Shown in pieces: positions 1-64,000 of a stretch of DNA of 64,000 bases. This DNA comes from Thermaurantiacus tibetensis (GTDB lineage Bacteria; Pseudomonadota; Alphaproteobacteria; Sphingomonadales; Sphingomonadaceae). The stretch spans positions 558,001-622,000 of the forward strand of contig NZ_JACHTM010000001.1 of assembly GCF_015354055.1 (NCBI RefSeq), in the 5' to 3' direction. The translations under genes and the position numbers were made by a program. Positions within the stretch are counted from its first letter, which is position 1; each line of letters begins with the position of its first letter. The notes under the pieces are model-generated. The model had not been told where the DNA came from, made no database searches, and saw only the letters and a list, made by a program, of their open reading frames with translations.

Positions 1-522
1 GCGGATACCATGCGAGCAGGAAGGCAATGGCGGCGCCCAGCCCGAAGGCGAGCGCCGCGCCGGTGCCTGCAGTCGCGACGTGCGCCGCCGACACCAGCCG
101 CACGATCCCGTGCTCGCGCTCCAGCGCTGCCTTCAGCGGCGAGCGCCGCATCAGCCATCCACCACCTCCCCGGCAAGCTCCGGCGCCGGCTCCTTCGCCA
201 CGTAGACGGCAACGATCTCGGCCCGTTCGGCCTCCCGCCCGGCCTTCGGTTCCTGCCGCTCCTCGGCAGTCGCGGCGATCTGCCCGTCCCGCTCCGCTGC
301 CGTCTCGGCCCACTTGGCTTCGCCTGGGGTCGGCATTTCCGCGACGATTGCCGAGCTCCCGGCAATCAGCGGCGTCCGCTTGCTTGCTCCTGCGCCGCTA
401 AACCCGAGGAGAAGGCCCGCCGGGCTGATGATCCTGTCCTGCGCCGCAGGCGCCCAGGCCCGGCGTGACTGCCGCTGGCCGAGATGATGCGCGAGGTCAG
501 ATCCGAAGGAACGCGCCGCCAT
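1..522 (-). pseudogene. Decayed VIT1/CCC1-family iron/manganese transporter (3' end outside window)
   Basis: An open frame runs from an ATG at 522 (SD GGAAGGAG just upstream) to a stop at 151-153, 123 codons. An overlapping second frame starts at 151 (TGATG) and runs off the window edge. Laid end to end they follow the VIT1/CCC1 layout from memory: a stretch RIISPAGLLLGFSGAGAS where family members have a GIxSTASLxxGVAAA-like helix, IVAVYVAKEPAPELA where they have an (L/I)xxIYVARGL-like stretch, and finally EREHGI plus a hydrophobic helix. The usual MSMAAGEY segment has become polar (MPTPGEAKWAE), and joining the parts requires at least one frameshift near 150; a short family-like stretch (MADAALAAE) sits in the third frame there. 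I infer a dead gene. Alternatives are two small unknown proteins. Homology is by eye. Confidence 0.5.
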
Positions 523-1042
523 GCTTCTCCTTCCGTCCAGCCGCCTGCTATCGCCACGGTCGCGCCGGGGACAGGCCGGCGACAAGCCGGCGACAAGTTG
601 CCTTCGGCGATGTGGCGCGAGCACTCCGGCCGACCGTGAACGCGTTCCGCAACTTCGCGGGTCGGCGTTGCTGCCTGAGCGACAGCGGCGTCACGCCCAA
701 GGAGAAATGGGGGAGATGTTGACCCGGTGCAGGCCGTCTTCGCCCGGCGGCGCCATGCCGTGCTCCGGGCCTTGCCGAATGTCGGCAGGCGCTCGGCTCA
801 CCCGTACCCGATCGGGCATCGAGACCCGCAACCGGACCTGTGGCAGTCGATCATTGCAAAACTGCCTGGTCGACGCCGAATGCCGCCCCGGCCGCATGCA
901 CACGGACGCGAGGGAAGGCGGATCGCGGTGCGAGGGCAAGGCTCTTGGCCTTCGCTTGCCCGGCACGCTGTGCGGCAAGACGGACAATGCAGCCGATGGG
1001 GCTGCGGACCGGCGGAGCGCCGGCCGCGGCCCTCGGAAAAGA
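523..1042. other. Non-coding stretch between the decayed transporter and tRNA-Pro
   Basis: No frame here shows a ribosome site together with a recognisable protein; the open frames have the arginine/proline-rich look of non-coding GC-rich DNA. The part next to 522 should hold the old promoter of the decayed gene. A perfect hairpin, CCGGCG-GAG-CGCCGG at 1009-1023, lies 20 bp past the tRNA 3' end and may stop tRNA transcription, although no T-tract follows. Confidence 0.5.
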
Positions 1043-1119
1043 TGGTCGGGGAAAGAGGATTCGAACCTCCGGCCCCCGCCTCCCGAAGACGGTGCTCTAC
1101 CAGGCTGAGCTATTCCCCG
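1043..1119 (-). tRNA. tRNA-Pro(CGG)
   Basis: Read on the minus strand this folds as a full cloverleaf of 77 nt including an encoded CCA (1043-1045). The acceptor stem pairs CGGGGAA with TTCCCCG. The anticodon stem is CCGTC/GGCGG with loop TTCGGGA, giving anticodon CGG at 1085-1083. The T-arm contains GGTTCGAATCC. It decodes the proline codon CCG, which is common in this GC-rich DNA. It lies downstream of the ferredoxin reductase on the same strand but has its own promoter at 1132-1160. Confidence 0.95.
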
Positions 1120-1131
1120 GACCGTCAGGCG

Positions 1132-1160
1132 AGATAGGAGGGCGAGGCGGGGTGCGTCAA
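1132..1160 (-). promoter_or_regulatory. Predicted sigma-70 promoter of tRNA-Pro
   Basis: On the minus strand a TTGACG box (1160-1155) is followed, after exactly 17 bp, by CTATCT (1137-1132). The predicted start falls near 1125, only a few bases before the tRNA 5' end at 1119. The DNA between the -10 box and the start is GC-rich, as is typical of stable-RNA promoters under stringent control. The sequence is seen directly; promoter function is inferred. Confidence 0.6.
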
Positions 1161-1167
1161 CCCCTGG

Positions 1168-1182
1168 GGGCGCGTTGCGCCC
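1168..1182 (-). terminator. Hairpin just after the ferredoxin reductase stop codon
   Basis: GGGCGC-GTT-GCGCCC forms a perfect 6-bp stem with a three-base loop, starting 3 bp past the stop codon of the upstream reductase gene. No T-run follows, so it is at best a weak or Rho-assisted terminator separating the reductase from the tRNA gene. Confidence 0.35.
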
Positions 1183-1185
1183 GGC

Positions 1186-2502
1186 TCAGACGGACGCTCC
1201 GCAGAGCGCCCGAAGGGCCTCAATGTCCACGATCTTCTCCCGCGGAGCGCCGGGCCGGGCAGCGGCCACCTCGGCGCGATCGATCGCCTCCCAGTCGGCG
1301 AAGCTCGACGGCCTCACCCTCCGTTCGGCAAGCACCGCCAGCAGGCCCGCGCGCCCCGGGCGGCCGGCCGGCGGGGCGCCTTCCGCCCGGATCCGCTCGA
1401 TGACGGCAAAGCCATCCGGCCGGTTGGTGCCGATGGTGCCCGAAGGCCCGCGCTTGGCCCAGCCGACGCACCACAGCCGCTCGGCAATCCGCCCGTCGTC
1501 GTTGGCGAAGCGGCCGCCGCGCGCGTCGAAGGCAGCGCCCTCGAGCGGCAGCGAGCGGTAGCCAATCGCGGCAATCACCAGCCCGCAGGGGATGATGCGG
1601 GTCTCGCCCGTGTCGATGGCGTTCCCGGCCTCGTCCACCCGGGTGAGCGCCACCTCGATGCCTTCCACCCGCTCGGAGCCCAGAATGCGCGAAGGGCGGT
1701 GGAAGAAGGCGAAGTGGATGCGCACCGGCTTGGCCGGGTCGGGCCCGGCGGCCGCGAACCGGCGCAGCACCTCGACGACCCGCCGCTGGCCGGTCTCGAG
1801 CGTGGCGTCGCCCGCAGGGTCGGGCAGGTCCTCCGGGCGCACCACCGGGGTTGCGCGCGCAAGCTCACCGAGCTCGCCCACCTCCTTCAGCGTGAAGCTC
1901 GCCTGGTAGGGGCCGCGGCGGCCGAGGATATGCACGTCACGCACTGCCGAGCGTTCGAGCGCCGCCAGTGCATGGGCGGCGATGTCGCTGCCCGCGAGTT
2001 CGCCGGTCGTCTTGGCGAGCACCCGGGCGCAGTCGATGGCAACATTGCCGTTGCCGATGACGGCGACGCCCGGGCGGTCGAGCGGCGGGGCGAGGCCGGC
2101 GAAGTCGGGGTGGCCGTTGTACCAGCCCACGAAGGCGCCCGATCCGAACACGCCGGGCAGATCCTCGCCCGGGATGCCGAGCCGGCGGTCTTCAGGTGCG
2201 CCGACCGCGAGGACCACGTCATCGTAGAAGCCGAGAAGCTCGGCGAGCGCGATGTCGCGCCCCACCTCGACATTGCCGATGAAGCGGACCCGAGGGTCCT
2301 TCGCGACCGCCTCATAGCGGCGGGAGACCGCCTTGATCGACTGGTGATCGGGGGCGACGCCGGCGCGGATGAGGCCGTAGGGCGTGGGCAGGCGGTCAAG
2401 GATGTCGACGGCGACGTCCTCGCCGAACGCCTTGAGCGCCGCTTCGGCGGCATAGAAGCCGCTTGGCCCCGAGCCGATGATCGCGATCTGCCGCACCCGC
2501 AC
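1186..2502 (-). CDS. FAD-dependent ferredoxin/adrenodoxin-NADP+ reductase (FprA type)
   Basis: 438 aa, the usual size for the adrenodoxin-reductase-like branch of ferredoxin-NADP+ reductases. These cytosolic flavoproteins move electrons between NADPH and a ferredoxin. The N-terminus carries the FAD dinucleotide fold IIGSGPSGFYAAE (residues 8-20). A second nucleotide fold, VIGNGNVAIDCAR (about 148-160), should bind NADP. The typical C-terminal FAD contact WAKRGPSGTIGTNR is near residue 350. Family knowledge predicts roles in P450, Fe-S or heme biosynthesis, but no ferredoxin or P450 gene lies beside it. It begins 55 bp after the regulator gene upstream on the same strand. Confidence 0.9.
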   Translation of the reverse strand: MRVRQIAIIGSGPSGFYAAEAALKAFGEDVAVDILDRLPTPYGLIRAGVAPDHQSIKAVSRRYEAVAKDPRVRFIGNVEVGRDIALAELLGFYDDVVLAVGAPEDRRLGIPGEDLPGVFGSGAFVGWYNGHPDFAGLAPPLDRPGVAVIGNGNVAIDCARVLAKTTGELAGSDIAAHALAALERSAVRDVHILGRRGPYQASFTLKEVGELGELARATPVVRPEDLPDPAGDATLETGQRRVVEVLRRFAAAGPDPAKPVRIHFAFFHRPSRILGSERVEGIEVALTRVDEAGNAIDTGETRIIPCGLVIAAIGYRSLPLEGAAFDARGGRFANDDGRIAERLWCVGWAKRGPSGTIGTNRPDGFAVIERIRAEGAPPAGRPGRAGLLAVLAERRVRPSSFADWEAIDRAEVAAARPGAPREKIVDIEALRALCGASV

Positions 2503-2557
2503 CTCCGTTGCCGTGGCGCGGGCTTAGCGCCTTCGGTCGGGCGGTCAACGCCGGGCG

Positions 2558-3391
2558 TCAGAGCCCGGGGAGATTGAAGCAGGCCTCGAGGCAGCGGTCG
2601 AGCGTCTCGGCAGTGGCGGGCGCAAGCTCGATGAACGCGCGGCGGGCATCCTCCTGGTCCGCCCGGCGGACGAGCAGGCCATCATCCACCATGTGCTTGA
2701 TCCAGCGCAGCGCCGTGGTGGTGGGGACGGCGGCGGCAATGCAGAGCGAGGAGACCGAGACGGCGCGGCCCTCGCGCCGGGCGGCCGCGAGATCGAGGAG
2801 GATGTCCCATGCCGGGTCGGCGAACAGCCCCTGCGGAAAGAAGGTCTCACGCAGCCGGCGGGCCTTGATGTGCGCGCGGATCCGCGGGGCGTCGACCGGG
2901 CGCGGCGCGTCCGCCTCCCGCTCCGCTGCCATGGCCCGGATCGCGGCCGCGATCCGCTCCGCCTCCTCGCGCAGCCGTTCGAGCCGCGGGTCGAAGGGCG
3001 TGCGGGTGTCGGCGACGCCGGCCTGCGGCGCGCGGAGCGCCCGCGCAATCGCCGCTTCGAGCTCCTCGGGGCTGCAGGAGGGCTCGAGAAAAGCCGTGAC
3101 CGCAAGGCCCATGAGGGCGCCCGCTGCGTCGGCGGTGTCGGCGTCGGCGAGCACGAGGAGCGGCACCCCGGTGAATGCCGGGGCCTGAAGGGCGGCCAGG
3201 GTGGCGTCGTCGACGGCCTCGGCCTGCACGAGCAGCACGTTCGCTCCTGCCGGCGGCTGGGCTGCATCGAGCCGGCGGAAGCGGAACCGGAACCCGAGCG
3301 CCTCGGCAAGCGGGATCTCCCCCACCACCCCCACGACGGGAAGATGGTTGAGGTCAATCCGGTCCGGTTTGGAGGCAAGCGGAAGCGACAT
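2558..3391 (-). CDS. Regulator with degenerate receiver-like domain and C-terminal MarR-like winged helix
   Basis: 277 aa. ATG at 3391 is preferred because GAGGA lies 5 bp ahead; a longer version from 3454 has no such site. The first ~120 residues alternate strands and helices like a response-regulator receiver, but the expected acceptor strand reads NVLLVQAEAV with no aspartate, and the usual lysine near strand 5 is Glu (TAFLEP). The C-terminal ~110 residues form a winged helix (SVSSLCIAAAVPTTTALRWI recognition region, then wing DDGLLVRRADQEDARRAF) as in MarR proteins. The middle is a charged helical linker. I infer a phosphorylation-independent DNA-binding regulator. Its target is unknown; the divergent sigma-54 activator is the obvious neighbour candidate. 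Confidence 0.7.
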   Translation of the reverse strand: MSLPLASKPDRIDLNHLPVVGVVGEIPLAEALGFRFRFRRLDAAQPPAGANVLLVQAEAVDDATLAALQAPAFTGVPLLVLADADTADAAGALMGLAVTAFLEPSCSPEELEAAIARALRAPQAGVADTRTPFDPRLERLREEAERIAAAIRAMAAEREADAPRPVDAPRIRAHIKARRLRETFFPQGLFADPAWDILLDLAAARREGRAVSVSSLCIAAAVPTTTALRWIKHMVDDGLLVRRADQEDARRAFIELAPATAETLDRCLEACFNLPGL

Positions 3392-3744
3392 GGGGTCCTC
3401 GTCCAACCTGTTGGCGAACCGATGGTTTTCCGGACGCCGGCACGCCTTCCGCACGTGCGCGGACCCTCCTTCACCACCGGTCCGGCGGCAATTCCCGCAA
3501 CCTTCCGAACAGATGTTGGTAAATCGCGGGTCCGACCCCAGCGGCGAAGATGCGCGGTTTCCGGCGTTGGGTCAACGGTGGGCCGGACCCTGGGGGGACG
3601 ACGGCAGGCGGTGGATGCCCGGGCGCGAAGGCGCGGCGCGGACGCGGGCAGCGGCCGAGGCTCGGGCGCGGGCCGAGGGCGGATCGGGTGGGCGCAGGAA
3701 TCGGGGCCGGGTCAAGAGGCGGGGCAGGGACAGAGAGGAGGCAC
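3392..3744. other. Divergent intergenic region (353 bp) between two regulators
   Basis: No convincing gene. It must hold the promoters of the winged-helix regulator (minus) and the sigma-54 activator (plus). The only base-composition feature is a short AT-richer patch around 3510-3530 (TTGGTAAAT). I saw no TGGCAC-N5-TTGC sigma-54 promoter. The rest is GC-rich with arginine/glycine-coding frames that look spurious. Confidence 0.4.
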
Positions 3745-4878
3745 ATGCGGCAGCGAGCGGAACGGACACGGCCCGGCGAGAATGCGGCGGCCATGCCTGC
3801 CCCGCGGCGCCTGCGCCCGGCACCGGTCCAGCCCGACCAGCCGGAGGCAGCACTCGCGGCTCTCCTGGTGGGCGGCAGCAGCACCATGCAGGAGCTCCGC
3901 AGCCGGGTGCGGCAGCTCGCCCGGTCGGACGCAACGGTCCTGGTCACGGGGCCGACCGGCGCCGGCAAGGAGAATGTCGCCCGCGCGCTCCACGCCATGT
4001 CGGCTCGCGCCCCCGGCCCGTTCGAGGCCGTCAACTGCGGCGCGATCCCTGCGCATCTGGCCGAGAGCGAGCTGTTCGGCGCCGAGGCCGGGGCCTACAC
4101 TGGCGCGGTGCGCGCACGCCGCGGCCGCATCGCCGCGGCGAACGGCGGCACGCTTCTCCTCGACGAGATCGGCGAACTGTCGCTCGAGCTTCAGGTGAAG
4201 CTTCTGCGCGTTCTGGAATGCCGGGAAGTCGAGCCGCTGGGCGGCCGCGCTCCCGTTCCCGTCGACGTCCGCATCATCGCGGCCACCAACCGCGACCTCG
4301 AGGCCATGGTGGCCGACGGGCGGTTCCGCGCCGACCTCTACTGGCGGCTTGCCGTGGTGACGCTCGAGGTGCCGCCGCTCGTCCACCACGCCGAGGACAT
4401 TCCGCTTCTCGTCGACCACTTCGCGCGCACGCGGGGCGCGTCCCTCCGGCTGACGGAAGATGGCGCGGCGGCGCTCGCCCGGCACGGCTGGCCCGGCAAC
4501 GTCCGGGAGCTTCGCAACCTCGTCGAACGTGCCATCGCGTTTGAGGAACACCTGCTCGACACGGAGACCATCGGCCGCCTGCTCGGCCCCCGCCGGCGAA
4601 GCGTGGAGGCGTGGCTCCACGGGTCCGAGCCGCTGGCTTCCGCGCGGCTGAGGCGCTGCGAGCCCGCCACACTCCCGCTCGTCGCGGAGGAGGAGCTCCG
4701 GCCGCTCGTGTTGAAGGCGCTCCTCGCCGAGGCGGAGGCGGCCATCATTCGCCAGGCGCTGGAGGCGAGCGGCGGCACCGTGGCGCAGTCGGCCCGGATG
4801 CTCGGCCTCAAGCGGACGACGCTGGTCGAGAAGATGAAGCGGATGGGCCTCGCGGCGCCGGCGCAAGGCCGGGCCTGA
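3745..4878 (+). CDS. Sigma-54-dependent activator (AAA+ plus Fis HTH) without receiver domain
   Basis: 377 aa from the ATG at 3745, which has AGAGGAGG just upstream; longer in-frame starts lack this. The AAA+ domain has Walker A GPTGAGKE (69-76), the sigma-54 contact loop GAYTGA (116-121), Walker B GTLLLDE (135-141), sensor I ATNRDL, and the WPGNVREL motif. A Fis-type helix-turn-helix closes the protein (ASGGTVAQSARMLGLKRTTL). There is no N-terminal receiver, PAS or GAF domain, only ~40 low-complexity residues, so activity is probably controlled by a partner or by expression, as with FlbD/PspF-like activators. Tyrosine replaces the usual Phe of GAFTGA. No sigma-54 promoter or flagellar gene is visible in the window, so its regulon is unknown. 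Confidence 0.85.
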   Translation: MRQRAERTRPGENAAAMPAPRRLRPAPVQPDQPEAALAALLVGGSSTMQELRSRVRQLARSDATVLVTGPTGAGKENVARALHAMSARAPGPFEAVNCGAIPAHLAESELFGAEAGAYTGAVRARRGRIAAANGGTLLLDEIGELSLELQVKLLRVLECREVEPLGGRAPVPVDVRIIAATNRDLEAMVADGRFRADLYWRLAVVTLEVPPLVHHAEDIPLLVDHFARTRGASLRLTEDGAAALARHGWPGNVRELRNLVERAIAFEEHLLDTETIGRLLGPRRRSVEAWLHGSEPLASARLRRCEPATLPLVAEEELRPLVLKALLAEAEAAIIRQALEASGGTVAQSARMLGLKRTTLVEKMKRMGLAAPAQGRA

Positions 4879-4895
4879 CCGTGGGCTCGAAGCGG

Positions 4896-4923
4896 CCAGG
4901 CCGCCGCGGCAGGGGTGGCCTGG
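4896..4923. terminator. Hairpin between convergent genes
   Basis: CCAGGCC (4896-4902) pairs with GGCCTGG (4917-4923) around a 14-base loop, 18 bp past the activator stop codon and ahead of the convergent M23 peptidase gene. No T-run is seen, so termination function is only suggested by position. Confidence 0.3.
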
Positions 4924-5019
4924 GGAGGGCGGCCACGCGCATCAGCCGTCGGGTGCGTGACCCCGCGGGTGCATCAGCCCGCCAGCCCTGCCGTTCTGCC
5001 GGCTGGGCGGAGAGGGCCG

Positions 5020-6207
5020 CTAGTTCGCCGCTTGCGCGGTCGCCACGGCGTCGGGGCGGCCCGGCTGCATGGCCAGCACATAACGGGCGGAGTCGAGGAA
5101 CGGCCGCGGGTTGACCGGCTGGCCGTCGATGCGGACCTCGAAGTGGAGGTGCGTGCCTGTCGAGCGGCCGGTCGAGCCCATGCCGCCGAGGCGCTGGCCC
5201 ATCCGGACCCGCTCGCCCACGCTCACGTCGATGCGGGAGAGGTGGGCATAACGGGTCATGATGCCGTGCCCGTGGTCGACGTCAACCGTCAGCCCATAGG
5301 CACCGAACCGTTCGGCGCGGACCACGCGCCCCGCGGCACTGGCGCGGACCGGCTCGCCATGGGCACCGGCGAGGTCGATCCCCGCGTGCATCGCGCCCCG
5401 TCCCGAGAAGGGATCGTAGCGGAAGCCGAAGCCCGAGGTGAAGCTCGTGTTGGCCGCCGGCGCAAACACCGGGATCGAGGCCATGGCCTGCTCGAGCAGT
5501 TCCACGCGCTGCCAGCTCATGTAGAGGTCGGCAAAGCGCGGGTCGGCGCCCTGGGCGGTACCGCCCGCAAGCGCCGGGCCGGCCGGCACGAACGGACCGC
5601 CGAGGCCGAGTCGGTTGCTGCTCTGGGGCAGGAAGCGCGACTGGTCGAGCCCGAGCCGGCGGAGCAGCGCCTGCGCATCCCTCAGCCGGCTTTCGGCGGT
5701 GGCCGACGCGCGCTCGAGCAGCGCGAACTGCTGCGCCTCGAGCTCCGCGAACGGAGCAAGCACGCCTGCCTCCTGTGCCGCAGCACCCGTGAGCCGCGCC
5801 CGGCCCGCAGGTGGCACCAGGCCGGCAAGCTCTGGCCCGCGTGCCTTGCCGGTCAGCAGCGCATCGAGAAAACGCTGCCGGGCCTCGATCCGCTCCGCCG
5901 TGGTCTGGACCTGCCCCTTGAGCCGGGCGGCGTCGGCCTTGAGCGCCTCCACCTGGGCGGCCATCCGCGCCATTTCGGCGCGGGCCTGCTCCTCCTCTCG
6001 GGCCCCCTCGGAAATGGCGCCCGTGACTCCGAGCCCGACGAAGGCTGCCGCGAGCGCCGCGAAGGAAAGTGCCATGAGCTGCGTCCCCGTTCCGACCCTC
6101 AACTGGAGATGGCGGTCTGCCGTGCGGATCTCGACCTGCCACTCCGGCAGCCGCTGCGTCAGTCGCGCCATCCACTCGCCCGGGGCTCGCGCCCTCTTCT
6201 CGTGCAT
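5020..6207 (-). CDS. M23-family peptidoglycan endopeptidase, membrane-anchored
   Basis: 395 aa from the ATG at 6207 (GAGGG upstream). A single membrane helix (about residues 44-65) follows a short cytoplasmic segment. Next comes a coiled coil rich in Ala/Glu/Arg (about 70-115), then a C-terminal LytM domain with the zinc ligands HAGIDL and HLHFEV. This is the layout of periplasmic M23 proteins that cut peptide cross-links or, like EnvC, activate amidases. The canonical metal residues look intact, so it is probably catalytic. It follows the DUF455 gene by 64 bp on the same strand and may be co-transcribed. The partner and exact bond cut cannot be told from sequence. Confidence 0.88.
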   Translation of the reverse strand: MHEKRARAPGEWMARLTQRLPEWQVEIRTADRHLQLRVGTGTQLMALSFAALAAAFVGLGVTGAISEGAREEEQARAEMARMAAQVEALKADAARLKGQVQTTAERIEARQRFLDALLTGKARGPELAGLVPPAGRARLTGAAAQEAGVLAPFAELEAQQFALLERASATAESRLRDAQALLRRLGLDQSRFLPQSSNRLGLGGPFVPAGPALAGGTAQGADPRFADLYMSWQRVELLEQAMASIPVFAPAANTSFTSGFGFRYDPFSGRGAMHAGIDLAGAHGEPVRASAAGRVVRAERFGAYGLTVDVDHGHGIMTRYAHLSRIDVSVGERVRMGQRLGGMGSTGRSTGTHLHFEVRIDGQPVNPRPFLDSARYVLAMQPGRPDAVATAQAAN

Positions 6208-6271
6208 TCCCTGACCCTCGGGAGGACGTGCGGCTGCCGCCGCAACACTCCTTAACCTTGTCACCTCGGCC

Positions 6272-7084
6272 TCATGCGGGAGGGCGCTGAGGGGGGCAAA
6301 GGGGGAGATACCAGTCCGTCGCCAGACCGGCTTCGGCGCGCGCCGAGCCGTTGAAGGGCGGCTTCAGGGCGCCGCGGAAATGGGCACGCACCAGGTCACG
6401 AAAGCGGGCAGCGGGATCGGCACCCGATTCGCCGACCACATGTCTGAACCAGCGATTGCCTGCCGCGACGTGGCCGACCTCGTCCTCCAGAATCCGTGCA
6501 AGCACGGCAGCCGCCCGCCCGTCTCCCGCCGCCTCGAAGCGGGCAATCATCGCCGGAGTCACATCAAGCCCCCGCGCCTCGAGCACCTGCGGGACGACGG
6601 CGAGCCGGGCCGCGAGGTCATGCGCCGTGGCCGACGCCGCCTGCCACAGCCCGTCGTGCGCCGGCAGGTCGCCGTAGCTGCCCCCGCTCTCCTCCAGCAG
6701 GGCCTGGAGGAGCCCGAAGTGAGTCGCTTCCTCGGCGGCAATCCGCAGCCACTCGGCGGCAAAGGCTGGCGGCATCAGGTGGCCGAACCGCCCGGCGATG
6801 TCGGCGGCAAGGTCGATCGCGTTGAGCTCGATGTGGGCGAGCGCGTGGAGGAGTGCGAAGCGGGCGCGCGGGCTTCCCGCCCGGCCGCGCTTCGGCATGG
6901 CAGACGGCGGCAGGAGGACGGGCCGCACCGGCCGCGCGGGCCGCTCGGGCATAAGCGGCCCGGGGGCCCGGTGGTCGAGCCGGCCGGCCGCGGCCGCTTC
7001 ATGCGCGGCACGGGCCGCCGCCTGCTTCTCCGCCGGCGAGGCCGCCAAGAGCACCCGCGCCGCGGCCGCCCGAACGCTTTCCAC
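6272..7084 (-). CDS. DUF455 family ferritin-like protein
   Basis: 270 aa. I place the start at GTG 7084, where the family's usual N-terminal helix begins (VRAAAARVLLAASPAEK), followed by the signature PERPARPVRPVLLPPSAMPK and the helical core. Putative di-metal ligands are in HIELNAIDL, EEATHFGLL and EDEVGHV, the E/ExxH pattern of ferritin-like four-helix bundles. The family is distantly related to the tRNA hydroxylase MiaE, but its substrate is unknown to me. The gene lies 26 bp downstream of the PrxQ gene on the same strand, a pairing that would suit an oxygen-linked role. No clear ribosome site precedes the GTG, so the start is uncertain. Confidence 0.75.
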   Translation of the reverse strand: MESVRAAAARVLLAASPAEKQAAARAAHEAAAAGRLDHRAPGPLMPERPARPVRPVLLPPSAMPKRGRAGSPRARFALLHALAHIELNAIDLAADIAGRFGHLMPPAFAAEWLRIAAEEATHFGLLQALLEESGGSYGDLPAHDGLWQAASATAHDLAARLAVVPQVLEARGLDVTPAMIARFEAAGDGRAAAVLARILEDEVGHVAAGNRWFRHVVGESGADPAARFRDLVRAHFRGALKPPFNGSARAEAGLATDWYLPLCPPQRPPA

Positions 7085-7110
7085 TCTGCGCGCCGGCCCG
7101 CAGGGGCTGC

Positions 7111-7572
<462 letters not shown>

Positions 7573-7611
7573 CTGTCCTCCTTGGCCGCGGGGTGCGGCT
7601 CGCCTCACCGT

Positions 7612-10350
7612 TCAGCGCTTCTGGCCGAACGTCTCTTCCCATGCCGCAAGGATGGCCGCCTTCGCCACCCCCACGTCGCGCCTGAGGTCGGCAACGCTGC
7701 GCCGGCCGCAGGTCCGGGCGAGGAGCGCGGTCGCGGCCGAATCGGGCTCGGCGGCGGTCTTCGCCGGCAGGATGAGGCGCAGCGCCATCAGTATCGCCAT
7801 GAGGAGGCGGTGCGGCTCGACGAGCTCGGGCGCGAGCCGGAGCGCGGCGCCCTCGAGCGCGGTCGGCACCCGCTCGCCGGCGATCAGCGCCCGGGCGGCG
7901 AGCACGAACTCGAGATCGACGAGGCCACCCTTCATGAGCTTCACGTCCCAGGGGCCGCGCGCGGGCTTGTGCGCTTCCATGAGCCGCCGCATGGCCAACG
8001 CGCCCGCCCGCACGGCGTCTGGTGCCCTCGGGCGCGCGAGAAGCCGGTCGATGGCGGCCTGGGCGGAGGCCCGCGCCTCTTGTGGCCCGGCGATGGCGCG
8101 GGCGCGGGTGAGCGCCATCGTCTCCCACATCTCCGCTTCCTCCGCCTGGTAGCGCGCGAAGCTGTCGATGCTGACGACGAGCAGCCCCTGGGACCCGGAG
8201 GGCCGGAGGCGCGTGTCCACCTCGTAGAGCGGCCCCGAGGCCGTCGGCGCCGTCAGCGCACCGATGAGGCGCTGCCCGAGGCGGTTGAAGTAGGTGCTGG
8301 CGCCGAGCGGCGTGGGCCCGTCGGAGCGGGCCTCGTGGTGGCCGGAGAAGAGGAGCACGAGATCGAGGTCCGACTGGGCGGTGAGCGCCCGCCCGCCGAA
8401 CCGGCCCATGGCGAGGACCACGAGATCCTGCCCCGGGACCACCCCGTGCCGCGCCCGGAACTCCGCCTGCACCGCCTCGCCGAGCACCAGGATGGCGGCC
8501 TCCGCCATGTCGGAGAGCTCGGCCGCCGCAGCCAGCGCGTCGCGCCGGCCCTCGAGGATGTCGACGGCGATGCGGAAGCGGCGCTCGGCCGTCCAGCGGC
8601 GGGTGCGGTCGAGACAGGTCTCGAGATCGGCCCTGCCCGCGCCGGCGAAGGCCCGCAGCTCGGCCTCGGCTTCTGCCACGCCGGCAAGCGGCGGCGGCGG
8701 GTCGATCACGACGTCGAACAGCTCGGGCCGGGCGGCGAGCGACTCGGCGAGAAGCGGCGTTTCGGTCAGCAGCCGGCCAAGGAGCGTGGCAAGCGGCGGG
8801 TGGGCCTCGAGCAGCCGCCAGAACTGGACGCCCGAGGGCAGGGCAGCGATGAACTGGTCGAGCCGGACGAGACCGGTGCGGCCGTTCCGCCCGGTGCCGA
8901 CGGTGCGGACGAGGGCGGGGGCGAGCGATTCGAAGGCGCTCCGCGCTTCAGGAGCACGCAGCGAGCGCGGCCGGCTGCTCCGCCAGTGGCCGAGGGTCTG
9001 GACGAGCAGCTCCGGGTCGGAGATGCGCGCGGCCTTCGCCCAGCGGCGGACGTCCTCGGGATCGTCGGGCAGGCGCGGGCGCGCCCTGCCGTGGCCCGTC
9101 GTCAGAAGCCCGTCGTAGAGCCGGGCGACCGCCCGCGTCCTGGGCTCGATCGCCCGGGCGACGGCGGCCCAGCCCGGCTCACCCATGAGCCCTGCCACCT
9201 CAGCGCGCTCGGCCGCGCCCTTCGGGATCATGTGGGTCTGCTGGTCGGCCAGCATCTGCAGCCGGTGCTCCAGCGTCCGGAAGGCGCGGTAGGCATCGGC
9301 CAGGGTGGCTGCAGCCGGCTCGGGAATGCGGCCGGCCGCGGCAAGGGCGGCAAGCGCGTCGAGCGTGGCAGGCGCGCGCAGCGCCGGCTCGCGCCCGCCG
9401 AAGATCATCTGGTGCAGCTGGGCGTAGAACTCCACCTCGCGAATGCCGCCGCGCCCCCGCTTCAGGTCATAGCCCGGGCCGAAGGCCTGCCGCTCGGCGA
9501 AATGGTCGCGGATGCGGTGCGAGACGTCGCGGATCTCCGCGATCGCCGAGTAGTCAAGGCTGCGCCGCCAGACGAACGGGGCGATGGTCGCGAGGAACGC
9601 GGCACCCATCCCGAGATCGCCCGCCACCGGACGCGCCCGGATGAAGGCGGAGCGCTCCCAGGTGAGGGCCTCGCTCTGGTAGTAGCTCTCGGCTGCGGCA
9701 AGCCGGAGCGAGGGTGGCGTCGAGTCCGGGTCGGGGCGGAGCCGCAGGTCGACGCGCAGCGCATAGCCATCGGCCGTCCGCTCCGAAAGCAGCGCGCCCA
9801 TCCGCCGGACGATGCGGACGGCGGTGTCATCCGGGTCGCCAGACCGCAGGCCCGGCACGACGGCCGGGTCGTGGAGCACGATGAGGTCCACGTCGGACGA
9901 GTAGTTGAGCTCCCGGCTGCCGAGCTTGCCGAGGCCGAGCACCGTGAGGCCCCGCGCCTCCCCGGCCGGGATGCCGACGGCCTCGAAGGCGGCCGCGAGC
10001 GCCCGCGCGATGGCGCGGTCGGCAAAGCCCGACAGGGCGGCGGTGACGGTCTCGAGCGGCCAGGCGCCTGCCAGGTCGGCGACGGCGACAACGAGCGCCA
10101 CGCCGGCGCGCGCCTGCCGGAGCGCGCGGGCCGCGTCCGGCTCGGCAAGGCGGGCTTCGCTCGCGGCCAGCGCGCCGGCCGCATCCCCGGCGTGCAGCTG
10201 CGCGACGAGCGCCTCCTCGCGCCGGATGAGGCCGCGCAGGAAGGGGGAGTGCCGCTCGGCGCGCGCCAGCGCCTCGGCAAAGGCAGCCGGGGAGCCCGGC
10301 TCGGACGCGAGGGGCGCAGGGGGGACCGGAAGGGAAGCGGAAGGCGTCAT
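7612..10350 (-). CDS. glnE: Bifunctional glutamine synthetase adenylyltransferase/adenylyl-removing enzyme
   Basis: 912 aa, close to the family length. GlnE adds and removes AMP on glutamine synthetase in response to PII, tuning nitrogen assimilation. Two nucleotidyltransferase domains are visible: the N-terminal one with GKLGSRELNYSSDVDLIVLH (141-160), by convention the deadenylylating half, and the C-terminal one with GGRALTAQSDLDLVLLFSG. Helical linker and PII-response regions lie between and after them. Its start overlaps the panC stop by four bases (ATGA), indicating translational coupling. Neither glnB nor glnA is in the window. Confidence 0.95.
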   Translation of the reverse strand: MTPSASLPVPPAPLASEPGSPAAFAEALARAERHSPFLRGLIRREEALVAQLHAGDAAGALAASEARLAEPDAARALRQARAGVALVVAVADLAGAWPLETVTAALSGFADRAIARALAAAFEAVGIPAGEARGLTVLGLGKLGSRELNYSSDVDLIVLHDPAVVPGLRSGDPDDTAVRIVRRMGALLSERTADGYALRVDLRLRPDPDSTPPSLRLAAAESYYQSEALTWERSAFIRARPVAGDLGMGAAFLATIAPFVWRRSLDYSAIAEIRDVSHRIRDHFAERQAFGPGYDLKRGRGGIREVEFYAQLHQMIFGGREPALRAPATLDALAALAAAGRIPEPAAATLADAYRAFRTLEHRLQMLADQQTHMIPKGAAERAEVAGLMGEPGWAAVARAIEPRTRAVARLYDGLLTTGHGRARPRLPDDPEDVRRWAKAARISDPELLVQTLGHWRSSRPRSLRAPEARSAFESLAPALVRTVGTGRNGRTGLVRLDQFIAALPSGVQFWRLLEAHPPLATLLGRLLTETPLLAESLAARPELFDVVIDPPPPLAGVAEAEAELRAFAGAGRADLETCLDRTRRWTAERRFRIAVDILEGRRDALAAAAELSDMAEAAILVLGEAVQAEFRARHGVVPGQDLVVLAMGRFGGRALTAQSDLDLVLLFSGHHEARSDGPTPLGASTYFNRLGQRLIGALTAPTASGPLYEVDTRLRPSGSQGLLVVSIDSFARYQAEEAEMWETMALTRARAIAGPQEARASAQAAIDRLLARPRAPDAVRAGALAMRRLMEAHKPARGPWDVKLMKGGLVDLEFVLAARALIAGERVPTALEGAALRLAPELVEPHRLLMAILMALRLILPAKTAAEPDSAATALLARTCGRRSVADLRRDVGVAKAAILAAWEETFGQKR

Positions 10351-11213
10351 GCAGGTGGCGTTCCTGGCGCCACGGCGAGCGTGTCGAGGAGGCGGGTCGT
10401 CCCCAGGCGCGCGGCGGCAAGCAGCCGCGCCGGGCCGTCGAGCGTGGCGAGCGGGGCAAGCGTGTCGGGGTCGACGAGGGTGATGTAGTCAACGCTGGCG
10501 AAGCCGGCCTCGAGCAGCGCCGCGCGCGCGGCACCAAGGGTCGGCTCGACCGGCGCGCCGCCCGCAAGCGCCGTGGCTGCAGCCCGAAGTGCGGCCGGAA
10601 GGGCAGCCGCACGGGCGCGCTCGTCGGCCGTGAGATAGGCATTGCGGGAGGAGAGGGCGAGGCCGTCGGCATCGCGACAGACGGGGCCGGCGACGATCTC
10701 GACGGGGAGATCGAGGTCGGCGACCAGCCGGCGGATGACGGCAAGCTGCTGCCAGTCCTTCTCGCCGAAGACCGCGACATCGGGCGCGGCCATGACGAGG
10801 AGCTTGGTGACGACGGTGGCGACCCCGCCGAAGTGGCCTGGCCGAACGGCGCCCTCGAACGGCTCCGACAGCCCGGCCACCTCCACCCGGGTGGCAAAGC
10901 CGGGGGGGTAGACGGTCGTCACCTCGGGGGCGAAGAGGAGGTCGCAGCCAGCGCGGGCAAGCTGCGCGCGGTCTCCCGCCTCGTCGCGCGGGTAGCGGCC
11001 GAAATCCTCGTTGGCGCCGAACTGCAGCGGGTTCACGAACACCGAGGCCACCACGAACCCGGCGTGGCGCCGGGCGAGCTCCACGAGCGAGAGGTGCCCG
11101 GCGTGGAGCGCCCCCATGGTCGGCACGAGCGCGACCCGCTGCCCGGCCGCCCGCGCCACCGCCACGCGGGCGCGCAGCCCGGCCACGTCACGCACCAGCT
11201 CGAGACCGCTCAT
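10347..11213 (-). CDS. panC: Pantothenate synthetase
   Basis: 288 aa, normal length. It condenses pantoate and beta-alanine using ATP, the last step to vitamin B5. The nucleotidyl-transferase signature MGALHAGHLSLV sits at about residues 33-44, and the second signature (KMSKS-like) is ALSSRNAYL. Substrate-binding VFVNPLQFG and FGEKDWQQL are also present. The gene is divergent from mipZ with 135 bp between them, an arrangement also found in Caulobacter, and its stop codon overlaps the glnE start. Confidence 0.95.
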   Translation of the reverse strand: MSGLELVRDVAGLRARVAVARAAGQRVALVPTMGALHAGHLSLVELARRHAGFVVASVFVNPLQFGANEDFGRYPRDEAGDRAQLARAGCDLLFAPEVTTVYPPGFATRVEVAGLSEPFEGAVRPGHFGGVATVVTKLLVMAAPDVAVFGEKDWQQLAVIRRLVADLDLPVEIVAGPVCRDADGLALSSRNAYLTADERARAAALPAALRAAATALAGGAPVEPTLGAARAALLEAGFASVDYITLVDPDTLAPLATLDGPARLLAAARLGTTRLLDTLAVAPGTPPA

Positions 11214-11348
11214 GTCGTCACGCCCGCCTTCCTCCCGTCTTGCCGTCGGTTCCCCTCCCCCTCCGCTTCCCCGCCGCCCGCTCGCGGGAGCGATTGCGAA
11301 TCCCGAACGGCCGCGCCAAGGGAGCCCAACACCCGCAACGGGGGCAGG

Positions 11349-12119
11349 ATGTCAACGCGCCCGACGGTCATCGTGCTTGCCAACGAGAAGGGGGGCACCG
11401 GCAAGTCGACGGTGGCCGTGCATCTCGCCGTGGCGCTCGCGGCAGAGGGCAAGCGCGTGCGCCTGCTCGATCTCGACCAGCGCCAGCGCACCTCGGCCCG
11501 CTACATCGAGAACCGCATGGCCCATGCCCGGCGTCACGGCCTGTCGCTTGCCATGCCCGAGGCGGCGGTGGTCGAGGCCGGGGCGGATCCCGCCGCCGCC
11601 GTTGCCGAGGGCGGTGCCGACATCCTCGTCTTCGACACGCCGGGCCGGGATTCGGAGGAGGGCCGGCGCGCGCTCGCGCTCGCCGACACGCTGGTGACCC
11701 CCATCAACGACAGCTTCGTCGACTTCGACCTCATCGGCCGGGTCAATCCCGAGACCTTCCGCGTCGAGCGGCCCTCCTTCTACGCCGAGACCGTCTGGAA
11801 GGCCCGGCAGGCGCGCGCCCGTGCCGACGGCACCACGGTCGACTGGGTCGTGCTCCGCAACCGGCTGTCCACGCTCGAGGCGCGAAACCGCCGCCGGGTG
11901 GGCAACGCGCTCCTCGAGCTGGCGCCGCGCGTGGGGTTCCGCGTGGTGCCGGGGCTTGCCGAGCGCGTCATCTACCGGGAACTCTTCCCAAGCGGCCTCA
12001 CCCTCCTCGACCTGACCCATCTCGGCGAGCCGTCGATGAGCCATGTCGCAGCCCGCGCCGAGCTGCGCGAGCTTCTCGCCGCCCTGTTTCCCGCCGAGAC
12101 GCGCCGGGCGGCATGCTGA
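11349..12119 (+). CDS. mipZ: MipZ-like ParA-family ATPase (division-plane positioning)
   Basis: 256 aa. MipZ forms a bipolar gradient that keeps FtsZ away from the cell poles in alphaproteobacteria lacking MinCD. The deviant Walker A motif is [15 protein letters not shown] (residues 14-28), and Walker A' is LLDLDQRQ. Walker B is VFDTPGRDS. These features, plus the conserved segment [11 protein letters not shown], match MipZ better than plasmid ParA, and no parB or parS is nearby. The panC/mipZ/J-domain neighbourhood supports the call. The start is ATG 11349. The last codons overlap the next gene by seven bases. Confidence 0.85.
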
Positions 12120-12400
12120 AGTTCCTGCTTCTCCTCGCCGTGCTGGCGCTCGGCGCTTGGCTCCTGCTCCGCCCGCGCCGGGCGGCGGGCGAGCCGATGC
12201 GGCTGGAGGAGGCGCGGGCGCTGCTCGGTGTTGCCCCCGGAGCGGATGCCGAGGCGATCCGGCTTGCCCATCGCCGCCTCATCGCCCAGGTGCACCCCGA
12301 CGCCGGCGGCACCGAGGAGCTGGCCCGGCGCATCAACCTGGCCCGCGACGTGGCGCTCGCCGCCGCCGCGCGCCGGCCATCGGAGGACCGACCGACATGA
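12113..12400 (+). CDS. Small membrane-anchored J-domain protein
   Basis: 95 aa. An N-terminal membrane helix ([18 protein letters not shown]) is followed by a compact J domain (about residues 28-85) with the HPD motif in [11 protein letters not shown]. It should recruit a DnaK-type chaperone to the inner membrane. The C-terminal half of a full DnaJ is absent. The gene starts inside the mipZ stop region (7-bp overlap) and its own stop overlaps the next start (ATGA), so the three genes are translationally coupled. A tiny J protein after mipZ also occurs in Caulobacter as far as I recall. Confidence 0.85.
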
Positions 12401-13782
12401 TGGAGCGCCACCGCCTTTCCCCGACGATCCTGCGCGAGTATGACATCCGCGGCATCGTGGGGGAGACGCTCGCGGCCGCCGATGCCGAGGCGGTGGGGCG
12501 GAGCTTCGGCTCGGTCGTCCGCCGTGGCGGCGGCAGGCGCGTGGCCGTGGGCCGCGACGGGCGGCTCTCCTCGCCCGAGCTCGAGGCGGCGCTTGTCGAG
12601 GGCCTCCGGGCCTCCGGCTGCGACGTGGTCCGCGTCGGCCTCGGCCCCACCCCCATGCTCTACTATGCCGTGAAGGCGCTTCCTGCGGACGCCGGGGTGA
12701 TGGTGACCGGAAGCCACAACCCGCCCGACTACAACGGCTTCAAGATGACGCTGAAGGACCGGCCCTTCTGGGGTGCGGACATCCGCGCGCTCGGCGCGGC
12801 CGCGGCCGATGGCGACTGGGAGACGGGGGCCGGCACCGTGCGCGACGAGGACCTGCGCGACCGCTATGTCGCCCGGCTCCTTGAGGACGTGCGCCTGCCG
12901 GCGCTGAAAGTGGGGTGGGATTGCGGCAACGGCGCAACCGGCGAGATCGTCCGCCGGCTGGTCGCCCGGCTTCCGGGCGCGCACCACGTCCTCTTCGCCG
13001 AGGTCGACGGGCATTTTCCCAACCACCACCCCGACCCGACGGTCGAGGCCAATCTTGCGGATCTGAAGGCACTCGTCGCGCGCGAGCAGCTCGACCTCGG
13101 TCTCGCCTTCGATGGCGATGGCGACCGGATTGGTGCGGTCGATTCGCAGGGCCGCGTGGTCTGGGGAGACCAGCTTCTCCTCGTGCTGGCCACGGCGCTG
13201 CTGCGCGAGCTTCCCGGCTCTCCCATCATCGCCGACGTGAAGGCAAGCCGGATCCTTTTCGACGGCGTCGCCGCGCTCGGCGGCCGGCCGATCATGTGGA
13301 AGACCGGGCACTCCCTCATCAAGGCCAAGATGCTCGAGACCGGTGCGCCACTTGCCGGCGAGATGTCGGGGCACATCTTCTTCGCCCACCGCTGGTACGG
13401 CTTCGACGACGCGGTCTATGCCGGGCTCCGCCTGCTCGAGGCCATCGGCACGCTGGGCCAGCCGCTGGCCGCGCTGCGCGACGCGATGCCGGCCGTCGTC
13501 AACACCCCCGAACTGCGCTTTCCCTGCAGCGAGGATCGCAAGTTCCGCGTGGTCGAGGAGGTCTTGGAGCGCCTGCGCGCGGCGGGGGCCGACGTCGATT
13601 CAACCGACGGCGCGCGGGTGACGACCGAAGACGGCTGGTGGCTCCTGCGCGCGTCGAACACCCAGGCCGTGCTCGTCGCGCGGGCCGAGGCGCGTGACGA
13701 GGCCGGCCTCGCCCGGCTTGTTGCCGAGATCGATCGGCAGCTCGCGGCCTCCGGCGTCGCGAGGGCGGAAGGCGGGCACTGA
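12397..13782 (+). CDS. Phosphomannomutase/phosphoglucomutase
   Basis: 461 aa, typical of AlgC/ManB-type enzymes that interconvert hexose 1- and 6-phosphates for surface polysaccharides. All four domains can be followed: the phosphoserine loop [13 protein letters not shown], the metal loop DGDGDRIG, the sugar-binding GEMSGHIFF, and the phosphate-binding loop LRASNTQAV near the C-terminus. The ATG at 12397 overlaps the upstream stop. Whether mannose or glucose is preferred cannot be read from the sequence. It is the last gene of the mipZ operon; a 286-bp control region follows. Confidence 0.93.
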
Positions 13783-13812
13783 CGCCAGCTTCGCGGCCGC
13801 AGCATTTTTCCC

Positions 13813-13841
13813 TTGCCCGGCACCGCGGGAGTCGCTATGCT
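13813..13841 (+). promoter_or_regulatory. Predicted phasin promoter
   Basis: TTGCCC (13813-13818) and TATGCT (13836-13841) are separated by 17 bp, the best sigma-70-like pair in this gap. The start would fall near 13848, leaving a leader of about 220 nt before the phasin ATG. The -10 box overlaps the palindrome listed next. Confidence 0.55.
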
Positions 13842-13852
13842 GCGATGCAGCA
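13838..13852. promoter_or_regulatory. Candidate PhaR-type operator
   Basis: A perfect inverted repeat, TGCTGC-GAT-GCAGCA, contains CTGC-N3-GCAG. This is the pattern reported for PhaR, the repressor of phasin and polyhydroxyalkanoate genes, in Rhodobacter sphaeroides. It overlaps the -10 box and predicted start of the phasin promoter, so bound repressor would block polymerase. phaR itself is not in the window. Sequence and position are seen; the regulator is inferred. Confidence 0.6.
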
Positions 13853-14068
13853 AGAGGGTTGGTTCTGCCCCCGGTGGGGCGCCACCAGATTGCCGTGCCG
13901 CCGGAGGAGACGCTCTTGACTGGCTCTGCAGGAGTGAACGGTGGGACGGGCGGGGCTGTGTTCCCGCGTCGTTCGCGGGCCCCCTCCCCGCGATCGCCTC
14001 GTCCTGCAGCCCCGCAAGGCGCGGACCTCGCCTCGACCATCCCCGAGACGATTCGAAAGGAACTGACG

Positions 14069-14563
14069 ATGAATGCCGAGACCGTGCTGAAGTCGCTCGA
14101 AGCCATCACCCCTGCCGTCGAGAAGGTGACGGCGGATGCGATCGCCCAGGGCAAGGCCAATCTCGAGACCGTGGTCGAGAAGGGCCAGGAAATGATGGGC
14201 ACCGCCGTCAAGACCGTCGGCGAGATGTCGGAGTTCGCCAAGGGCAATGTGGACGCCATGATGGTGTCGGCCAAGGCCGCGACCACCGGCTTCGAAACGC
14301 TCGCCAACATGATCGTCGAGCACTCGAAGAAGAGCTTCGAGGACGCCACCACCGCCATGAAGTCGATGGCGGCCGCCAAGTCGCCGGCCGAACTCTTCCA
14401 GCTTCAGAACGAGTTCGCGAAGACCCGCTTTGACCATGCGGTCGCCATGTGGTCGGCGATGTCGGAGACGATGCTGAAGGTCGCGGGCGAAATCGCGCAG
14501 CCGATGTCCTCGCGCATCGCCCTTGCCGGCGAGACGATGAAGGGCATGTTCGCGGCCCGCTGA
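14069..14563 (+). CDS. Phasin (polyhydroxyalkanoate granule protein)
   Basis: 164 aa, all helical, rich in Ala/Met/Lys and with no cysteine. Phasins coat polyhydroxyalkanoate granules and control their number and size. The N-terminal region (SLEAITPAVEKVTADAIAQG), repeated amphipathic helices and the later LQNEFAKTRFDHAVAMW segment match the alphaproteobacterial phasin family. The start ATG 14069 has AAAGGA seven bases upstream. It is monocistronic, with its own promoter, a candidate PhaR site, and a terminator-like hairpin after the stop. No PHA synthase lies in the window. Confidence 0.88.
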   Translation: MNAETVLKSLEAITPAVEKVTADAIAQGKANLETVVEKGQEMMGTAVKTVGEMSEFAKGNVDAMMVSAKAATTGFETLANMIVEHSKKSFEDATTAMKSMAAAKSPAELFQLQNEFAKTRFDHAVAMWSAMSETMLKVAGEIAQPMSSRIALAGETMKGMFAAR

Positions 14564-14573
14564 GGCCCGGGCT

Positions 14574-14595
14574 GCGGCCGGCTTGCCCCGGCCGC
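14574..14595. terminator. Bidirectional GC hairpin between phasin and tlyA
   Basis: GCGGCCGG and CCGGCCGC form a perfect 8-bp stem with a six-base loop, 10 bp after the phasin stop and directly before the convergent tlyA stop. There is no T-tract on either side. Confidence 0.45.
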
Positions 14596-14596
14596 C

Positions 14597-15373
14597 CTAG
14601 ATGCGTTGAGGAGGCGGTGGAGGGCTCTCCGCCGCCTCCTTCCGTTTGCGCGCGGCCAGCAGGAACTCGACGTTGCCCTCCGGCCCGGTGATGGGGGAGG
14701 GCACGAGCCCGAGCGGCTGCCACCCCTGCGAGTCCACCCATGCCGCTGCGGCCTCGCAGATGCGCGCGTGGACCTCCGGGTCGCGCACCACGCCCCCCTT
14801 GCCCACCTCGTGGCGCTCCGCCTCGAACTGCGGCTTGACGAGCACCACGAGCAGGGCACCGGGCCGTGCGAAGGCGAGCGGGCGCGCGAGCACCTTCGCA
14901 AGCGAAATGAAGCTGGCGTCGCAGGTGACGAGGTCAACCGGCTCGGGCACGTGGCCGGTGGTGAGCTCGCGGGCGTTCACCTGTTCCAGCACCACGACTC
15001 GCGGATCGGTGCGGAGCTTCCAGGCGAGCTGGCCCGTGCCGACGTCGACGGCATAGACGCGCGCGGCCCCACGGCTCAGCAGCACGTCGGTGAACCCGCC
15101 GGTCGACGCGCCGATGTCGAGGCAGACCAGGCCTTCGGCCGAGAGACCGAAATGGTCGAGGGCGTGGGCGAGCTTCACGCCGCCGCGCGAAACCCAGGGG
15201 TGGTCGCGCCCGCGCACCTCGAGCGGCGTCTCCGCTGGCAGCATGGTGCCGGGCTTCTCGACCTTCCGGCCACCGGCGAAGACCAGACCCGCCATGACGA
15301 GCGCCTGGGCGCGCGCCCGGCTCTCGACCAGACCCCGGGCCAGGAGCAGCTGGTCTGCCCGCAGCCGGGTCAT
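14597..15373 (-). CDS. tlyA: TlyA-family rRNA 2'-O-methyltransferase (hemolysin-like)
   Basis: 258 aa from ATG 15373. An S4 RNA-binding domain comes first (RLRADQLLLARGLVESRARA, then LVFAGGRKVEKPG). An FtsJ/RrmJ-type methyltransferase domain follows, with the SAM site LDIGASTGGFTDVLL and later VTCDASFISLAKV. TlyA modifies rRNA 2'-hydroxyls; the hemolysin name is historical. It lies 98 bp downstream of dxs on the same strand, the arrangement conserved in many alphaproteobacteria. The C-terminus ends in a proline run. Confidence 0.9.
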   Translation of the reverse strand: MTRLRADQLLLARGLVESRARAQALVMAGLVFAGGRKVEKPGTMLPAETPLEVRGRDHPWVSRGGVKLAHALDHFGLSAEGLVCLDIGASTGGFTDVLLSRGAARVYAVDVGTGQLAWKLRTDPRVVVLEQVNARELTTGHVPEPVDLVTCDASFISLAKVLARPLAFARPGALLVVLVKPQFEAERHEVGKGGVVRDPEVHARICEAAAAWVDSQGWQPLGLVPSPITGPEGNVEFLLAARKRKEAAESPPPPPQRI

Positions 15374-15471
15374 GGCTGGTGCGGCGCCGTCACTCCCGGG
15401 CGTCCTCGGCTGCCGCTGCACGGCCGGCCCGGGCAGATCGACCCCAGCCCTCGAGGCGCTGCCCCACGGCC

Positions 15472-17442
15472 TCAGGCCCGAGCGCCCTCGCTGACCTCGA
15501 CGTTGTTGTGGCGGAGCGCGGTCAGCACCGTGCGGACGATGCCGGCGGCGTCAAGCCCGGCCTCGGCATACTGCCGCTCGGGCTTGTCATGGTCCTGGAA
15601 GACGTCGGGAAGCCGCATGGTGCGGATCCGGAGTCCGGCGTCGACCCAGCCCTCGTCGGAGGCGAGCGTCAGCACATGGGCGCCGAAGCCGCCGATTGCG
15701 CCTTCCTCGATGGTGACGACCACCTCGTGCGTCGCGCACAGGCGGCGGATGAGTTCGACGTCGAGCGGCTTGGCGAAGCGCATGTCGGCAACCGTCGTCG
15801 ACAGCCCACGGGCCTCGAGCTCGTCGGCGGCCTTCAGCGCCTCGTGGAGGCGGGTGCCGAGCGAGAGGATTGCCACCGTCTTGCCCTCGCGGACGACGCG
15901 GCCCTTGCCGATTTCAAGACGCTGGGGCGTCTCGGGAAGCGGTACGCCCACACCCTCGCCGCGCGGGTAACGGAAGGCGATGGGCCCGCTGTCATGGAGG
16001 GCGGCCGTGTGCACCATGTGGACGAGCTCGGCCTCGTCGGCCGCTGCCATCACCACGAAGTTGGGCAAAGTGGCAAGGTAGGTGATGTCGAACGAGCCGG
16101 CGTGGGTGGAGCCGTCGGCCCCCACGAGCCCGGCGCGGTCGATTGCGAACCGCACGGGCAGGTTCTGGATGGCGACGTCGTGGACCACCTGGTCGTAGGC
16201 GCGCTGCAGGAAGGTGGAGTAGATGGCCGCAAACGGCCGCATGCCCTGCGCGGCGAGCCCGGCAGCGAAGGTGACGGCGTGCTGCTCGGCGATGCCGACG
16301 TCGAACGCGCGGTCGGGGAAGCGCTCCGCGAACTTGTCGACCCCCGTGCCCGACGGCATCGCGGCGGTGATGGCGACGATCGTGGGGTCCCGCTCCGCCT
16401 CGGCAATCAGTGCCCTGGCGAAGACCGAGGTGTAGGAGGGCGGGCCGCCCGGGGCGGGCTTGTGCTGCTTGCCCGTCACCACGTCGAACTTGACGACGCC
16501 GTGATACTTGTCGGCCGCTGCCTCGGCCGGGGCGTAGCCCTTTCCTTTCTTGGTCACGACGTGGACGAGGCACGGGCCCTCGGCGGCGTCGCGGATGTTC
16601 TCGAGGATGGGCACGAGGTGGGTGAGGTCATGCCCGTCGATGGGCCCCACATAGTAGAAGCCGAGCTCCTCGAAGAGGGTGCCGCCGGTGCCGAGCGTGC
16701 GGAAGAACTCGTCGGCACGCCGGGCCGGCTCCTTCAGCTGCCGCGGCAGCGTCTTCTTCGCCAGCTGCCGCACCGCATCGCGGAACTCGAGGAAGGTGTT
16801 CGACGAATAGATCCGCGCAAGATAGGCCGAAAGCGCGCCAACCGGAGGCGCGATCGACATGTCGTTGTCGTTCAGCACCACCACCAGCCGGTTCCCGGCC
16901 TCGCGCGCGTTGTTCATGGCCTCGTAGGCCATGCCCGCCGACATCGCGCCGTCGCCGATGACCGCGATGGCCTTGCCCGGCGCGCCGGAGAGCTTGTTGG
17001 CGATGGCAAAGCCGAGCGCGGCGGAAATCGAGGTGGACGAATGGGCCGCCCCGAAGGGGTCGTACTCGCTCTCGGAGCGCTTGGTGAAGCCGGACAGGCC
17101 GCCGCCCTGGCGCAGCGTGCGGATGCGGTCGCGCCGGCCGGTCAGGATCTTGTGCGGGTAGGCCTGGTGGCCCACGTCCCACACCAGCCTGTCCTCGGGC
17201 GTGTTGAAGACATAGTGGAGGGCAACCGTCAGCTCGACCACGCCGAGCCCTGCCCCGAGGTGCCCGCCCGTCACGCTGACCGCATCGATGAGCTCCGCCC
17301 GGAGCTCGTCGGCCAGCTGGGGGAGCTGGTCGGGGCGAAGGCGCCGGAGGTCGGACGGCAGGCGGACCTGGTCGAGAAGCGGCGTCACGGGGCGACCGGC
17401 TGGGGTTCCGGGCGCGTCCGCGCCGTGGCTCGTTGCTGTCAT
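15472..17442 (-). CDS. dxs: 1-deoxy-D-xylulose-5-phosphate synthase
   Basis: 656 aa, full length. A thiamine-diphosphate enzyme, it joins pyruvate and glyceraldehyde 3-phosphate in the first step of the MEP isoprenoid pathway and also feeds thiamine and pyridoxal synthesis. Seen motifs: [18 protein letters not shown], the ThDP/metal motif [35 protein letters not shown], and the pyrimidine-domain segments [15 protein letters not shown] and [14 protein letters not shown]. The ATG at 17442 has AGGCAAC upstream. It is preceded by the Fur-family gene (65 bp) and followed by tlyA. Confidence 0.97.
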
Positions 17443-17507
17443 GTTGCCTGTCTAGCCATCCGGACCGGAGGTGAAAAGCTGCAAACCGGAGGGGTGCGTC
17501 GGGGGCG

Positions 17508-17978
17508 TCAGCCGTTGCAGCGATGGCACAGCCCCTCGAGTTCGAGGACCGAGCGGGCGGGTACGAACCCCCGCGCTGCGGCGTGCCTGCGCATCTCCAC
17601 GGCCAGCCGGTCGTCATCCAGGTGGTCGATCTGCCCGCAGCGGGTGCACACAAGGAAGATGCAGTCGTGGGAACAGTCGGGGTGGATGTTCGCCACATAG
17701 GCGTTCCGGCTCTCGACGCGCTTGGCGAGGTTGTTCGCCACGAAAAGGTCGAGGATGCGGTAGACGCTGTTCGCCGCAATCCGGCGCCCCATGCGGCGCG
17801 AGACGTCCTCGCTCACGTCATAGGCCGAAACCGGCCGCTCGGCGCTCGCGAGGCTCTCGAACACCCGGGCGCGCAGCTCGGTCCAGGCAACCCCGCCGGC
17901 CGCGAGCCGCGCTTCCGCGGCATCGCGGAGGCCGGCCTCGCCCGGGTGCGGGTGATGGTGTTCCGCCAGCCGTTCCAT
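17508..17978 (-). CDS. Fur-family metal-responsive repressor, Zur-like
   Basis: 156 aa from ATG 17978; an in-frame GTG at 17987 is also possible. A winged helix (PVSAYDVSEDVSRRMG then IAANSVYRILDLFVANNLAK) is followed by the dimer/metal domain. The structural zinc site is given by two CxxC pairs, CTRCG and CHRC. An N-terminal histidine patch (HHHPHP) and HPDCSHDC may add ligands. The pattern suggests zinc sensing, but Fur or other metals cannot be excluded. It starts 13 bp after the TPR gene and lies upstream of dxs on the same strand. Confidence 0.8.
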   Translation of the reverse strand: MERLAEHHHPHPGEAGLRDAAEARLAAGGVAWTELRARVFESLASAERPVSAYDVSEDVSRRMGRRIAANSVYRILDLFVANNLAKRVESRNAYVANIHPDCSHDCIFLVCTRCGQIDHLDDDRLAVEMRRHAAARGFVPARSVLELEGLCHRCNG

Positions 17979-17991
17979 CGTGTCCACGCGG

Positions 17992-18528
17992 TCAGGGCTT
18001 GCGCGGCGCCGGCTCGGCACGGGCCTCGACGACGCTCTCGCTGCGCGGCGCCGGTGCGGCCAGCGCGGACTGGATCCGCCCGGCCGCTGCGCAGGGGGCC
18101 GGGCAGAGCTGGCGGATGCGCTCGAGGTTCGCCTCGGCGCGGGCCCGGGCGCCGCGCTCGATGAAGGCGTGCGCCTGGCCCTCGAGGGCGGCGATGTTGG
18201 TCGGGTCGATCGCGAGGGCCTCGCGGTAGAAGCGGGCGGCCTTGCCGGGAAGCCCCTGCGCCCGGGCGACGGCCGCGAGCCCGAGGTAGGCGGCAACGTT
18301 GCGCGGATCGACCGCGAGTGCCGTTTCGAACCGGTCCTGCGCGGCGTCGAGCTGCTTCTGGGCGAGCAGTGCCTCGCCCTTGGCCACGAGCGAGACCGAC
18401 AGCGGCGCCAGCTGCGAATCCGCCTCGCCGCGCTGCAGCTGGGGGGTGCGCGCCGCGACTGGCGCCGCGCTCGCCGAGACGAGGGCAAGGGTCAGCAGCG
18501 CAGACAGGACATGTCGGATGTCGGCCAT
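17992..18528 (-). CDS. Periplasmic TPR-repeat protein
   Basis: 178 aa. A signal peptide (residues 1-26, ending near APVAARTP) is followed by about three tetratricopeptide repeats, including AQDRFETALAVDPRNVAAYL and AARFYREALAIDPTNIAALE. A tail with cysteines (LCPAPCAAAG) may form a disulphide. The function is unknown; such proteins usually scaffold envelope complexes. It sits between an RNA methyltransferase and the Fur-type gene with short gaps (25 and 13 bp), so it is probably in the same transcript. Confidence 0.75.
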   Translation of the reverse strand: MADIRHVLSALLTLALVSASAAPVAARTPQLQRGEADSQLAPLSVSLVAKGEALLAQKQLDAAQDRFETALAVDPRNVAAYLGLAAVARAQGLPGKAARFYREALAIDPTNIAALEGQAHAFIERGARARAEANLERIRQLCPAPCAAAGRIQSALAAPAPRSESVVEARAEPAPRKP

Positions 18529-18553
18529 CGGAAACCTCCCGCGAGACGCCCGT

Positions 18554-19735
18554 CTAGCACGGCGGGTCGAAACTGGCGATGAAAAAGCCGTCGCAGCCGT
18601 GGCTCCCGGGGCTGAGCGCGAGCGTTGCCGCGGGCGGCACGCCGGTCTCGGCGGCGAAGGCCGTCACGACGCCTTGTCCCTCGCGGGGAAGTACCGAGCA
18701 GACGGCATAGACGAGCCGGCCGCCCGGCCGCACCAGCCGGTGACCGAGCCGCAGCAGCCGCGCCTGAAGCGCCACCAGCCGGTCGAGGCGCTCCGGCGTC
18801 AGCCGCCAGCGCAGCTCGGGGTGCCGGCGCCAGGTGCCCGAGCCGGAGCAGGGAGCGTCCACCAGCACGAGGTCGGCCCGGCTCCGCCAGTCGGCAAGCT
18901 GCTCCGGCTCGCGGCCCGGGTCGAGGAGCCGGGTTTCGATCATGGAAAGGCAGCCGGCCCGGACCGCACGGGGGCCGAGTGCTGCCAGCCGCTTCCGGTC
19001 GGTGTCGGTGGCGAGAATGCGGCCGCGGCCCTCCATCGCGGCCGCAAGCGCGAGCGTCTTGCCTCCGGCGCCCGCGCAGAGGTCGACGACCTCCGTACCC
19101 GGGCGGGCGGCCGCAAGCGCGGCGACCAGCTGGGAGCCGGCGTCCTGGACGGCAATGACCCCGGTCGCGAAGAGCGGATGGGTCTCGCCGAGCGCGCCGG
19201 CCGGGAGCCGGAGCGCATCGGGAAGCGGGATTCCGGCAATGCGGACCGGCTCGGAAGGGCAGGGCAGGGCAGCGGCCACTTCGGCGACCGGGCGGCCGGC
19301 GAGCCGGTTGACCCGGATGTCAAGCGGCGCGCGGCCGAGCAGCGCGGCGAGCTCGCCCTCGAGCGCGGGGCCAAAGCGTTCGGCGAGCTCCGGCATGAGC
19401 CAGGCCGGCGCGCGCGAAGGCGGGGCCCGGGGCTCCTCGGGGGCGGGGGGCGCGGGCGCGCGCTCCGAGCCGTCGAACAGGGCGAGCGCCTTCGGGTCCT
19501 CGGCCTCGAGCAGGCCGAGGAGCGCAGCCCGGCCCGAGACCGGCCGCTCGCCGGCATGGCGGATGGCGCGCCAGACGAGGTCGCGGATGGCGGCGCGGTC
19601 CTTCGCGCCGATGTAGCGCCGGCCGCGGAAGTGGCGGCGGACGATCGCGTCGGCCGCAGCGCCCTCGTCGCGCGCGGCCACGCGGATGTCCTCGAGGATC
19701 TCGATCACCTCCTGAAGCCGCGCGGGTCCGCGCAA
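18554..19735 (-). CDS. RsmB/NOP-family RNA cytosine-C5 methyltransferase (no NusB domain)
   Basis: 393 aa. Motifs of SAM-dependent m5C methylases are clear: VDLCAGAGGKTLALAA, catalytic PCSGSGTWRRHPE, and the second cysteine in YAVCSVLP. The first ~130 residues are helical and do not resemble NusB, so this is a paralogue distinct from the rsmB at 33930-35180. The only start fitting the frame is TTG at 19735, 32 bp after guaB, unless a later GTG (VIEILED) is used. It ends with the substrate-binding DGFFIASFDPPC. The RNA target is unknown. Confidence 0.85.
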   Translation of the reverse strand: MRGPARLQEVIEILEDIRVAARDEGAAADAIVRRHFRGRRYIGAKDRAAIRDLVWRAIRHAGERPVSGRAALLGLLEAEDPKALALFDGSERAPAPPAPEEPRAPPSRAPAWLMPELAERFGPALEGELAALLGRAPLDIRVNRLAGRPVAEVAAALPCPSEPVRIAGIPLPDALRLPAGALGETHPLFATGVIAVQDAGSQLVAALAAARPGTEVVDLCAGAGGKTLALAAAMEGRGRILATDTDRKRLAALGPRAVRAGCLSMIETRLLDPGREPEQLADWRSRADLVLVDAPCSGSGTWRRHPELRWRLTPERLDRLVALQARLLRLGHRLVRPGGRLVYAVCSVLPREGQGVVTAFAAETGVPPAATLALSPGSHGCDGFFIASFDPPC

Positions 19736-19767
19736 CCCGCCCTCCCTCGGCCTGCCCGCGCCGGTCC

Positions 19768-22514
<2,747 letters not shown>

Positions 22515-22623
22515 GCCTGCTCCCATGCTCCTGCTGCCCGTCGCGCGGCTCTCCGTCCGCGCTGCCCGCGCCCTTCCCACCGCCGTCCGCGCCCGTCAAG
22601 CGGGCAAGCCGCGGAGACGCGGA

Positions 22624-23046
22624 TCAGGTGGCGAGCGTCGGCGGGTCCAGCCGCTCCGCGGCGGCGTAGTCCTTCAGGAACGCCCGGCATGCCTTCGCGA
22701 GCGCCGGGTCATGGGCATCCGCCCAGGCATGCAGCGCTTCGAGCCCCGAGAAGAGATGCTCGAGGCGCTCGTCGAGCGTCATGGCGCTGGCACGCGCGAG
22801 GAGTTCGGCAAGGTCGGCGCGCAGGGTGATGTCGTCGGGGTCGGCGGCGGCAAGCAGCGCGGCAAGCCGCGCGCCGGCCGCCATGCGGCGTTCGGCCAGG
22901 GTGACCACGTCGCTGGCGGCAAGCAGCAGGATGGCGGCGATGGTCTGGGCCGTCTTGCCGGCATAGCTCTCCCCGAGCGCCGGCGAAACCACCAGGGCCT
23001 GGCCGAGCGCGAGCGTGCGGAGCAGGTCCTCAGGGGGAATGTTCAT
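22624..23046 (-). CDS. DUF6285 family protein
   Basis: 140 aa, fully helical, with conserved-looking segments PPEDLLRTLALGQALVVSPA and YAGKTAQTIAAILLLAASDVV, which I recognise as the DUF6285 type. The family usually lies next to an APH-like phosphotransferase, as here: its ATG (23046) overlaps the phosphotransferase stop by four bases (ATGA). The biochemical role is unknown. Tight coupling suggests it is a subunit or partner of that kinase-like enzyme. Confidence 0.7.
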   Translation of the reverse strand: MNIPPEDLLRTLALGQALVVSPALGESYAGKTAQTIAAILLLAASDVVTLAERRMAAGARLAALLAAADPDDITLRADLAELLARASAMTLDERLEHLFSGLEALHAWADAHDPALAKACRAFLKDYAAAERLDPPTLAT

Positions 23047-24065
23047 GCGCCAAGCGAGTCGAGCATGGCCGCCACCTGATGGTTGTGGAAGCGGTAAGGG
23101 TAGTAGGCGGAGAAGACGAGAACCGGGTCGACCGCGCGCATGCTGGCCACCTCGAATCCGCTCGTCAGCCAGATGACGAGCCCCTGGAAGCCGGCGAACA
23201 GCCGCCACCAGGTCCAGGAGGCCTCGTCGAACCGCCGGCCCGAGGCGGCTTCCCAGGCCGCCACGGCCTCGGGCAGCGGCAGGAGCGCCCCGACCCGGCC
23301 CTGGCCGTGGAGATCGCGCTCGCCGTGGCTCCACAGCGGGTCCGCCGCCCAGGCCAGGTCCTCCATCGGGTCCCCGAGGTGCGCCATCTCCCAGTCGAGG
23401 AGAGCAAGGAGCCGCCCTTCGGGCGAGAACAGGAAGTTGCCCGAGCGGAAGTCGCCGTGGACGAGGGCGGGCGGCCCCGAGGGGTCGGGGCAGTGGGCGA
23501 TGAGCCAGCGCAGCGCCGCGCGGGCGATCGGCTGGGGGTGCCGTGCATGGACATCGAGCTCGGCGGCCCAGTGGGCCAGCCGCTCGGCAGGCGGCTGAAA
23601 GGGCAAGGCGGCCCGGTCGTCCTCGGCAGGCGCGAGCGCGTGGAGTCGGCCAAGCGCGCCGAAGACCTCGGTACCGAGCGGGCGGGCGTTTACGCCATAG
23701 GGGTCGGCCTCGAAGAGACCCGCGGCGCGGCCGCCGTCGACGCAGCGCATCAGGAACCCAGGCGAGCCGAGCCGCTCGCCGGCCGCGTCGAGGAACAGGG
23801 GCTCGGGTACCGGGAGGCCGGCCGCGTGCGCGCGGGCGAGGGCGTGGAACTCGGCCGTGCGCGAGGTGCGGATGAGGCTCGAGACGGGGTCGCGCCGCAT
23901 GACGAGCCACGCCGAGCGGCGGACCCCCTCGGCACAGAAGCGCCAGGTCTCGCGGCCCGCGCCGCCGTGGAAGCGGAACAGGTTGCGGATGACAACATGT
24001 TCGTCCCACAGCTCGGAGACGAGGCTCGCGAGCCGGCCTTCCAGACCCTCGAGCCCGTCAAGCAA
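23043..24065 (-). CDS. APH-like phosphotransferase family protein
   Basis: 340 aa from TTG 24065, which overlaps the upstream stop; no ATG or GTG fits the family N-terminus (LEGRLASLVSELWDEHVVIR). The kinase fold is evident: a glycine-containing loop RFHGGAGRETWRF, the catalytic loop LVHGDFRSGNFLF, and the metal aspartate in LLDWEMAHLGDPMEDLAW. This branch is the one related to the kinase domain of ACAD10/11, found in bacterial lipid and CoA pathways, rather than a drug-resistance kinase. The substrate is unknown. It is flanked by and overlaps a CrtC-like gene and a DUF6285 gene. Confidence 0.8.
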   Translation of the reverse strand: MLDGLEGLEGRLASLVSELWDEHVVIRNLFRFHGGAGRETWRFCAEGVRRSAWLVMRRDPVSSLIRTSRTAEFHALARAHAAGLPVPEPLFLDAAGERLGSPGFLMRCVDGGRAAGLFEADPYGVNARPLGTEVFGALGRLHALAPAEDDRAALPFQPPAERLAHWAAELDVHARHPQPIARAALRWLIAHCPDPSGPPALVHGDFRSGNFLFSPEGRLLALLDWEMAHLGDPMEDLAWAADPLWSHGERDLHGQGRVGALLPLPEAVAAWEAASGRRFDEASWTWWRLFAGFQGLVIWLTSGFEVASMRAVDPVLVFSAYYPYRFHNHQVAAMLDSLGA

Positions 24066-25152
24066 GGTCGAACAGCTCCGCAAGGCCCGACGGCCGGTGG
24101 GGCCCGATGACCAGCTGCTCGAGGACGCCACGGCCTGCGAGCGGCGGCTGGCCCTCGCGGCGGAGCTCGGCGGCCACCGGTGCCTGCACGTGCGCATGAA
24201 GCGGTATCGCGGGGTCGATCGTCGCCACCTCGACCCGTTCCGTTGCGACCGACAGCTCGCCCTGGAAGAGCCCGTGGCCGCGCGTGGGGTGGCCGTAGCC
24301 CAGGCCCGACATGAGGAAGGGCGGCTCGGGAACGAGCCGCGCCTCGAGCGCCGTGCCGTCGGGCAGCCGCGCGGCCAGCGTGCAGGCGGCGGCCCGGCGC
24401 GTGCCGGGGGCAAGCGCAAGCGCGAAGGACGGGTCCCGAAGCCGCGTTTCCCGGCCCGTCGCGTGGTCCACGAGCACCGCCGAGCGGTTCCACGGCTCGC
24501 CCTCGGCATCGTCGTTGGTGTGGGCGAAGAGCGAGAGGCCCTCGAAGACGAGGGGCGCCCAGAGCCAGAAGAACTGCGGAACCGAGCCGGGCGCGAGCGG
24601 CTGCGGATCGGCCGCGCCGATGGGGCGGACGCCCCAGCTCCGGTCGCGCGTACCCCGGAAGCCTTCGATATCCACAGTCCGGCCGTCGAGCGTGACGTGC
24701 CCCGACCAGCGGACGTTCTGGGTCATCCGCGTCACGTCCATGAGCGTCCGCGCGCCCAACCGGCGGAGGAAGCGCGGCTCCTCGATGGGCGGGTGCAGGC
24801 CGGTCATGACGAGTTCCGCGCCGATGCCGTCGGTCTCGGCCACGCGGACGGCGAGCTCGCGAAGCGGCAGCCGCACCTCGACGGCAATGGGCCCGACGTG
24901 GGTCGCCATCCGCTCGTGGCGGAGAATGCGCGAGGCGAAGACCGAGCGCTGCACCCCCTCGGCCAGCACGCTGAAGGCGGCATCGAGGATATCGAGGTGG
25001 GGGTAGACGCCAAGGGCCGCGGCGAAGACCAGCCGGCCGTCCGGGCTCTGGCCCTGGAAGAAGTAGCGATCGTAGAAGTTCCGGTCTGTGCCGGCGAATG
25101 CGATCGGCTCGCTTCGCTGGTGAAGCGGATAGTCATCCCCGGCCGTCAGCAC
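24058..25152 (-). CDS. CrtC/AttH-like beta-barrel protein (DUF7064/DUF7065 type), function unknown
   Basis: 364 aa from GTG 25152 (GGGAG upstream). The protein is mainly beta-strand with many Trp/Phe/Arg, and has segments such as FYDRYFFQGQSPDG, HVTLDGRTVDIEGFRGTRDR and SWGVRPIG. These resemble the two-lipocalin fold of hydroxyneurosporene synthase (CrtC) relatives, recalled as DUF7064/7065. No carotenoid gene is near, so a carotenoid role is not implied. It has no signal peptide. Its stop codon overlaps the phosphotransferase start, making it the first gene of a coupled trio. A role with hydrophobic substrates is inferred only from fold resemblance. Confidence 0.55.
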   Translation of the reverse strand: MLTAGDDYPLHQRSEPIAFAGTDRNFYDRYFFQGQSPDGRLVFAAALGVYPHLDILDAAFSVLAEGVQRSVFASRILRHERMATHVGPIAVEVRLPLRELAVRVAETDGIGAELVMTGLHPPIEEPRFLRRLGARTLMDVTRMTQNVRWSGHVTLDGRTVDIEGFRGTRDRSWGVRPIGAADPQPLAPGSVPQFFWLWAPLVFEGLSLFAHTNDDAEGEPWNRSAVLVDHATGRETRLRDPSFALALAPGTRRAAACTLAARLPDGTALEARLVPEPPFLMSGLGYGHPTRGHGLFQGELSVATERVEVATIDPAIPLHAHVQAPVAAELRREGQPPLAGRGVLEQLVIGPHRPSGLAELFDLA

Positions 25153-25290
25153 GGCACACGCTCCCGTCGCGATCTCACGCGCCCTCCCGCGCCGGCTCCG
25201 ACCCCGGCGTGACCCGTCCTGCTCATGGCGGAGCCTTTCCGGCTGCGCAAGGGCTTGGGCCAGTGCTGGCGGCGCCGGGGCGCGGGCGGC

Positions 25291-25319
25291 TTGTGGCCTG
25301 CCGGCCCCCGCCCTATGGC
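25291..25319 (+). promoter_or_regulatory. Predicted nusB promoter (near-leaderless)
   Basis: TTGTGG (25291-25296) and TATGGC (25314-25319) are 17 bp apart. The predicted start at about 25326 is almost at the nusB ATG (25328), so the mRNA would be leaderless or nearly so; no Shine-Dalgarno sequence precedes the ATG. Confidence 0.45.
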
Positions 25320-25327
25320 CGCCAGCG

Positions 25328-25861
25328 ATGACGCACGACGCTCCGCACGTGGCTACCGATGACGGAACCGGCGCCGGCAGGGGTGCAGCTCCGCTGCGCC
25401 AGCGCCGGGCTGCCGCACGGCTCCGCGCGGTCCAGGCGCTCTACCAGCGGGCCATGACCGGGGCTGCGGTCGAGGCGCTGCTGGCCGAGTTCCATGCCCA
25501 TCGCCTCGAAGCCGGCGCCCATGACGAGGAGGAGGCCGCGCTTCCGCCGCCGGAGTCCAGCTTCTTCGACGACCTGGTCGCCGGAGTCGCCGCCCGCGAG
25601 GCCGAGCTCGACCGGCTGATTGCCGGATACCTCGCGGAAGGCTGGACGCTTGCCCGGCTCGACCCCCTCCTGCTTCAGCTGCTGCGGGCAGGCACCTACG
25701 AGCTGGTCGCGCGGCCCGACGTGCCGCTTGCCGCCGTGATCGCCGCCTATGTCGATGTGGCGCACGCCTTCTTTCCGCGTGAGCAGACGGGCTTCGTGAA
25801 CGCGCTCCTCGACCGGGTGGGACATGCGGTGCGCGGCGGGTCGGCGCGCGGCGCCGTCTGA
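25328..25861 (+). CDS. nusB: Transcription antitermination factor NusB
   Basis: 177 aa, somewhat longer than average because of a ~25-residue polar N-terminus. NusB with NusE binds boxA RNA and promotes rRNA antitermination. The helical fold is recognisable from RLRAVQALYQRAM near the start, FFDDLVAGVAAREAELDRLI, and LLLQLLRAGTYELVARPDVP followed by the conserved helix AYVDVAHAFF. It is the first gene of nusB-thiL-hppA, an order seen in other alphaproteobacteria. Confidence 0.93.
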   Translation: MTHDAPHVATDDGTGAGRGAAPLRQRRAAARLRAVQALYQRAMTGAAVEALLAEFHAHRLEAGAHDEEEAALPPPESSFFDDLVAGVAAREAELDRLIAGYLAEGWTLARLDPLLLQLLRAGTYELVARPDVPLAAVIAAYVDVAHAFFPREQTGFVNALLDRVGHAVRGGSARGAV

Positions 25862-25867
25862 GCCGGC

Positions 25868-26821
25868 GTGACGGGCCGGGGCCTCGAGGACGGGCTCCTC
25901 GCAGCGCTGCGTGCCGCCGATGTGCCAGGGGCCGCCCGCGGCTTTGCCGACGATGCCGCCGTCCTCGCCTGGCCGCTCGGCCTCGACCTGGTGGCCACCC
26001 ACGACATGATGGCCGAGGGCGTGCACTTCACCGCCGGCTGCCCGCCCGCCGACGTCGGCTGGAAGCTCGCGGCCGTGAACTTCTCCGACCTTGCCGCCAT
26101 GGGCGCAAAGCCGGTCGCGGTGCTGCTGGGCGCCGGAGTGGGTGCCAGGCGCGACCCGGTCTGGGCTCTCGGGCTTCTCGCAGGCGTCCGCCAGGCGCTC
26201 GACCGGTTCGGCGGAGCACTCGTAGGGGGAGACACCATCCGCAGTGGCCCGGCGAGCGTGCTGGCGCTCTCCGCGCTCGGCTCGGTGCCGCAGGGTGGGG
26301 CGCTCGGCCGGGCGGGTGCAAGAGCCGGCGACGAACTCTGGGTCTCGGGCACCATCGGCGATGCGGGCCTCGGGCTCGAGGTCGCGCTCGGCCGACGCGC
26401 AGCCGATCCCTTCCTCCTCGGGCGCTACCGCCGCCCGACTCCGCGCGTGGCGCTCGGGCTCGGCCTTCGGGGGGTGGCGAGCGCCTGCATGGATGTCTCC
26501 GACGGCCTCATCCTCGACGCCGCGCGCCTCGCCCAGGCTTCGGGCGTTGCGCTCGAAATCCGGCTCGGCGCGCTCCCGCGCTCGGCACAGGCGGCAGCAG
26601 CGGGCGTTCCGCCCGAGCGGCTGGCGACGCTGGGCGACGACTACGAGCTGCTCTTCACCGCCCCGCCCCATGCCCGCAGCAGGGTCAAGGAAGCGGCGAC
26701 GGCGGCGCGCACGCCCGTCACCCGGATCGGCGATGTCCGCGAAGGCGCGGGCCTCAGCCTCCGCGGCGCGGACGGCAGCGAGATGCCGGTTCCGGCAGGC
26801 GCGGGCTACGTCCACGCCTGA
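25868..26821 (+). CDS. thiL: Thiamine-monophosphate kinase
   Basis: 317 aa from GTG 25868, 6 bp after nusB. It phosphorylates thiamine monophosphate to thiamine diphosphate, the last step to the cofactor also used by Dxs. Family motifs: FADDAAVLAW, THDMMAEGVHF, WKLAAVNFSDLAAMGAKP (nucleotide and metal binding in this PurM-like fold), LVGGDTIRSGP, CMDVSDGLILDAARLA and TLGDDYELLFTAPP. The order and spacing look intact. I saw no thiamine riboswitch upstream. Confidence 0.95.
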   Translation: MTGRGLEDGLLAALRAADVPGAARGFADDAAVLAWPLGLDLVATHDMMAEGVHFTAGCPPADVGWKLAAVNFSDLAAMGAKPVAVLLGAGVGARRDPVWALGLLAGVRQALDRFGGALVGGDTIRSGPASVLALSALGSVPQGGALGRAGARAGDELWVSGTIGDAGLGLEVALGRRAADPFLLGRYRRPTPRVALGLGLRGVASACMDVSDGLILDAARLAQASGVALEIRLGALPRSAQAAAAGVPPERLATLGDDYELLFTAPPHARSRVKEAATAARTPVTRIGDVREGAGLSLRGADGSEMPVPAGAGYVHA

Positions 26822-26923
26822 CGGCGGGGGGCTTCCATGCCCCGGGCGGGCAGGTGGGAGGACTCGCGATGTACGGGCTCTGACCGTTGGCCCCAGCGCC
26901 CGCGGGGCTTGCACTCGCCAGAC

Positions 26924-26938
26924 GCCTTTGCCAAAGGC
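26924..26938. repeat. Inverted repeat upstream of hppA
   Basis: GCCTTTG-C-CAAAGGC is a perfect 7+1+7 palindrome, about 50 bp ahead of the hppA start. It could be an operator or the base of a small leader hairpin; nothing else supports a function. Confidence 0.35.
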
Positions 26939-26988
26939 CCGCGCCGTTCGCGCATTCATCCGCGCGCAAGCCATCAAGAGGGGTGCTC

Positions 26989-29085
26989 ATGGACTATGTG
27001 CTGGTGGCCATCGCCTGCGGCCTCGCGGCTGTCGCCTATGGGATCGTGACGTCAGGGGCCGTTCTCAGGGCCTCGCCCGGCAACCAGCGCATGCAGGAAA
27101 TCGCAGCGGCCATCCAGGAGGGGGCACAGGCCTATCTCGCCAAGCAGTATACGACGATTGCCCTCGTCGGCGTGGTCGTCGCCGCGCTCGTCTGGGCCTT
27201 CCTCGGCATGTGGCCCGCGCTCGCCTTCGTCGTGGGCGCGCTGCTCTCGGGCGTCACCGGTTTCATCGGCATGACCATCTCGGTCCGCGCCAACGTCCGC
27301 ACCGCCGAGGCCGCGCGCCAGAGCCTGCAGTCCGGCCTGTCGCTCGCCTTCCGCGCTGGTGCCGTCACCGGGCTTCTCGTCGCCGGCCTGGCGCTCCTCG
27401 CCATTGCCGGCTTCTACTTCTTCCTGACTCGCGCCGGCTTCGCGCCCGACGGCGAGGACCGCGTCATCATCGACAGCCTCGTCGGCCTTGCCTTCGGCGC
27501 GTCGCTCATCTCGATCTTCGCGCGCCTTGGCGGCGGTATCTTCACCAAGGCGGCCGACGTTGGCGCCGACCTCGTCGGCAAGGTGGAGGCGGGCATCCCC
27601 GAGGATGACCCGCGCAACCCTGCCGTCATCGCCGACAACGTGGGCGACAACGTGGGCGACTGCGCCGGCATGGCCGCCGACCTCTTCGAGACCTACGTGG
27701 TCACGGTGGGGGCGACAATGGTGCTGACCGCCCTTCTCGTCGGCGGGGAACAGCTCCAGAGCCTCATGGCGCTGCCGCTCCTCGCCGGCGGCTTCTGCAT
27801 CCTCGCCTCCATCATCGGTACCTTCTTCGTGCGCCTCGGCAGCTCGAACAGCATCATGGGGGCGCTCTACCGCGGCTTCATCGTGACCGCGCTGGTCTCG
27901 CTGCCCCTCCTCTACGTCGCGACCGCGCTCCTCTTCCCCGACATGCGGGCAACGCTCGGCGAGGCCGGCGGGGTCGCCTTCTCGGCGATGGACCTCTTTC
28001 TCTCGATGGTCGTCGGGCTGGTGGTGACGGGCGTGATCGTCTGGATCACCGAATATTACACGGGCACCGCCTACCGGCCGGTCCGCTCCATCGCGAAGGC
28101 CTCGGTCACTGGCCATGCCACCAACATCATCCAGGGCCTCGCCGTGGGGCTCGAGGCGACCGCGCTGCCCACCCTCGTCATCTGCATCGGCATCGCCGTT
28201 GCCTATGGGCTTGCCGGTCTCATCGGCATCGGCTTTGCCGCCACCGCGATGCTGGCGCTGGCCGGCATGGTGGTCGCGCTCGACGCCTACGGCCCCGTCA
28301 CCGACAATGCCGGCGGCATCGCCGAGATGTCGGGGCTCGAGGGCGAGGTCAGGAACCGGACGGACGCGCTGGACGCGGTCGGCAACACCACCAAGGCGGT
28401 GACCAAGGGCTATGCCATCGGCTCGGCGGGCCTCGGTGCGCTGGTGCTGTTCGGCGCCTACACGACCGACCTCACCACCTTCTTCGGCGACGTCGACGTC
28501 GACTTCACGCTGGCCAACCCCTATGTCGTCATCGGGCTGCTGCTGGGTGCGCTCCTCCCCAACCTCTTCGGCGCGCTCGGCATGACCGCCGTCGGCCGCG
28601 CGGCGGGCTCGGTCGTCGAGGAAGTGCGGAGCCAGTTCCGCAACAACCCCGGCATCATGGAGGGGACGTCACGGCCCGACTATGGCCGCACCGTCGGCCT
28701 TGTCACGGGCGCTGCGATCCGCGAGATGATCCTGCCCTCGCTGCTGCCGGTCTTGGCCCCCATCCTGGTCTACTTCGTCGTCGCCGCCGTTGCAGGCCAG
28801 GCCAATGCCTTCGCTGCCGTCGGCGCGCTTCTCCTTGGCGTGATCGTGGGCGGGCTCTTCGTTGCCATCTCGATGACGTCGGGCGGCGGCGCGTGGGACA
28901 ATGCGAAGAAGTTCATCGAGGACGGCAACCACGGCGGCAAGGGCTCCGACGCGCACAAGGCCGCCGTCACCGGGGACACCGTGGGAGACCCTTACAAGGA
29001 CACCGCCGGTCCGGCGGTCAACCCGATGATCAAGATCACCAATATCGTGGCGCTGCTGCTGCTCGCCGCACTCGCCGCCCACTGA
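26989..29085 (+). CDS. hppA: Membrane proton-pumping pyrophosphatase, K+-independent type
   Basis: 698 aa with about 16 membrane helices. It hydrolyses pyrophosphate and pumps H+ out of the cytoplasm. The pyrophosphate site [19 protein letters not shown] begins at residue 217 and is preceded by [36 protein letters not shown] (466-481) carries Lys469 and Thr472. Family knowledge says Lys at this position removes the potassium requirement, where K+-dependent forms have Ala. The ATG at 26989 has GAGGGG upstream. It is the third gene of the nusB-thiL-hppA group but is separated by 167 bp, so it may have its own promoter. Confidence 0.95.
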
Positions 29086-29094
29086 CCGGAGCCC

Positions 29095-29126
29095 CGGCCC
29101 CGGCGCCACGAGGCGCGCCGGGGCTG
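29095..29126. terminator. Strong bidirectional hairpin between hppA and bamE
   Basis: A stem of about 12 pairs (core CCCCGGCGC/GCGCCGGGG plus flanking G-C, G-T and C-G pairs) with an eight-base loop occupies nearly the whole gap between the convergent stops. No T-run follows in either direction. Confidence 0.55.
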
Positions 29127-29130
29127 CCCC

Positions 29131-29580
29131 CTACTGCGGGGGGCCGCTCGGCACGCCGCCGAAGCTGCCGATGTTGCCGAAGATGTCCTCGATGAGGGTG
29201 CGGTCGCGGCCCAGCGTCGGGGTCTTGTTGGCGTTGGGGCGGATGTCGGCCACCTTCTCGAGGCCCCGCCGCTCGACCGAGGCCACGGTCCCACGTTCGT
29301 CGAACCGGACGACGAGGATGCTCTGCGCCGTCGGCCTGGGCCGCAGGAAGGCCCGCTGGCCGGTGTTCCGCGAGATATAGTACCAGACGTCGTCGCCCCA
29401 CTGGGTCACCGTGGTGGGGCGGCCCAGGGCCTTGGCGACCGAGGCCCGGTTGTCCACGCCCGGCTGCACCGCGGCGAAAAGCTCCTCGTCCACGATGTAG
29501 CCCTGGGTGTTCGCAATCCGGCTGCATCCGGCGGTGGCAAGCGCGAACGTCGCGAGGCCGAGTGCAATCCAGCGGGGCAT
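29131..29580 (-). CDS. bamE: Outer-membrane assembly lipoprotein BamE
   Basis: 149 aa. A lipoprotein signal ends at LATAGC (Cys19 lipidated). The SmpA/OmlA fold follows: NTQGYIVDEELFAAVQPGV, then ALGRPTTVTQWGDDVWYYIS and the strand ILVVRFDERGTVASV. BamE stabilises the BamA-BamD complex that inserts outer-membrane barrels. The C-terminal ~35 residues (KTPTLGRDRTLIEDIFGNIG) are the alphaproteobacterial extension. It is divergent from the cytochrome chaperone with 80 bp between starts, a common alphaproteobacterial arrangement. Confidence 0.92.
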   Translation of the reverse strand: MPRWIALGLATFALATAGCSRIANTQGYIVDEELFAAVQPGVDNRASVAKALGRPTTVTQWGDDVWYYISRNTGQRAFLRPRPTAQSILVVRFDERGTVASVERRGLEKVADIRPNANKTPTLGRDRTLIEDIFGNIGSFGGVPSGPPQ

Positions 29581-29660
29581 GGGCGGGACTCCGTCGTGCC
29601 TTCCGCTTGCGGGCGGAAGGGTCGGGCGCCATATGCGGCGGCGGACGGACCGAGGCAAGG

Positions 29661-30170
29661 ATGTCGCTTCTCTCCCGCCTCCTGAGACCAAGCGAGCCGC
29701 CGCTTGCCGCGCTGTGGCGGCGGGTGACCGCACTTGCCCGCACCCCCGAGCTCTACGCCCGCCACGGCGTGCCCGACACGGTCGACGGCCGGTTCGACAT
29801 GGTGGCCCTCGTCGCCTCGCTCGTGATGCTCCGCTTCGAGGAGCTGGGCGCGCGGCAGGAAGGCGTGTGGCTGACCGAGCGCTTCGTCGACGACATGGAC
29901 GCCTCGGTCCGCGAACTCGGCATCGGCGACCTGGTGGTGGGAAAGCACGTGGGCAACATGATCGGCGCGCTCGGCGGCCGGCTTGGCGCCTACCGCCAGG
30001 CGCTGGCGGCAGACCAGCCGCGCGAGGCGCTGGCCGCAGCGCTTGCGCGCAACCTGTTCCGCGGCACCGGCACCGGGGACCCCGAGGCCGTGGCGGACTG
30101 GGCGCTCGCGCTCGTCGCCCGGCTGCGGGGTCTGCCGCTTTCCGACCTGGTGGCGGCCCGCGGCCTGTGA
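29661..30170 (+). CDS. Ubiquinol-cytochrome c chaperone (CBP3-like)
   Basis: 169 aa, helical. Conserved segments of the Ubiq_cyt_C_chap family are visible: LYARHGVPDTVDGRFDMVAL, RFVDDMDASVRELGIGDLVV and GKHVGNMIGALGGRLGAY. Homologues of yeast Cbp3 assist assembly of cytochrome b in the bc1 complex. The start ATG 29661 has GAGGCAAGG directly upstream. The stop overlaps the DUF177 start (GTGA). Confidence 0.9.
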   Translation: MSLLSRLLRPSEPPLAALWRRVTALARTPELYARHGVPDTVDGRFDMVALVASLVMLRFEELGARQEGVWLTERFVDDMDASVRELGIGDLVVGKHVGNMIGALGGRLGAYRQALAADQPREALAAALARNLFRGTGTGDPEAVADWALALVARLRGLPLSDLVAARGL

Positions 30171-30694
30171 GCGCGCCCGAATTCTCCCACCGGGTTGCCG
30201 TCGAGAAGGTGGCGCGTACCGGCACGCCCCTGCTCCTCGTGGCCGGGGAGGATGCGCGGGCGCGGCTCGCTGCGCGATTCGGGCTTCTCTCGCTCGAGAG
30301 CCTCTCCGCCGACCTCCTCCTCACCCGCGACGCGCGCGGGGTGGCCCTCTCCGGAATGCTTGCCGCCGAGGCGGTGCAGAGCTGCGTCGTCTCGCTCGAG
30401 CCCGTTCCGGTGCGCGTCGAGGAGCGGCTGGCCCTGCGCTTCGAGGTGCCCGCACCGACCGAGCCGGACGCCGAGGTCGAGCTCTCGGCCGAGGCGCTCG
30501 ATGTGCTGCCGATCGAGGGCGGGGAGATCGATGTGGGCGAGGCGGTGGCGCAGTCGCTGGGACTTGCGCTCGATCCCTACCCGCGCGCTGCGCCCGAGGT
30601 GCTTGCCGAGGCGCGGCGCCGGCTCATGAGCGAGGAGGAGGCGGCGGCCATGGCGCGCGCAGCGGGGCCCTTCGCGCGGCTTGCCAAGGGGTGA
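30167..30694 (+). CDS. DUF177/YceD family protein
   Basis: 175 aa from GTG 30167, overlapping the upstream stop. The family (YceD; plant homologue DCL) is linked to 23S rRNA accumulation, and in many bacteria sits before rpmF and plsX. The acidic second half (PTEPDAEVELSAEALDVLPI then GGEIDVGEAVAQSLGLALDP YPR-type ending) is diagnostic. Here neither rpmF nor plsX follows; an aminotransferase gene does, again with a GTGA overlap. An earlier region contains CVVSLEPVPVRVEERLALRF, typical of the family core. Confidence 0.85.
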   Translation: MSAPEFSHRVAVEKVARTGTPLLLVAGEDARARLAARFGLLSLESLSADLLLTRDARGVALSGMLAAEAVQSCVVSLEPVPVRVEERLALRFEVPAPTEPDAEVELSAEALDVLPIEGGEIDVGEAVAQSLGLALDPYPRAAPEVLAEARRRLMSEEEAAAMARAAGPFARLAKG

Positions 30695-31881
30695 CGGCCG
30701 GCGGGCCGGTCCCGCCCGGGACCACCATCTTCGAGGAGATGTCGGCGCTCGCCGCCCGCCACGGCGCGATCAACCTCGGCCAGGGCTTCCCGGACGCCGC
30801 CGGGCCGGACTCGGTGCGGCAGGCAGCCGCGCGCTTCGTGGCAGACGGGCCGCACCACTACCCGCGGATGCGGGGCGTGCCCGAGCTCCGGCAGGCGCTC
30901 GCGCGCTTCTACGCGGAAACCCAGGGCCTCGCCTTCGACCCCGAGACCGAGATCGTGGTCACAAGCGGGGCAACCGAGGCGCTGGCGGCCGCCATCCTCG
31001 CCCTGGTTGCGCCCGGTGACGAGGTGATCCTGCTGGCGCCGGCCTATGATGCCTATGCGCCGCTGGTGCGCCGGGCGGGCGGCCGGCCAGTCGAGGTGCA
31101 GCTCGCGCCGCCGGGCTGGACGGTCACGGCCGAGGCCCTGCGCCGTGCCGTCTCGGGGGCAACCCGCGCGCTCGTCCTCAACGATCCCGTCAACCCCACC
31201 GGGCGCCGCCTCGGGGCTGCGGAGCGCGAAGCCATCGCGGCCGTCGCCCGCGCGCACGACCTTCTCGTCATCGCCGACGAGGTTTGGGAGGAGGTGCGGC
31301 CGGTCGGCTCCGCCCATGTCTCGGTCGCCAGTCTTCCCGGCATGCGCGCGCGGACCGTCAAGATCGGCTCGGCCGGCAAGATCTTCCAGCTGACGGGCTG
31401 GAAGGTGGGCTGGATGCTCGCCGACGCGCCGCTCGCCGACCGGCTTGCCGCCACCCACCAGTATCTCACCTTCACGACTCCTCCGGCGCTCCAGCTTGCC
31501 GTCGCCGAGGGGCTCGTGCGCGAGCGGGCGTGGCTCGAGGCGATGCGGCGCGAGACGGCAGACGGCCGGGCGCGGCTCGCGGAAGGTCTTGCTGCGGCGG
31601 GCTGGGCCGTGCTGCCGTCGGACGCCACATGGTTCCTCTGCGTCGACCTCCGGGCCTCCGGGATTGCGCTCGACGACCGCGCGGCCGCCCGCCTGCTCGT
31701 CGAGGCGCATGGGGTGGCGAGCGTGCCGGTCTCCGCCTTCTTCACTGGCCCGGAGCCGCCGGGCCATGTGCTGCGCTTCTGTCATGCCAAGGCGCCGGCC
31801 ACCATCGACGCGGCCCTCGCGCGCCTTGCCCGGGCGCGGTCCACGCTTGCCCGGGAGTCGGAGCGGCCCAAGTCGGGATAA
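30691..31881 (+). CDS. PLP-dependent class I/II aminotransferase
   Basis: 396 aa from GTG 30691. Fold type I features: the N-terminal INLGQGFPDAAGP, cofactor-binding TSGATEALAAA, NDPVNPTGRRLG, the aspartate in VIADEVWEE, the Schiff-base lysine in GSAGKIFQLTGWKVGW, and the late arginine in GHVLRFCHAK. The closest known groups are methionine/kynurenine/glutamine-type aminotransferases, but the substrate is not decidable by eye. It is translationally coupled to DUF177. A large hairpin lies beyond its stop. Confidence 0.9.
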   Translation: MTAGGPVPPGTTIFEEMSALAARHGAINLGQGFPDAAGPDSVRQAAARFVADGPHHYPRMRGVPELRQALARFYAETQGLAFDPETEIVVTSGATEALAAAILALVAPGDEVILLAPAYDAYAPLVRRAGGRPVEVQLAPPGWTVTAEALRRAVSGATRALVLNDPVNPTGRRLGAAEREAIAAVARAHDLLVIADEVWEEVRPVGSAHVSVASLPGMRARTVKIGSAGKIFQLTGWKVGWMLADAPLADRLAATHQYLTFTTPPALQLAVAEGLVRERAWLEAMRRETADGRARLAEGLAAAGWAVLPSDATWFLCVDLRASGIALDDRAAARLLVEAHGVASVPVSAFFTGPEPPGHVLRFCHAKAPATIDAALARLARARSTLARESERPKSG

Positions 31882-31924
31882 AGACCGGCGCGGGGCGCGG
31901 CCCCGCTTGCCGGAGAGCCGGTCT
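31882..31924. terminator. Nested hairpin between convergent genes
   Basis: The outer stem AGACCGGC/GCCGGTCT (8 bp) encloses an inner perfect hairpin GCGGGGC-GCG-GCCCCGC. It fills the 46-bp gap between the aminotransferase stop and the SDHAF4 stop. There is no T-tract; it probably acts on both strands. Confidence 0.5.
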
Positions 31925-31927
31925 GGC

Positions 31928-32092
31928 TCAGAAGTCGGTGCAGATGCCGCCGACCTCCCAGTCCCCGTAGCGGGTGGGCTCAGGCCCGCCGCGGCCGCCC
32001 ACTTCCGGCACGGGCGCCTGCCCGCCGGCCGGGGTGTCCGGCGCAGGCCCGCCCTCCGGCTCTGGCTTCGGTGCCGGGTTGCATTCGGTCAT
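31928..32092 (-). CDS. DUF1674/SDHAF4-like succinate dehydrogenase assembly factor
   Basis: 54 aa. The C-terminus GRGGPEPTRYGDWEVGG followed by ICTDF is the DUF1674 signature (usually RYGDWEVKGRxxDF). In mitochondria SDHAF4 binds the flavinylated SdhA subunit and protects it before complex II assembly. The N-terminal half is disordered and Pro/Gly-rich, as in homologues. The start ATG 32092 has AGGTGG upstream. The gene is divergent from an SDR gene. No sdh genes lie in the window. Confidence 0.85.
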   Translation of the reverse strand: MTECNPAPKPEPEGGPAPDTPAGGQAPVPEVGGRGGPEPTRYGDWEVGGICTDF

Positions 32093-32155
32093 GCGCCCCA
32101 CCTAGGAAGCATGGGCAAGAGGCGCAAGCGGCGCTCCGGGGAGGCGCGAGGGGGA

Positions 32156-32983
32156 ATGGCGGATCTCGACGGCAGGGTGATCGCGGTCACCGGCGCGGCA
32201 AGCGGCATCGGCCGCGCGCTTGCGCTTGCGCTCGCCCGGCGCGGCGCGCGGCTCGCGCTCGCCGACCGGGACGCGGAGGGCCTCGCCGAGACGGCGCGGC
32301 TGCTCGGCAACTTCCCCGCCATCACCCGCGCCTTCGACGTGACCGACCACGCGGCGCTCGCCGCCTTCGTCGAGGCGGCAGCGGCCGAGTGGAACGGGCT
32401 CGACGGCATCATCAACAATGCGGGGCTTTCGGTGGTGGCACCCTTCGCGGACTGCCCGCGGGAGGACTTCGACCGGGTGATGGCCGTCAACTTCACGGCC
32501 GTGGTGGAAGGCACGCGGCTCGCGCTCCCCCACCTGCGGGCCCGGGGCAGCGGCTGGATCGTCAACATCTCCTCCGTCTTCGGCATGATGGGCTACCCCA
32601 CCCAGAGCGCCTACAACGCGTCCAAGTTCGCGGTGCGCGGCTTTACCGAGGCGCTCGCCCTCGAGCTCGCAGTGACCGACCCGGGCATCGCCGTCATCCG
32701 CGTGCACCCCGGCGGGGTGAAGACCCGGGTGGCGCGCAACGCCAAGCAGATCGCCCGCCTTCCCGGAACGCCGGCGGACCTCGACGCGGCGGCCGAGTTC
32801 GAGAAGGCTGCCCGCACCACGCCCGAGGCAGCGGCCGAAGCCATCGTCCGCGGGATGGAAGAGCGGCGCCACCGGATCCTCATCGGCCCTGACGCGCGGT
32901 TCATCGACTGGATGGTCCGGCTCTTTCCCGAGACGCACTTCCGCCGCATCGGCCTGTTCCTGGGCGGAGGGCAACGCCGTTGA
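32156..32983 (+). CDS. Short-chain dehydrogenase/reductase
   Basis: 275 aa from ATG 32156 (GAGGGGGA directly upstream). Classical SDR motifs: cofactor loop [20 protein letters not shown], catalytic Ser in [10 protein letters not shown], and YNASK. An aspartate ends strand 2 (LALADRD), which suggests NAD(H) preference. A hydrophobic C-terminal end ([20 protein letters not shown]) could touch the membrane, as in lipid-acting SDRs. The substrate is unknown. htpX follows after 31 bp. Confidence 0.9.
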
Positions 32984-33014
32984 AATCCGGCTCCTGCGGC
33001 CTACCTTCGGGGCC

Positions 33015-33923
33015 ATGAACCGCACCCGCACCTTCATGCTGATGGCAGCGCTCGTTGCGCTCTTCATGGGCCTCGGCTTCCTCGTCGGCGGCCGGAGCGG
33101 CGCGCTCGTTGCGCTCGTGATCGCGGCCGCCATGAACGCGTTTGCCTACTGGAACGCCGACAAGCTCGTGCTGCGCATGCACGGTGCGCGCGAAGTGGGT
33201 CCTGACCACCCGCTCCACCGCATGGTGGCTGCGCTGGCCCGTAACGCCGGGATGCCGGTGCCGAAGGTCTATCTCGTCGATCAGGCGCAGCCCAACGCCT
33301 TCGCCACGGGGCGCAACCCCGAGAATGCCGCGGTGGCTGCGACCACCGGCCTTCTCCAGATGCTCGACCGGGACGAGATCGAGGCGGTGATGGCGCACGA
33401 GCTCGGCCACATCCGCAACCGCGACACGCTCATCATGACGGTGACGGCGACGATTGCGGGGGCCATCTCGATGCTGGGCAACATGGCGCTCTTCTCCGGC
33501 AACGACCAGAACCGGAACCCCATCGTGGCCATCGCCGCGCTTGTGCTGGCGCCGATTGCCGCAGCGCTGGTGCAGATGGCAATCAGCCGCACGCGCGAAT
33601 ATGGCGCGGATGCCGCAGCCGCCGAGATCTCTGGCAAGCCGTTGAAGCTCGCGAGCGCCCTGGCCAAGCTCTCGCAGGCGGCCGCGCGCATCCCCAACCC
33701 GGTGGCGGCCCGCAACCCGGCGACCGCGCACCTCTACATCGTGAAGCCCGGCATCGGCGGGGTGGCGGACAGCCTGTTCTCGACCCACCCGGCGCCCGAG
33801 AACCGGATCGCCGCGCTCGAGGCCATGGCGAACGCGGGCGGTTCGGGCCTGGGCGCGCAGGCAGAGCCTTGGCCGCGCCGCCGGCCGCCGAGCGCGCTCG
33901 GCATTCCCCGCTCGGGCTCCTGA
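33015..33923 (+). CDS. htpX: Zinc metalloprotease HtpX
   Basis: 302 aa. This inner-membrane M48 protease degrades damaged membrane proteins. Two N-terminal helices (residues 5-45), the zinc site [12 protein letters not shown] and the third ligand in [17 protein letters not shown] are present, with two more helices between them. The start ATG 33015 fits the family. I did not find an RpoH-like promoter upstream; the short 31-bp gap suggests read-through from the SDR gene. rsmB follows closely, as in many alphaproteobacteria. Confidence 0.95.
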
Positions 33924-33929
33924 GGGCGC

Positions 33930-35180
33930 TTGGCGCCGAGCGAGCCGGCCCGGGCCGGCGCGGCGAGACCCGATGCACGCCTTGCCACGCCCGGCTTGGC
34001 CCCCCGCGCCGTTGCCGTCCATCTCCTGCATGAGGTGCTGACGCTCGGCCGCAGCCTCGATGACGCGTTCCCGCGGCGGGCGGAGGGGCTTGAAGCCTCC
34101 GATCGGGCGCTGGCGCACGCCCTCGTTTCCCAGGCGCTGCGCTGGCGGGTCGATCTCGACCGGCTGATCGACTCCGCCTCGCCACGCCCGCTCCCGGGCG
34201 ATGCCCGCGCACGCCAGGTGCTGCGGGTGGCGCTTGCCGGCCGCCTGTGCCTCGGCACGCCGATGCACGCCACGGTGGCCACTGCGCTGCCGCTCCTCGA
34301 GCGCGGGCCGCGCCGGCTCGTCCATGCCGTGCTTGCCCGGCTGGACCGGGAGCGGGCAGCGCTGCCCGCCCTGCCGAAACTGCCCGAACCCTGGGCGTCC
34401 CGTTGGCAGTCCGTGTTCGGGGCCGAGACGGTCGAGGCCTTCCGTGCCGCCCTCGGCGAGATTCCGCCGCTCGATCTGTCGCTGCGCGACCCGGCAGAGA
34501 CGGCAGAAGTCTGCGAGCGGCTCGGAGGCGCGTCGGCCGAGCCCGGGCACGTGCGGCTTGCCGGCTCGCACCGGGTCGAGTTGCTCCCGGGCTTTGGGGA
34601 GGGCCGTTTCTGGGTGCAGGATCTCGCCTCGCGGCAGGTCGCGGCCCGGCTCGGGCCGGTGAAGGGCGAACGGGTGCTCGACCTCTGCGCGGCACCGGGC
34701 GGGAAGACGCTTCAGCTGGCGGCGGCGGGCGCAGCGGTCACCGCGGTCGACCGCTCCGCGCCGCGCATGGAGCGGCTTGCCGGCCACCTCGCCCGCACCG
34801 GCCTTGCCGCTGCGACGGTGGTGGCCGACCTGCTCGACTGGGAACCGGAGGCCCCGTTTGCGCGCATCCTCCTCGATGCGCCCTGCTCGGCAACCGGCAC
34901 CTTCCGCCGCAACCCGGAGGTGCTGGCGCGCCGCCACCCGCGCGACCTTCCGGCGCTGGCCGAGCTGCAGCGCCGCCTCCTTGCCCGCGCATGCGGCTGG
35001 CTCGCGCCCGGCGGGCGACTCGTCTATGCGGTCTGCTCGCTCGAGCCGGAGGAAGGGGAAGAGGTGGTCGCCATCGCGCCCGAACTCGGCGTGGAGATCG
35101 AGCGGGTCGAGCGGCTGCTCCCCGGCTCCGGCCCCGGCGACGGCTTCTTCGTGGCGACGCTTTCAAGACCGCTCGGGTGA
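33930..35180 (+). CDS. rsmB: 16S rRNA cytosine-967 C5-methyltransferase RsmB
   Basis: 416 aa with both expected parts: an N-terminal NusB-like RNA-binding domain (AVHLLHEVLTLGRSLDDAF to LDRERAALPALP) and a C-terminal methylase with VLDLCAAPGGKTLQLAAAG, catalytic DAPCSATGTFRRNPE and YAVCSLEPEEGEE. It methylates C967 of 16S rRNA. The start codon is TTG at 33930, six bases after htpX, with GAGGG just before it. The stop overlaps the next gene (GTGA). Confidence 0.93.
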   Translation: MAPSEPARAGAARPDARLATPGLAPRAVAVHLLHEVLTLGRSLDDAFPRRAEGLEASDRALAHALVSQALRWRVDLDRLIDSASPRPLPGDARARQVLRVALAGRLCLGTPMHATVATALPLLERGPRRLVHAVLARLDRERAALPALPKLPEPWASRWQSVFGAETVEAFRAALGEIPPLDLSLRDPAETAEVCERLGGASAEPGHVRLAGSHRVELLPGFGEGRFWVQDLASRQVAARLGPVKGERVLDLCAAPGGKTLQLAAAGAAVTAVDRSAPRMERLAGHLARTGLAAATVVADLLDWEPEAPFARILLDAPCSATGTFRRNPEVLARRHPRDLPALAELQRRLLARACGWLAPGGRLVYAVCSLEPEEGEEVVAIAPELGVEIERVERLLPGSGPGDGFFVATLSRPLG

Positions 35181-36223
35181 CGTTCGGCCTGAAGCTTCTT
35201 GCGGCGGCAGCGAGTCTTGCCGCGTTCGCCGCAGGCGCGGCCTATGCCACCTATCTCGTCGGTCCGCCGATCGGCCCCGGTGCGCTGCGCCCGCTTGCCA
35301 TTGCGTCCGCGCCAGTCCTGCTCGACGCGGCCGAACCGGCCCGGGACCGGGTGGGCCGGCTGCGCTTCCTGGGCGGCCTTGCGCTCAGCGCGCCCGACAA
35401 GGGCTTCGGCGGCCTCTCGAGCCTGCTCTGGGAGCCAGCGTGCGGCCGCCTGCTGGCCGTGACCGATGCTGCAAGCTGGGTCATCCTCGTGCCCGAGGAG
35501 GCGGGCGACAGGCTGGTGGGCGTGCGTCAGGGCTGGATCGCGCCCATCCGCGACGCATACGGCCGGCGGGCGGACCGCAAGTATCATGCCGACGCCGAGG
35601 CGGTCATGCGCGATCCGGCGACAGGCGAGACCATGGTCTGGTTCGAGCTCGACCACCGCGCCCAGCGCTACCGGGGCGTGTCGGCCTGCGCACCCGAAAG
35701 CCTCGAGACGCCCGCCCATGGCGTCGACCGGCCGGAGGGCATCCGGCGCTGGACCTCGAACAAGGGGGTTGAGGCCGCGGCGCCCGACGGGAATGGCATC
35801 CTGCTCCTCGCCGAAGGCACGCCGGCGGAAGAGGGGGCCAAGGGGGAGATGGCGGCGCTCCGGCTGCGGGGCGGGGCGGCAGCCCCGCTGCGCTATCCGG
35901 CGCCGGAAGGGCTGCTTGCCACCGCCAGTGCCGAGCTTGCGCCGGGCAAGCACCTCGTGCTGCAGCGCCGCCCGCCCTGGCCGCGCGGGCTGCTCGTGAC
36001 CGTGAGCCTGCTCACCGATGCCGGCGACGGCAGCCTTGCGCGCACCGAGATTGCCCGCTTCGCGCCGCCGCTCCTGGTTGAGAACTTCGAGGGGCTTGCC
36101 CTCCGGAACGAAGGCGGCCGGACCTTCCTCTACCTCGTGTCGGACGACAATTTCCTGCCCGCGCAGCGGACGCTTTTTCTCAAGTTCGAGCTGCTGCCCG
36201 CCGAGGAGGCGGGGCCGGGCTAG
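35177..36223 (+). CDS. Esterase-like activity of phytase family protein, exported
   Basis: 348 aa from GTG 35177. An N-terminal hydrophobic helix ([20 protein letters not shown]) is a signal peptide or anchor. The rest is beta-rich, with [33 protein letters not shown] and [20 protein letters not shown], matching the phytase-like beta-propeller family (PF13449 type). Substrates in this family are poorly known. The gene is coupled to rsmB by a GTGA overlap. Its stop TAG interlocks with the stop of the convergent rpmB in a single CTAG. Confidence 0.8.
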
Positions 36224-36516
36224 GCGTTCGCGCGCTCGGCCGCCTTCTTCTGCAGCTCGCGCTTCAGCCGGCGGGCCTTGAGCGAGAGGTCGGAATCGCG
36301 GGTCTTGAGCAGCCAGGCATCGAGCCCGCCGACATGCTCCACCGAGCGCAGCCCGTTCATCGACACGCGGAAGCGGATGCGCCGACCGAGCGTCTCCGAC
36401 ATCAGGCTGACGTTCTGGAGGTTCGGCAGGAACGTGCGCTTGGTCTTGTTGTTGGCGTGGCTGACGTTGTGGCCGATCTGGCGGCCCTTGCCGGTCAGTT
36501 CGCAGATGCGCGACAT
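36220..36516 (-). CDS. rpmB: 50S ribosomal protein L28
   Basis: 98 aa. The family pattern is complete: [33 protein letters not shown], then [20 protein letters not shown] and a basic C-terminus. L28 binds 23S rRNA near the E site. ATG 36516. A TTGACC-N17-TACCGG promoter lies upstream. It is monocistronic and convergent with the phytase-like gene. Confidence 0.97.
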
Positions 36517-36573
36517 GTTCGATCCTCGAAACGGGTGGGCCGGCGCGGCGCTGGCCGCCCGGGCGAGCACGCG

Positions 36574-36602
36574 CCGGTAGCGGTGCGCCGGGGGAAGGTC
36601 AA
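36574..36602 (-). promoter_or_regulatory. Predicted rpmB promoter
   Basis: TTGACC (36602-36597) and TACCGG (36579-36574) are 17 bp apart on the minus strand. The start would be near 36567, giving a leader of about 50 nt. The -10 box is poor, as in the other candidate promoters of this window. Confidence 0.42.
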
Positions 36603-36673
36603 GCGGCCTTGCCCGTGATGGGCTCTGCATGCCGCTGCTGGACCGGCCCTCCGCGCCAGTCTAGGGTCGCTTC

Positions 36674-36976
36674 GTGCCGACCTACGCGATTCACTGCATC
36701 GACAAGCCCATGCAGCAGGCGCTGCGGGCCAAGACCCGGCCGGAGCACCTTGCCTACGTGAAGGCGAAGCTCTCGCAGGTGGTGGTCGCGGGCCCGCTGC
36801 TCGACGAGGCGGGCGAGCCCATCGGCTCGATGCTCCTCATGGAGTTTCCGGACTATCGCTCGGCGGTGGCCTTCGCCGCCGAGGACCCTTACGCCAAGGC
36901 CGGGCTGTTCCAGAGCGTTGCCGTCACCGCGTGGCGGCAGGTGCTCCCTCCTCTGCCAGAAGACCGAGACGGCTGA
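36674..36976 (+). CDS. YciI-like protein
   Basis: 100 aa from GTG 36674. The ferredoxin-like YciI fold is suggested by the initial strand TYAIHCIDKP, the conserved H in RPEHLAYVK, GPLLDEAGEPIGSMLLMEF and the DPYAKAGLFQSV ending. Family members may be small enzymes or ligand-binding proteins; the role is unknown. The last 53 bp overlap the end of the convergent HAD gene. Confidence 0.85.
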   Translation: MPTYAIHCIDKPMQQALRAKTRPEHLAYVKAKLSQVVVAGPLLDEAGEPIGSMLLMEFPDYRSAVAFAAEDPYAKAGLFQSVAVTAWRQVLPPLPEDRDG

Positions 36977-37568
36977 GGTCGGCGGCCAGGCGTTCGGCGC
37001 TCTCGAAGCGGTGGCCGAGCCAGCCTGCGGCTTCTGCCGCTGCCACGTTGGCCGGCTGGTCATCGACGAACAGGGCCTCGCCATCGCCAAGGCCGAAGCG
37101 CTTGCGGGCGAGCGCGAAGATGGCCGGGTCCGGCTTCATGAGCCGCTCCTCGCCCGAGACGATGATGTCGGTGAAGCGGTCGAAGACCGGTGCCGTCGGC
37201 CGGAACATGGCCCAGAATTCGGCCGCGAAGTTGGTAATGGCGAACAGCGGCACGCCCTGGTCGGCAAGGCGGGCAACCAGCTCCAGGCTGCCGGGCACGG
37301 GGCCCGGAATGGTCTCGAGCCAGCGCGGCCCGTAGGCGCGGATCAGGTCGGCCTCGTCGGGGAAGCGGGCGATGAGCTCGGCGCTGGTCTCGGCGAAGGG
37401 GCGGCCGGCGTCATGCTGGAAGTGCCAGGCGCGCGTGACGACGTTGGCGAGGAACCACTCGAGCCGGGCCGGATCTGGAATGAGCCTGGCGTAGAGGTGG
37501 CGGATGTCCCATTCGTAGAGGACGTGGCCGACGTCGAAGACGACAGCCCGCAGGCGGCCTCGCTCCAT
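36924..37568 (-). CDS. HAD-superfamily hydrolase (phosphatase)
   Basis: 214 aa. HAD motifs: VVFDVGHVLYEWD (nucleophile Asp; the second Asp of DxD is Gly, as in the epoxide-hydrolase/YihX-like branch with DxG), ITNF (motif II Thr), KPDPAIF (motif III Lys), and FVDDQPANV (motif IV). The cap is small and helical. A sugar-phosphate or haloacid-type phosphatase is likely; the substrate is not assignable. The gene begins 36 bp upstream of nothing obvious on its strand except rpmJ, and its 3' end overlaps the YciI-like gene by 53 bp. Confidence 0.88.
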   Translation of the reverse strand: MERGRLRAVVFDVGHVLYEWDIRHLYARLIPDPARLEWFLANVVTRAWHFQHDAGRPFAETSAELIARFPDEADLIRAYGPRWLETIPGPVPGSLELVARLADQGVPLFAITNFAAEFWAMFRPTAPVFDRFTDIIVSGEERLMKPDPAIFALARKRFGLGDGEALFVDDQPANVAAAEAAGWLGHRFESAERLAADLSRLGLLAEEGAPAATR

Positions 37569-37604
37569 GGCCTGGTCCTCCGCGGCTCGACCAGGGGCGA
37601 AAAG

Positions 37605-37730
37605 TCAGCCCTGGCGGGCCTTGAAGCGCTTGTTCGTCTTGTTGATGACGTAGGTGCGGCCGCGCCGGCGGATGACGCGGTTGTCGCGGTGCCGCGCCTT
37701 CAGCGACTTGAGGCTGTTGCGAATCTTCAT
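37605..37730 (-). CDS. rpmJ: 50S ribosomal protein L36, zinc-free form
   Basis: 41 aa: [17 protein letters not shown] at the start, a basic core, and [11 protein letters not shown] at the end. It lacks the four zinc ligands of classical L36 and matches the alphaproteobacterial C-minus form, which does not depend on zinc. The start is ATG 37730. A TTGACT-N17-TAACGG promoter lies upstream, and the leader begins within an 8-bp hairpin. Confidence 0.95.
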
Positions 37731-37751
37731 GAGCCTGGACCTTTGGATGCC

Positions 37752-37773
37752 GGCCGCGCCGGGAAGCGCGGCC
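37752..37773. repeat. Hairpin at the start of the rpmJ leader
   Basis: GGCCGCGC-CGGGAA-GCGCGGCC is a perfect 8-bp stem with a six-base loop, overlapping the -10 edge and the predicted start of the rpmJ transcript. It may affect initiation or mRNA stability. Confidence 0.4.
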
Positions 37774-37801
37774 CGTTAGCGGGCGGGGGGCGCCAAGTCA
37801 A
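37773..37801 (-). promoter_or_regulatory. Predicted rpmJ promoter
   Basis: TTGACT (37801-37796) and TAACGG (37778-37773) with a 17-bp spacer on the minus strand; start near 37766, leader about 36 nt. Confidence 0.5.
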
Positions 37802-37845
37802 CGCCGGCGGGTGACGGGACCCTCCGAACCGGCTAGGGGCGGGCC

Positions 37846-38412
37846 ATGATCCGGCTCGTCCCGCTCCTCCTCGCCCTCCTCGTCGCGGCCTGTGCCTCGA
37901 ACCGCTTCGAGGCGAACGTCACCCGATTCCACCTCGGTGCGGCGCCGTCGGCGACGACGGTGGCGGTGAGGGCGCTCGACCCGGCCGAGGAGCAGACGCT
38001 TGCCTTCCGCGCGCAGGCGGATGCGGTGCTGAAGGAACTGGCTGCCGCGGGCTTCCGCCCGGCCCCGGCGGAGACGGCCGAGGTCCTCGCCTACGTGAAG
38101 GTGGAAAGCCAGGTGAGCGAGCGGCGTCGGCGCTCGCCGATCTCGGTCGGGATCGGCGGGGCAACCGGCGGCAACGTCTCGGTGGGAGGCGGGGTCAGCT
38201 TCCCCGTGGGCGGCGGCACCAGCCAGATACGGGACTCGGAAATGCAGCTGGTGCTGCGCCGGCGGGCCGATGGCCAGGTGCTCTGGGAGGGACGGGCCCG
38301 CGCGACCCAGTCGGGACCGGATGCCGGGTCTGCCGCGGCGCTTCTCGCCCGCGCGCTGCTCTCCGGCTACCCTGGCCAGTCGGGCCGGACGGTGCGCTGG
38401 GTGGCGAAGTAG
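37846..38412 (+). CDS. DUF4136-like lipoprotein
   Basis: 188 aa. The lipoprotein signal MIRLVPLLLALLVAAC puts the lipidated Cys at 16. The body resembles DUF4136 proteins: FEANVTRFH, a strand pattern ending TLAFRAQADAVLKELAAAGF, and EMQLVLRRRADGQVLWEGRA. A glycine-rich patch (GIGGATGGNVSVGGGVSF) near the middle is also typical. An envelope location is likely; the function is unknown. The next gene starts 24 bp later. Confidence 0.8.
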   Translation: MIRLVPLLLALLVAACASNRFEANVTRFHLGAAPSATTVAVRALDPAEEQTLAFRAQADAVLKELAAAGFRPAPAETAEVLAYVKVESQVSERRRRSPISVGIGGATGGNVSVGGGVSFPVGGGTSQIRDSEMQLVLRRRADGQVLWEGRARATQSGPDAGSAAALLARALLSGYPGQSGRTVRWVAK

Positions 38413-38436
38413 GCGCGCTGCTGCTAGCCGCGCGCC

Positions 38437-39570
38437 ATGCCGGCGACGATCTCGAGCGCGTTCGATTCGGGGAACATCCGCGTCATCCGGCAGGATGGCC
38501 CCGCCGCGTTCACCCTCGGCATCGCCCGTGATGCGGGGGGCGAGTTCTTCCAGTGGTTCCATTTCCGGCTGTCCGGCGCGCGGGGCGCGGAGGCCGTGCT
38601 CCGGATCACCGGTCTCAACCGTTCGGCCTATCCGCTGGGCTGGCCGGGCTACGCGGCCCGCGTTTCGGAAGACCGGGTGGCGTGGCGGGCGGCCGACACC
38701 CGGTTCGACCCCGAGGAGGAGGAGGGCACGCTCACCATCCGCGTGATCCCCGCCTCGGACCATCTCTGGGTGGCCTATTTCGCCCCCTATCCGCTCGAGC
38801 GTCAGCATGATCTCGTTTCCCGGATGGCCCTTGCGCCCGGGTTCCGTGCGCAGGTGCTGGGCACCAGCGTCGAGGGCCGACCCATCGACTGCCTCGAAGT
38901 CGGCGAGGGGCCGCGCCAGGTCTGGATCTACGCCCGCCAGCACCCCGGCGAGACCATGGCCGCCTGGTGGATGGAAGGTGCGCTCGACGCGCTTGCCGAC
39001 CCTGTCTTCGCGCCCGGAGAGCGGCTCAGGGCTGCCGCGCGGCTCCACCTCGTGCCCAACATGAACCCCGACGGTGCGTTTCGCGGCTATCTGCGCACCA
39101 ACGCGGCAGGGGCCAACCTCAACCGCGAATGGGCCGAGCCGACGGCCACGCGCTCGCCCGAGGTGCTCGCCGTCCGCAACGCCATGGATGCAACGGGCGT
39201 CGACTTCGCGCTCGACGTGCATGGAGATGAGGCGCTGCCGCACGTGTTCATCGCCGGGTTCGAGGGCGTGCCCGGCGTGACGGGCGCGCAGCTCGACGGC
39301 CTCGAACGCTTCAAGACCCTGCTCCTCGCCCACAGCCCGGACTTCCAGACCCGGGTGGGCTATCCGCCCTCGGCGCCGGGCAAGGCCAACCTTGCCATGT
39401 CGACGAACCAGCTCGCCGCCCGCTTCGGCTGCGTGGCCGCCACGCTCGAGATGCCCTTCAAGGACTGCGCCGACCGCCCGACGCCCGCGACGCAATGGTC
39501 GCCCGAGCGGTCGAAGGCGCTGGCACGTGCCTGTCTTGCCGCGCTCGCCGACCTGTTCGTCACTCCCTGA
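38437..39570 (+). CDS. M14 zinc carboxypeptidase, cytosolic carboxypeptidase (CCP)-like
   Basis: 377 aa with no signal peptide. An N-terminal beta domain (about 1-130, with [11 protein letters not shown] and [15 protein letters not shown]) precedes the M14 domain. Zinc ligands are in [13 protein letters not shown] (His169, Glu172) and [10 protein letters not shown] (His262), the substrate residues lie near [15 protein letters not shown], and the catalytic Glu is in ATLEMPFKD. This two-domain layout is that of AGTPBP1-like enzymes, which trim glutamate side chains in eukaryotes. The bacterial substrate is unknown. The gene is followed by gpmA 26 bp later. Confidence 0.88.
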
Positions 39571-39596
39571 TCCCGAAGGCAAGCCGGAGACCGCCC

Positions 39597-40283
39597 ATGC
39601 CCACGCTCGTGCTGCTGCGCCACGGCCAGAGCGCCTGGAACCTCGAGAACCGCTTCACCGGCTGGTGGGACGTGGACCTGACCGGGCAGGGCGTGGCCGA
39701 AGCGCGTGCCGCGGGGCAGGCGATGCTTCGCGCAGGGCTCGACTTCGACCGCTGCTTCACCAGCGTCCAGACCCGCGCGATCAAGACGCTCCACCTCGCG
39801 CTCGAGGAAATGGGCCGGCTGTGGCTTCCGGTCCAGAAGCACTGGCGCCTCAACGAGCGCCACTATGGGGCGCTGACCGGGCTCGACAAGGCGGAGACCG
39901 CCGCGCGCCATGGCGAGGAGCAGGTACGGATCTGGCGCCGGTCCTACGCGGTGCCGCCGCCGCCGATGGAGCCGGGAAGCCCCTGGGATGTCTCGGCCGA
40001 CCGGCGCTACGCCGGGGTCGCGGTGCCGCGGGCCGAGAGCCTCAAGGACACCATCGCCCGCACTCTGCCGTGGTTCGAGGAGGCGATTGCCCCTGCGCTC
40101 AGGAGCGGCGAGCGGGTGCTGGTGACGGCCCACGGCAATTCGCTGCGCGGGCTCGTCAAGCATCTCTCCCGCCTTTCCGACGAGGAGATCGTGGCGTTCG
40201 AGATCCCGACCGGAACCCCGATCGTCTACGAGCTCGACGAGACGCTTGCCGCCCGCGCGCGGCGGTTCCTCTCGCACGACTGA
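39597..40283 (+). CDS. gpmA: 2,3-bisphosphoglycerate-dependent phosphoglycerate mutase
   Basis: 228 aa. The phosphohistidine motif [20 protein letters not shown] is at the N-terminus. [26 protein letters not shown] (the dPGM-specific segment) and the second histidine in [15 protein letters not shown] follow. It interconverts 3- and 2-phosphoglycerate in glycolysis. The start ATG 39597 fits the family exactly. It sits between a carboxypeptidase and purE with no obvious pathway link. Confidence 0.95.
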
Positions 40284-40345
40284 GCCTCCGGCCGCAGGGC
40301 GGCGCCTTCCCTTGCGCGCCGCTTGCCGCTAGGCCCCTCGGCTTC

Positions 40346-40815
<470 letters not shown>

Positions 40816-40819
<4 letters not shown>

Positions 40820-41880
40820 TTCCGCCGGGGCGCACGATCGGCATCCTCGGCGGGGGCCAGCTCGGCCGGATGCTCGCCATCGCGGCAGCGCAGATGGGCT
40901 ACCGCACCCACATCTTCGCCCCTGACGCGGAGCAGCCGGCCGCGGAGGTCGCGACCGAGGCGACGACCGCCTCTTACGCTGACGAGGCCGCACTCCGGCG
41001 CTTCGCGGGCGCCGTCGATGTCGTCACCTGCGAGTTCGAGAACGTCCCTGCGCAGGCGCTTGAACTGCTCGAGACGCTGGTTCCCGTCCGCCCTGGTGCG
41101 CGCGCCTTCGCGGTTGCCCAGGACCGGCTGCTGGAGAAGCGGTTCGTCGAGGGGCTCGGCGGTACGCCGGCCCGTTACGCGCCGGTCGACGACGAGGCGT
41201 CGCTGGCCGCCGCGCTCGCGCGGCTGGGGGTGCCGGCGATCCTCAAGACTCGCCGTCTGGGCTATGATGGCAAGGGGCAAGAGCGCATCGACTGTCCAGA
41301 CGATGCGGAGCGCGCCTTGACCGCGCTGGGCAGGCGGGAGCTCGTCCTCGAGGAGGTGGTGCCCTTCCGCTCGGAGTTCTCGATCATCCTTGCCCGGGGC
41401 ATCGACGGCGGCGAGGCGCACTATGTGCCGATCGCCAACCGCCACGAGGGCGGGATCCTGGCCGAAAGCCGGGCGCCGGCGCCCGACCTGTCCCCTGCAC
41501 TCGTCGCCGAGGCGACCGGCCTCGTCGTCCGCGTCGCCGATGCGCTCGGCTACGTCGGCGTGCTCGCCTGCGAGTTCTTCGCCACGGATGGGGGTGCAGT
41601 CTTCAACGAGATGGCCCCAAGGGTGCACAACAGCGGCCACTGGACGATCGAGGGGGCGGAAACCTGCCAGTTCGAGCAGCACATCCGCGCGATTGCCGGC
41701 CTGCCGCTCGGCTCGCCGCGCATGCTCGCCTCCGTCGCCATCATGCACAACCTCCTGGGTGATGCGGCGAGCGACGCGCACCGGCACCTCTGCGACCCCC
41801 ACGCCCACCTGCACCTCTACGGCAAGCGCGCGGCCCTCCCGGGGCGCAAGATGGGGCATGTGACCATCCTTCCCGCTTAA
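40816..41880 (+). CDS. purK: 5-(carboxyamino)imidazole ribonucleotide synthase
   Basis: 354 aa from GTG 40816. ATP-grasp enzyme: N-terminal [23 protein letters not shown]-binding [13 protein letters not shown], metal ligands in [20 protein letters not shown] and HNSGHWTIE. It carboxylates AIR using bicarbonate and ATP. It is paired with purE, as is usual. Confidence 0.96.
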
Positions 41881-41936
41881 TCGCGACGGGGTGCCGTGCT
41901 AGGTTCCGGACACGCGGAAGGAGAGTGGAGGCGGGA

Positions 41937-42503
41937 ATGCGCGGGCATCTGGCAGGCGCGGTGCTGCTGGCAGCCACGGCGATTGCGGCGGAGGCGTCGG
42001 TCACCGTCATCGGCGGCGGCCTCGGCCGGGAATGCTATCTCGCCGCGGAGTTCCGGCGTGAGACGGGGATGAGCCTCGACGTCTGCACGCGGGCGTTGCA
42101 GCAGGAGACGCTGAGCCGCCGGGACCGGGCGGCCACCCTCGTCAACCGGGGCATCATCCACATGCAGGCGCGCGACATGGACCGCGCGCTCGCCGACTAT
42201 GACGCGGCGCTCCGGATCGACCCGAAGCTCGCCGAGGCGCACGTCAACCGCGGGATCGCGCTCCTCTACCGCGGCGGGGCGGACCGCGAGGCCCTCGAGG
42301 CCCTCTCGACCGGCCTCTCGCTCAAGCCCGCGCGGCCAGAGGTTGCCTACTACACGCGCGCGATCGTCCACGAGATGCTGGGGAACATCCGCGCGGCCTA
42401 CGAGGACTATCAGGCCGCGGCGGCTGCAAAGCCCGGCTGGGAGGAGCCGATCGAGCAGCTGAAGCGCTTTTCGGTGGAGCGGCGGCCGGTCGGCCGCGGC
42501 TGA
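41937..42503 (+). CDS. Exported TPR-repeat protein
   Basis: 188 aa from ATG 41937 (GGAGG five bases before); a GTG at 41925 is also possible. A signal peptide (MRGHLAGAVLLAATAIAAEA) leads into tetratricopeptide repeats: RAATLVNRGIIHMQARDMDR, ALADYDAALRIDPKLAEAHV and AYEDYQAAAAAKPGWEEP. The short exported TPR form resembles many sphingomonad and rhizobial proteins of unknown role. There is no clear link to purEK upstream, 56 bp away. Confidence 0.78.
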   Translation: MRGHLAGAVLLAATAIAAEASVTVIGGGLGRECYLAAEFRRETGMSLDVCTRALQQETLSRRDRAATLVNRGIIHMQARDMDRALADYDAALRIDPKLAEAHVNRGIALLYRGGADREALEALSTGLSLKPARPEVAYYTRAIVHEMLGNIRAAYEDYQAAAAAKPGWEEPIEQLKRFSVERRPVGRG

Positions 42504-42570
42504 CTCCCTCATCGGCCTGGCGCGGAGGCCTGCTGCGCAACCCCCGCTGCACGGGAAGGGCGGGCTGGAC

Positions 42571-42915
42571 GTGCTCGAGATCGCCGAGCACTTCACGGAC
42601 CTCTGCGCCGAAGGGCGGCTCGAGGACGCTGCCGAGACCGACTGGGCCGGTGACATCGCGACCGACGAGGCAGCGCCCGGAGACGACGCCGAGACCCACG
42701 GGAAGGGAGGGAGGCGGGAAACGGCGCGCTGGTGGGCGGAGAACCACGAGGTTCACGACTCGGGGATCGACGGCCCGTTCGTGAACGGCAACCAGTTCAT
42801 CCTCTCCCGGGAGATCGAGGTCACGCCCAGGGGCGGGGCGCGCATCGGGATGGAGGAGACCATCCTCCAGACCGTGCGCGACGGGAAGACCGTCGAGCAA
42901 CGCGACTTCTGCTGA
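42571..42915 (+). CDS. SnoaL/NTF2-like small protein
   Basis: 114 aa from GTG 42571. The predicted cone-like fold of SnoaL-type proteins is supported by the N-terminal helix FTDLCAEGRLEDAAETDWA, ARWWAENHEVHDSGIDGPFV and the strands QFILSREIEVTPRGG and MEETILQTVRDGKTVEQRDF. No catalytic residues can be assigned. It ends 65 bp from the convergent DUF2855 gene. Confidence 0.75.
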   Translation: MLEIAEHFTDLCAEGRLEDAAETDWAGDIATDEAAPGDDAETHGKGGRRETARWWAENHEVHDSGIDGPFVNGNQFILSREIEVTPRGGARIGMEETILQTVRDGKTVEQRDFC

Positions 42916-42980
42916 CCCCGTAGGGCGGGCTCCCCGCGCTGCTCGCCCCGGGGAAGGCGGGGGGAGCGGGCGCGGGCGGG

Positions 42981-44045
42981 TCAGGGCTGCCAGACGGCGC
43001 CGACGGCCGGGTCGGCGCGTCCTTCGACCAGCAGGTCGAAGGCGGCGGCGAACCCGTCCGGCCCCTCGAACGTGCGGACTTCGAGCCACCGGCTGGCGTC
43101 GGCCAGGAAGGCCGCCATCCGCTCGGCAAGCGCCGCCTGGAAGCCGCCCGGGCCCATGCGGCCTGACATCTCCGCCATGACGGCGGGCGCGAAGAAGAGC
43201 GCCGGCTTCGGCCCGGGAAGGTCGGCGGCGGGCGGCGCCTGCCAGTGCGTGTCGCCGACGATGTGGCTGGCGGCAAGTCTTCGGAGATGGCGGTGGAGGC
43301 GCTGGACGATGGCGCCATTCCCGGCGAAGTCGACGAGCGTGGCCGGGAGATCGGCCGGAAGCTCGTCCAGGGCCTCGTAGGTGAGCACGGAGTCGTAGAG
43401 CCCGGTGCCCTCGACGAAGGCGCGGGCGCGGGGCGAGGTGAGGCCGATGACCTGATGCCCGCCGCGCTTGCGCAGGCACCAGGCGGTGCCGAGCGCGGTC
43501 TTGGACGAGGCGCTCGTGAAGATGAAGGTGTCTGGCCCGGCCTCGGCGCCGCCGGCCAGCGCTGCGTCGAGGGCAAAGGCGGTTCCGAACAGCGGCCGGA
43601 ACAGCGCCGCCATCGGCTCGTCGGCGGGGGTTGGCGCCGCGGCCGCGGCCGGCACGTAGCCGTTGTAGACGGCGGCCATGGGCTGGCGGTGCGCGGCCAT
43701 GTCGGTGAAGCCGCCGCCGTCGCGCGCCCTCGGCACCAGCCGAAGGTGCGAGGCCGAGGGCCAGTAGCCGTAGACGCGCGTGCCTTCCTCGACGCCCGGT
43801 GCGCGCGAGGCGACCACCGTTCCGAAGCCCCAGAGCGGCACGACGAGCCAGTCCGGCTCCGCGGCCGGGAAGAAGGCGCCGTAGAAAAGCGGCGGGCCGT
43901 GGTGGACGGCGTAGGTGACGTTGTTGGCGGTGACCGCCGCGAGGTCGACCCGGGCGATCGCCTCGCCCTCGGCCGGCTCCAGCCGTTCCTCCCGCACGCG
44001 GTGGCGGGTAAGGTCCGCCTTCGCCGTCTCGATCCGGTAGCCCAT
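42981..44045 (-). CDS. DUF2855 family protein
   Basis: 354 aa. The overall layout is that of a quinone-oxidoreductase-like medium-chain dehydrogenase that has lost zinc sites: LAAVTANNVTYAVHHGPPL near the start, WGFGTVVASRAPGVEEGTRV, YGYWPSASHLRL, then a cofactor-domain region FIFTSASSKTALGTAWCLR where GxGxxG would be. I recognise this as DUF2855. The reaction is unknown. It is downstream of hsp20 by 103 bp on the same strand. Confidence 0.82.
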   Translation of the reverse strand: MGYRIETAKADLTRHRVREERLEPAEGEAIARVDLAAVTANNVTYAVHHGPPLFYGAFFPAAEPDWLVVPLWGFGTVVASRAPGVEEGTRVYGYWPSASHLRLVPRARDGGGFTDMAAHRQPMAAVYNGYVPAAAAAPTPADEPMAALFRPLFGTAFALDAALAGGAEAGPDTFIFTSASSKTALGTAWCLRKRGGHQVIGLTSPRARAFVEGTGLYDSVLTYEALDELPADLPATLVDFAGNGAIVQRLHRHLRRLAASHIVGDTHWQAPPAADLPGPKPALFFAPAVMAEMSGRMGPGGFQAALAERMAAFLADASRWLEVRTFEGPDGFAAAFDLLVEGRADPAVGAVWQP

Positions 44046-44148
44046 CGCGCCCTCCCGGTGCACAGGCCTAGCGGGCGTGGGCTGCGAACGAAAGGGGCCG
44101 GCGCTCAGGCCGGCCCCTGCCTCAGGCGTGCGCCCGGAAGATCCCGCG

Positions 44149-44616
44149 TCAGGCCGCGGCCTTCTCGCCCTCGAGGGCGGGCGCGGCAGCGCCGATCTCG
44201 ACCTTGCGCGGCTTCTTGTGCTCGGGCACCTCGCGGACCAGCTCGATGTTGAGCAGGCCGTTCTCGTAGGTCGCACCCGTCACCTTGATCACGTCGGCAA
44301 GCTGGAAGCGGCGCTCGAACGCGCGCTTGGCGATGCCGCGGTGCAGGAAGGTGCGGCCCTCGGCCTTGTCATCCTCGGCCGCGCGGCCCGAGACCACCAG
44401 GCTGTTCTCCTGGACGGTGATGTCGAGTTCCGAGCGGTCGAAGCCGGCCACCGCCATGGTGATGCGGTAGCGGTCCTCGCCGAGCTTCTCGATGTTGTAG
44501 GGCGGAAACGCCGCGTCGGCGTCGGTCATCCGGGTCGCGATGTCGAGAAGCCGATTGAGGTTCTCAAACCCGATCGACGACCGGAGCAGGGGCGTGAAGT
44601 CGAAGGCAGTGCGCAT
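44149..44616 (-). CDS. Small heat-shock protein Hsp20 (IbpA-like)
   Basis: 155 aa from ATG 44616 (AAAGGA at optimal spacing). The N-terminus MRTAFDFTPLLRSSIGFENL is typical of class A alphaproteobacterial Hsp20. The alpha-crystallin domain (about 45-135) includes NIEKLGEDRYRITMAVAGF, FLHRGIAKRAFERRFQLAD and ATYENGLLNIELVREVPE, and a VEI motif near the C-terminus allows oligomer contacts. It holds unfolding proteins during heat stress. Expression is probably heat-controlled twice: by an RpoH promoter at 44717-44744 and a ROSE-like hairpin covering its ribosome site. Confidence 0.95.
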   Translation of the reverse strand: MRTAFDFTPLLRSSIGFENLNRLLDIATRMTDADAAFPPYNIEKLGEDRYRITMAVAGFDRSELDITVQENSLVVSGRAAEDDKAEGRTFLHRGIAKRAFERRFQLADVIKVTGATYENGLLNIELVREVPEHKKPRKVEIGAAAPALEGEKAAA

Positions 44617-44619
44617 GAT

Positions 44620-44708
44620 CCATCCTTTCCCAAGCAATGGTTGCGTTTGTCCCGCCCGTTCCGGGCCGGGGCATCGGCTGCCGGCCCCATCCGGGCACCG
44701 GCGTCCGA
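44620..44708 (-). promoter_or_regulatory. hsp20 leader with ROSE-like RNA thermometer
   Basis: The predicted leader is about 90 nt. Its last hairpin (44640-44620) pairs CCAU with AUGG and places UUGCU opposite the Shine-Dalgarno AGGA across a UGGGAA loop. A UYGCU strand imperfectly paired with AGGA is the defining core of ROSE thermometers on hsp20-type mRNAs of alphaproteobacteria. Upstream lie two more stems (GCCGG/CCGGC and GCCCG-GAA-CGGGC), matching the multi-hairpin ROSE layout. Melting would free the ribosome site. The fold was done by hand. Confidence 0.65.
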
Positions 44709-44716
44709 CACCTGTC

Positions 44717-44744
44717 AGATAGGAGAGGAGGGCCGGGCTTCAAG
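44717..44744 (-). promoter_or_regulatory. RpoH (sigma-32) heat-shock promoter of hsp20
   Basis: On the minus strand CTTG (44744-44741, extended as CTTGAAG) is separated by 17 bp from CCTATCT (44723-44717). This fits the alphaproteobacterial RpoH consensus CTTG-N17/18-CYTATNT at every fixed position. The start would fall near 44708. Confidence 0.75.
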
Positions 44745-44752
44745 GGGCCGCC

Positions 44753-44782
44753 TTGCGCGCGCTTCCCTGGCGGCCCTATGGA
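44753..44782 (+). promoter_or_regulatory. Candidate alaS promoter
   Basis: TTGCGC (44753-44758) and TATGGA (44777-44782), 18-bp spacer, 31 bp before the alaS start. It lies just beyond the divergent hsp20 promoter, so the two -35 regions are back to back. Confidence 0.4.
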
Positions 44783-44812
44783 ACGGCGACCGACGCCAGC
44801 GCTGGACGAGGC

Positions 44813-47482
44813 ATGACATCGACCGACGAGATCCGGCGAGAATTCCTCGCCCACTTCGCGCGCCATGGCCACGCGATCGTGCCCTCGGCGCCTCTCGTGC
44901 CGCGCAACGACCCGACGCTCATGTTCGTGAACGCCGGGATGGTGCCGTTCAAGAACGTCTTCACCGGCCTCGAGACGCGGCCCTACCTGACCGCCGCCTC
45001 CGCCCAGAAGTGCGTGCGCGCCGGCGGCAAGCACAACGATCTCGACAACGTCGGCTTCACCGCCCGGCACCACACCTTCTTCGAGATGCTGGGGAACTTC
45101 TCCTTCGGCGACTACTTCAAGGAAGAAGCCATCCGGCTTGCCTGGGAGCTGCTCACCGGCACCTGGGGCATTCCCGCCGAGCGGCTGACCGTCACCGTCT
45201 ATCACGACGATGACGAGGCCCATGCGCTCTGGCGCCGCATCTCGGGGCTGCCCGAGGAGCGGATCGTCCGCATCGCCTCGTCCGACAACTTCTGGTCCAT
45301 GGGCGACACCGGCCCGTGCGGCCCCTGCTCGGAGATCTTCTACGACCATGGGCCTGGCATCCCCGGCGGGCCTCCGGGGAGCCCCGATGCCGACGGCGAC
45401 CGCTTCGTCGAGATCTGGAACCTCGTGTTCATGCAGTTCGACCAGCAGGCCGACGGCCGCCGCGTGCCGCTGCCGAAGCCCTCGATCGACACCGGCATGG
45501 GCCTCGAGCGCATCGCCGCCGTGCTCCAGGGCACGCACGACAACTTCGCGACCGACACCTTCCGCACGCTGATCGAGGCCTCCGGCGAGCTGACGGGCAC
45601 GAGGGTCGACACGCCGCCCCATGCCGCTTCGCACCGGGTGATCGCCGACCATCTCAGGGCAAGCGGCTTCCTGATTGCCGACGGCGTGCTCCCGGCCAAC
45701 GAGGGGCGCGGCTACGTGCTCCGGCGCATCATGCGCCGGGCCATGCGCCACGCCCATCTGCTCGGCGCGAAGGAGCCGCTCATGCACCGGCTGGTGCCGG
45801 CGCTCGTCCGCGCCATGGGAGCGGCCTACCCGGAGCTCGCCCGCGCCCAGCCGCTCGTCGAGGAGACGCTCAAGCTCGAGGAGACGCGCTTCCGCCAGAC
45901 GCTCGAGAAGGGCCTGAAGCTCCTTGAGGAGGCAACTGCCGGCCTTGCGCCGGGCGCGGTGCTGCCGGGCGAGCTCGCCTTCCGGCTCTACGACACCTAC
46001 GGCTTCCCGCTCGACCTCACCGAGGATGCGCTGCGCGCCCAAGGCCTGGGCGTGGACCGCGCCGGCTTCGAGGCGGCGATGGCCGAGCAGCGCGCGCGGG
46101 CGCGGGCGGCCTGGGCAGGCTCGGGCGAGCGGGGCGCGGAGGCGCTCTGGTTCGACCTCGCCGAGCGGCTGGGTGCCACCGACTTCGTCGGCTACGCCAC
46201 CACCGAGGCCGAGGGCGTGGTGACGGCGCTGGTCCGCGACGGCGCCGAGGTGACCGAGGCCAGGGCCGGTGACCGGGTGATCCTGCTCGCCAACCAGACG
46301 CCCTTCTACGCCGAGTCCGGCGGCCAGGTGGGCGACAGCGGCACCATCACCGGCGAGGGCGGTCTCGTGATCCGGGTGGCCGACACGCAGAAGCCGCTCG
46401 GCCGCCTCCACGCCCATGAAGGCGTTGTCGAAAGCGGCATCGTGCGCGTGGGACAGCCGGTGCGGCTTGCGGTCGATGCCGAGCGGCGGGCTGCCATTCG
46501 CGCCAACCATTCGGCCACGCACCTGCTGCATGCCGCGCTCCGCGACGTTCTCGGGCCGCACGTCACCCAGAAGGGCTCGCTGGTGGCGCCAGACCGGCTT
46601 CGGTTCGACTTCTCGCACCCGAAGGCCCTGACGCCCGAGGAACTGGCGGCCATCGAGGACCTGGTCAACGCCGAGATCCGGGCGAACGTGCCCGCCACCA
46701 CCCGGCTCATGACGCCCGAGGCGGCGATCGAGGCTGGCGCGCTCGCCCTCTTCGGCGAGAAATATGGCGAGGAAGTGCGGGTGCTTGGGCTCGGCCGGCC
46801 TCGCGCCGAGGGCGGCAGGCCCTTCTCGGTCGAGCTGTGCGGGGGTACCCACGTCTCGGCGACCGGTGACATCGGCCTGTTCCGCATCGTCTCGGAGTCC
46901 GCGGTGGCCGCAGGCGTGCGCCGGATCGAGGCGATGACGGGCGAGGGCGCGCGCCGGCACCTGCTGGCCCGCGAGGAGGCGCTGAAGCGCATCGCCGCCA
47001 GCCTCAAGGTGGCGCCGGAGGAAGCGGAAGCGCGCGCTGCGGCACTTGCCGAGACGGTCCGGCGGCTCGAGCGGGAGCTGGCCGAGGCGCGCAAGGCGCT
47101 TGCGCTGGCCGGCCCGGCCCAGGGCGATCCGGTCGAGCGCATCGGAGCCGTCGACTTCCTCGGCCGCTGCGTCCAGGGGGTCGAGCCGCGCGCGCTGAAG
47201 GGGCTGGTGGACGAAGCCAAGGCCAAGCTCGGCTCCGGCGTGGTGGCCTATGTGGCCGTCAACGACGGGCGCGCGAGCGTGGTGGCCGGTGTCACCGACG
47301 ATCTCGTCGGCACGGTCTCGGCGGTCGACCTCGTGCGCACGGCGGCCGCTGCACTCGGTGGCCAGGGCGGCGGCGGCCGACCCGACATGGCCCAGGCCGG
47401 TGGCCCAGACGGCGCCCGCGCGGCCGAGGCGCTCGAGGCCATGCGCGCGCAGGTGCGCGCGGCGCTCGGCGTCCCTGCCTGA
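44813..47482 (+). CDS. alaS: Alanyl-tRNA synthetase
   Basis: 889 aa, full length. Class II catalytic core ([41 protein letters not shown]-like [15 protein letters not shown]), the editing domain with zinc ligands [13 protein letters not shown] and [13 protein letters not shown], and the C-terminal coiled-coil and glycine-rich C-Ala domain ([29 protein letters not shown]). ATG 44813 follows GGACGAGGC. It charges tRNA-Ala and removes mischarged Ser/Gly. ppx begins 4 bp after its stop. Confidence 0.98.
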
Positions 47483-47486
47483 AGCC

Positions 47487-49031
47487 ATGGACGCCCGCCT
47501 GGCTGCCGCGGTCGACGAGCCGGAGCGCGGCCTTCGTGCCGACCCTGCCTCGCCGCGGATTGCCATCATCGACATCGGCTCCAACTCGGTCAGGCTTGTC
47601 GTCTACCATGGCCTGTCCCGGGCGGCCCCGATCCTCTTCAACGAGAAGGTGATGGCCGGCCTCGGGCGCGGGGTGGCGGCGACCGGCGTGCTCGCGCCCG
47701 ACACGGTGGAGGTGGCGGTTGCCGCGCTCGCCCGCTTCGCGCTGCTTGCGCGCGCCATGCAGGTCGACAGCCTGCGGGCGGTGGCGACGGCCGCCGTGCG
47801 GGAGGCCGTGAACGGCGCGGAGTTCGTCGCCCGGGTGCGTGCGGAGACGGGCCTCGAGGTGGAAGTGATCGACGGCGAGACCGAGGCGCGCGCGGCGGCC
47901 TTCGGCGTGATTGCCGGCATTCCCGACGCCAACGGCGTGGTGGGAGATCTCGGCGGCGGCTCGCTCGAGCTCGTGCGCGTGGCCGGAGGGGAGGCGCATG
48001 AGCGGGTCTCGCTGAAGCTCGGGGCGCTGCGCCTCGATGCTGCGCGGAGGAAGGGGGGCGCGCGGGCGCTGGCACGGTTCGTGACCGAGGCCCTCGAGGC
48101 CGTGGACTGGCAGCGGCTGGGCACGGGGCGCCCCTTCTACATGGTCGGCGGAAGCTGGCGCGCGCTCGCCCAGCTCCACATGCACCTGACCGACTGGCCA
48201 CTGCCCGTCGTCCACCATCACGTCATGGAGCCCGACGCTGCCTCCCGCCTGGTGCGCACGCTGGCGCGGATCTCGCTCAAGTCGCTGCGCGACGTGCCCA
48301 GCATCTCCTCCGCGCGCGTGCCCCAGCTTCCCGGGGCGGCGCACCTTTTGCGCGCCGTCACCGAGCGCCTCTCCTCCTCTGCGATCATCGCCTCGGCCTA
48401 CGGCCTCAGGGAGGGCCTGCTCTACCTTTCCCTGCCCGAGGCGGCGAAGGCGGAGGATCCGCTGCTGGCGGCGGCGCGCGCCGAAGCGCACCGCGCCGGA
48501 CGCTTTTCCGACGGACGCGACTCTGCCGTGGGCGATGTCCTCCTCGCCTGGACCGATGGTCTCCTCGGCAGCGAGCCTGCGCCGCTGCGGCGCATCCGGC
48601 AGGCGGCCTGCCTCCTTGCCGACGTCGCCTGGCGCGCGCACCCCGACCTGCGGGCGGAGCGCGGGTTCGACATCGCGCTCCACGGCAACTGGGTCGGGAT
48701 CGAGGCCGGCGAGCGGGCCATGCTCGCGCTCGCGCTGTTCGTGGCGAACGGAGGCGCGGTGCCCCACCCGCTCCTCGAGCCACTGGCGCGGCTGGCCTCA
48801 CCCGAGGCGCTTGCCCGGGCGCGCCTGTGGGGCCTTGCGCTCCGGCTCGCCCAGCGGCTTGGCGGCGGCACGGCGGAGGCGCTGGCCGGCTCCGCAATCG
48901 GCGTTGCCGGGCGCGAGCTGCGCCTCAGCCTTCCGCGCGCGTCGGCCGCGCTCTACGGCGAGGCGGTCGCGCGGCGCCATCGTCTCCTCGCCGAGGCGCT
49001 TCAGCTGGAGCCGGTGCTGCGGCTGGCCTGA
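47487..49031 (+). CDS. ppx: Exopolyphosphatase / pppGpp phosphohydrolase family
   Basis: 514 aa. The Ppx/GppA actin-like fold has phosphate-1 loop [17 protein letters not shown] and phosphate-2 loop [17 protein letters not shown]-terminal HD-like helical region (about 320-510) completes the long form. It degrades inorganic polyphosphate and perhaps guanosine pentaphosphate. Starts 4 bp after alaS. Its 3' 107 bp overlap the end of the convergent rnd gene. Confidence 0.9.
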
Positions 49032-50190
49032 GGTCGGCTGCCGGCAGCATCCGCACGCGCCCGTTCTCGATGACGAAGCCGAGCCGGCCTTCGACGAGGG
49101 CGAGCGCATCCTCGCCGAAGAGTTCGCGCCGCCACCCCTCGAGGATGGGAAGCCCTTCGCGCACGCCAGCGGCAAGCGCCTCCATTTCCTCGCTGCGCGC
49201 AAGGAGACGCGGGGCCACGCCGGCCTCCTTCGCCCGGATCTTGAGCAAAAGCTTGAGCAGGTCGGCCACCAGCGCGGCGTTGGTCGAAAGCCCGGGGCGC
49301 GGCTCGCGCACCGGCTCCTCCGGCACGAAGGGTGCGGCTGCGGCAAGCGCCGCCATCAGCCGCTGGCCGATCGCGTTGGTCTGCCACGCCGGCGAGAGCC
49401 CGCGCACGCGCGCGAGCTCGGCCTGGGTTGCGGGCGGGTGGGCGGCGAGGTCGAGCAGCGTCTCGTCCTTGGCGATCCGGCCGCGGGGCACGTTCTTGTC
49501 CATCGCCTCCCGCTCGCGCCAGGCGGCAAGGGCCTTGAGGCGGCCGAGCACCTCGGGCTTGCGGCCGGGAAGCTTCAGGCGCTGCCACGCGGTCTCGGGG
49601 TCCACCCGGTAGTTCGCCGGGTCGACGAGGCGCGCCATCTCCTCGTCGAGCCAGGCGCCCCGGCCGCTCTTCCGGAGCGCATCCAGCATCCGCGGGAAGA
49701 GCTCGGCGAGATGCGTCACGTCGCCGATGGCGTACTGGAGCTGCCGGTCGCTCAGCGGCCGGCGCGCCCAGTCGGTGAAGCGGGCGCCCTTGTCGATGGC
49801 GTGGCCGGTGAAGTGCGCGACAAGGTGCGCATAGGAGGCCTGTTCGCCGAGGCCGAGCGCCATGGCGGCCACCTGGGTGTCGAAGAGCGGCTGCGGCACG
49901 CGCCCGGTCAGGTTGAAGAAGATCTCGATGTCCTGGCTGCCCGCATGCATGACCTTGAGGAGATCGTCCTTGCCCAGAAGGTCGAGGAAGGGCGCGAGGT
50001 CGAGTCCCTCGGCCAACGGATCGATGACGGCCGCCTCCTCGGCGGTCGCCACCTGGATGAGACAGAGCTCGGGCCAGTAGCTGTTCTCGCGGATGAACTC
50101 GGTGTCGACCGCGATGAACTCCGCCTGGCCCATCCGCGCCATGAGGTCAGCAAGCCGCTCCTGGTCGGCGATGGGGGGGTGGATGCGCAC
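48925..50190 (-). CDS. rnd: Ribonuclease D
   Basis: 421 aa from GTG 50190. The DEDDy exonuclease motifs are [28 protein letters not shown], and [15 protein letters not shown] (Tyr and Asp). An HRDC domain follows ([40 protein letters not shown]) and probably a second one. RNase D trims tRNA 3' ends. The last ~35 codons, rich in Arg/Ala/Pro, lie antisense to ppx and look like a non-family tail; homologues usually end near the sequence [11 protein letters not shown]. Confidence 0.92.
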
Positions 50191-50218
50191 GGGGCACTCC
50201 TAGCCCGCTGCCGCTGCC

Positions 50219-50247
50219 TTGACAAAGCGCCCCCCGGCCCCGTTGAA
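50219..50247 (+). promoter_or_regulatory. Candidate aspS promoter
   Basis: A perfect -35 hexamer TTGACA (50219-50224) stands 17 bp from GTTGAA (50242-50247). The start would be about 50254, leaving almost no leader before the ATG at 50257. The -10 match is poor. Confidence 0.35.
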
Positions 50248-50256
50248 GCGCGGCGC

Positions 50257-52071
50257 ATGTCATCTCCCTTAGGCCCGCTCCCGCCTTACCGCACGCACCA
50301 CTGCGCGGCGCTCCGCACCGATCATGTCGGCCAGACCGTCAGGCTGTCCGGCTGGGTCCACCGCCGCCGCGACCACGGCGGCCTGCTCTTCGTCGACCTG
50401 CGCGATCACTTCGGCATCACCCAGCTCGTTGCCACTGCCGGCTCCGAGGCGCTGCGGCTGCTTGAGCACGTGCGGCTCGAATCGGTCATCACCGTGACAG
50501 GCGAGGTGGTCGCCCGCACGCCCGAGACGGTGAACGCAGCGCTTCCCACCGGCGCGGTCGAGGTGAGGGTCCGTGAGGTGGTCGTGCAGTCGGAAGCCGC
50601 CGAGCTCCCCATGCCGGTCGCGACCGAAGCCGACTACCCCGAGGAGATCCGGCTGCGCTACCGCTTCCTCGACCTCCGGCGCGAGCGGCTGCACCAGAAC
50701 ATCATGCTGCGCTCGGCCGTCATTGCCTCGCTCCGGCGGCGGATGATGGAGGCGGGCTTCACCGAGTTCCAGACGCCCATCCTGACCGCCTCGAGCCCTG
50801 AAGGCGCGCGGGACTTCCTCGTGCCCTCCCGGCTGCACCCGGGGAAGTTCTACGCGCTTCCGCAGGCACCGCAGATGTTCAAGCAGCTGCTGATGGTGGC
50901 GGGCTTCGACCGCTACTTCCAGATCGCGCCCTGCTTCCGTGACGAGGACGCCCGCGCCGACCGCTCGCCTGGCGAATTCTACCAGCTCGACTTCGAGATG
51001 AGCTTCGTCACCCAGGAGGACGTCTTCGCCGCGATCGAGCCGGTGCTGGCCGGGGTGTTCGAGGAGTTCGCCGGCTTCCGCCGAGCGGCGCCCTGGGCGG
51101 TGACGCAGCCGCCGTTCCCGCGCATCCCCTATGCCGAGGCGATGCTGCGCTACGGCACCGACAAGCCCGACCTTCGGAACCCGCTCGTCATCCGTGACGC
51201 GACCGATGCGTTCCGCGGGTCCGGCTTCTCCCTCTTCGCCCGGGTCGTGGACGGCGGTGGCGTGGTGCGGGCCATCCCCGCGCCGGGAACCGCCGACCGG
51301 CCGCGCAGCTTCTTCGATGACATGAACGCCTGGGCGCGCGACGAGGGCTTCCCCGGCCTCGGCTATGTCACGGCCAAGGGCGGTGTCTTCGGCGGCCCCA
51401 TTGCGAAGAACCACGGCGAGGAGGCGACGCGGGCGCTCTGGGAGGCGCTCGGCCTCGGGCCGGACGATGGCTGCTTCTTCGCCGCCGGCGAGGAGGCCGC
51501 CGCGGCGAAGCTCGCCGGCCTTGCCCGCACGCGCGTCGGCGAGGCGCTCGCCCTCGTCGAGCGCGACGCCTTCCGCTTCTGCTGGATCGTCGACTTCCCG
51601 ATGTACGAGCGGGATCCCGAGACCGGGAAGATCGCGTTCAGCCACAACCCCTTCTCGATGCCGCAGGGCGGCCTCGAGGCGCTCGAGACCAGGGATCCGC
51701 TCGAGATCCTCGCCTACCAGTACGACATCGTGTGCAACGGGGTCGAACTGTCGTCGGGCGCCATCCGCAACCACCGGCCCGACATCATGTACAAGGCCTT
51801 CGCGATTGCCGGCTACGGGCCGGACGAAGTGGACCGGCGCTTCTCCGGCATGATCAACGCGCTGAAATACGGCGCGCCGCCGCACGGCGGCTCGGCGCCC
51901 GGCGTGGACCGGATCGTGATGCTGCTTGCCGACGAGCCGAACCTTAGGGAAGTGGTGGTCTTTCCGATGAACCAGAAGGCCGAGGACCTGATGATGGGCG
52001 CACCCTCGGAAGTGAGCGAGCGGCAGCTCCGGGAACTCTCGATCCGCGTGGTGGCGCCTCCGCGGGGCTGA
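50257..52071 (+). CDS. aspS: Aspartyl-tRNA synthetase, probably non-discriminating (Asp/Asn)
   Basis: 604 aa, bacterial type: anticodon-binding OB domain ([20 protein letters not shown]), class II core with [32 protein letters not shown] and [10 protein letters not shown], a GAD insertion (about 290-420), and the ATP-binding end [17 protein letters not shown]. His40 in RRRDHGG is the residue linked to relaxed tRNA recognition, where E. coli has Leu. It may therefore also charge tRNA-Asn for GatCAB amidation. gatCAB is not in the window. Confidence 0.95.
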
Positions 52072-52231
52072 GTGCGCCCCCGCGGGGCCGGGCGGCTCGG
52101 CTGCGGCACGGGCGAGGGCGAGGAGCCGGCGCAGTCGGCGGGCGCACTCCCTCCAATCCCGCTCCGCTGCCCTCGCCGGCCCGCTACGGCGCCTGCCCTA
52201 GCCCGCCCCGGCGCGCGCGGGAGGCCCGCGG

Positions 52232-52678
52232 TCAGGCCTGGGCCGCCGCCTTCTGGAGCTGTTCGCCCATCAGCCGGTGGAGGAGGTTGATGGCCTTGAG
52301 CGGCCGCACCATCACCGTGAAGTGGGTGATGCGCCCCGCCGCATCCCAGGTGATCATGTCGATGCCGTTGACGTGGAGGCCCTCCACCTCCTGCTCGAAC
52401 TCGAGCACGACGCTCCGTGGCCCCCGCCACTCGCCGACGTAGCGGAAGCCCGGCCCGCCAAGCACCTGGTCCGCGCTCGTCAGGTAGCGGAAGACGATGT
52501 CGCGACCGCGCTGGGGCGTGTGGACCACCGGGCTTTCGAACACGGCTTCCGGGTGGAGCCAGTCCCACAGCGCCTGCCGGTCGTGCGACTGCACATAGGC
52601 CCGCCAGCGGGCAACGAGCGAGTCGAGGTCGGGGCCGGTCTCGGCCAGGGCCTGCTCAGTATTTGACGGAGCAGCCAT
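52232..52678 (-). CDS. SnoaL-like (NTF2-fold) protein
   Basis: 148 aa from ATG 52678. NTF2-type layout: first helix DSLVARWRAYVQSHDRQALW, conserved WDWLHPEAVFESPVVHTPQR, FRYLTSADQVLGGPGFRYVG, and the strands VVLEFEQEVEGLHVNGIDM and GRITHFTVMVRPLKAINLLH. It could be a small isomerase or a polyketide-type ligand binder; the role is unknown. Its start lies 23 bp inside the end of the thioredoxin-like gene, so translation is coupled. It ends 160 bp from aspS. Confidence 0.8.
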   Translation of the reverse strand: MAAPSNTEQALAETGPDLDSLVARWRAYVQSHDRQALWDWLHPEAVFESPVVHTPQRGRDIVFRYLTSADQVLGGPGFRYVGEWRGPRSVVLEFEQEVEGLHVNGIDMITWDAAGRITHFTVMVRPLKAINLLHRLMGEQLQKAAAQA

Positions 52679-53261
52679 AGGGCCGGCTGGTGGGGTTGGC
52701 GACGGGACGGCCGGCCTTGAGGTCGGCGAGCGCAAGCGTCACGAAGTTGCGCGCCTTGGCGATGTCGGCGCTGTTCGCCGACTGGATGTCGTCGATGCCT
52801 CCGGCGTAGACCAGCGTGCCAGCCGGGTCGATCACGAACATGTGCGGCGTGGTGCGCGCGTCATACGCGCGGCCGATGGTGCCGCTCGGGTCGGGGATGT
52901 AGGCGGTCGCGGCAACCCCGTTCGCGCGGATGAAGGCGTTGGCCTGCTCGGGCGTGAGGTGGCCCTGCTTTCCGGGCGCGCCGCTGTTGACCACCAGCCA
53001 GACCACCCCGTCCCGGCGGGCATCGGCCTGGAGCTTCTGCATGGCGCCCGGCTCGTAGAACTTCTTGACGAACGGGCACTCGGGGTTGAACCACTCCAGC
53101 ACCACGGTGCGCCCGCGGAAGTCGGAAAGGCTCACGGTCTTGCCCTTGCTGTCGGTGGCGGAGAAGGCCGGCGCCGGCTGGCCGACGGTGGGGGCGGCAA
53201 CGGACGGCCCGCAGGCAGCGAGCGCGGCGGCGGTGGCGGCAGCCATCAGGACTCGGGTCAT
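52656..53261 (-). CDS. Thioredoxin-fold lipoprotein with single-cysteine active site
   Basis: 201 aa from ATG 53261 (GGGAG six bases before). The lipoprotein signal ends at AAALAAC (Cys17). An AhpC/TSA-like thioredoxin fold follows: APAFSATDSKGKTVSLSDFR, then WFNPECPFVKKFYEPG, where a resolving cysteine is absent (Cys62 in ECPFV, not CxxC). A later cis-Pro TPHMFVIDPAG is normal. It sits directly after DsbD in an operon (10-bp gap) and overlaps the SnoaL-like gene. I infer a periplasmic thiol protein that DsbD keeps reduced. Confidence 0.8.
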   Translation of the reverse strand: MTRVLMAAATAAALAACGPSVAAPTVGQPAPAFSATDSKGKTVSLSDFRGRTVVLEWFNPECPFVKKFYEPGAMQKLQADARRDGVVWLVVNSGAPGKQGHLTPEQANAFIRANGVAATAYIPDPSGTIGRAYDARTTPHMFVIDPAGTLVYAGGIDDIQSANSADIAKARNFVTLALADLKAGRPVANPTSRPYGCSVKY

Positions 53262-53271
53262 GGGCATCTCC

Positions 53272-55371
53272 CTAGGTCGAAGCGGATGAACCGGAGGTTG
53301 CAAGGCTTGTGAGCATCTCGACGGTAAGAAGCTGGGGAAGCTCCGTCACCTGCCCGTTGGCGCCGTAGAAGAGATAGAGCGGAATCCCGGCGCGCCCGCG
53401 CGATTCGAGGAAGCGGGCGATCTCCGGGTCGGGCCGGGTCCAGTCCCCCACCATCACGGTGATTCCGGCCTTCCGGAATGCCTCGGCGACGCGCGGGCTC
53501 GCCAGCGCCCCGCGCTCGTTCACCTTGCAGGTGATGCACCAGTCGGCGGTGAAGTAGAGGAAGGTGGGCGTGCCGCGCGCAGTCAGTTCGGCAAGCGCAG
53601 CCGGCGAGAAGGCCACGCCCTCCAGGCCCTCCGGCGCTGCCGCCGCCGCGTGGGCGGCGCCATCGCCTGGAAGGCGCGGGAGCAGGGCAGGCGCGGCAAG
53701 GGCAGCCACGAGGGAGAGAAGGGCGGGCACGGCAGCCGACGCGAGGCGCGCCTGGCGGAGGCCCGTCCACCAGAGCGCCAGCGCGACGAGAAGGGCTGCG
53801 ACCAGGCCGAAGGCCAGCGCGTTCACGCCCGCCTGGCGGCCGAGCACCCAGGCGAGCGCGACGGCCGTCATGAGCATCGGAATGGCGAGAAGCCGGCGGA
53901 AGCTCTGCATCCAGGGGCCCGGCCGGGGCAGGGCCCGGCGGAGCGCGGGAACGAAGCCGACGAGCAGGAAGGGGAGGGCAAGCCCCAGCCCCAGGCCTGC
54001 GAACACCGCAAGCCCGGCTGCCGTCGGCAGCACCAGTGCTGCGCCGAGCGCGCCGGCCATGAACGGGCCCGTGCAGGGCGTGGCGATGAAGGCGGCCAGC
54101 AGGCCGGTGCCGAAGGCGCCGCGCGCGCCCGGCCGCGCAGAGGCGGGCCCGGCGCTGGCAAGACTGCCCAGGTTGAGCTCGAACAGCCCGGCGAAGTTGA
54201 GGCCGATCGCGAGGCACAGCAGCATCAGGAGCAGGATGACGCGCGGGTCCTGCAGCTGGAAGGCCCAGCCCGCGCCCGCGCCGGCGCGCGCGAGCGCAAT
54301 CGCCGCAGCGCCCAGCGCGAGGCAGGCGAGCACCACGCCGGCGGTATAGGCAAGGCCCTCGGTGCGGGCCGCCGCGGGTGAGGTGCCCGCCTTGGCGAGG
54401 CTCATCGCCTTGAGAGACAGGATCGGGAAGACGCAGGGCATGAGGTTGAGGAGGAGGCCGCCGAGAAGGGCAAGGCCGAAGGCGCTCCAGAAGCCGGCCC
54501 CGGCCGTCTTCGCTGTGGGCGGCGCAAGCGGCTGCCCCGGAGGTACTGCGGCTTCGACGAGCGCCAGCTCGAAGCCGATGACCGAACCGTCGGCCCGCTC
54601 GACCCTGAGGACGCCGCCGGCCGGTGACGCGCCCGGGCCCGGCTTGGCCGCCGCCGCGGTCTCGATGAGGAGCGTACCCTCGTGCGCGAGAAGCCGCTGC
54701 GGGGCGGACATCACGAGAAGGTCGTGCGCGTAGGGGAAGAAGTGCGCGGCCGTCACGTCTGCGGCGGGAACCGGTGTCTTCAGGCGGAACCGGCCGTCGG
54801 CGAGCGTGAATGGCGCCCCCGCCCGGTCGGGAGGCGGCAGCGGCAGGGCCGCGCGAGCGGCCGCGAACCGGGGCGCAACCGCAGGATCGGGCGTGCCGTC
54901 GCCCACGGCAAGGGGAAGCGACAGCTCGGCCGACTCGGGCACGCAGACGCTGTCGTCGCAGACCAGCCAGTCGAGCTTCACGCCGAGCGGGAAGGAGCCG
55001 GAGAGCTCGTCCGGAAGGGTCACGTCGGCAAGGAGGACGGCCTCGCCCTCGAAGACGTGGTTCATGATGCCGCCGACCAGGTAGGTCTTCGGCACCGGGT
55101 AGCGGAAGGCGGAGACGCGCGCGCCCTCGGGCAGGCGCCATTCGGCCCGCGTCTCGATTCCCGCCTCGCCGGGGTTGACCCAGTAGGTGTGCCAGCCCGG
55201 GCGCGCGGTCATGGAGACGGCGACGGTGAAGGTCCTGCCCGCCGCAGGCGTCCGGGTCTCCGAGAGGAGCTCGACCCGGGTGTTCGGCTGCTCGGAGACG
55301 CTCGCGGCCATGGCCCTGCCATGCCAGCAGGAGAGCATCAGCCCAAGGAGGAGGACCAGGCGCGCGAGCAT
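53272..55371 (-). CDS. Thiol:disulfide interchange protein DsbD (ScsB-like)
   Basis: 699 aa. A signal peptide (1-22) precedes a periplasmic beta domain with a cysteine pair VCDDSVCVPES, then a CcdA-like transmembrane core with its two half-sites LMPCVFPILSLK and ATPCTGPFMAG, and a C-terminal thioredoxin domain TADWCITCK (Cys612/615). Electrons from cytosolic thioredoxin pass through it to periplasmic partners. The N-terminal domain is longer than in E. coli DsbD and closer to ScsB. Which protein it reduces is unknown; the neighbouring lipoprotein is a candidate. Confidence 0.92.
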   Translation of the reverse strand: MLARLVLLLGLMLSCWHGRAMAASVSEQPNTRVELLSETRTPAAGRTFTVAVSMTARPGWHTYWVNPGEAGIETRAEWRLPEGARVSAFRYPVPKTYLVGGIMNHVFEGEAVLLADVTLPDELSGSFPLGVKLDWLVCDDSVCVPESAELSLPLAVGDGTPDPAVAPRFAAARAALPLPPPDRAGAPFTLADGRFRLKTPVPAADVTAAHFFPYAHDLLVMSAPQRLLAHEGTLLIETAAAAKPGPGASPAGGVLRVERADGSVIGFELALVEAAVPPGQPLAPPTAKTAGAGFWSAFGLALLGGLLLNLMPCVFPILSLKAMSLAKAGTSPAAARTEGLAYTAGVVLACLALGAAAIALARAGAGAGWAFQLQDPRVILLLMLLCLAIGLNFAGLFELNLGSLASAGPASARPGARGAFGTGLLAAFIATPCTGPFMAGALGAALVLPTAAGLAVFAGLGLGLALPFLLVGFVPALRRALPRPGPWMQSFRRLLAIPMLMTAVALAWVLGRQAGVNALAFGLVAALLVALALWWTGLRQARLASAAVPALLSLVAALAAPALLPRLPGDGAAHAAAAAPEGLEGVAFSPAALAELTARGTPTFLYFTADWCITCKVNERGALASPRVAEAFRKAGITVMVGDWTRPDPEIARFLESRGRAGIPLYLFYGANGQVTELPQLLTVEMLTSLATSGSSAST

Positions 55372-55472
55372 CGCGCGAGCGACATAGGCGCGCGAGGGCC
55401 CGAGGCCAAGCGGTGCCGCCGCGGCCTAGAGCCCTTCGCGCCCGCTCCGGCGCGGCCCTCGCCTCCGGCCGC

Positions 55473-55958
55473 CTAGCGCTTCGAGAACTGGAAGCTGCGG
55501 CGGGCCTTGCGCTTGCCGTACTTCTTGCGCTCGACGACGCGGCTGTCGCGGGTAAGGAGGCCGGCCTGCTTCACGACGGTGCGCAGCGCCGGTTCGTAGC
55601 GGGTGAGCGCCTGGGCGATGCCGTGCTTGACGGCCCCGGCCTGGCCGGAAAGGCCGCCACCGGAGACGGTGGCCACCACGTCATACTGCCCGCGCCGCTC
55701 GGCCACGTCGAACGGCTGGTTGATGATGAGACGAAGCGTCGGCCGGGCGAAGTAGACCGCCTGGTCGCGGCCATTCACCTCGATCTTCCCCGTGCCCGGC
55801 TTCAGCCAGACGCGCGCCACGGCGTCCTTCCGGCGGCCGGTCGCGTAGGCGCGGCCGAACTTGTCAAGGATCTGCGGCCGGAGCGCCACCGGCTCGGCAG
55901 CGGGCGGCTCGGCAGCGGCAGGGCCAAGTGCCGCAAGCGTATCGAGGGTCTCGCTCAT
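55473..55958 (-). CDS. rpsI: 30S ribosomal protein S9
   Basis: 161 aa: a ~35-residue variable N-terminus, then the S9 core [39 protein letters not shown], and the basic C-terminal tail ending [11 protein letters not shown], which reaches the P-site tRNA. ATG 55958 overlaps the rplM stop (ATGA). Operon rplM-rpsI as usual. Confidence 0.97.
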
Positions 55959-56428
55959 GCCGTCACCTTGTTCTTGCGGTTCATTGCCGCCACATCGAGC
56001 ACTTCGGGGTTCTGCGCGGCGTGCGGGTGCTCGGGGCCCCGGAAGACCCGGAGGTTGCGCATCTGCCGGCGGCCGAGCGGCCCGCGCGGGATCATCCGCT
56101 CGACAGCCTTCTCGATCACCCGTTCCGGGAAGCGGCCCGCGAGGAGCTTGTCGGCCCGCACCTCCTTGATGCCGCCGGGGTAGCCCGTGTGCCGGTAGTA
56201 GACCTTCTGGCTGGCCTTGCGGCCGGTGAAGCGGACTTTCTCGGCGTTGATCACGATGACATTGTCGCCGCAGTCCACGTGCGGGCTGTACTGGGCCTTG
56301 TGCTTGCCGCGCAGGCGGTTGGCGATGATGGATGCCAGACGGCCGACGACGAGGCCGTCGGCATCGATCAGGATCCACTTCTTGTTGACCTCGGCGGGCT
56401 TCACCGCGGCCGTGCTTCGCGTCAGCAT
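55955..56428 (-). CDS. rplM: 50S ribosomal protein L13
   Basis: 157 aa. Typical L13: [85 protein letters not shown]-type [19 protein letters not shown]. An early assembly protein of the 50S subunit. The start is ATG 56428, with a promoter at 56458-56486. Confidence 0.98.
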
Positions 56429-56457
56429 GGCATCTCTCTCGTCCGTGCGAGGGCGGC

Positions 56458-56486
56458 GCCATAGTCCTGACGCGCTGCAACCGCAA
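56458..56486 (-). promoter_or_regulatory. Predicted rplM-rpsI promoter
   Basis: TTGCGG (56486-56481) and TATGGC (56463-56458), 17-bp spacer, minus strand. The start would be near 56451, giving a ~22-nt leader. An r-protein autoregulatory fold cannot be excluded but the leader is short. Confidence 0.5.
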
Positions 56487-56519
56487 GCCCTGACGCGCGT
56501 TTCCGACTGTGGTATTATG

Positions 56520-56891
56520 CTACCTCGGCTCCGCGGCGTGCGCACGCAGGTCGGCCAACCGCACCACCTCGAGGGCCTGCGCATGGGTCGCCTCCAGCAC
56601 GACCGGCGGGGCAACCCCGGCGCGCCGCGCTTCCTCCCAGCGGGCGCTGCAGAGGCACCAGCGGTCCCCCGGCTTCAGCCCCGGGAAGGCGAACTCGGGC
56701 CGTGGTGTCACGAGATCGTTGCCGCGCGCGGCGGAGAAGGCGAGGAATGCGGCCGTCACCTCGGCGCAGACATGGTGGCGGCCAACGTCGCCGGGAAGCG
56801 CCCGGCAGCAGCCATCCCTGAGCCAGCCGGTCAGAGGCTCGAGCGAGCAGGGCTGGAGCGGGCCGCCCAGCACGTTGCGGTCGGCGCTCAT
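56520..56891 (-). CDS. DUF2237 family protein
   Basis: 123 aa. Diagnostic segment [20 protein letters not shown] followed by DGCC, then [15 protein letters not shown], and the C-terminal [20 protein letters not shown] with [15 protein letters not shown]. Five conserved-looking cysteines suggest metal or redox chemistry; the function is unknown. ATG 56891 overlaps the cutA stop (ATGA). Confidence 0.88.
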
Positions 56892-57217
56892 GCGGGCGTG
56901 CCCTCGGCTTCCAGCCTGACCCATTCGGCATAGGCCTCGAGCGCCCTGTCGACCGGCCAGACGGTGATGGCCGGCACCTCGTAGCCGTGGCGCCCGGCGA
57001 TCGCGGCAATCAGCGCCTCGGCCCGGTCGGCGCGGGTCTTGAAGATTGCCGGCACCTCGTCGGCCTCCTCGACCCGGCCCTGCCAGCGGTAGATCGAGCG
57101 GCAGGGCCCGAGCAGGTTGGCGCAGGCGGCGAGGCGCGCCTCGACCATCTCGCGGGCGATGCGCTCGGCCTCCGCCCGGTCGGCGAACACGACGTAGACC
57201 GAGACGAGCGCGGTCAT
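56888..57217 (-). CDS. cutA: Divalent-cation tolerance protein CutA
   Basis: 109 aa from ATG 57217. The trimeric PII-like fold is shown by VYVVFADRAEAERIAREMVE, the hallmark LAACANLLGPCRSIYRWQGR with VEEADEVPAIFKT, and HGYEVPAITVWPVDRALEAY. Originally tied to copper tolerance; the molecular role is unclear. It lies 10 bp after ctaA on the same strand, which may simply be operon packing. Confidence 0.93.
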   Translation of the reverse strand: MTALVSVYVVFADRAEAERIAREMVEARLAACANLLGPCRSIYRWQGRVEEADEVPAIFKTRADRAEALIAAIAGRHGYEVPAITVWPVDRALEAYAEWVRLEAEGTPA

Positions 57218-57227
57218 CGCAGGCGCG

Positions 57228-58277
57228 TCAGGCAGGGCGCGCCCGGCCGGCGACATGGGCCGCCCAAGCGGACGCCGCCACGACGAGCGCGCCCACCGCC
57301 TGGTGGGAGGCCGCGGCCCAGAGCGGCATGGCGAGGACGACCGTTGCGATGCCGAGGAGGATCTGCACGCCGAACGCCGTGTGGAGCGCGACCGAGGCCG
57401 CGCGGTCGCCGGCGGCGCGGGCGCGCCGGGCGAGCACCACCAGCGCGACGACGGTCACGAACGCCCACCAGCGGTGGATGAAGTGGGTGAGGAACGGATC
57501 GTCGACGAAGGTCCGCGAGCCCACCCAGGTGACGCCGCGCGGGAACAGGTCGCCGTTCATGAGCGGCCAGGTGGAGGAAACGTAGCCTGCGTTGAGCCCC
57601 GCGACCCAGGCGCCGAACAGCAGCTGGAGGAAAAGGACCGAGAGCACGAGAACCGCAGTCGGGGTGAGGCGGGCAGGGCGCGCGCCAGGGTCACGCGCAA
57701 GCGCGGCGAGGTCGAGCGCGGTCCAGACGAGACCGCCGAGAATGAGGAGCGCGGTCAGCAGGTGGACCGAAAGCCGCACGTGGCTCACCTCGGTGCCGGT
57801 CCACAGGCCCGAGGTCACCATCCACCAGCCGATCGCGCCCTGGAGGCCACCGAGGGCAAGGAGGGCGAGAAGGCGCGCGTGATAGCCAGCCGGTATGGCC
57901 CGCTTCCACCAGAACCAGGCGAGCGGCAGGGCGAAGGCAAGGCCGATGAGCCGCCCGAGCAGGCGGTGAAACCATTCCCAGAAGTAGATGACCTTGAAGG
58001 CCGAGAGCGTCATGCCGGCATTCTGCGCCGCATACTGGTAGGTCTCGCGATACTTCGCGAACTCCGCTTCCCAGGCGGCGTCCGACAGAGGCGGGAGCGC
58101 GCCCGTCACCGGCTTCCACTCGGTGATCGAGAGGCCGGATTCGGTGAGACGGGTGATGCCGCCCACCACCACCATGACCCAGACGAGGGCGGCAACGCCG
58201 AGAAGCCAGGCGGCAAGCGCGGCCGGGCGGGCGCGCGGCAAGGCGGACAGCTGCGACGAGGCGGCAAGCGTGGCCAT
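57228..58277 (-). CDS. ctaA: Heme A synthase (COX15/CtaA)
   Basis: 349 aa with eight membrane helices. It oxidises the C8 methyl of heme O to heme A for aa3-type oxidases. Conserved histidines sit in EWFHRLLGRLIG, VRLSVHLLTALLILGG, LTHFIHRWWAFVTV and ASHQAVGALVV. The family segment GGITRLTESGLSITEWKPVT follows the first helix. Start ATG 58277. Oxidase subunit genes and ctaB are not in the window. Confidence 0.95.
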   Translation of the reverse strand: MATLAASSQLSALPRARPAALAAWLLGVAALVWVMVVVGGITRLTESGLSITEWKPVTGALPPLSDAAWEAEFAKYRETYQYAAQNAGMTLSAFKVIYFWEWFHRLLGRLIGLAFALPLAWFWWKRAIPAGYHARLLALLALGGLQGAIGWWMVTSGLWTGTEVSHVRLSVHLLTALLILGGLVWTALDLAALARDPGARPARLTPTAVLVLSVLFLQLLFGAWVAGLNAGYVSSTWPLMNGDLFPRGVTWVGSRTFVDDPFLTHFIHRWWAFVTVVALVVLARRARAAGDRAASVALHTAFGVQILLGIATVVLAMPLWAAASHQAVGALVVAASAWAAHVAGRARPA

Positions 58278-58394
58278 GGCGCGGCCCTAGCTTGCCTGCG
58301 CCGGGCGGGGAAGGGGCACGCCGGCCGCACGCCCGACGTCGCCCGATCGTCGGCAGGGCTTCGCTTTCCGGCCTCGAGCGCCTAGGGTTGGCCC

Positions 58395-59216
58395 ATGACC
58401 AACGAGGAGCCGCGCGGGCCTGCCGCCGAGACAGGGCTGCCGGCGGCCAATGGCGTAAGCCCGCCTTCCGGCGCGAGCCTGTCGCCCGAGCGGCCGGTGG
58501 CCGGGCGCACGGACCCAGACGGGGGGCCGTCCCGGCCCGCGGAGTGGCGCTGGCCTTCCATCCACCGCGAGGGCTGGCGGTTCGTGGGCGGCGCTGCTGC
58601 CGTCGCCGCCATGTCGGCCCTCCTGGGCTGGAGCGGCCTTGCCTGGGCTGCGCTTGCGGCAAGCGTGGCCATCGCTGCCTTCTTCCGCGACCCCGAGCGC
58701 GTGACCCCGGATGGCGACGACCTTCTCGTCGCCCCGGCAGACGGCCTCGTCAGCCAGATCGCCGAAGTGGAGGTGCCGCGCCAGCTCGTCGGCCCCGACG
58801 GGCTCGCGGCCGGGCGCTGCACCCGCATCTCGATCTTCCTCTCCGTCTTCGATGTCCACGTGAACCGCGCGCCGCTGGCCGGAACCGTGCGGCGGATCGT
58901 CTATGTTCCGGGCCTGTTCCTCAATGCGAACATCGACAAGGCGAGCGAGGACAACGAACGGAGCCTGATGGTGATCGAGGGGTTCGACGGCACGCGCGTC
59001 GGCGTCGTCCAGATCGCCGGCCTTGTGGCGCGGCGGATCGTGACCTTCGTACATGAGGGCGCGATGCTGGCAGCCGGCCAGCGCTACGGCCTCATCCGCT
59101 TCGGCAGCCGGACCGATCTCTACGTGCCCGCCGGCTGGGCGGTGACCGTCCGCAAGGGCCAGCGCGCGGTCGGCGGCGAGACGGTGCTCGCGCGGCGGGA
59201 GGCTCGGCGTGGATGA
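58395..59216 (+). CDS. psd: Phosphatidylserine decarboxylase proenzyme
   Basis: 273 aa including a ~45-residue variable N-terminus. Two hydrophobic helices (about 62-95) are followed by FFRDPERVTPDGDDLLVAPADG, read here only as its ends FFRDPER and APADG. The catalytic core includes SVFDVHVNRAPLAGTVRRI, VHEGAMLAAGQRYGLIRFGS; the FGS serine becomes the pyruvoyl group after self-cleavage. This is the short PSD form. It makes phosphatidylethanolamine at the inner membrane. The pssA start lies inside its 3' end. Confidence 0.95.
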   Translation: MTNEEPRGPAAETGLPAANGVSPPSGASLSPERPVAGRTDPDGGPSRPAEWRWPSIHREGWRFVGGAAAVAAMSALLGWSGLAWAALAASVAIAAFFRDPERVTPDGDDLLVAPADGLVSQIAEVEVPRQLVGPDGLAAGRCTRISIFLSVFDVHVNRAPLAGTVRRIVYVPGLFLNANIDKASEDNERSLMVIEGFDGTRVGVVQIAGLVARRIVTFVHEGAMLAAGQRYGLIRFGSRTDLYVPAGWAVTVRKGQRAVGGETVLARREARRG

Positions 59217-60099
59217 GCGCCCCGACCGCTGGGCGCCACCAGCGCGCCTTGGCGCCATGCCCTTGCGCATGCTCTTGCCGAACGCGATCACCATGCTCGC
59301 GCTTGCCGCGGGGGCCACGGGCGTACGCTTCGCGATCGGCGCCGAGTTCGACAAGGCGGCCGCCGCCATCGTGGTCGCGGCCGTCCTCGACGGGCTCGAC
59401 GGGCGGGTGGCGCGGCTGCTCCGGGGCACCAGCCGGTTTGGCGCGGAGCTCGACTCGCTCTCCGACGTAACGGCCTTCGGGGTTGCCCCGGCGCTCATCC
59501 TCTATCTCTGGGCGCTCGACGATGTCGGCCGCTTCGGCTGGGTGGTCGCGCTGGCCCTTGCCATCTGCTGCGCGCTGCGCCTTGCCCGCTTCAACGCCGC
59601 GCTTGACGTCGAGGACGAGCCGCGCCGGCGGCTGGGCTTTCTCACGGGCGTGCCGGCGCCTGCCGGTGCCGGCCTTGCGCTCTCGCCCCTGTTCCTGAGC
59701 CTGGCGCTCGACGGGCCGCTCGATGACGTACCCGAGCTGCGCGGCGCGGTTGCCGGCGTCGTCACGCTGCTTGCCGCCGGCCTCATGGTCTCGACGCTGC
59801 CCACGTGGAGCACAACGTCACTTCGTCTGCCGCCCGAGGCGCGGGTGCCGGTGCTGGCCGCGGTCGGGCTTGCGGCCGCGTTCCTCGCGCTCTCGCCGTG
59901 GGGCACGCTCTTCGTGCTGGCGCTGCTCTACGCCCTCTCGCTTCCTTTCGCCTGGGCAAGCTACCGCCGCCGCCGGGCCGCCCTTTCCGCCGGGGATGGA
60001 TCACCCGCCTCCGCCGCCCCTGGGCCGCCGGGCCCGTCCGGACCGCCGGAACCGTTCGGAGCAGCGCCACCCGGCGACTCCTCCTCGAAAGGCCGGTGA
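59209..60099 (+). CDS. pssA: CDP-diacylglycerol-serine O-phosphatidyltransferase
   Basis: 296 aa from GTG 59209 (8-bp overlap with psd). Integral membrane enzyme with the CDP-alcohol phosphotransferase motif DGLDGRVARLL then SRFGAELDSLSD (residues 61-86). It makes phosphatidylserine, the substrate of Psd, so the pair forms the PE pathway. The last ~45 residues are Pro/Gly/Ser-rich and probably disordered, an extension beyond the conserved core. Confidence 0.94.
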   Translation: MDERPDRWAPPARLGAMPLRMLLPNAITMLALAAGATGVRFAIGAEFDKAAAAIVVAAVLDGLDGRVARLLRGTSRFGAELDSLSDVTAFGVAPALILYLWALDDVGRFGWVVALALAICCALRLARFNAALDVEDEPRRRLGFLTGVPAPAGAGLALSPLFLSLALDGPLDDVPELRGAVAGVVTLLAAGLMVSTLPTWSTTSLRLPPEARVPVLAAVGLAAAFLALSPWGTLFVLALLYALSLPFAWASYRRRRAALSAGDGSPASAAPGPPGPSGPPEPFGAAPPGDSSSKGR

Positions 60100-60142
60100 C
60101 GCCGGAGCGACGGGCGCCGGCGGGACGGCGAGGCTGCTCCCC

Positions 60143-60250
60143 TCAGCCCCGGCCCTCAAGCACGCTGAGGAGGAGCGCCCGCCGGCGCCCGAGCATCCCC
60201 GCGGCAAGGCCGGCGAGCAGCAGCAGGGCGGTGATTGAAACCAGGGCCAT
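60143..60250 (-). CDS. Candidate 35-aa single-helix membrane protein
   Basis: [20 protein letters not shown] is a near-ideal transmembrane helix, followed by a basic GRRRALLLSVLEGRG end. The ATG at 60250 is preceded by a very strong ribosome site, GGGAGGAGG, which is the main reason to believe it. I do not recognise a family. It lies convergent to pssA and divergent from the acyl-CoA ligase gene. It could be a small regulator or assembly factor, or a chance ORF. Confidence 0.45.
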   Translation of the reverse strand: MALVSITALLLLAGLAAGMLGRRRALLLSVLEGRG

Positions 60251-60296
60251 CCGTCCTCCTCCCGGCTGCGGCGCCGGACCGAATCGCCGAGATATG

Positions 60297-60319
60297 TTCC
60301 TGTTCTGTTCTCTTCCTGT
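60297..60319. repeat. Direct repeat in an AT-richer promoter region
   Basis: TTCCTGT occurs at 60297-60303 and 60313-60319, with TTCTGTTCTC between. The 16-bp period and location between two divergent starts would suit a dimeric regulator, for example one controlling the acyl-CoA ligase. The regulator is unknown. Confidence 0.35.
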
Positions 60320-60376
60320 CAAGGCGCTTGGCTTGGGGCGCAGGCTTCTGGTAGCCCGCGGCCCGGGAGGTTTCGC

Positions 60377-62023
60377 ATGATCCACGGGAAGATGCAGGAT
60401 TGGCCGCTCCTGGTGTGGAAGCTCATCGACCACGCGGCCGAGAACCACGGCCAGCGCGAGGTGGTGAGCCTCACCTGCGAGGGCCGGCTCGACCGCTCCA
60501 CCTGGCGCAGCGTGCACGGCCGGGCGAAGCGCGTGGCCGAGGCGCTGCGCCGGCTTGGCATCCGCCCCGGGGACCGGGTGGCAACGCTCGCCTGGAACAC
60601 CCACCGGCACGTCGAGAGCTGGTACGGCATCTCGGGCATGGGGGGCGTTGCCCACACCATCAACCCGCGCCTGTTCGAAGACCAGATCGTCTACATCGCC
60701 AACCACGCCGAGGACCGGGTGCTGTTCCTCGACCTCACCTTCGTGAAGCTCGTCGAGCGGCTCGCGCCCCGCTTCGAGACGATCGAGACCTATGTGCTCC
60801 TCACCGACCGCGAGCACATGCCGGACAAGACTTCGCTCGACTTCCTCTGCTACGAGGACTGGATTGCGGGCGTGCCCGACGATGCGCCGTGGACGGAGGT
60901 GGAAGAGACGGCGCCTGCCGGCCTCTGCTACACGTCCGGCACCACCGGCAACCCCAAGGGCGTGGAATATACGCACCGCTCCAACGTGCTCCACGCCATG
61001 GCCGCGTGCATGACGGACACCTTCGCGGTCGGCGCGCGCTCGGTCATCATGCCCATCGCGCCCATGTACCACGCCAACGCCTGGTCGATCCCCTACACGG
61101 CGGCAGCGTGCGGGGCGAAGCTGGTGATGGGCGGGCCCAACTTCGACGCGCCCACGCTCCAGCGGCTCATCGTCGACGAGAAGGTCGACCTTGCGCTTGC
61201 GGTGCCGACCATCTGGCTCTCGATGATGCAGCACCTCGAGAAGACCGGCGGCAACCTCGGGTCGCTCACCCGCACCGGTGTCGGCGGTTCGGCCGTGCCG
61301 CAGAGCATGATCGAGACCTACGACCGGCTCTACAACGTCCGCGTGATCCAGCTCTGGGGCATGACCGAGATGTCCCCGCTCGGCACCGTCGGCACGCCGC
61401 TCCCCGAGGTGGCCGCGCTGCCTTACGAGGAGGAGATGGCCTATCGCGTGAAGCAGGGCCGGCCCATCTTCGGGGTGGAAATGTGCCTGAAGGACGACGA
61501 GGGCCGGGTGCTGCCGCGCGACGGCAAGACCTTCGGCCGGCTGATGGTGCGCGGGCCCTGGGTGGTGGGCCGCTACTTCAAGGGCGACGGCGGCGAGATC
61601 CTCGATGCCGACGGCTGGTTCGACACCGGCGACGTCGCCACCATCGACCCGCTCGGCTACATGCAGATCGTCGACCGCGCCAAGGACGTCATCAAATCCG
61701 GCGGGGAGTGGATTTCCTCCATCGATCTCGAGAACATCGCCGTCGGCTGCCCCGGCATCGCCGAGGCCGCGGTCATCGGCCTGCCGCACCCGAAGTGGGA
61801 CGAGCGGCCGCTTCTCGTCCTCGTCCGCAAGGAGGGGGCGGCCGTGACCGAGGCCGACGTCAGGGCCTATCTTGCGGACAAGATCGCGAAATGGTGGATG
61901 CCGGACGCGATCGTGTTCGTGGACGAGATCCCGCACACCGCCACCGGCAAGATCAAGAAGGTGGCGCTGCGCGAGCAGTTCCGCGACTTCGTGCTGCCGA
62001 CCGCCGAGCCCGCCCGCGCCTGA
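60377..62023 (+). CDS. Medium/long-chain acyl-CoA ligase (AMP-binding)
   Basis: 548 aa. ANL-family adenylating enzyme: P-loop [19 protein letters not shown], the fatty-acid tunnel region [32 protein letters not shown], hinge/ATP motif [36 protein letters not shown], and the catalytic lysine in [13 protein letters not shown]. The segment [20 protein letters not shown] is typical of AlkK-like medium-chain ligases. It activates free fatty acids to CoA esters. Monocistronic between two non-coding gaps. Confidence 0.92.
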
Positions 62024-62028
62024 CGGCG

Positions 62029-62083
62029 GTGGGGCGGCAGGGGGGGCGGCCGTTGGGCGGCAGGGGGGCGGTGGGGCGGCAGG
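62029..62083. repeat. G-rich triple repeat after the acyl-CoA ligase stop
   Basis: GGGCGGCAGG occurs three times (62032, 62055, 62074) within 55 bp, embedded in runs of three to seven G on the plus strand. Four or more G-runs with short loops could form a G-quadruplex in the ligase mRNA 3' end. It lies between two convergent genes, where a terminator would be expected. Confidence 0.55.
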
Positions 62084-62121
62084 TCGAAGGGATCGAGGCC
62101 GGGCGGCGGCCCCCTCGCCGG

Positions 62122-63012
62122 TCAGAAGTCCCAGCCGAGCGTGACGCGCGTGACCGTGCTGGTGGACTGGAGACCGGGCGCCGGCTCCTCCTCCCACTGC
62201 ACAGTGAAGGAGACGCCCGCCGAGAGCGCCTTCCAGAGCCTGGTCGAGACCGCGAGCGTGTTGATGACCGAGCTTGCGCTGGTCACGAGCAGGAAGCTGT
62301 CGTTGGTGAGGCGGGTCTCGGGTGCGAACGTCCAGCCGAAGCGGCTGGCGCCGCGGAATGCGAAGCCGTCGTCGCGGGTGCCGTCGAAGTAGCGCGTCTG
62401 CTGGAGGGCCGGGCCGCCCTCGAGGTCCCAGCTGAGCGTCTCGCGCCGCACCACGCGCCAGCCGAGACCTGCCGACTCCACGAACCGCCGGCGGATTCCG
62501 GCATCGAAGTTTCGCTCGAAGCCGAACCGGCCGAAGAGGTAGAGGCGGTCGGTCACCTGCCAGTCGCTCTGCCAGGCAGCCAGGATCCGCTCCTGGTCGG
62601 TCACCCCGTTCGACCGCTGGATGTCGGCCGAGGCTTCCAGCCGGTGGCGCCAGCGGAGCCCGTCCTTCACGAGGTTGAGACCGAGCGCCAGGTTCCTGGT
62701 GTCGGCGTTGCCGGTCTGGAGCGAGCCGCCGATGTCGATCCGTCCGCTCCAGTTCTCGAGGAAGCCCGCCTGCCTCAGGGCAGCCGTCCGCTCGGCCGCG
62801 CGGCGGGCGGCGATCTCCGCCACGATCCGGTCGATCTCGCCCGCTGCCTCGGGGTGCGTCTCCTTGGCGACGGCGACGACGGCGTCGATCTTCGCCGTGT
62901 CTCCGCTTTCGGCCGCGCGCGCGACCATCGCCCGTACCGGCTCGGGAAGCGGGGCCTGGGCGGCAAGAGGTTGCGCGACGACCGCTAGCGCGACGCCGGC
63001 TATGGTTCGCAT
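62122..63012 (-). CDS. DUF481 family outer-membrane protein
   Basis: 296 aa from ATG 63012. A signal peptide (MRTIAGVALAVVAQPLAAQA) is followed by a helical segment and then about 200 residues of amphipathic beta strands: WSGRIDIGGSLQTGNADTRN, GLRWRHRLEASADIQRS, LYLFGRFGFERNFDAGIRRR, ending in the aromatic WDF typical of outer-membrane barrels. DUF481 (YdiY-like) proteins are salt- or acid-induced barrels of unknown function. It lies 146 bp downstream of the glycosidase gene on the same strand. Confidence 0.85.
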   Translation of the reverse strand: MRTIAGVALAVVAQPLAAQAPLPEPVRAMVARAAESGDTAKIDAVVAVAKETHPEAAGEIDRIVAEIAARRAAERTAALRQAGFLENWSGRIDIGGSLQTGNADTRNLALGLNLVKDGLRWRHRLEASADIQRSNGVTDQERILAAWQSDWQVTDRLYLFGRFGFERNFDAGIRRRFVESAGLGWRVVRRETLSWDLEGGPALQQTRYFDGTRDDGFAFRGASRFGWTFAPETRLTNDSFLLVTSASSVINTLAVSTRLWKALSAGVSFTVQWEEEPAPGLQSTSTVTRVTLGWDF

Positions 63013-63158
63013 CGGCAATCTCCCCCTGTCAGGACCCCACCCGGCCGGCCGTTGGAGCACGTGCTTCGAACATGCAAGCGTCCTGGCCAGCGTGCGTCGG
63101 GCGTTGCAGCCGGGCCTCTCCAGAAACCCCGTGCGACGGCGCAGTTGCTCCGCGAATG

Positions 63159-64000
63159 TCAGAGAATGGCGTTGGCGGCGGCGCTGGCGCCGAACCAGCG
63201 GGCACTCAGCTTCGGCGTGCGCAGCTGGGTTGCAAAGTCCACGTGGACGAGGCCGAACCGCCGCTGGAGACCGTCGGTCCACTCGAAGTTGTCGAACGCC
63301 GACCAGAAGAAGCAGCCATGAACCGGAGCTCCCGCCTCGATGGCGCGGGCCAGCGCTGCCATGCCGGCGCGCAGGTACATCACCCGGTCGGTGTCGTGCA
63401 CTTCGCCGTCGGGGCCGGGCGCATCCTTGGCCGCGCAGCCATGCTCCGTGATCAGCAAGGACTTCGGCTGCCAGACCTCGTGGACGAGCCGCGGGCCCCA
63501 GTGGAGCGCCTCCGGGTCAAGGAGGTGCCAGGCCGAGTCCATCCGCGGGTGGGAGGGGTTGAGCCTGAGGGCGCGCCAGCCGCGCGGGGAGTCGTCCGCC
63601 ACGACATAGGCCGAGGGACGGTAGATGTTGAGGCCGACGATGTCGACCGGTGCGCCGATCGCGGCCATGTCGCCGGGCTCTACCTGCGGTGCCGCCTCGC
63701 CCTCGCTCTTCAGCCACTCGGCATCGTAGGCGCCCTCGAGCATCGCCGTCAGATAGGGGGCATTGAGATGCCGGAGCGCGCGCCGTGCGGCCACAATGTT
63801 GGCCGGGGTGGCGACCGCCGGCACCGGCACCTCGACATTCTCGGCCGGCCCCACCTGCACGTCCCGCCGGCCCTCGGCGCGAATGGCCTGGACGGCAAGC
63901 CCGTGGCCGAGAAGGGCATTGTGGCGGACCTGCGCCAGCCCCTTGCGGTCGAGCGCGAGGCCGGGGGCGAGGCGGATCCGGACCGTGCGGCCACCGACCG
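63159..64000 (-). CDS. Family 1 glycoside hydrolase (beta-glucosidase), 5' end outside window
   Basis: The visible ~280 codons are the C-terminal half of a GH1 enzyme: RHNALLGHGLAVQAIRA, IVGLNIYRPSAYV, SLLITEHGCAAKD with the nucleophile Glu (normally TENG; here TEHG), YLRAGMAALARAIEAGAPVH, and the hallmark FFWSAFDNFEWTDGLQRRFG then LVHVDF. The acid/base NEP motif lies beyond the edge. GH1 enzymes cut beta-glucosides or beta-galactosides. The frame is open to the window end without stop codons. Confidence 0.88.
   Translation of the reverse strand, partial: VGGRTVRIRLAPGLALDRKGLAQVRHNALLGHGLAVQAIRAEGRRDVQVGPAENVEVPVPAVATPANIVAARRALRHLNAPYLTAMLEGAYDAEWLKSEGEAAPQVEPGDMAAIGAPVDIVGLNIYRPSAYVVADDSPRGWRALRLNPSHPRMDSAWHLLDPEALHWGPRLVHEVWQPKSLLITEHGCAAKDAPGPDGEVHDTDRVMYLRAGMAALARAIEAGAPVHGCFFWSAFDNFEWTDGLQRRFGLVHVDFATQLRTPKLSARWFGASAAANAIL

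Follow-up and report, generated by a model that had tools for sequence, protein, structure and literature searches.

The 5' leader of an IbpA-type hsp20 gene in Thermaurantiacus tibetensis, transcribed from a putative RpoH promoter, very probably contains a ROSE-like RNA thermometer, with heat opening and translational control as its expected mode of action. Coordinates refer to the window, the whole 64,000-nucleotide stretch that was analyzed, and the parts of the leader and gene are as follows.

44738 to 44744, minus strand: RpoH-type -35 element CTTGAAG, at -128, conserved as CTTGA[AC]
44717 to 44722, minus strand: putative -10-like element CTATCT, with a spacing that resembles that of the CYATNT of relatives
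44670 to 44712, minus strand: hairpin I, present in MFE and centroid structures, with covarying pairs and a single bulged G at 44696
44651 to 44670, minus strand: hairpin II, CCC-G-GCCC..GGGC-GGG, with a single bulged G at 44667
44620 to 44640, minus strand: thermosensor hairpin (ROSE core) CCAUUGCUUGGGAAAGGAUGG, with a bulged G at 44635 and a CCAU/AUGG closing stem
44633 to 44637, minus strand: UUGCU anti-Shine-Dalgarno motif, of the UYGCY type present before 124 of 133 IbpA-class genes
44623 to 44626, minus strand: Shine-Dalgarno AGGA, about 6 nt 5' of the AUG
44616 to 44614, minus strand: hsp20 start codon ATG
44149 to 44616, minus strand: hsp20/IbpA-like small heat-shock protein gene, 155 amino acids, Pfam HSP20 at 72.6 bits

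At growth temperature, imperfect pairing of UUGCU with AGGA would keep ribosomes off the mRNA, and warming would open the weak bulged-G hairpin so that translation begins. The two GC-rich upstream hairpins are predicted to remain folded on warming and, in these models, do not act as the sensor; protection or presentation of the RNA is their probable role, and IbpA itself may bind them. An earlier note had described a last hairpin closed by CCAU/AUGG, with UUGCU set against AGGA around a six-base loop, and each of these parts was located on the minus strand at 44640 to 44620, the six bases between UUGCU and AGGA being UGGGAA. Its two further upstream stems lie at 44712 to 44670 and 44670 to 44651. 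The extent it gave, 44620 to 44708, captured the element itself with slightly misplaced bounds, and 44712 to 44614 is preferable because the likely transcription start, near 44710, coincides with the beginning of hairpin I.

Folding of the minus-strand segment 44712 to 44614 gave three hairpins, alike in the MFE and centroid structures, with C44670 able to pair in either hairpin I or hairpin II. The MFE was -49.3 kcal/mol (z = -2.18), and 5 of 200 shuffled sequences were equally stable, so that stability taken alone is a modest signal; it is conservation that shows the three-hairpin leader not to be a product of chance. The leader has the features by which ROSE-like elements are recognized: a U(U/C)GCU imperfectly paired with the Shine-Dalgarno in the 3'-most hairpin, three hairpins where two to four are expected in the 5' UTR, and a small heat-shock gene downstream, which is typical of the class though not exclusive to it. 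The earlier reading of the leader as ROSE-like is thus upheld by its conserved core, its several hairpins, and its downstream gene.

In silico, the unpaired fraction of the Shine-Dalgarno rose from 0.12 at 30°C to 0.24 at 45°C and 0.42 at 55°C as the last hairpin opened gradually, with hairpins I and II folded up to 70°C. Nearest-neighbor folding thus predicts just partial opening at 42 to 45°C, and for some relatives (e.g., L004, L011, and L013) MFE folding alone did not return the expected last hairpin. In silico deletion of G44635 left the Shine-Dalgarno inaccessible at every temperature computed; deletion of the corresponding core G reduces or abolishes heat induction in elements tested elsewhere (PMC3669281, PMC11342760). 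Removing this base from hairpin I or from hairpin II, where a G is likewise bulged, had no effect, which weakened the idea that these bases guide folding of the sensor. Any Shine-Dalgarno hairpin reduces translation, and together with the shallow predicted opening this would suit a hairpin that only tunes translation, with no temperature response in the physiological range. Such a role is improbable, as UYGCU with its unpaired G has been kept across alpha-, beta-, and gammaproteobacterial relatives and the tested gammaproteobacterial examples are thermometers (PMC3669281).

The earlier note had proposed a search with the Rfam ROSE covariance model, and here the outcome went against a simple family assignment. 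RF00435 aligned end to end over 44702 to 44610, yet scored 22 bits against a gathering score of 45. None of 20 loci from relatives reached that score (the best, L022, had 28.5 bits), and a scan of the whole T. tibetensis genome with RF00435 gave no match. The leader is therefore not filed as a member of RF00435 and is placed in the wider ROSE-like class. A first lineage covariance model, built from the window and two relatives (L003 and L004), recovered the leader from most relatives, with the match running up to the hsp20 start codon. A second lineage model, for which the window sequence was part of the training data, scored the window at 98.7 bits (E of about 1e-19) and found a single copy in the genome.

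In blind scans, a match was located in 22 places outside the T. tibetensis genome, 20 of them at an Hsp20 start codon. Among 120 genomes of the order, a few of which coincide with training genomes or with close relatives of these, there were 16 matches, 15 ending at an Hsp20 start codon; they span several other families, and the leaders go down to 38% GC. Among 190 genomes of the class there were six, five of which precede Hsp20 and end at its start codon. Because few candidates are scored per genome, a genome without a match says little. One match (L207) lies about 150 bases 5' of a frame resembling a release factor (prfB), close to the end of a contig, and is probably a GC-rich false positive; a weak match (L196, E = 0.09) likewise lacks an hsp20 gene.

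A sequence-only MAFFT alignment with RNAalifold recovered the structure only in part, because loop lengths vary among leaders, and comparison was instead based on motif-anchored pairing and covariance models. In a first tally, UYGCU followed by the Shine-Dalgarno was present in 75 of 81 leaders, compared with 4.5% of leaders in which the upstream part had been shuffled. With the Shine-Dalgarno and UYGCY used as anchors only, the four flanking pairs formed in 76% of cases over 92 nonidentical leaders, compared with 25 to 49% in registers shifted by one or two positions; among sphingomonads, the corresponding values were 69% and 34 to 41%. Pairs -1 to -3 exceeded shuffles with z scores of about 7 for all leaders and about 4 to 5 for sphingomonads. 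Pair types at these positions differ among leaders (CG, UA, AU, and UG), so the pairing reflects compensatory change rather than a frozen sequence. Over the whole leader, 27 of 31 pairs had changes on both sides, versus 16.3 for shuffles, in an alignment that was itself fitted to the structure. In hairpin II, six of seven pairs changed on both sides and 96% were paired. The comparison suggested by the earlier note, for compensatory changes in relatives' leaders, thus found them, along with a conserved core, and the relatives are indeed Sphingomonadaceae.

ROSE was at first taken for a DNA element recognized by a transcription factor (PMC4166951), and a conserved sequence ahead of a heat-shock gene could be read in the same way here. 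Compensatory changes and register-specific pairing point instead to RNA structure, making a DNA-binding site highly improbable.

The core also follows the class of the downstream protein. Among 155 distinct Hsp20 proteins, a UYGCY core preceded the start in 124 of the 133 that carry the equivalent of Escherichia coli IbpA Arg93, and in 6 of the 22 that lack it, where four of the six look like chance. The association is strong (Fisher p = 4e-11, for sequences that are not phylogenetically independent), but each of the two tracks membership in the IbpA class, and their co-occurrence is therefore not independent evidence of coupling. IbpA-class paralogues in two relatives (L165 and L127) keep the UUGCU core but have Q or N at the Arg93 position, possibly two cases of lost autoregulation. 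A Sphingomonas subgroup (L019, L024, L026, L030, L096, and L100) has the changed cores AUGCC, AUCGCC, and AUCGCA, in which a G opposite the Shine-Dalgarno may nonetheless stay unpaired.

Each of the three hairpins carries one bulged G on its 5' side, under a short apical helix (44696, 44667, and 44635). To be counted, a hairpin needed four outer pairs with at most one GU and two to four apical pairs; leaders were nonredundant, and expectations came from dinucleotide shuffles. By this measure, hairpin II had the bulged G in 46 of 48 sphingomonad leaders (6.2 expected) and 36 of 42 others (3.6 expected), hairpin I in 31/48 (7.0 expected) and 27/42 (5.8 expected), and the last hairpin in 28/48 (3.4 expected) and 29/42 (2.5 expected). 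Bulged A, C, or U and bulges on the 3' side were mostly close to chance. The largest departures were in sphingomonad hairpin II (3' C, 15 versus 6.3 expected; 3' G, 12 versus 5.8), sphingomonad hairpin I (5' C, 14 versus 8.2), and hairpin II of the other leaders (5' A, 10 versus 5.3). At the pair beneath the bulge, C-G, U-G, and U-A predominate, and the alignment column of the hairpin I bulge holds G in 22 of 24 leaders. At least one bulged-G hairpin occurred at position I or II in 122 of the 124 core-bearing Arg93 leaders; of the two that lack one, L022 reflects a wrongly chosen start codon. An unbulged hairpin II, matching the Rfam consensus, characterizes a group of leaders, numbering 20 of the 124 by a strict test, with at least one start-choice error among the 20. 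A link between loss of Arg93 and loss of the hairpin II bulge rested on two cases confounded by this group and was dropped.

These patterns bear on whether the leader is mainly a site of IbpA autorepression, at which oligomers on the bulged-G hairpins would hold translation off until IbpA is drawn away by aggregates, leaving the thermometer secondary. E. coli IbpA binds its own 5' UTR and represses translation in a manner that requires Arg93, with the oligomer as the active form, and alphaproteobacterial IbpAs retain Arg93 and Tyr34 (PMC10474464). Arg93 is likewise kept in the T. tibetensis Hsp20, as an autorepressed leader would need, and in nearly all UYGCU-led Hsp20 proteins. The hairpin II bulge is enriched far above chance, and in the E. 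coli ibpA leader hairpins with a bulged G sit at -79 and -50, compared with -80 and -50 in the leader described here; a further one lies at -70 in ibpB, another gene under IbpA repression. However, some leaders of Arg93 genes have an unbulged hairpin II, and such a role would leave the Shine-Dalgarno pairing unexplained; the two IbpA-class paralogues that lack Arg93 and keep the core resemble leaders of the unbulged group and are uninformative. Autorepression as the main function is therefore possible but clearly the less probable account, and we retain the thermometer as the primary reading.

The hairpin I bulge is already drawn in the Rfam consensus; in the literature covered, which excludes key papers of 2001, 2003, 2005, 2006, and 2009, we found no discussion of a bulged G repeated in the upstream hairpins. 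The requirement for oligomeric IbpA with Arg93 (PMC10474464) would fit repeated recognition hairpins. Our own, speculative hypothesis, which we consider rather unlikely as a whole, is that most IbpA-class ROSE leaders, from sphingomonads to E. coli, repeat one design, a single bulged G on the 5' side, usually after a pyrimidine and under two to four capping pairs, of which the last copy alone is the thermometer and the upstream copies are docking sites for oligomeric IbpA via Arg93. If true, a single leader would sense temperature and aggregation alike.

Upstream of the leader, CTTGA[AC] at about -128 was conserved in 46 of 48 nonredundant sphingomonad leaders (about 1.4 expected from shuffles), and the motif was also present in 39 of 42 other leaders (about 2.1 expected), counting positions -190 to -88. 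From the position of CTATCT, transcription would start near 44710. The genome contains an rpoH gene, and the conserved CTTGAA -35 element and C-rich -10 element are those of an RpoH (sigma-32) regulon member; a search for a sigma-70-type promoter found none. The conserved -35 motif and the rpoH gene therefore make dual control by RpoH and the thermometer likely, in agreement with the earlier note, with RpoH dependence itself judged from the promoter motifs. In Sphingomonas melonis, heat raises hsp17 mRNA 1,857-fold and the protein 11-fold (PMC10434288), a gap that may fit a translational step without proving one.

The host genome is 2.75 Mb and 100% complete. The best NCBIfam match of the Hsp20 was IbpA at 153.6 bits, below the IbpA cutoff of 212. 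The nearest named relatives were Sphingomonadaceae metagenome bins, followed by Sandaracinobacteroides, Sandarakinorhabdus, Polymorphobacter, and Sphingomonas. Another contig carries a second hsp20 (L001:1492-1962, minus strand), which lacks the ROSE core, and its product (ERSKGTYLRRF) has no arginine where IbpA has the RNA-binding Arg93. About 100 bases 3' of hsp20, on the same strand, lies a DUF2855 gene (42981 to 44051, minus strand) that might be cotranscribed with it. In the interval 44738 to 44813, some 70 bases separate the hsp20 -35 element from the start of alaS on the opposite strand, which makes the two promoters divergent and places them close together.

Known systems share much of this architecture. 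Rhizobial hspA-type ROSE (RF00435) also has three hairpins, a bulged G in hairpin I, a UUGCU/AGGA last hairpin, and a small heat-shock gene downstream, but hairpin II is unbulged in the Rfam consensus and bulged in the sphingomonad leader. The E. coli ibpA thermometer has the same upstream bulged-G hairpins, a last hairpin over the Shine-Dalgarno, and ibpA downstream, but its core is UCGCU over AGGAG and little sequence is held in common; the ibpA and ibpB leaders of E. coli K-12 (L202) show the sphingomonad-like design at nearly identical positions. The short Pseudomonas ROSE-like ibpA thermometers (PMC3669281) also combine U(U/C)GCU, a sigma-32-type promoter, a small heat-shock gene, and a nonmelting GC-rich upstream hairpin, in a leader of 61 to 62 nt with two hairpins, compared with about 95 nt and three hairpins here. 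ROSE-G (PMC12857270) shares the bulged G opposite the Shine-Dalgarno region but has CUGCU and two opposed bulged Gs before ABC transporter genes, in contrast to UUGCU and one bulge here.

The earlier note expected this leader to widen the range of ROSE. That holds for a ROSE-like leader in the sphingomonad order that Rfam misses, although the widening is modest, as such elements were already known in Caulobacter and in diverse alpha- and gammaproteobacteria (PMC3669281, PMC4166951). The role of the 5' hairpins of ROSE leaders is not fully understood and has been stated as an open question (PMC3669281), and the bulged G repeated in nonsensing hairpins offers a handle on it, as well as a single-base test of how IbpA recognizes its own mRNA (PMC10474464). 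For the Sphingomonadales, a ROSE-like thermometer behind an RpoH promoter appears to be the normal arrangement before an IbpA-type hsp20, in leaders that the public covariance model misses and that the lineage model supplied here finds blind.
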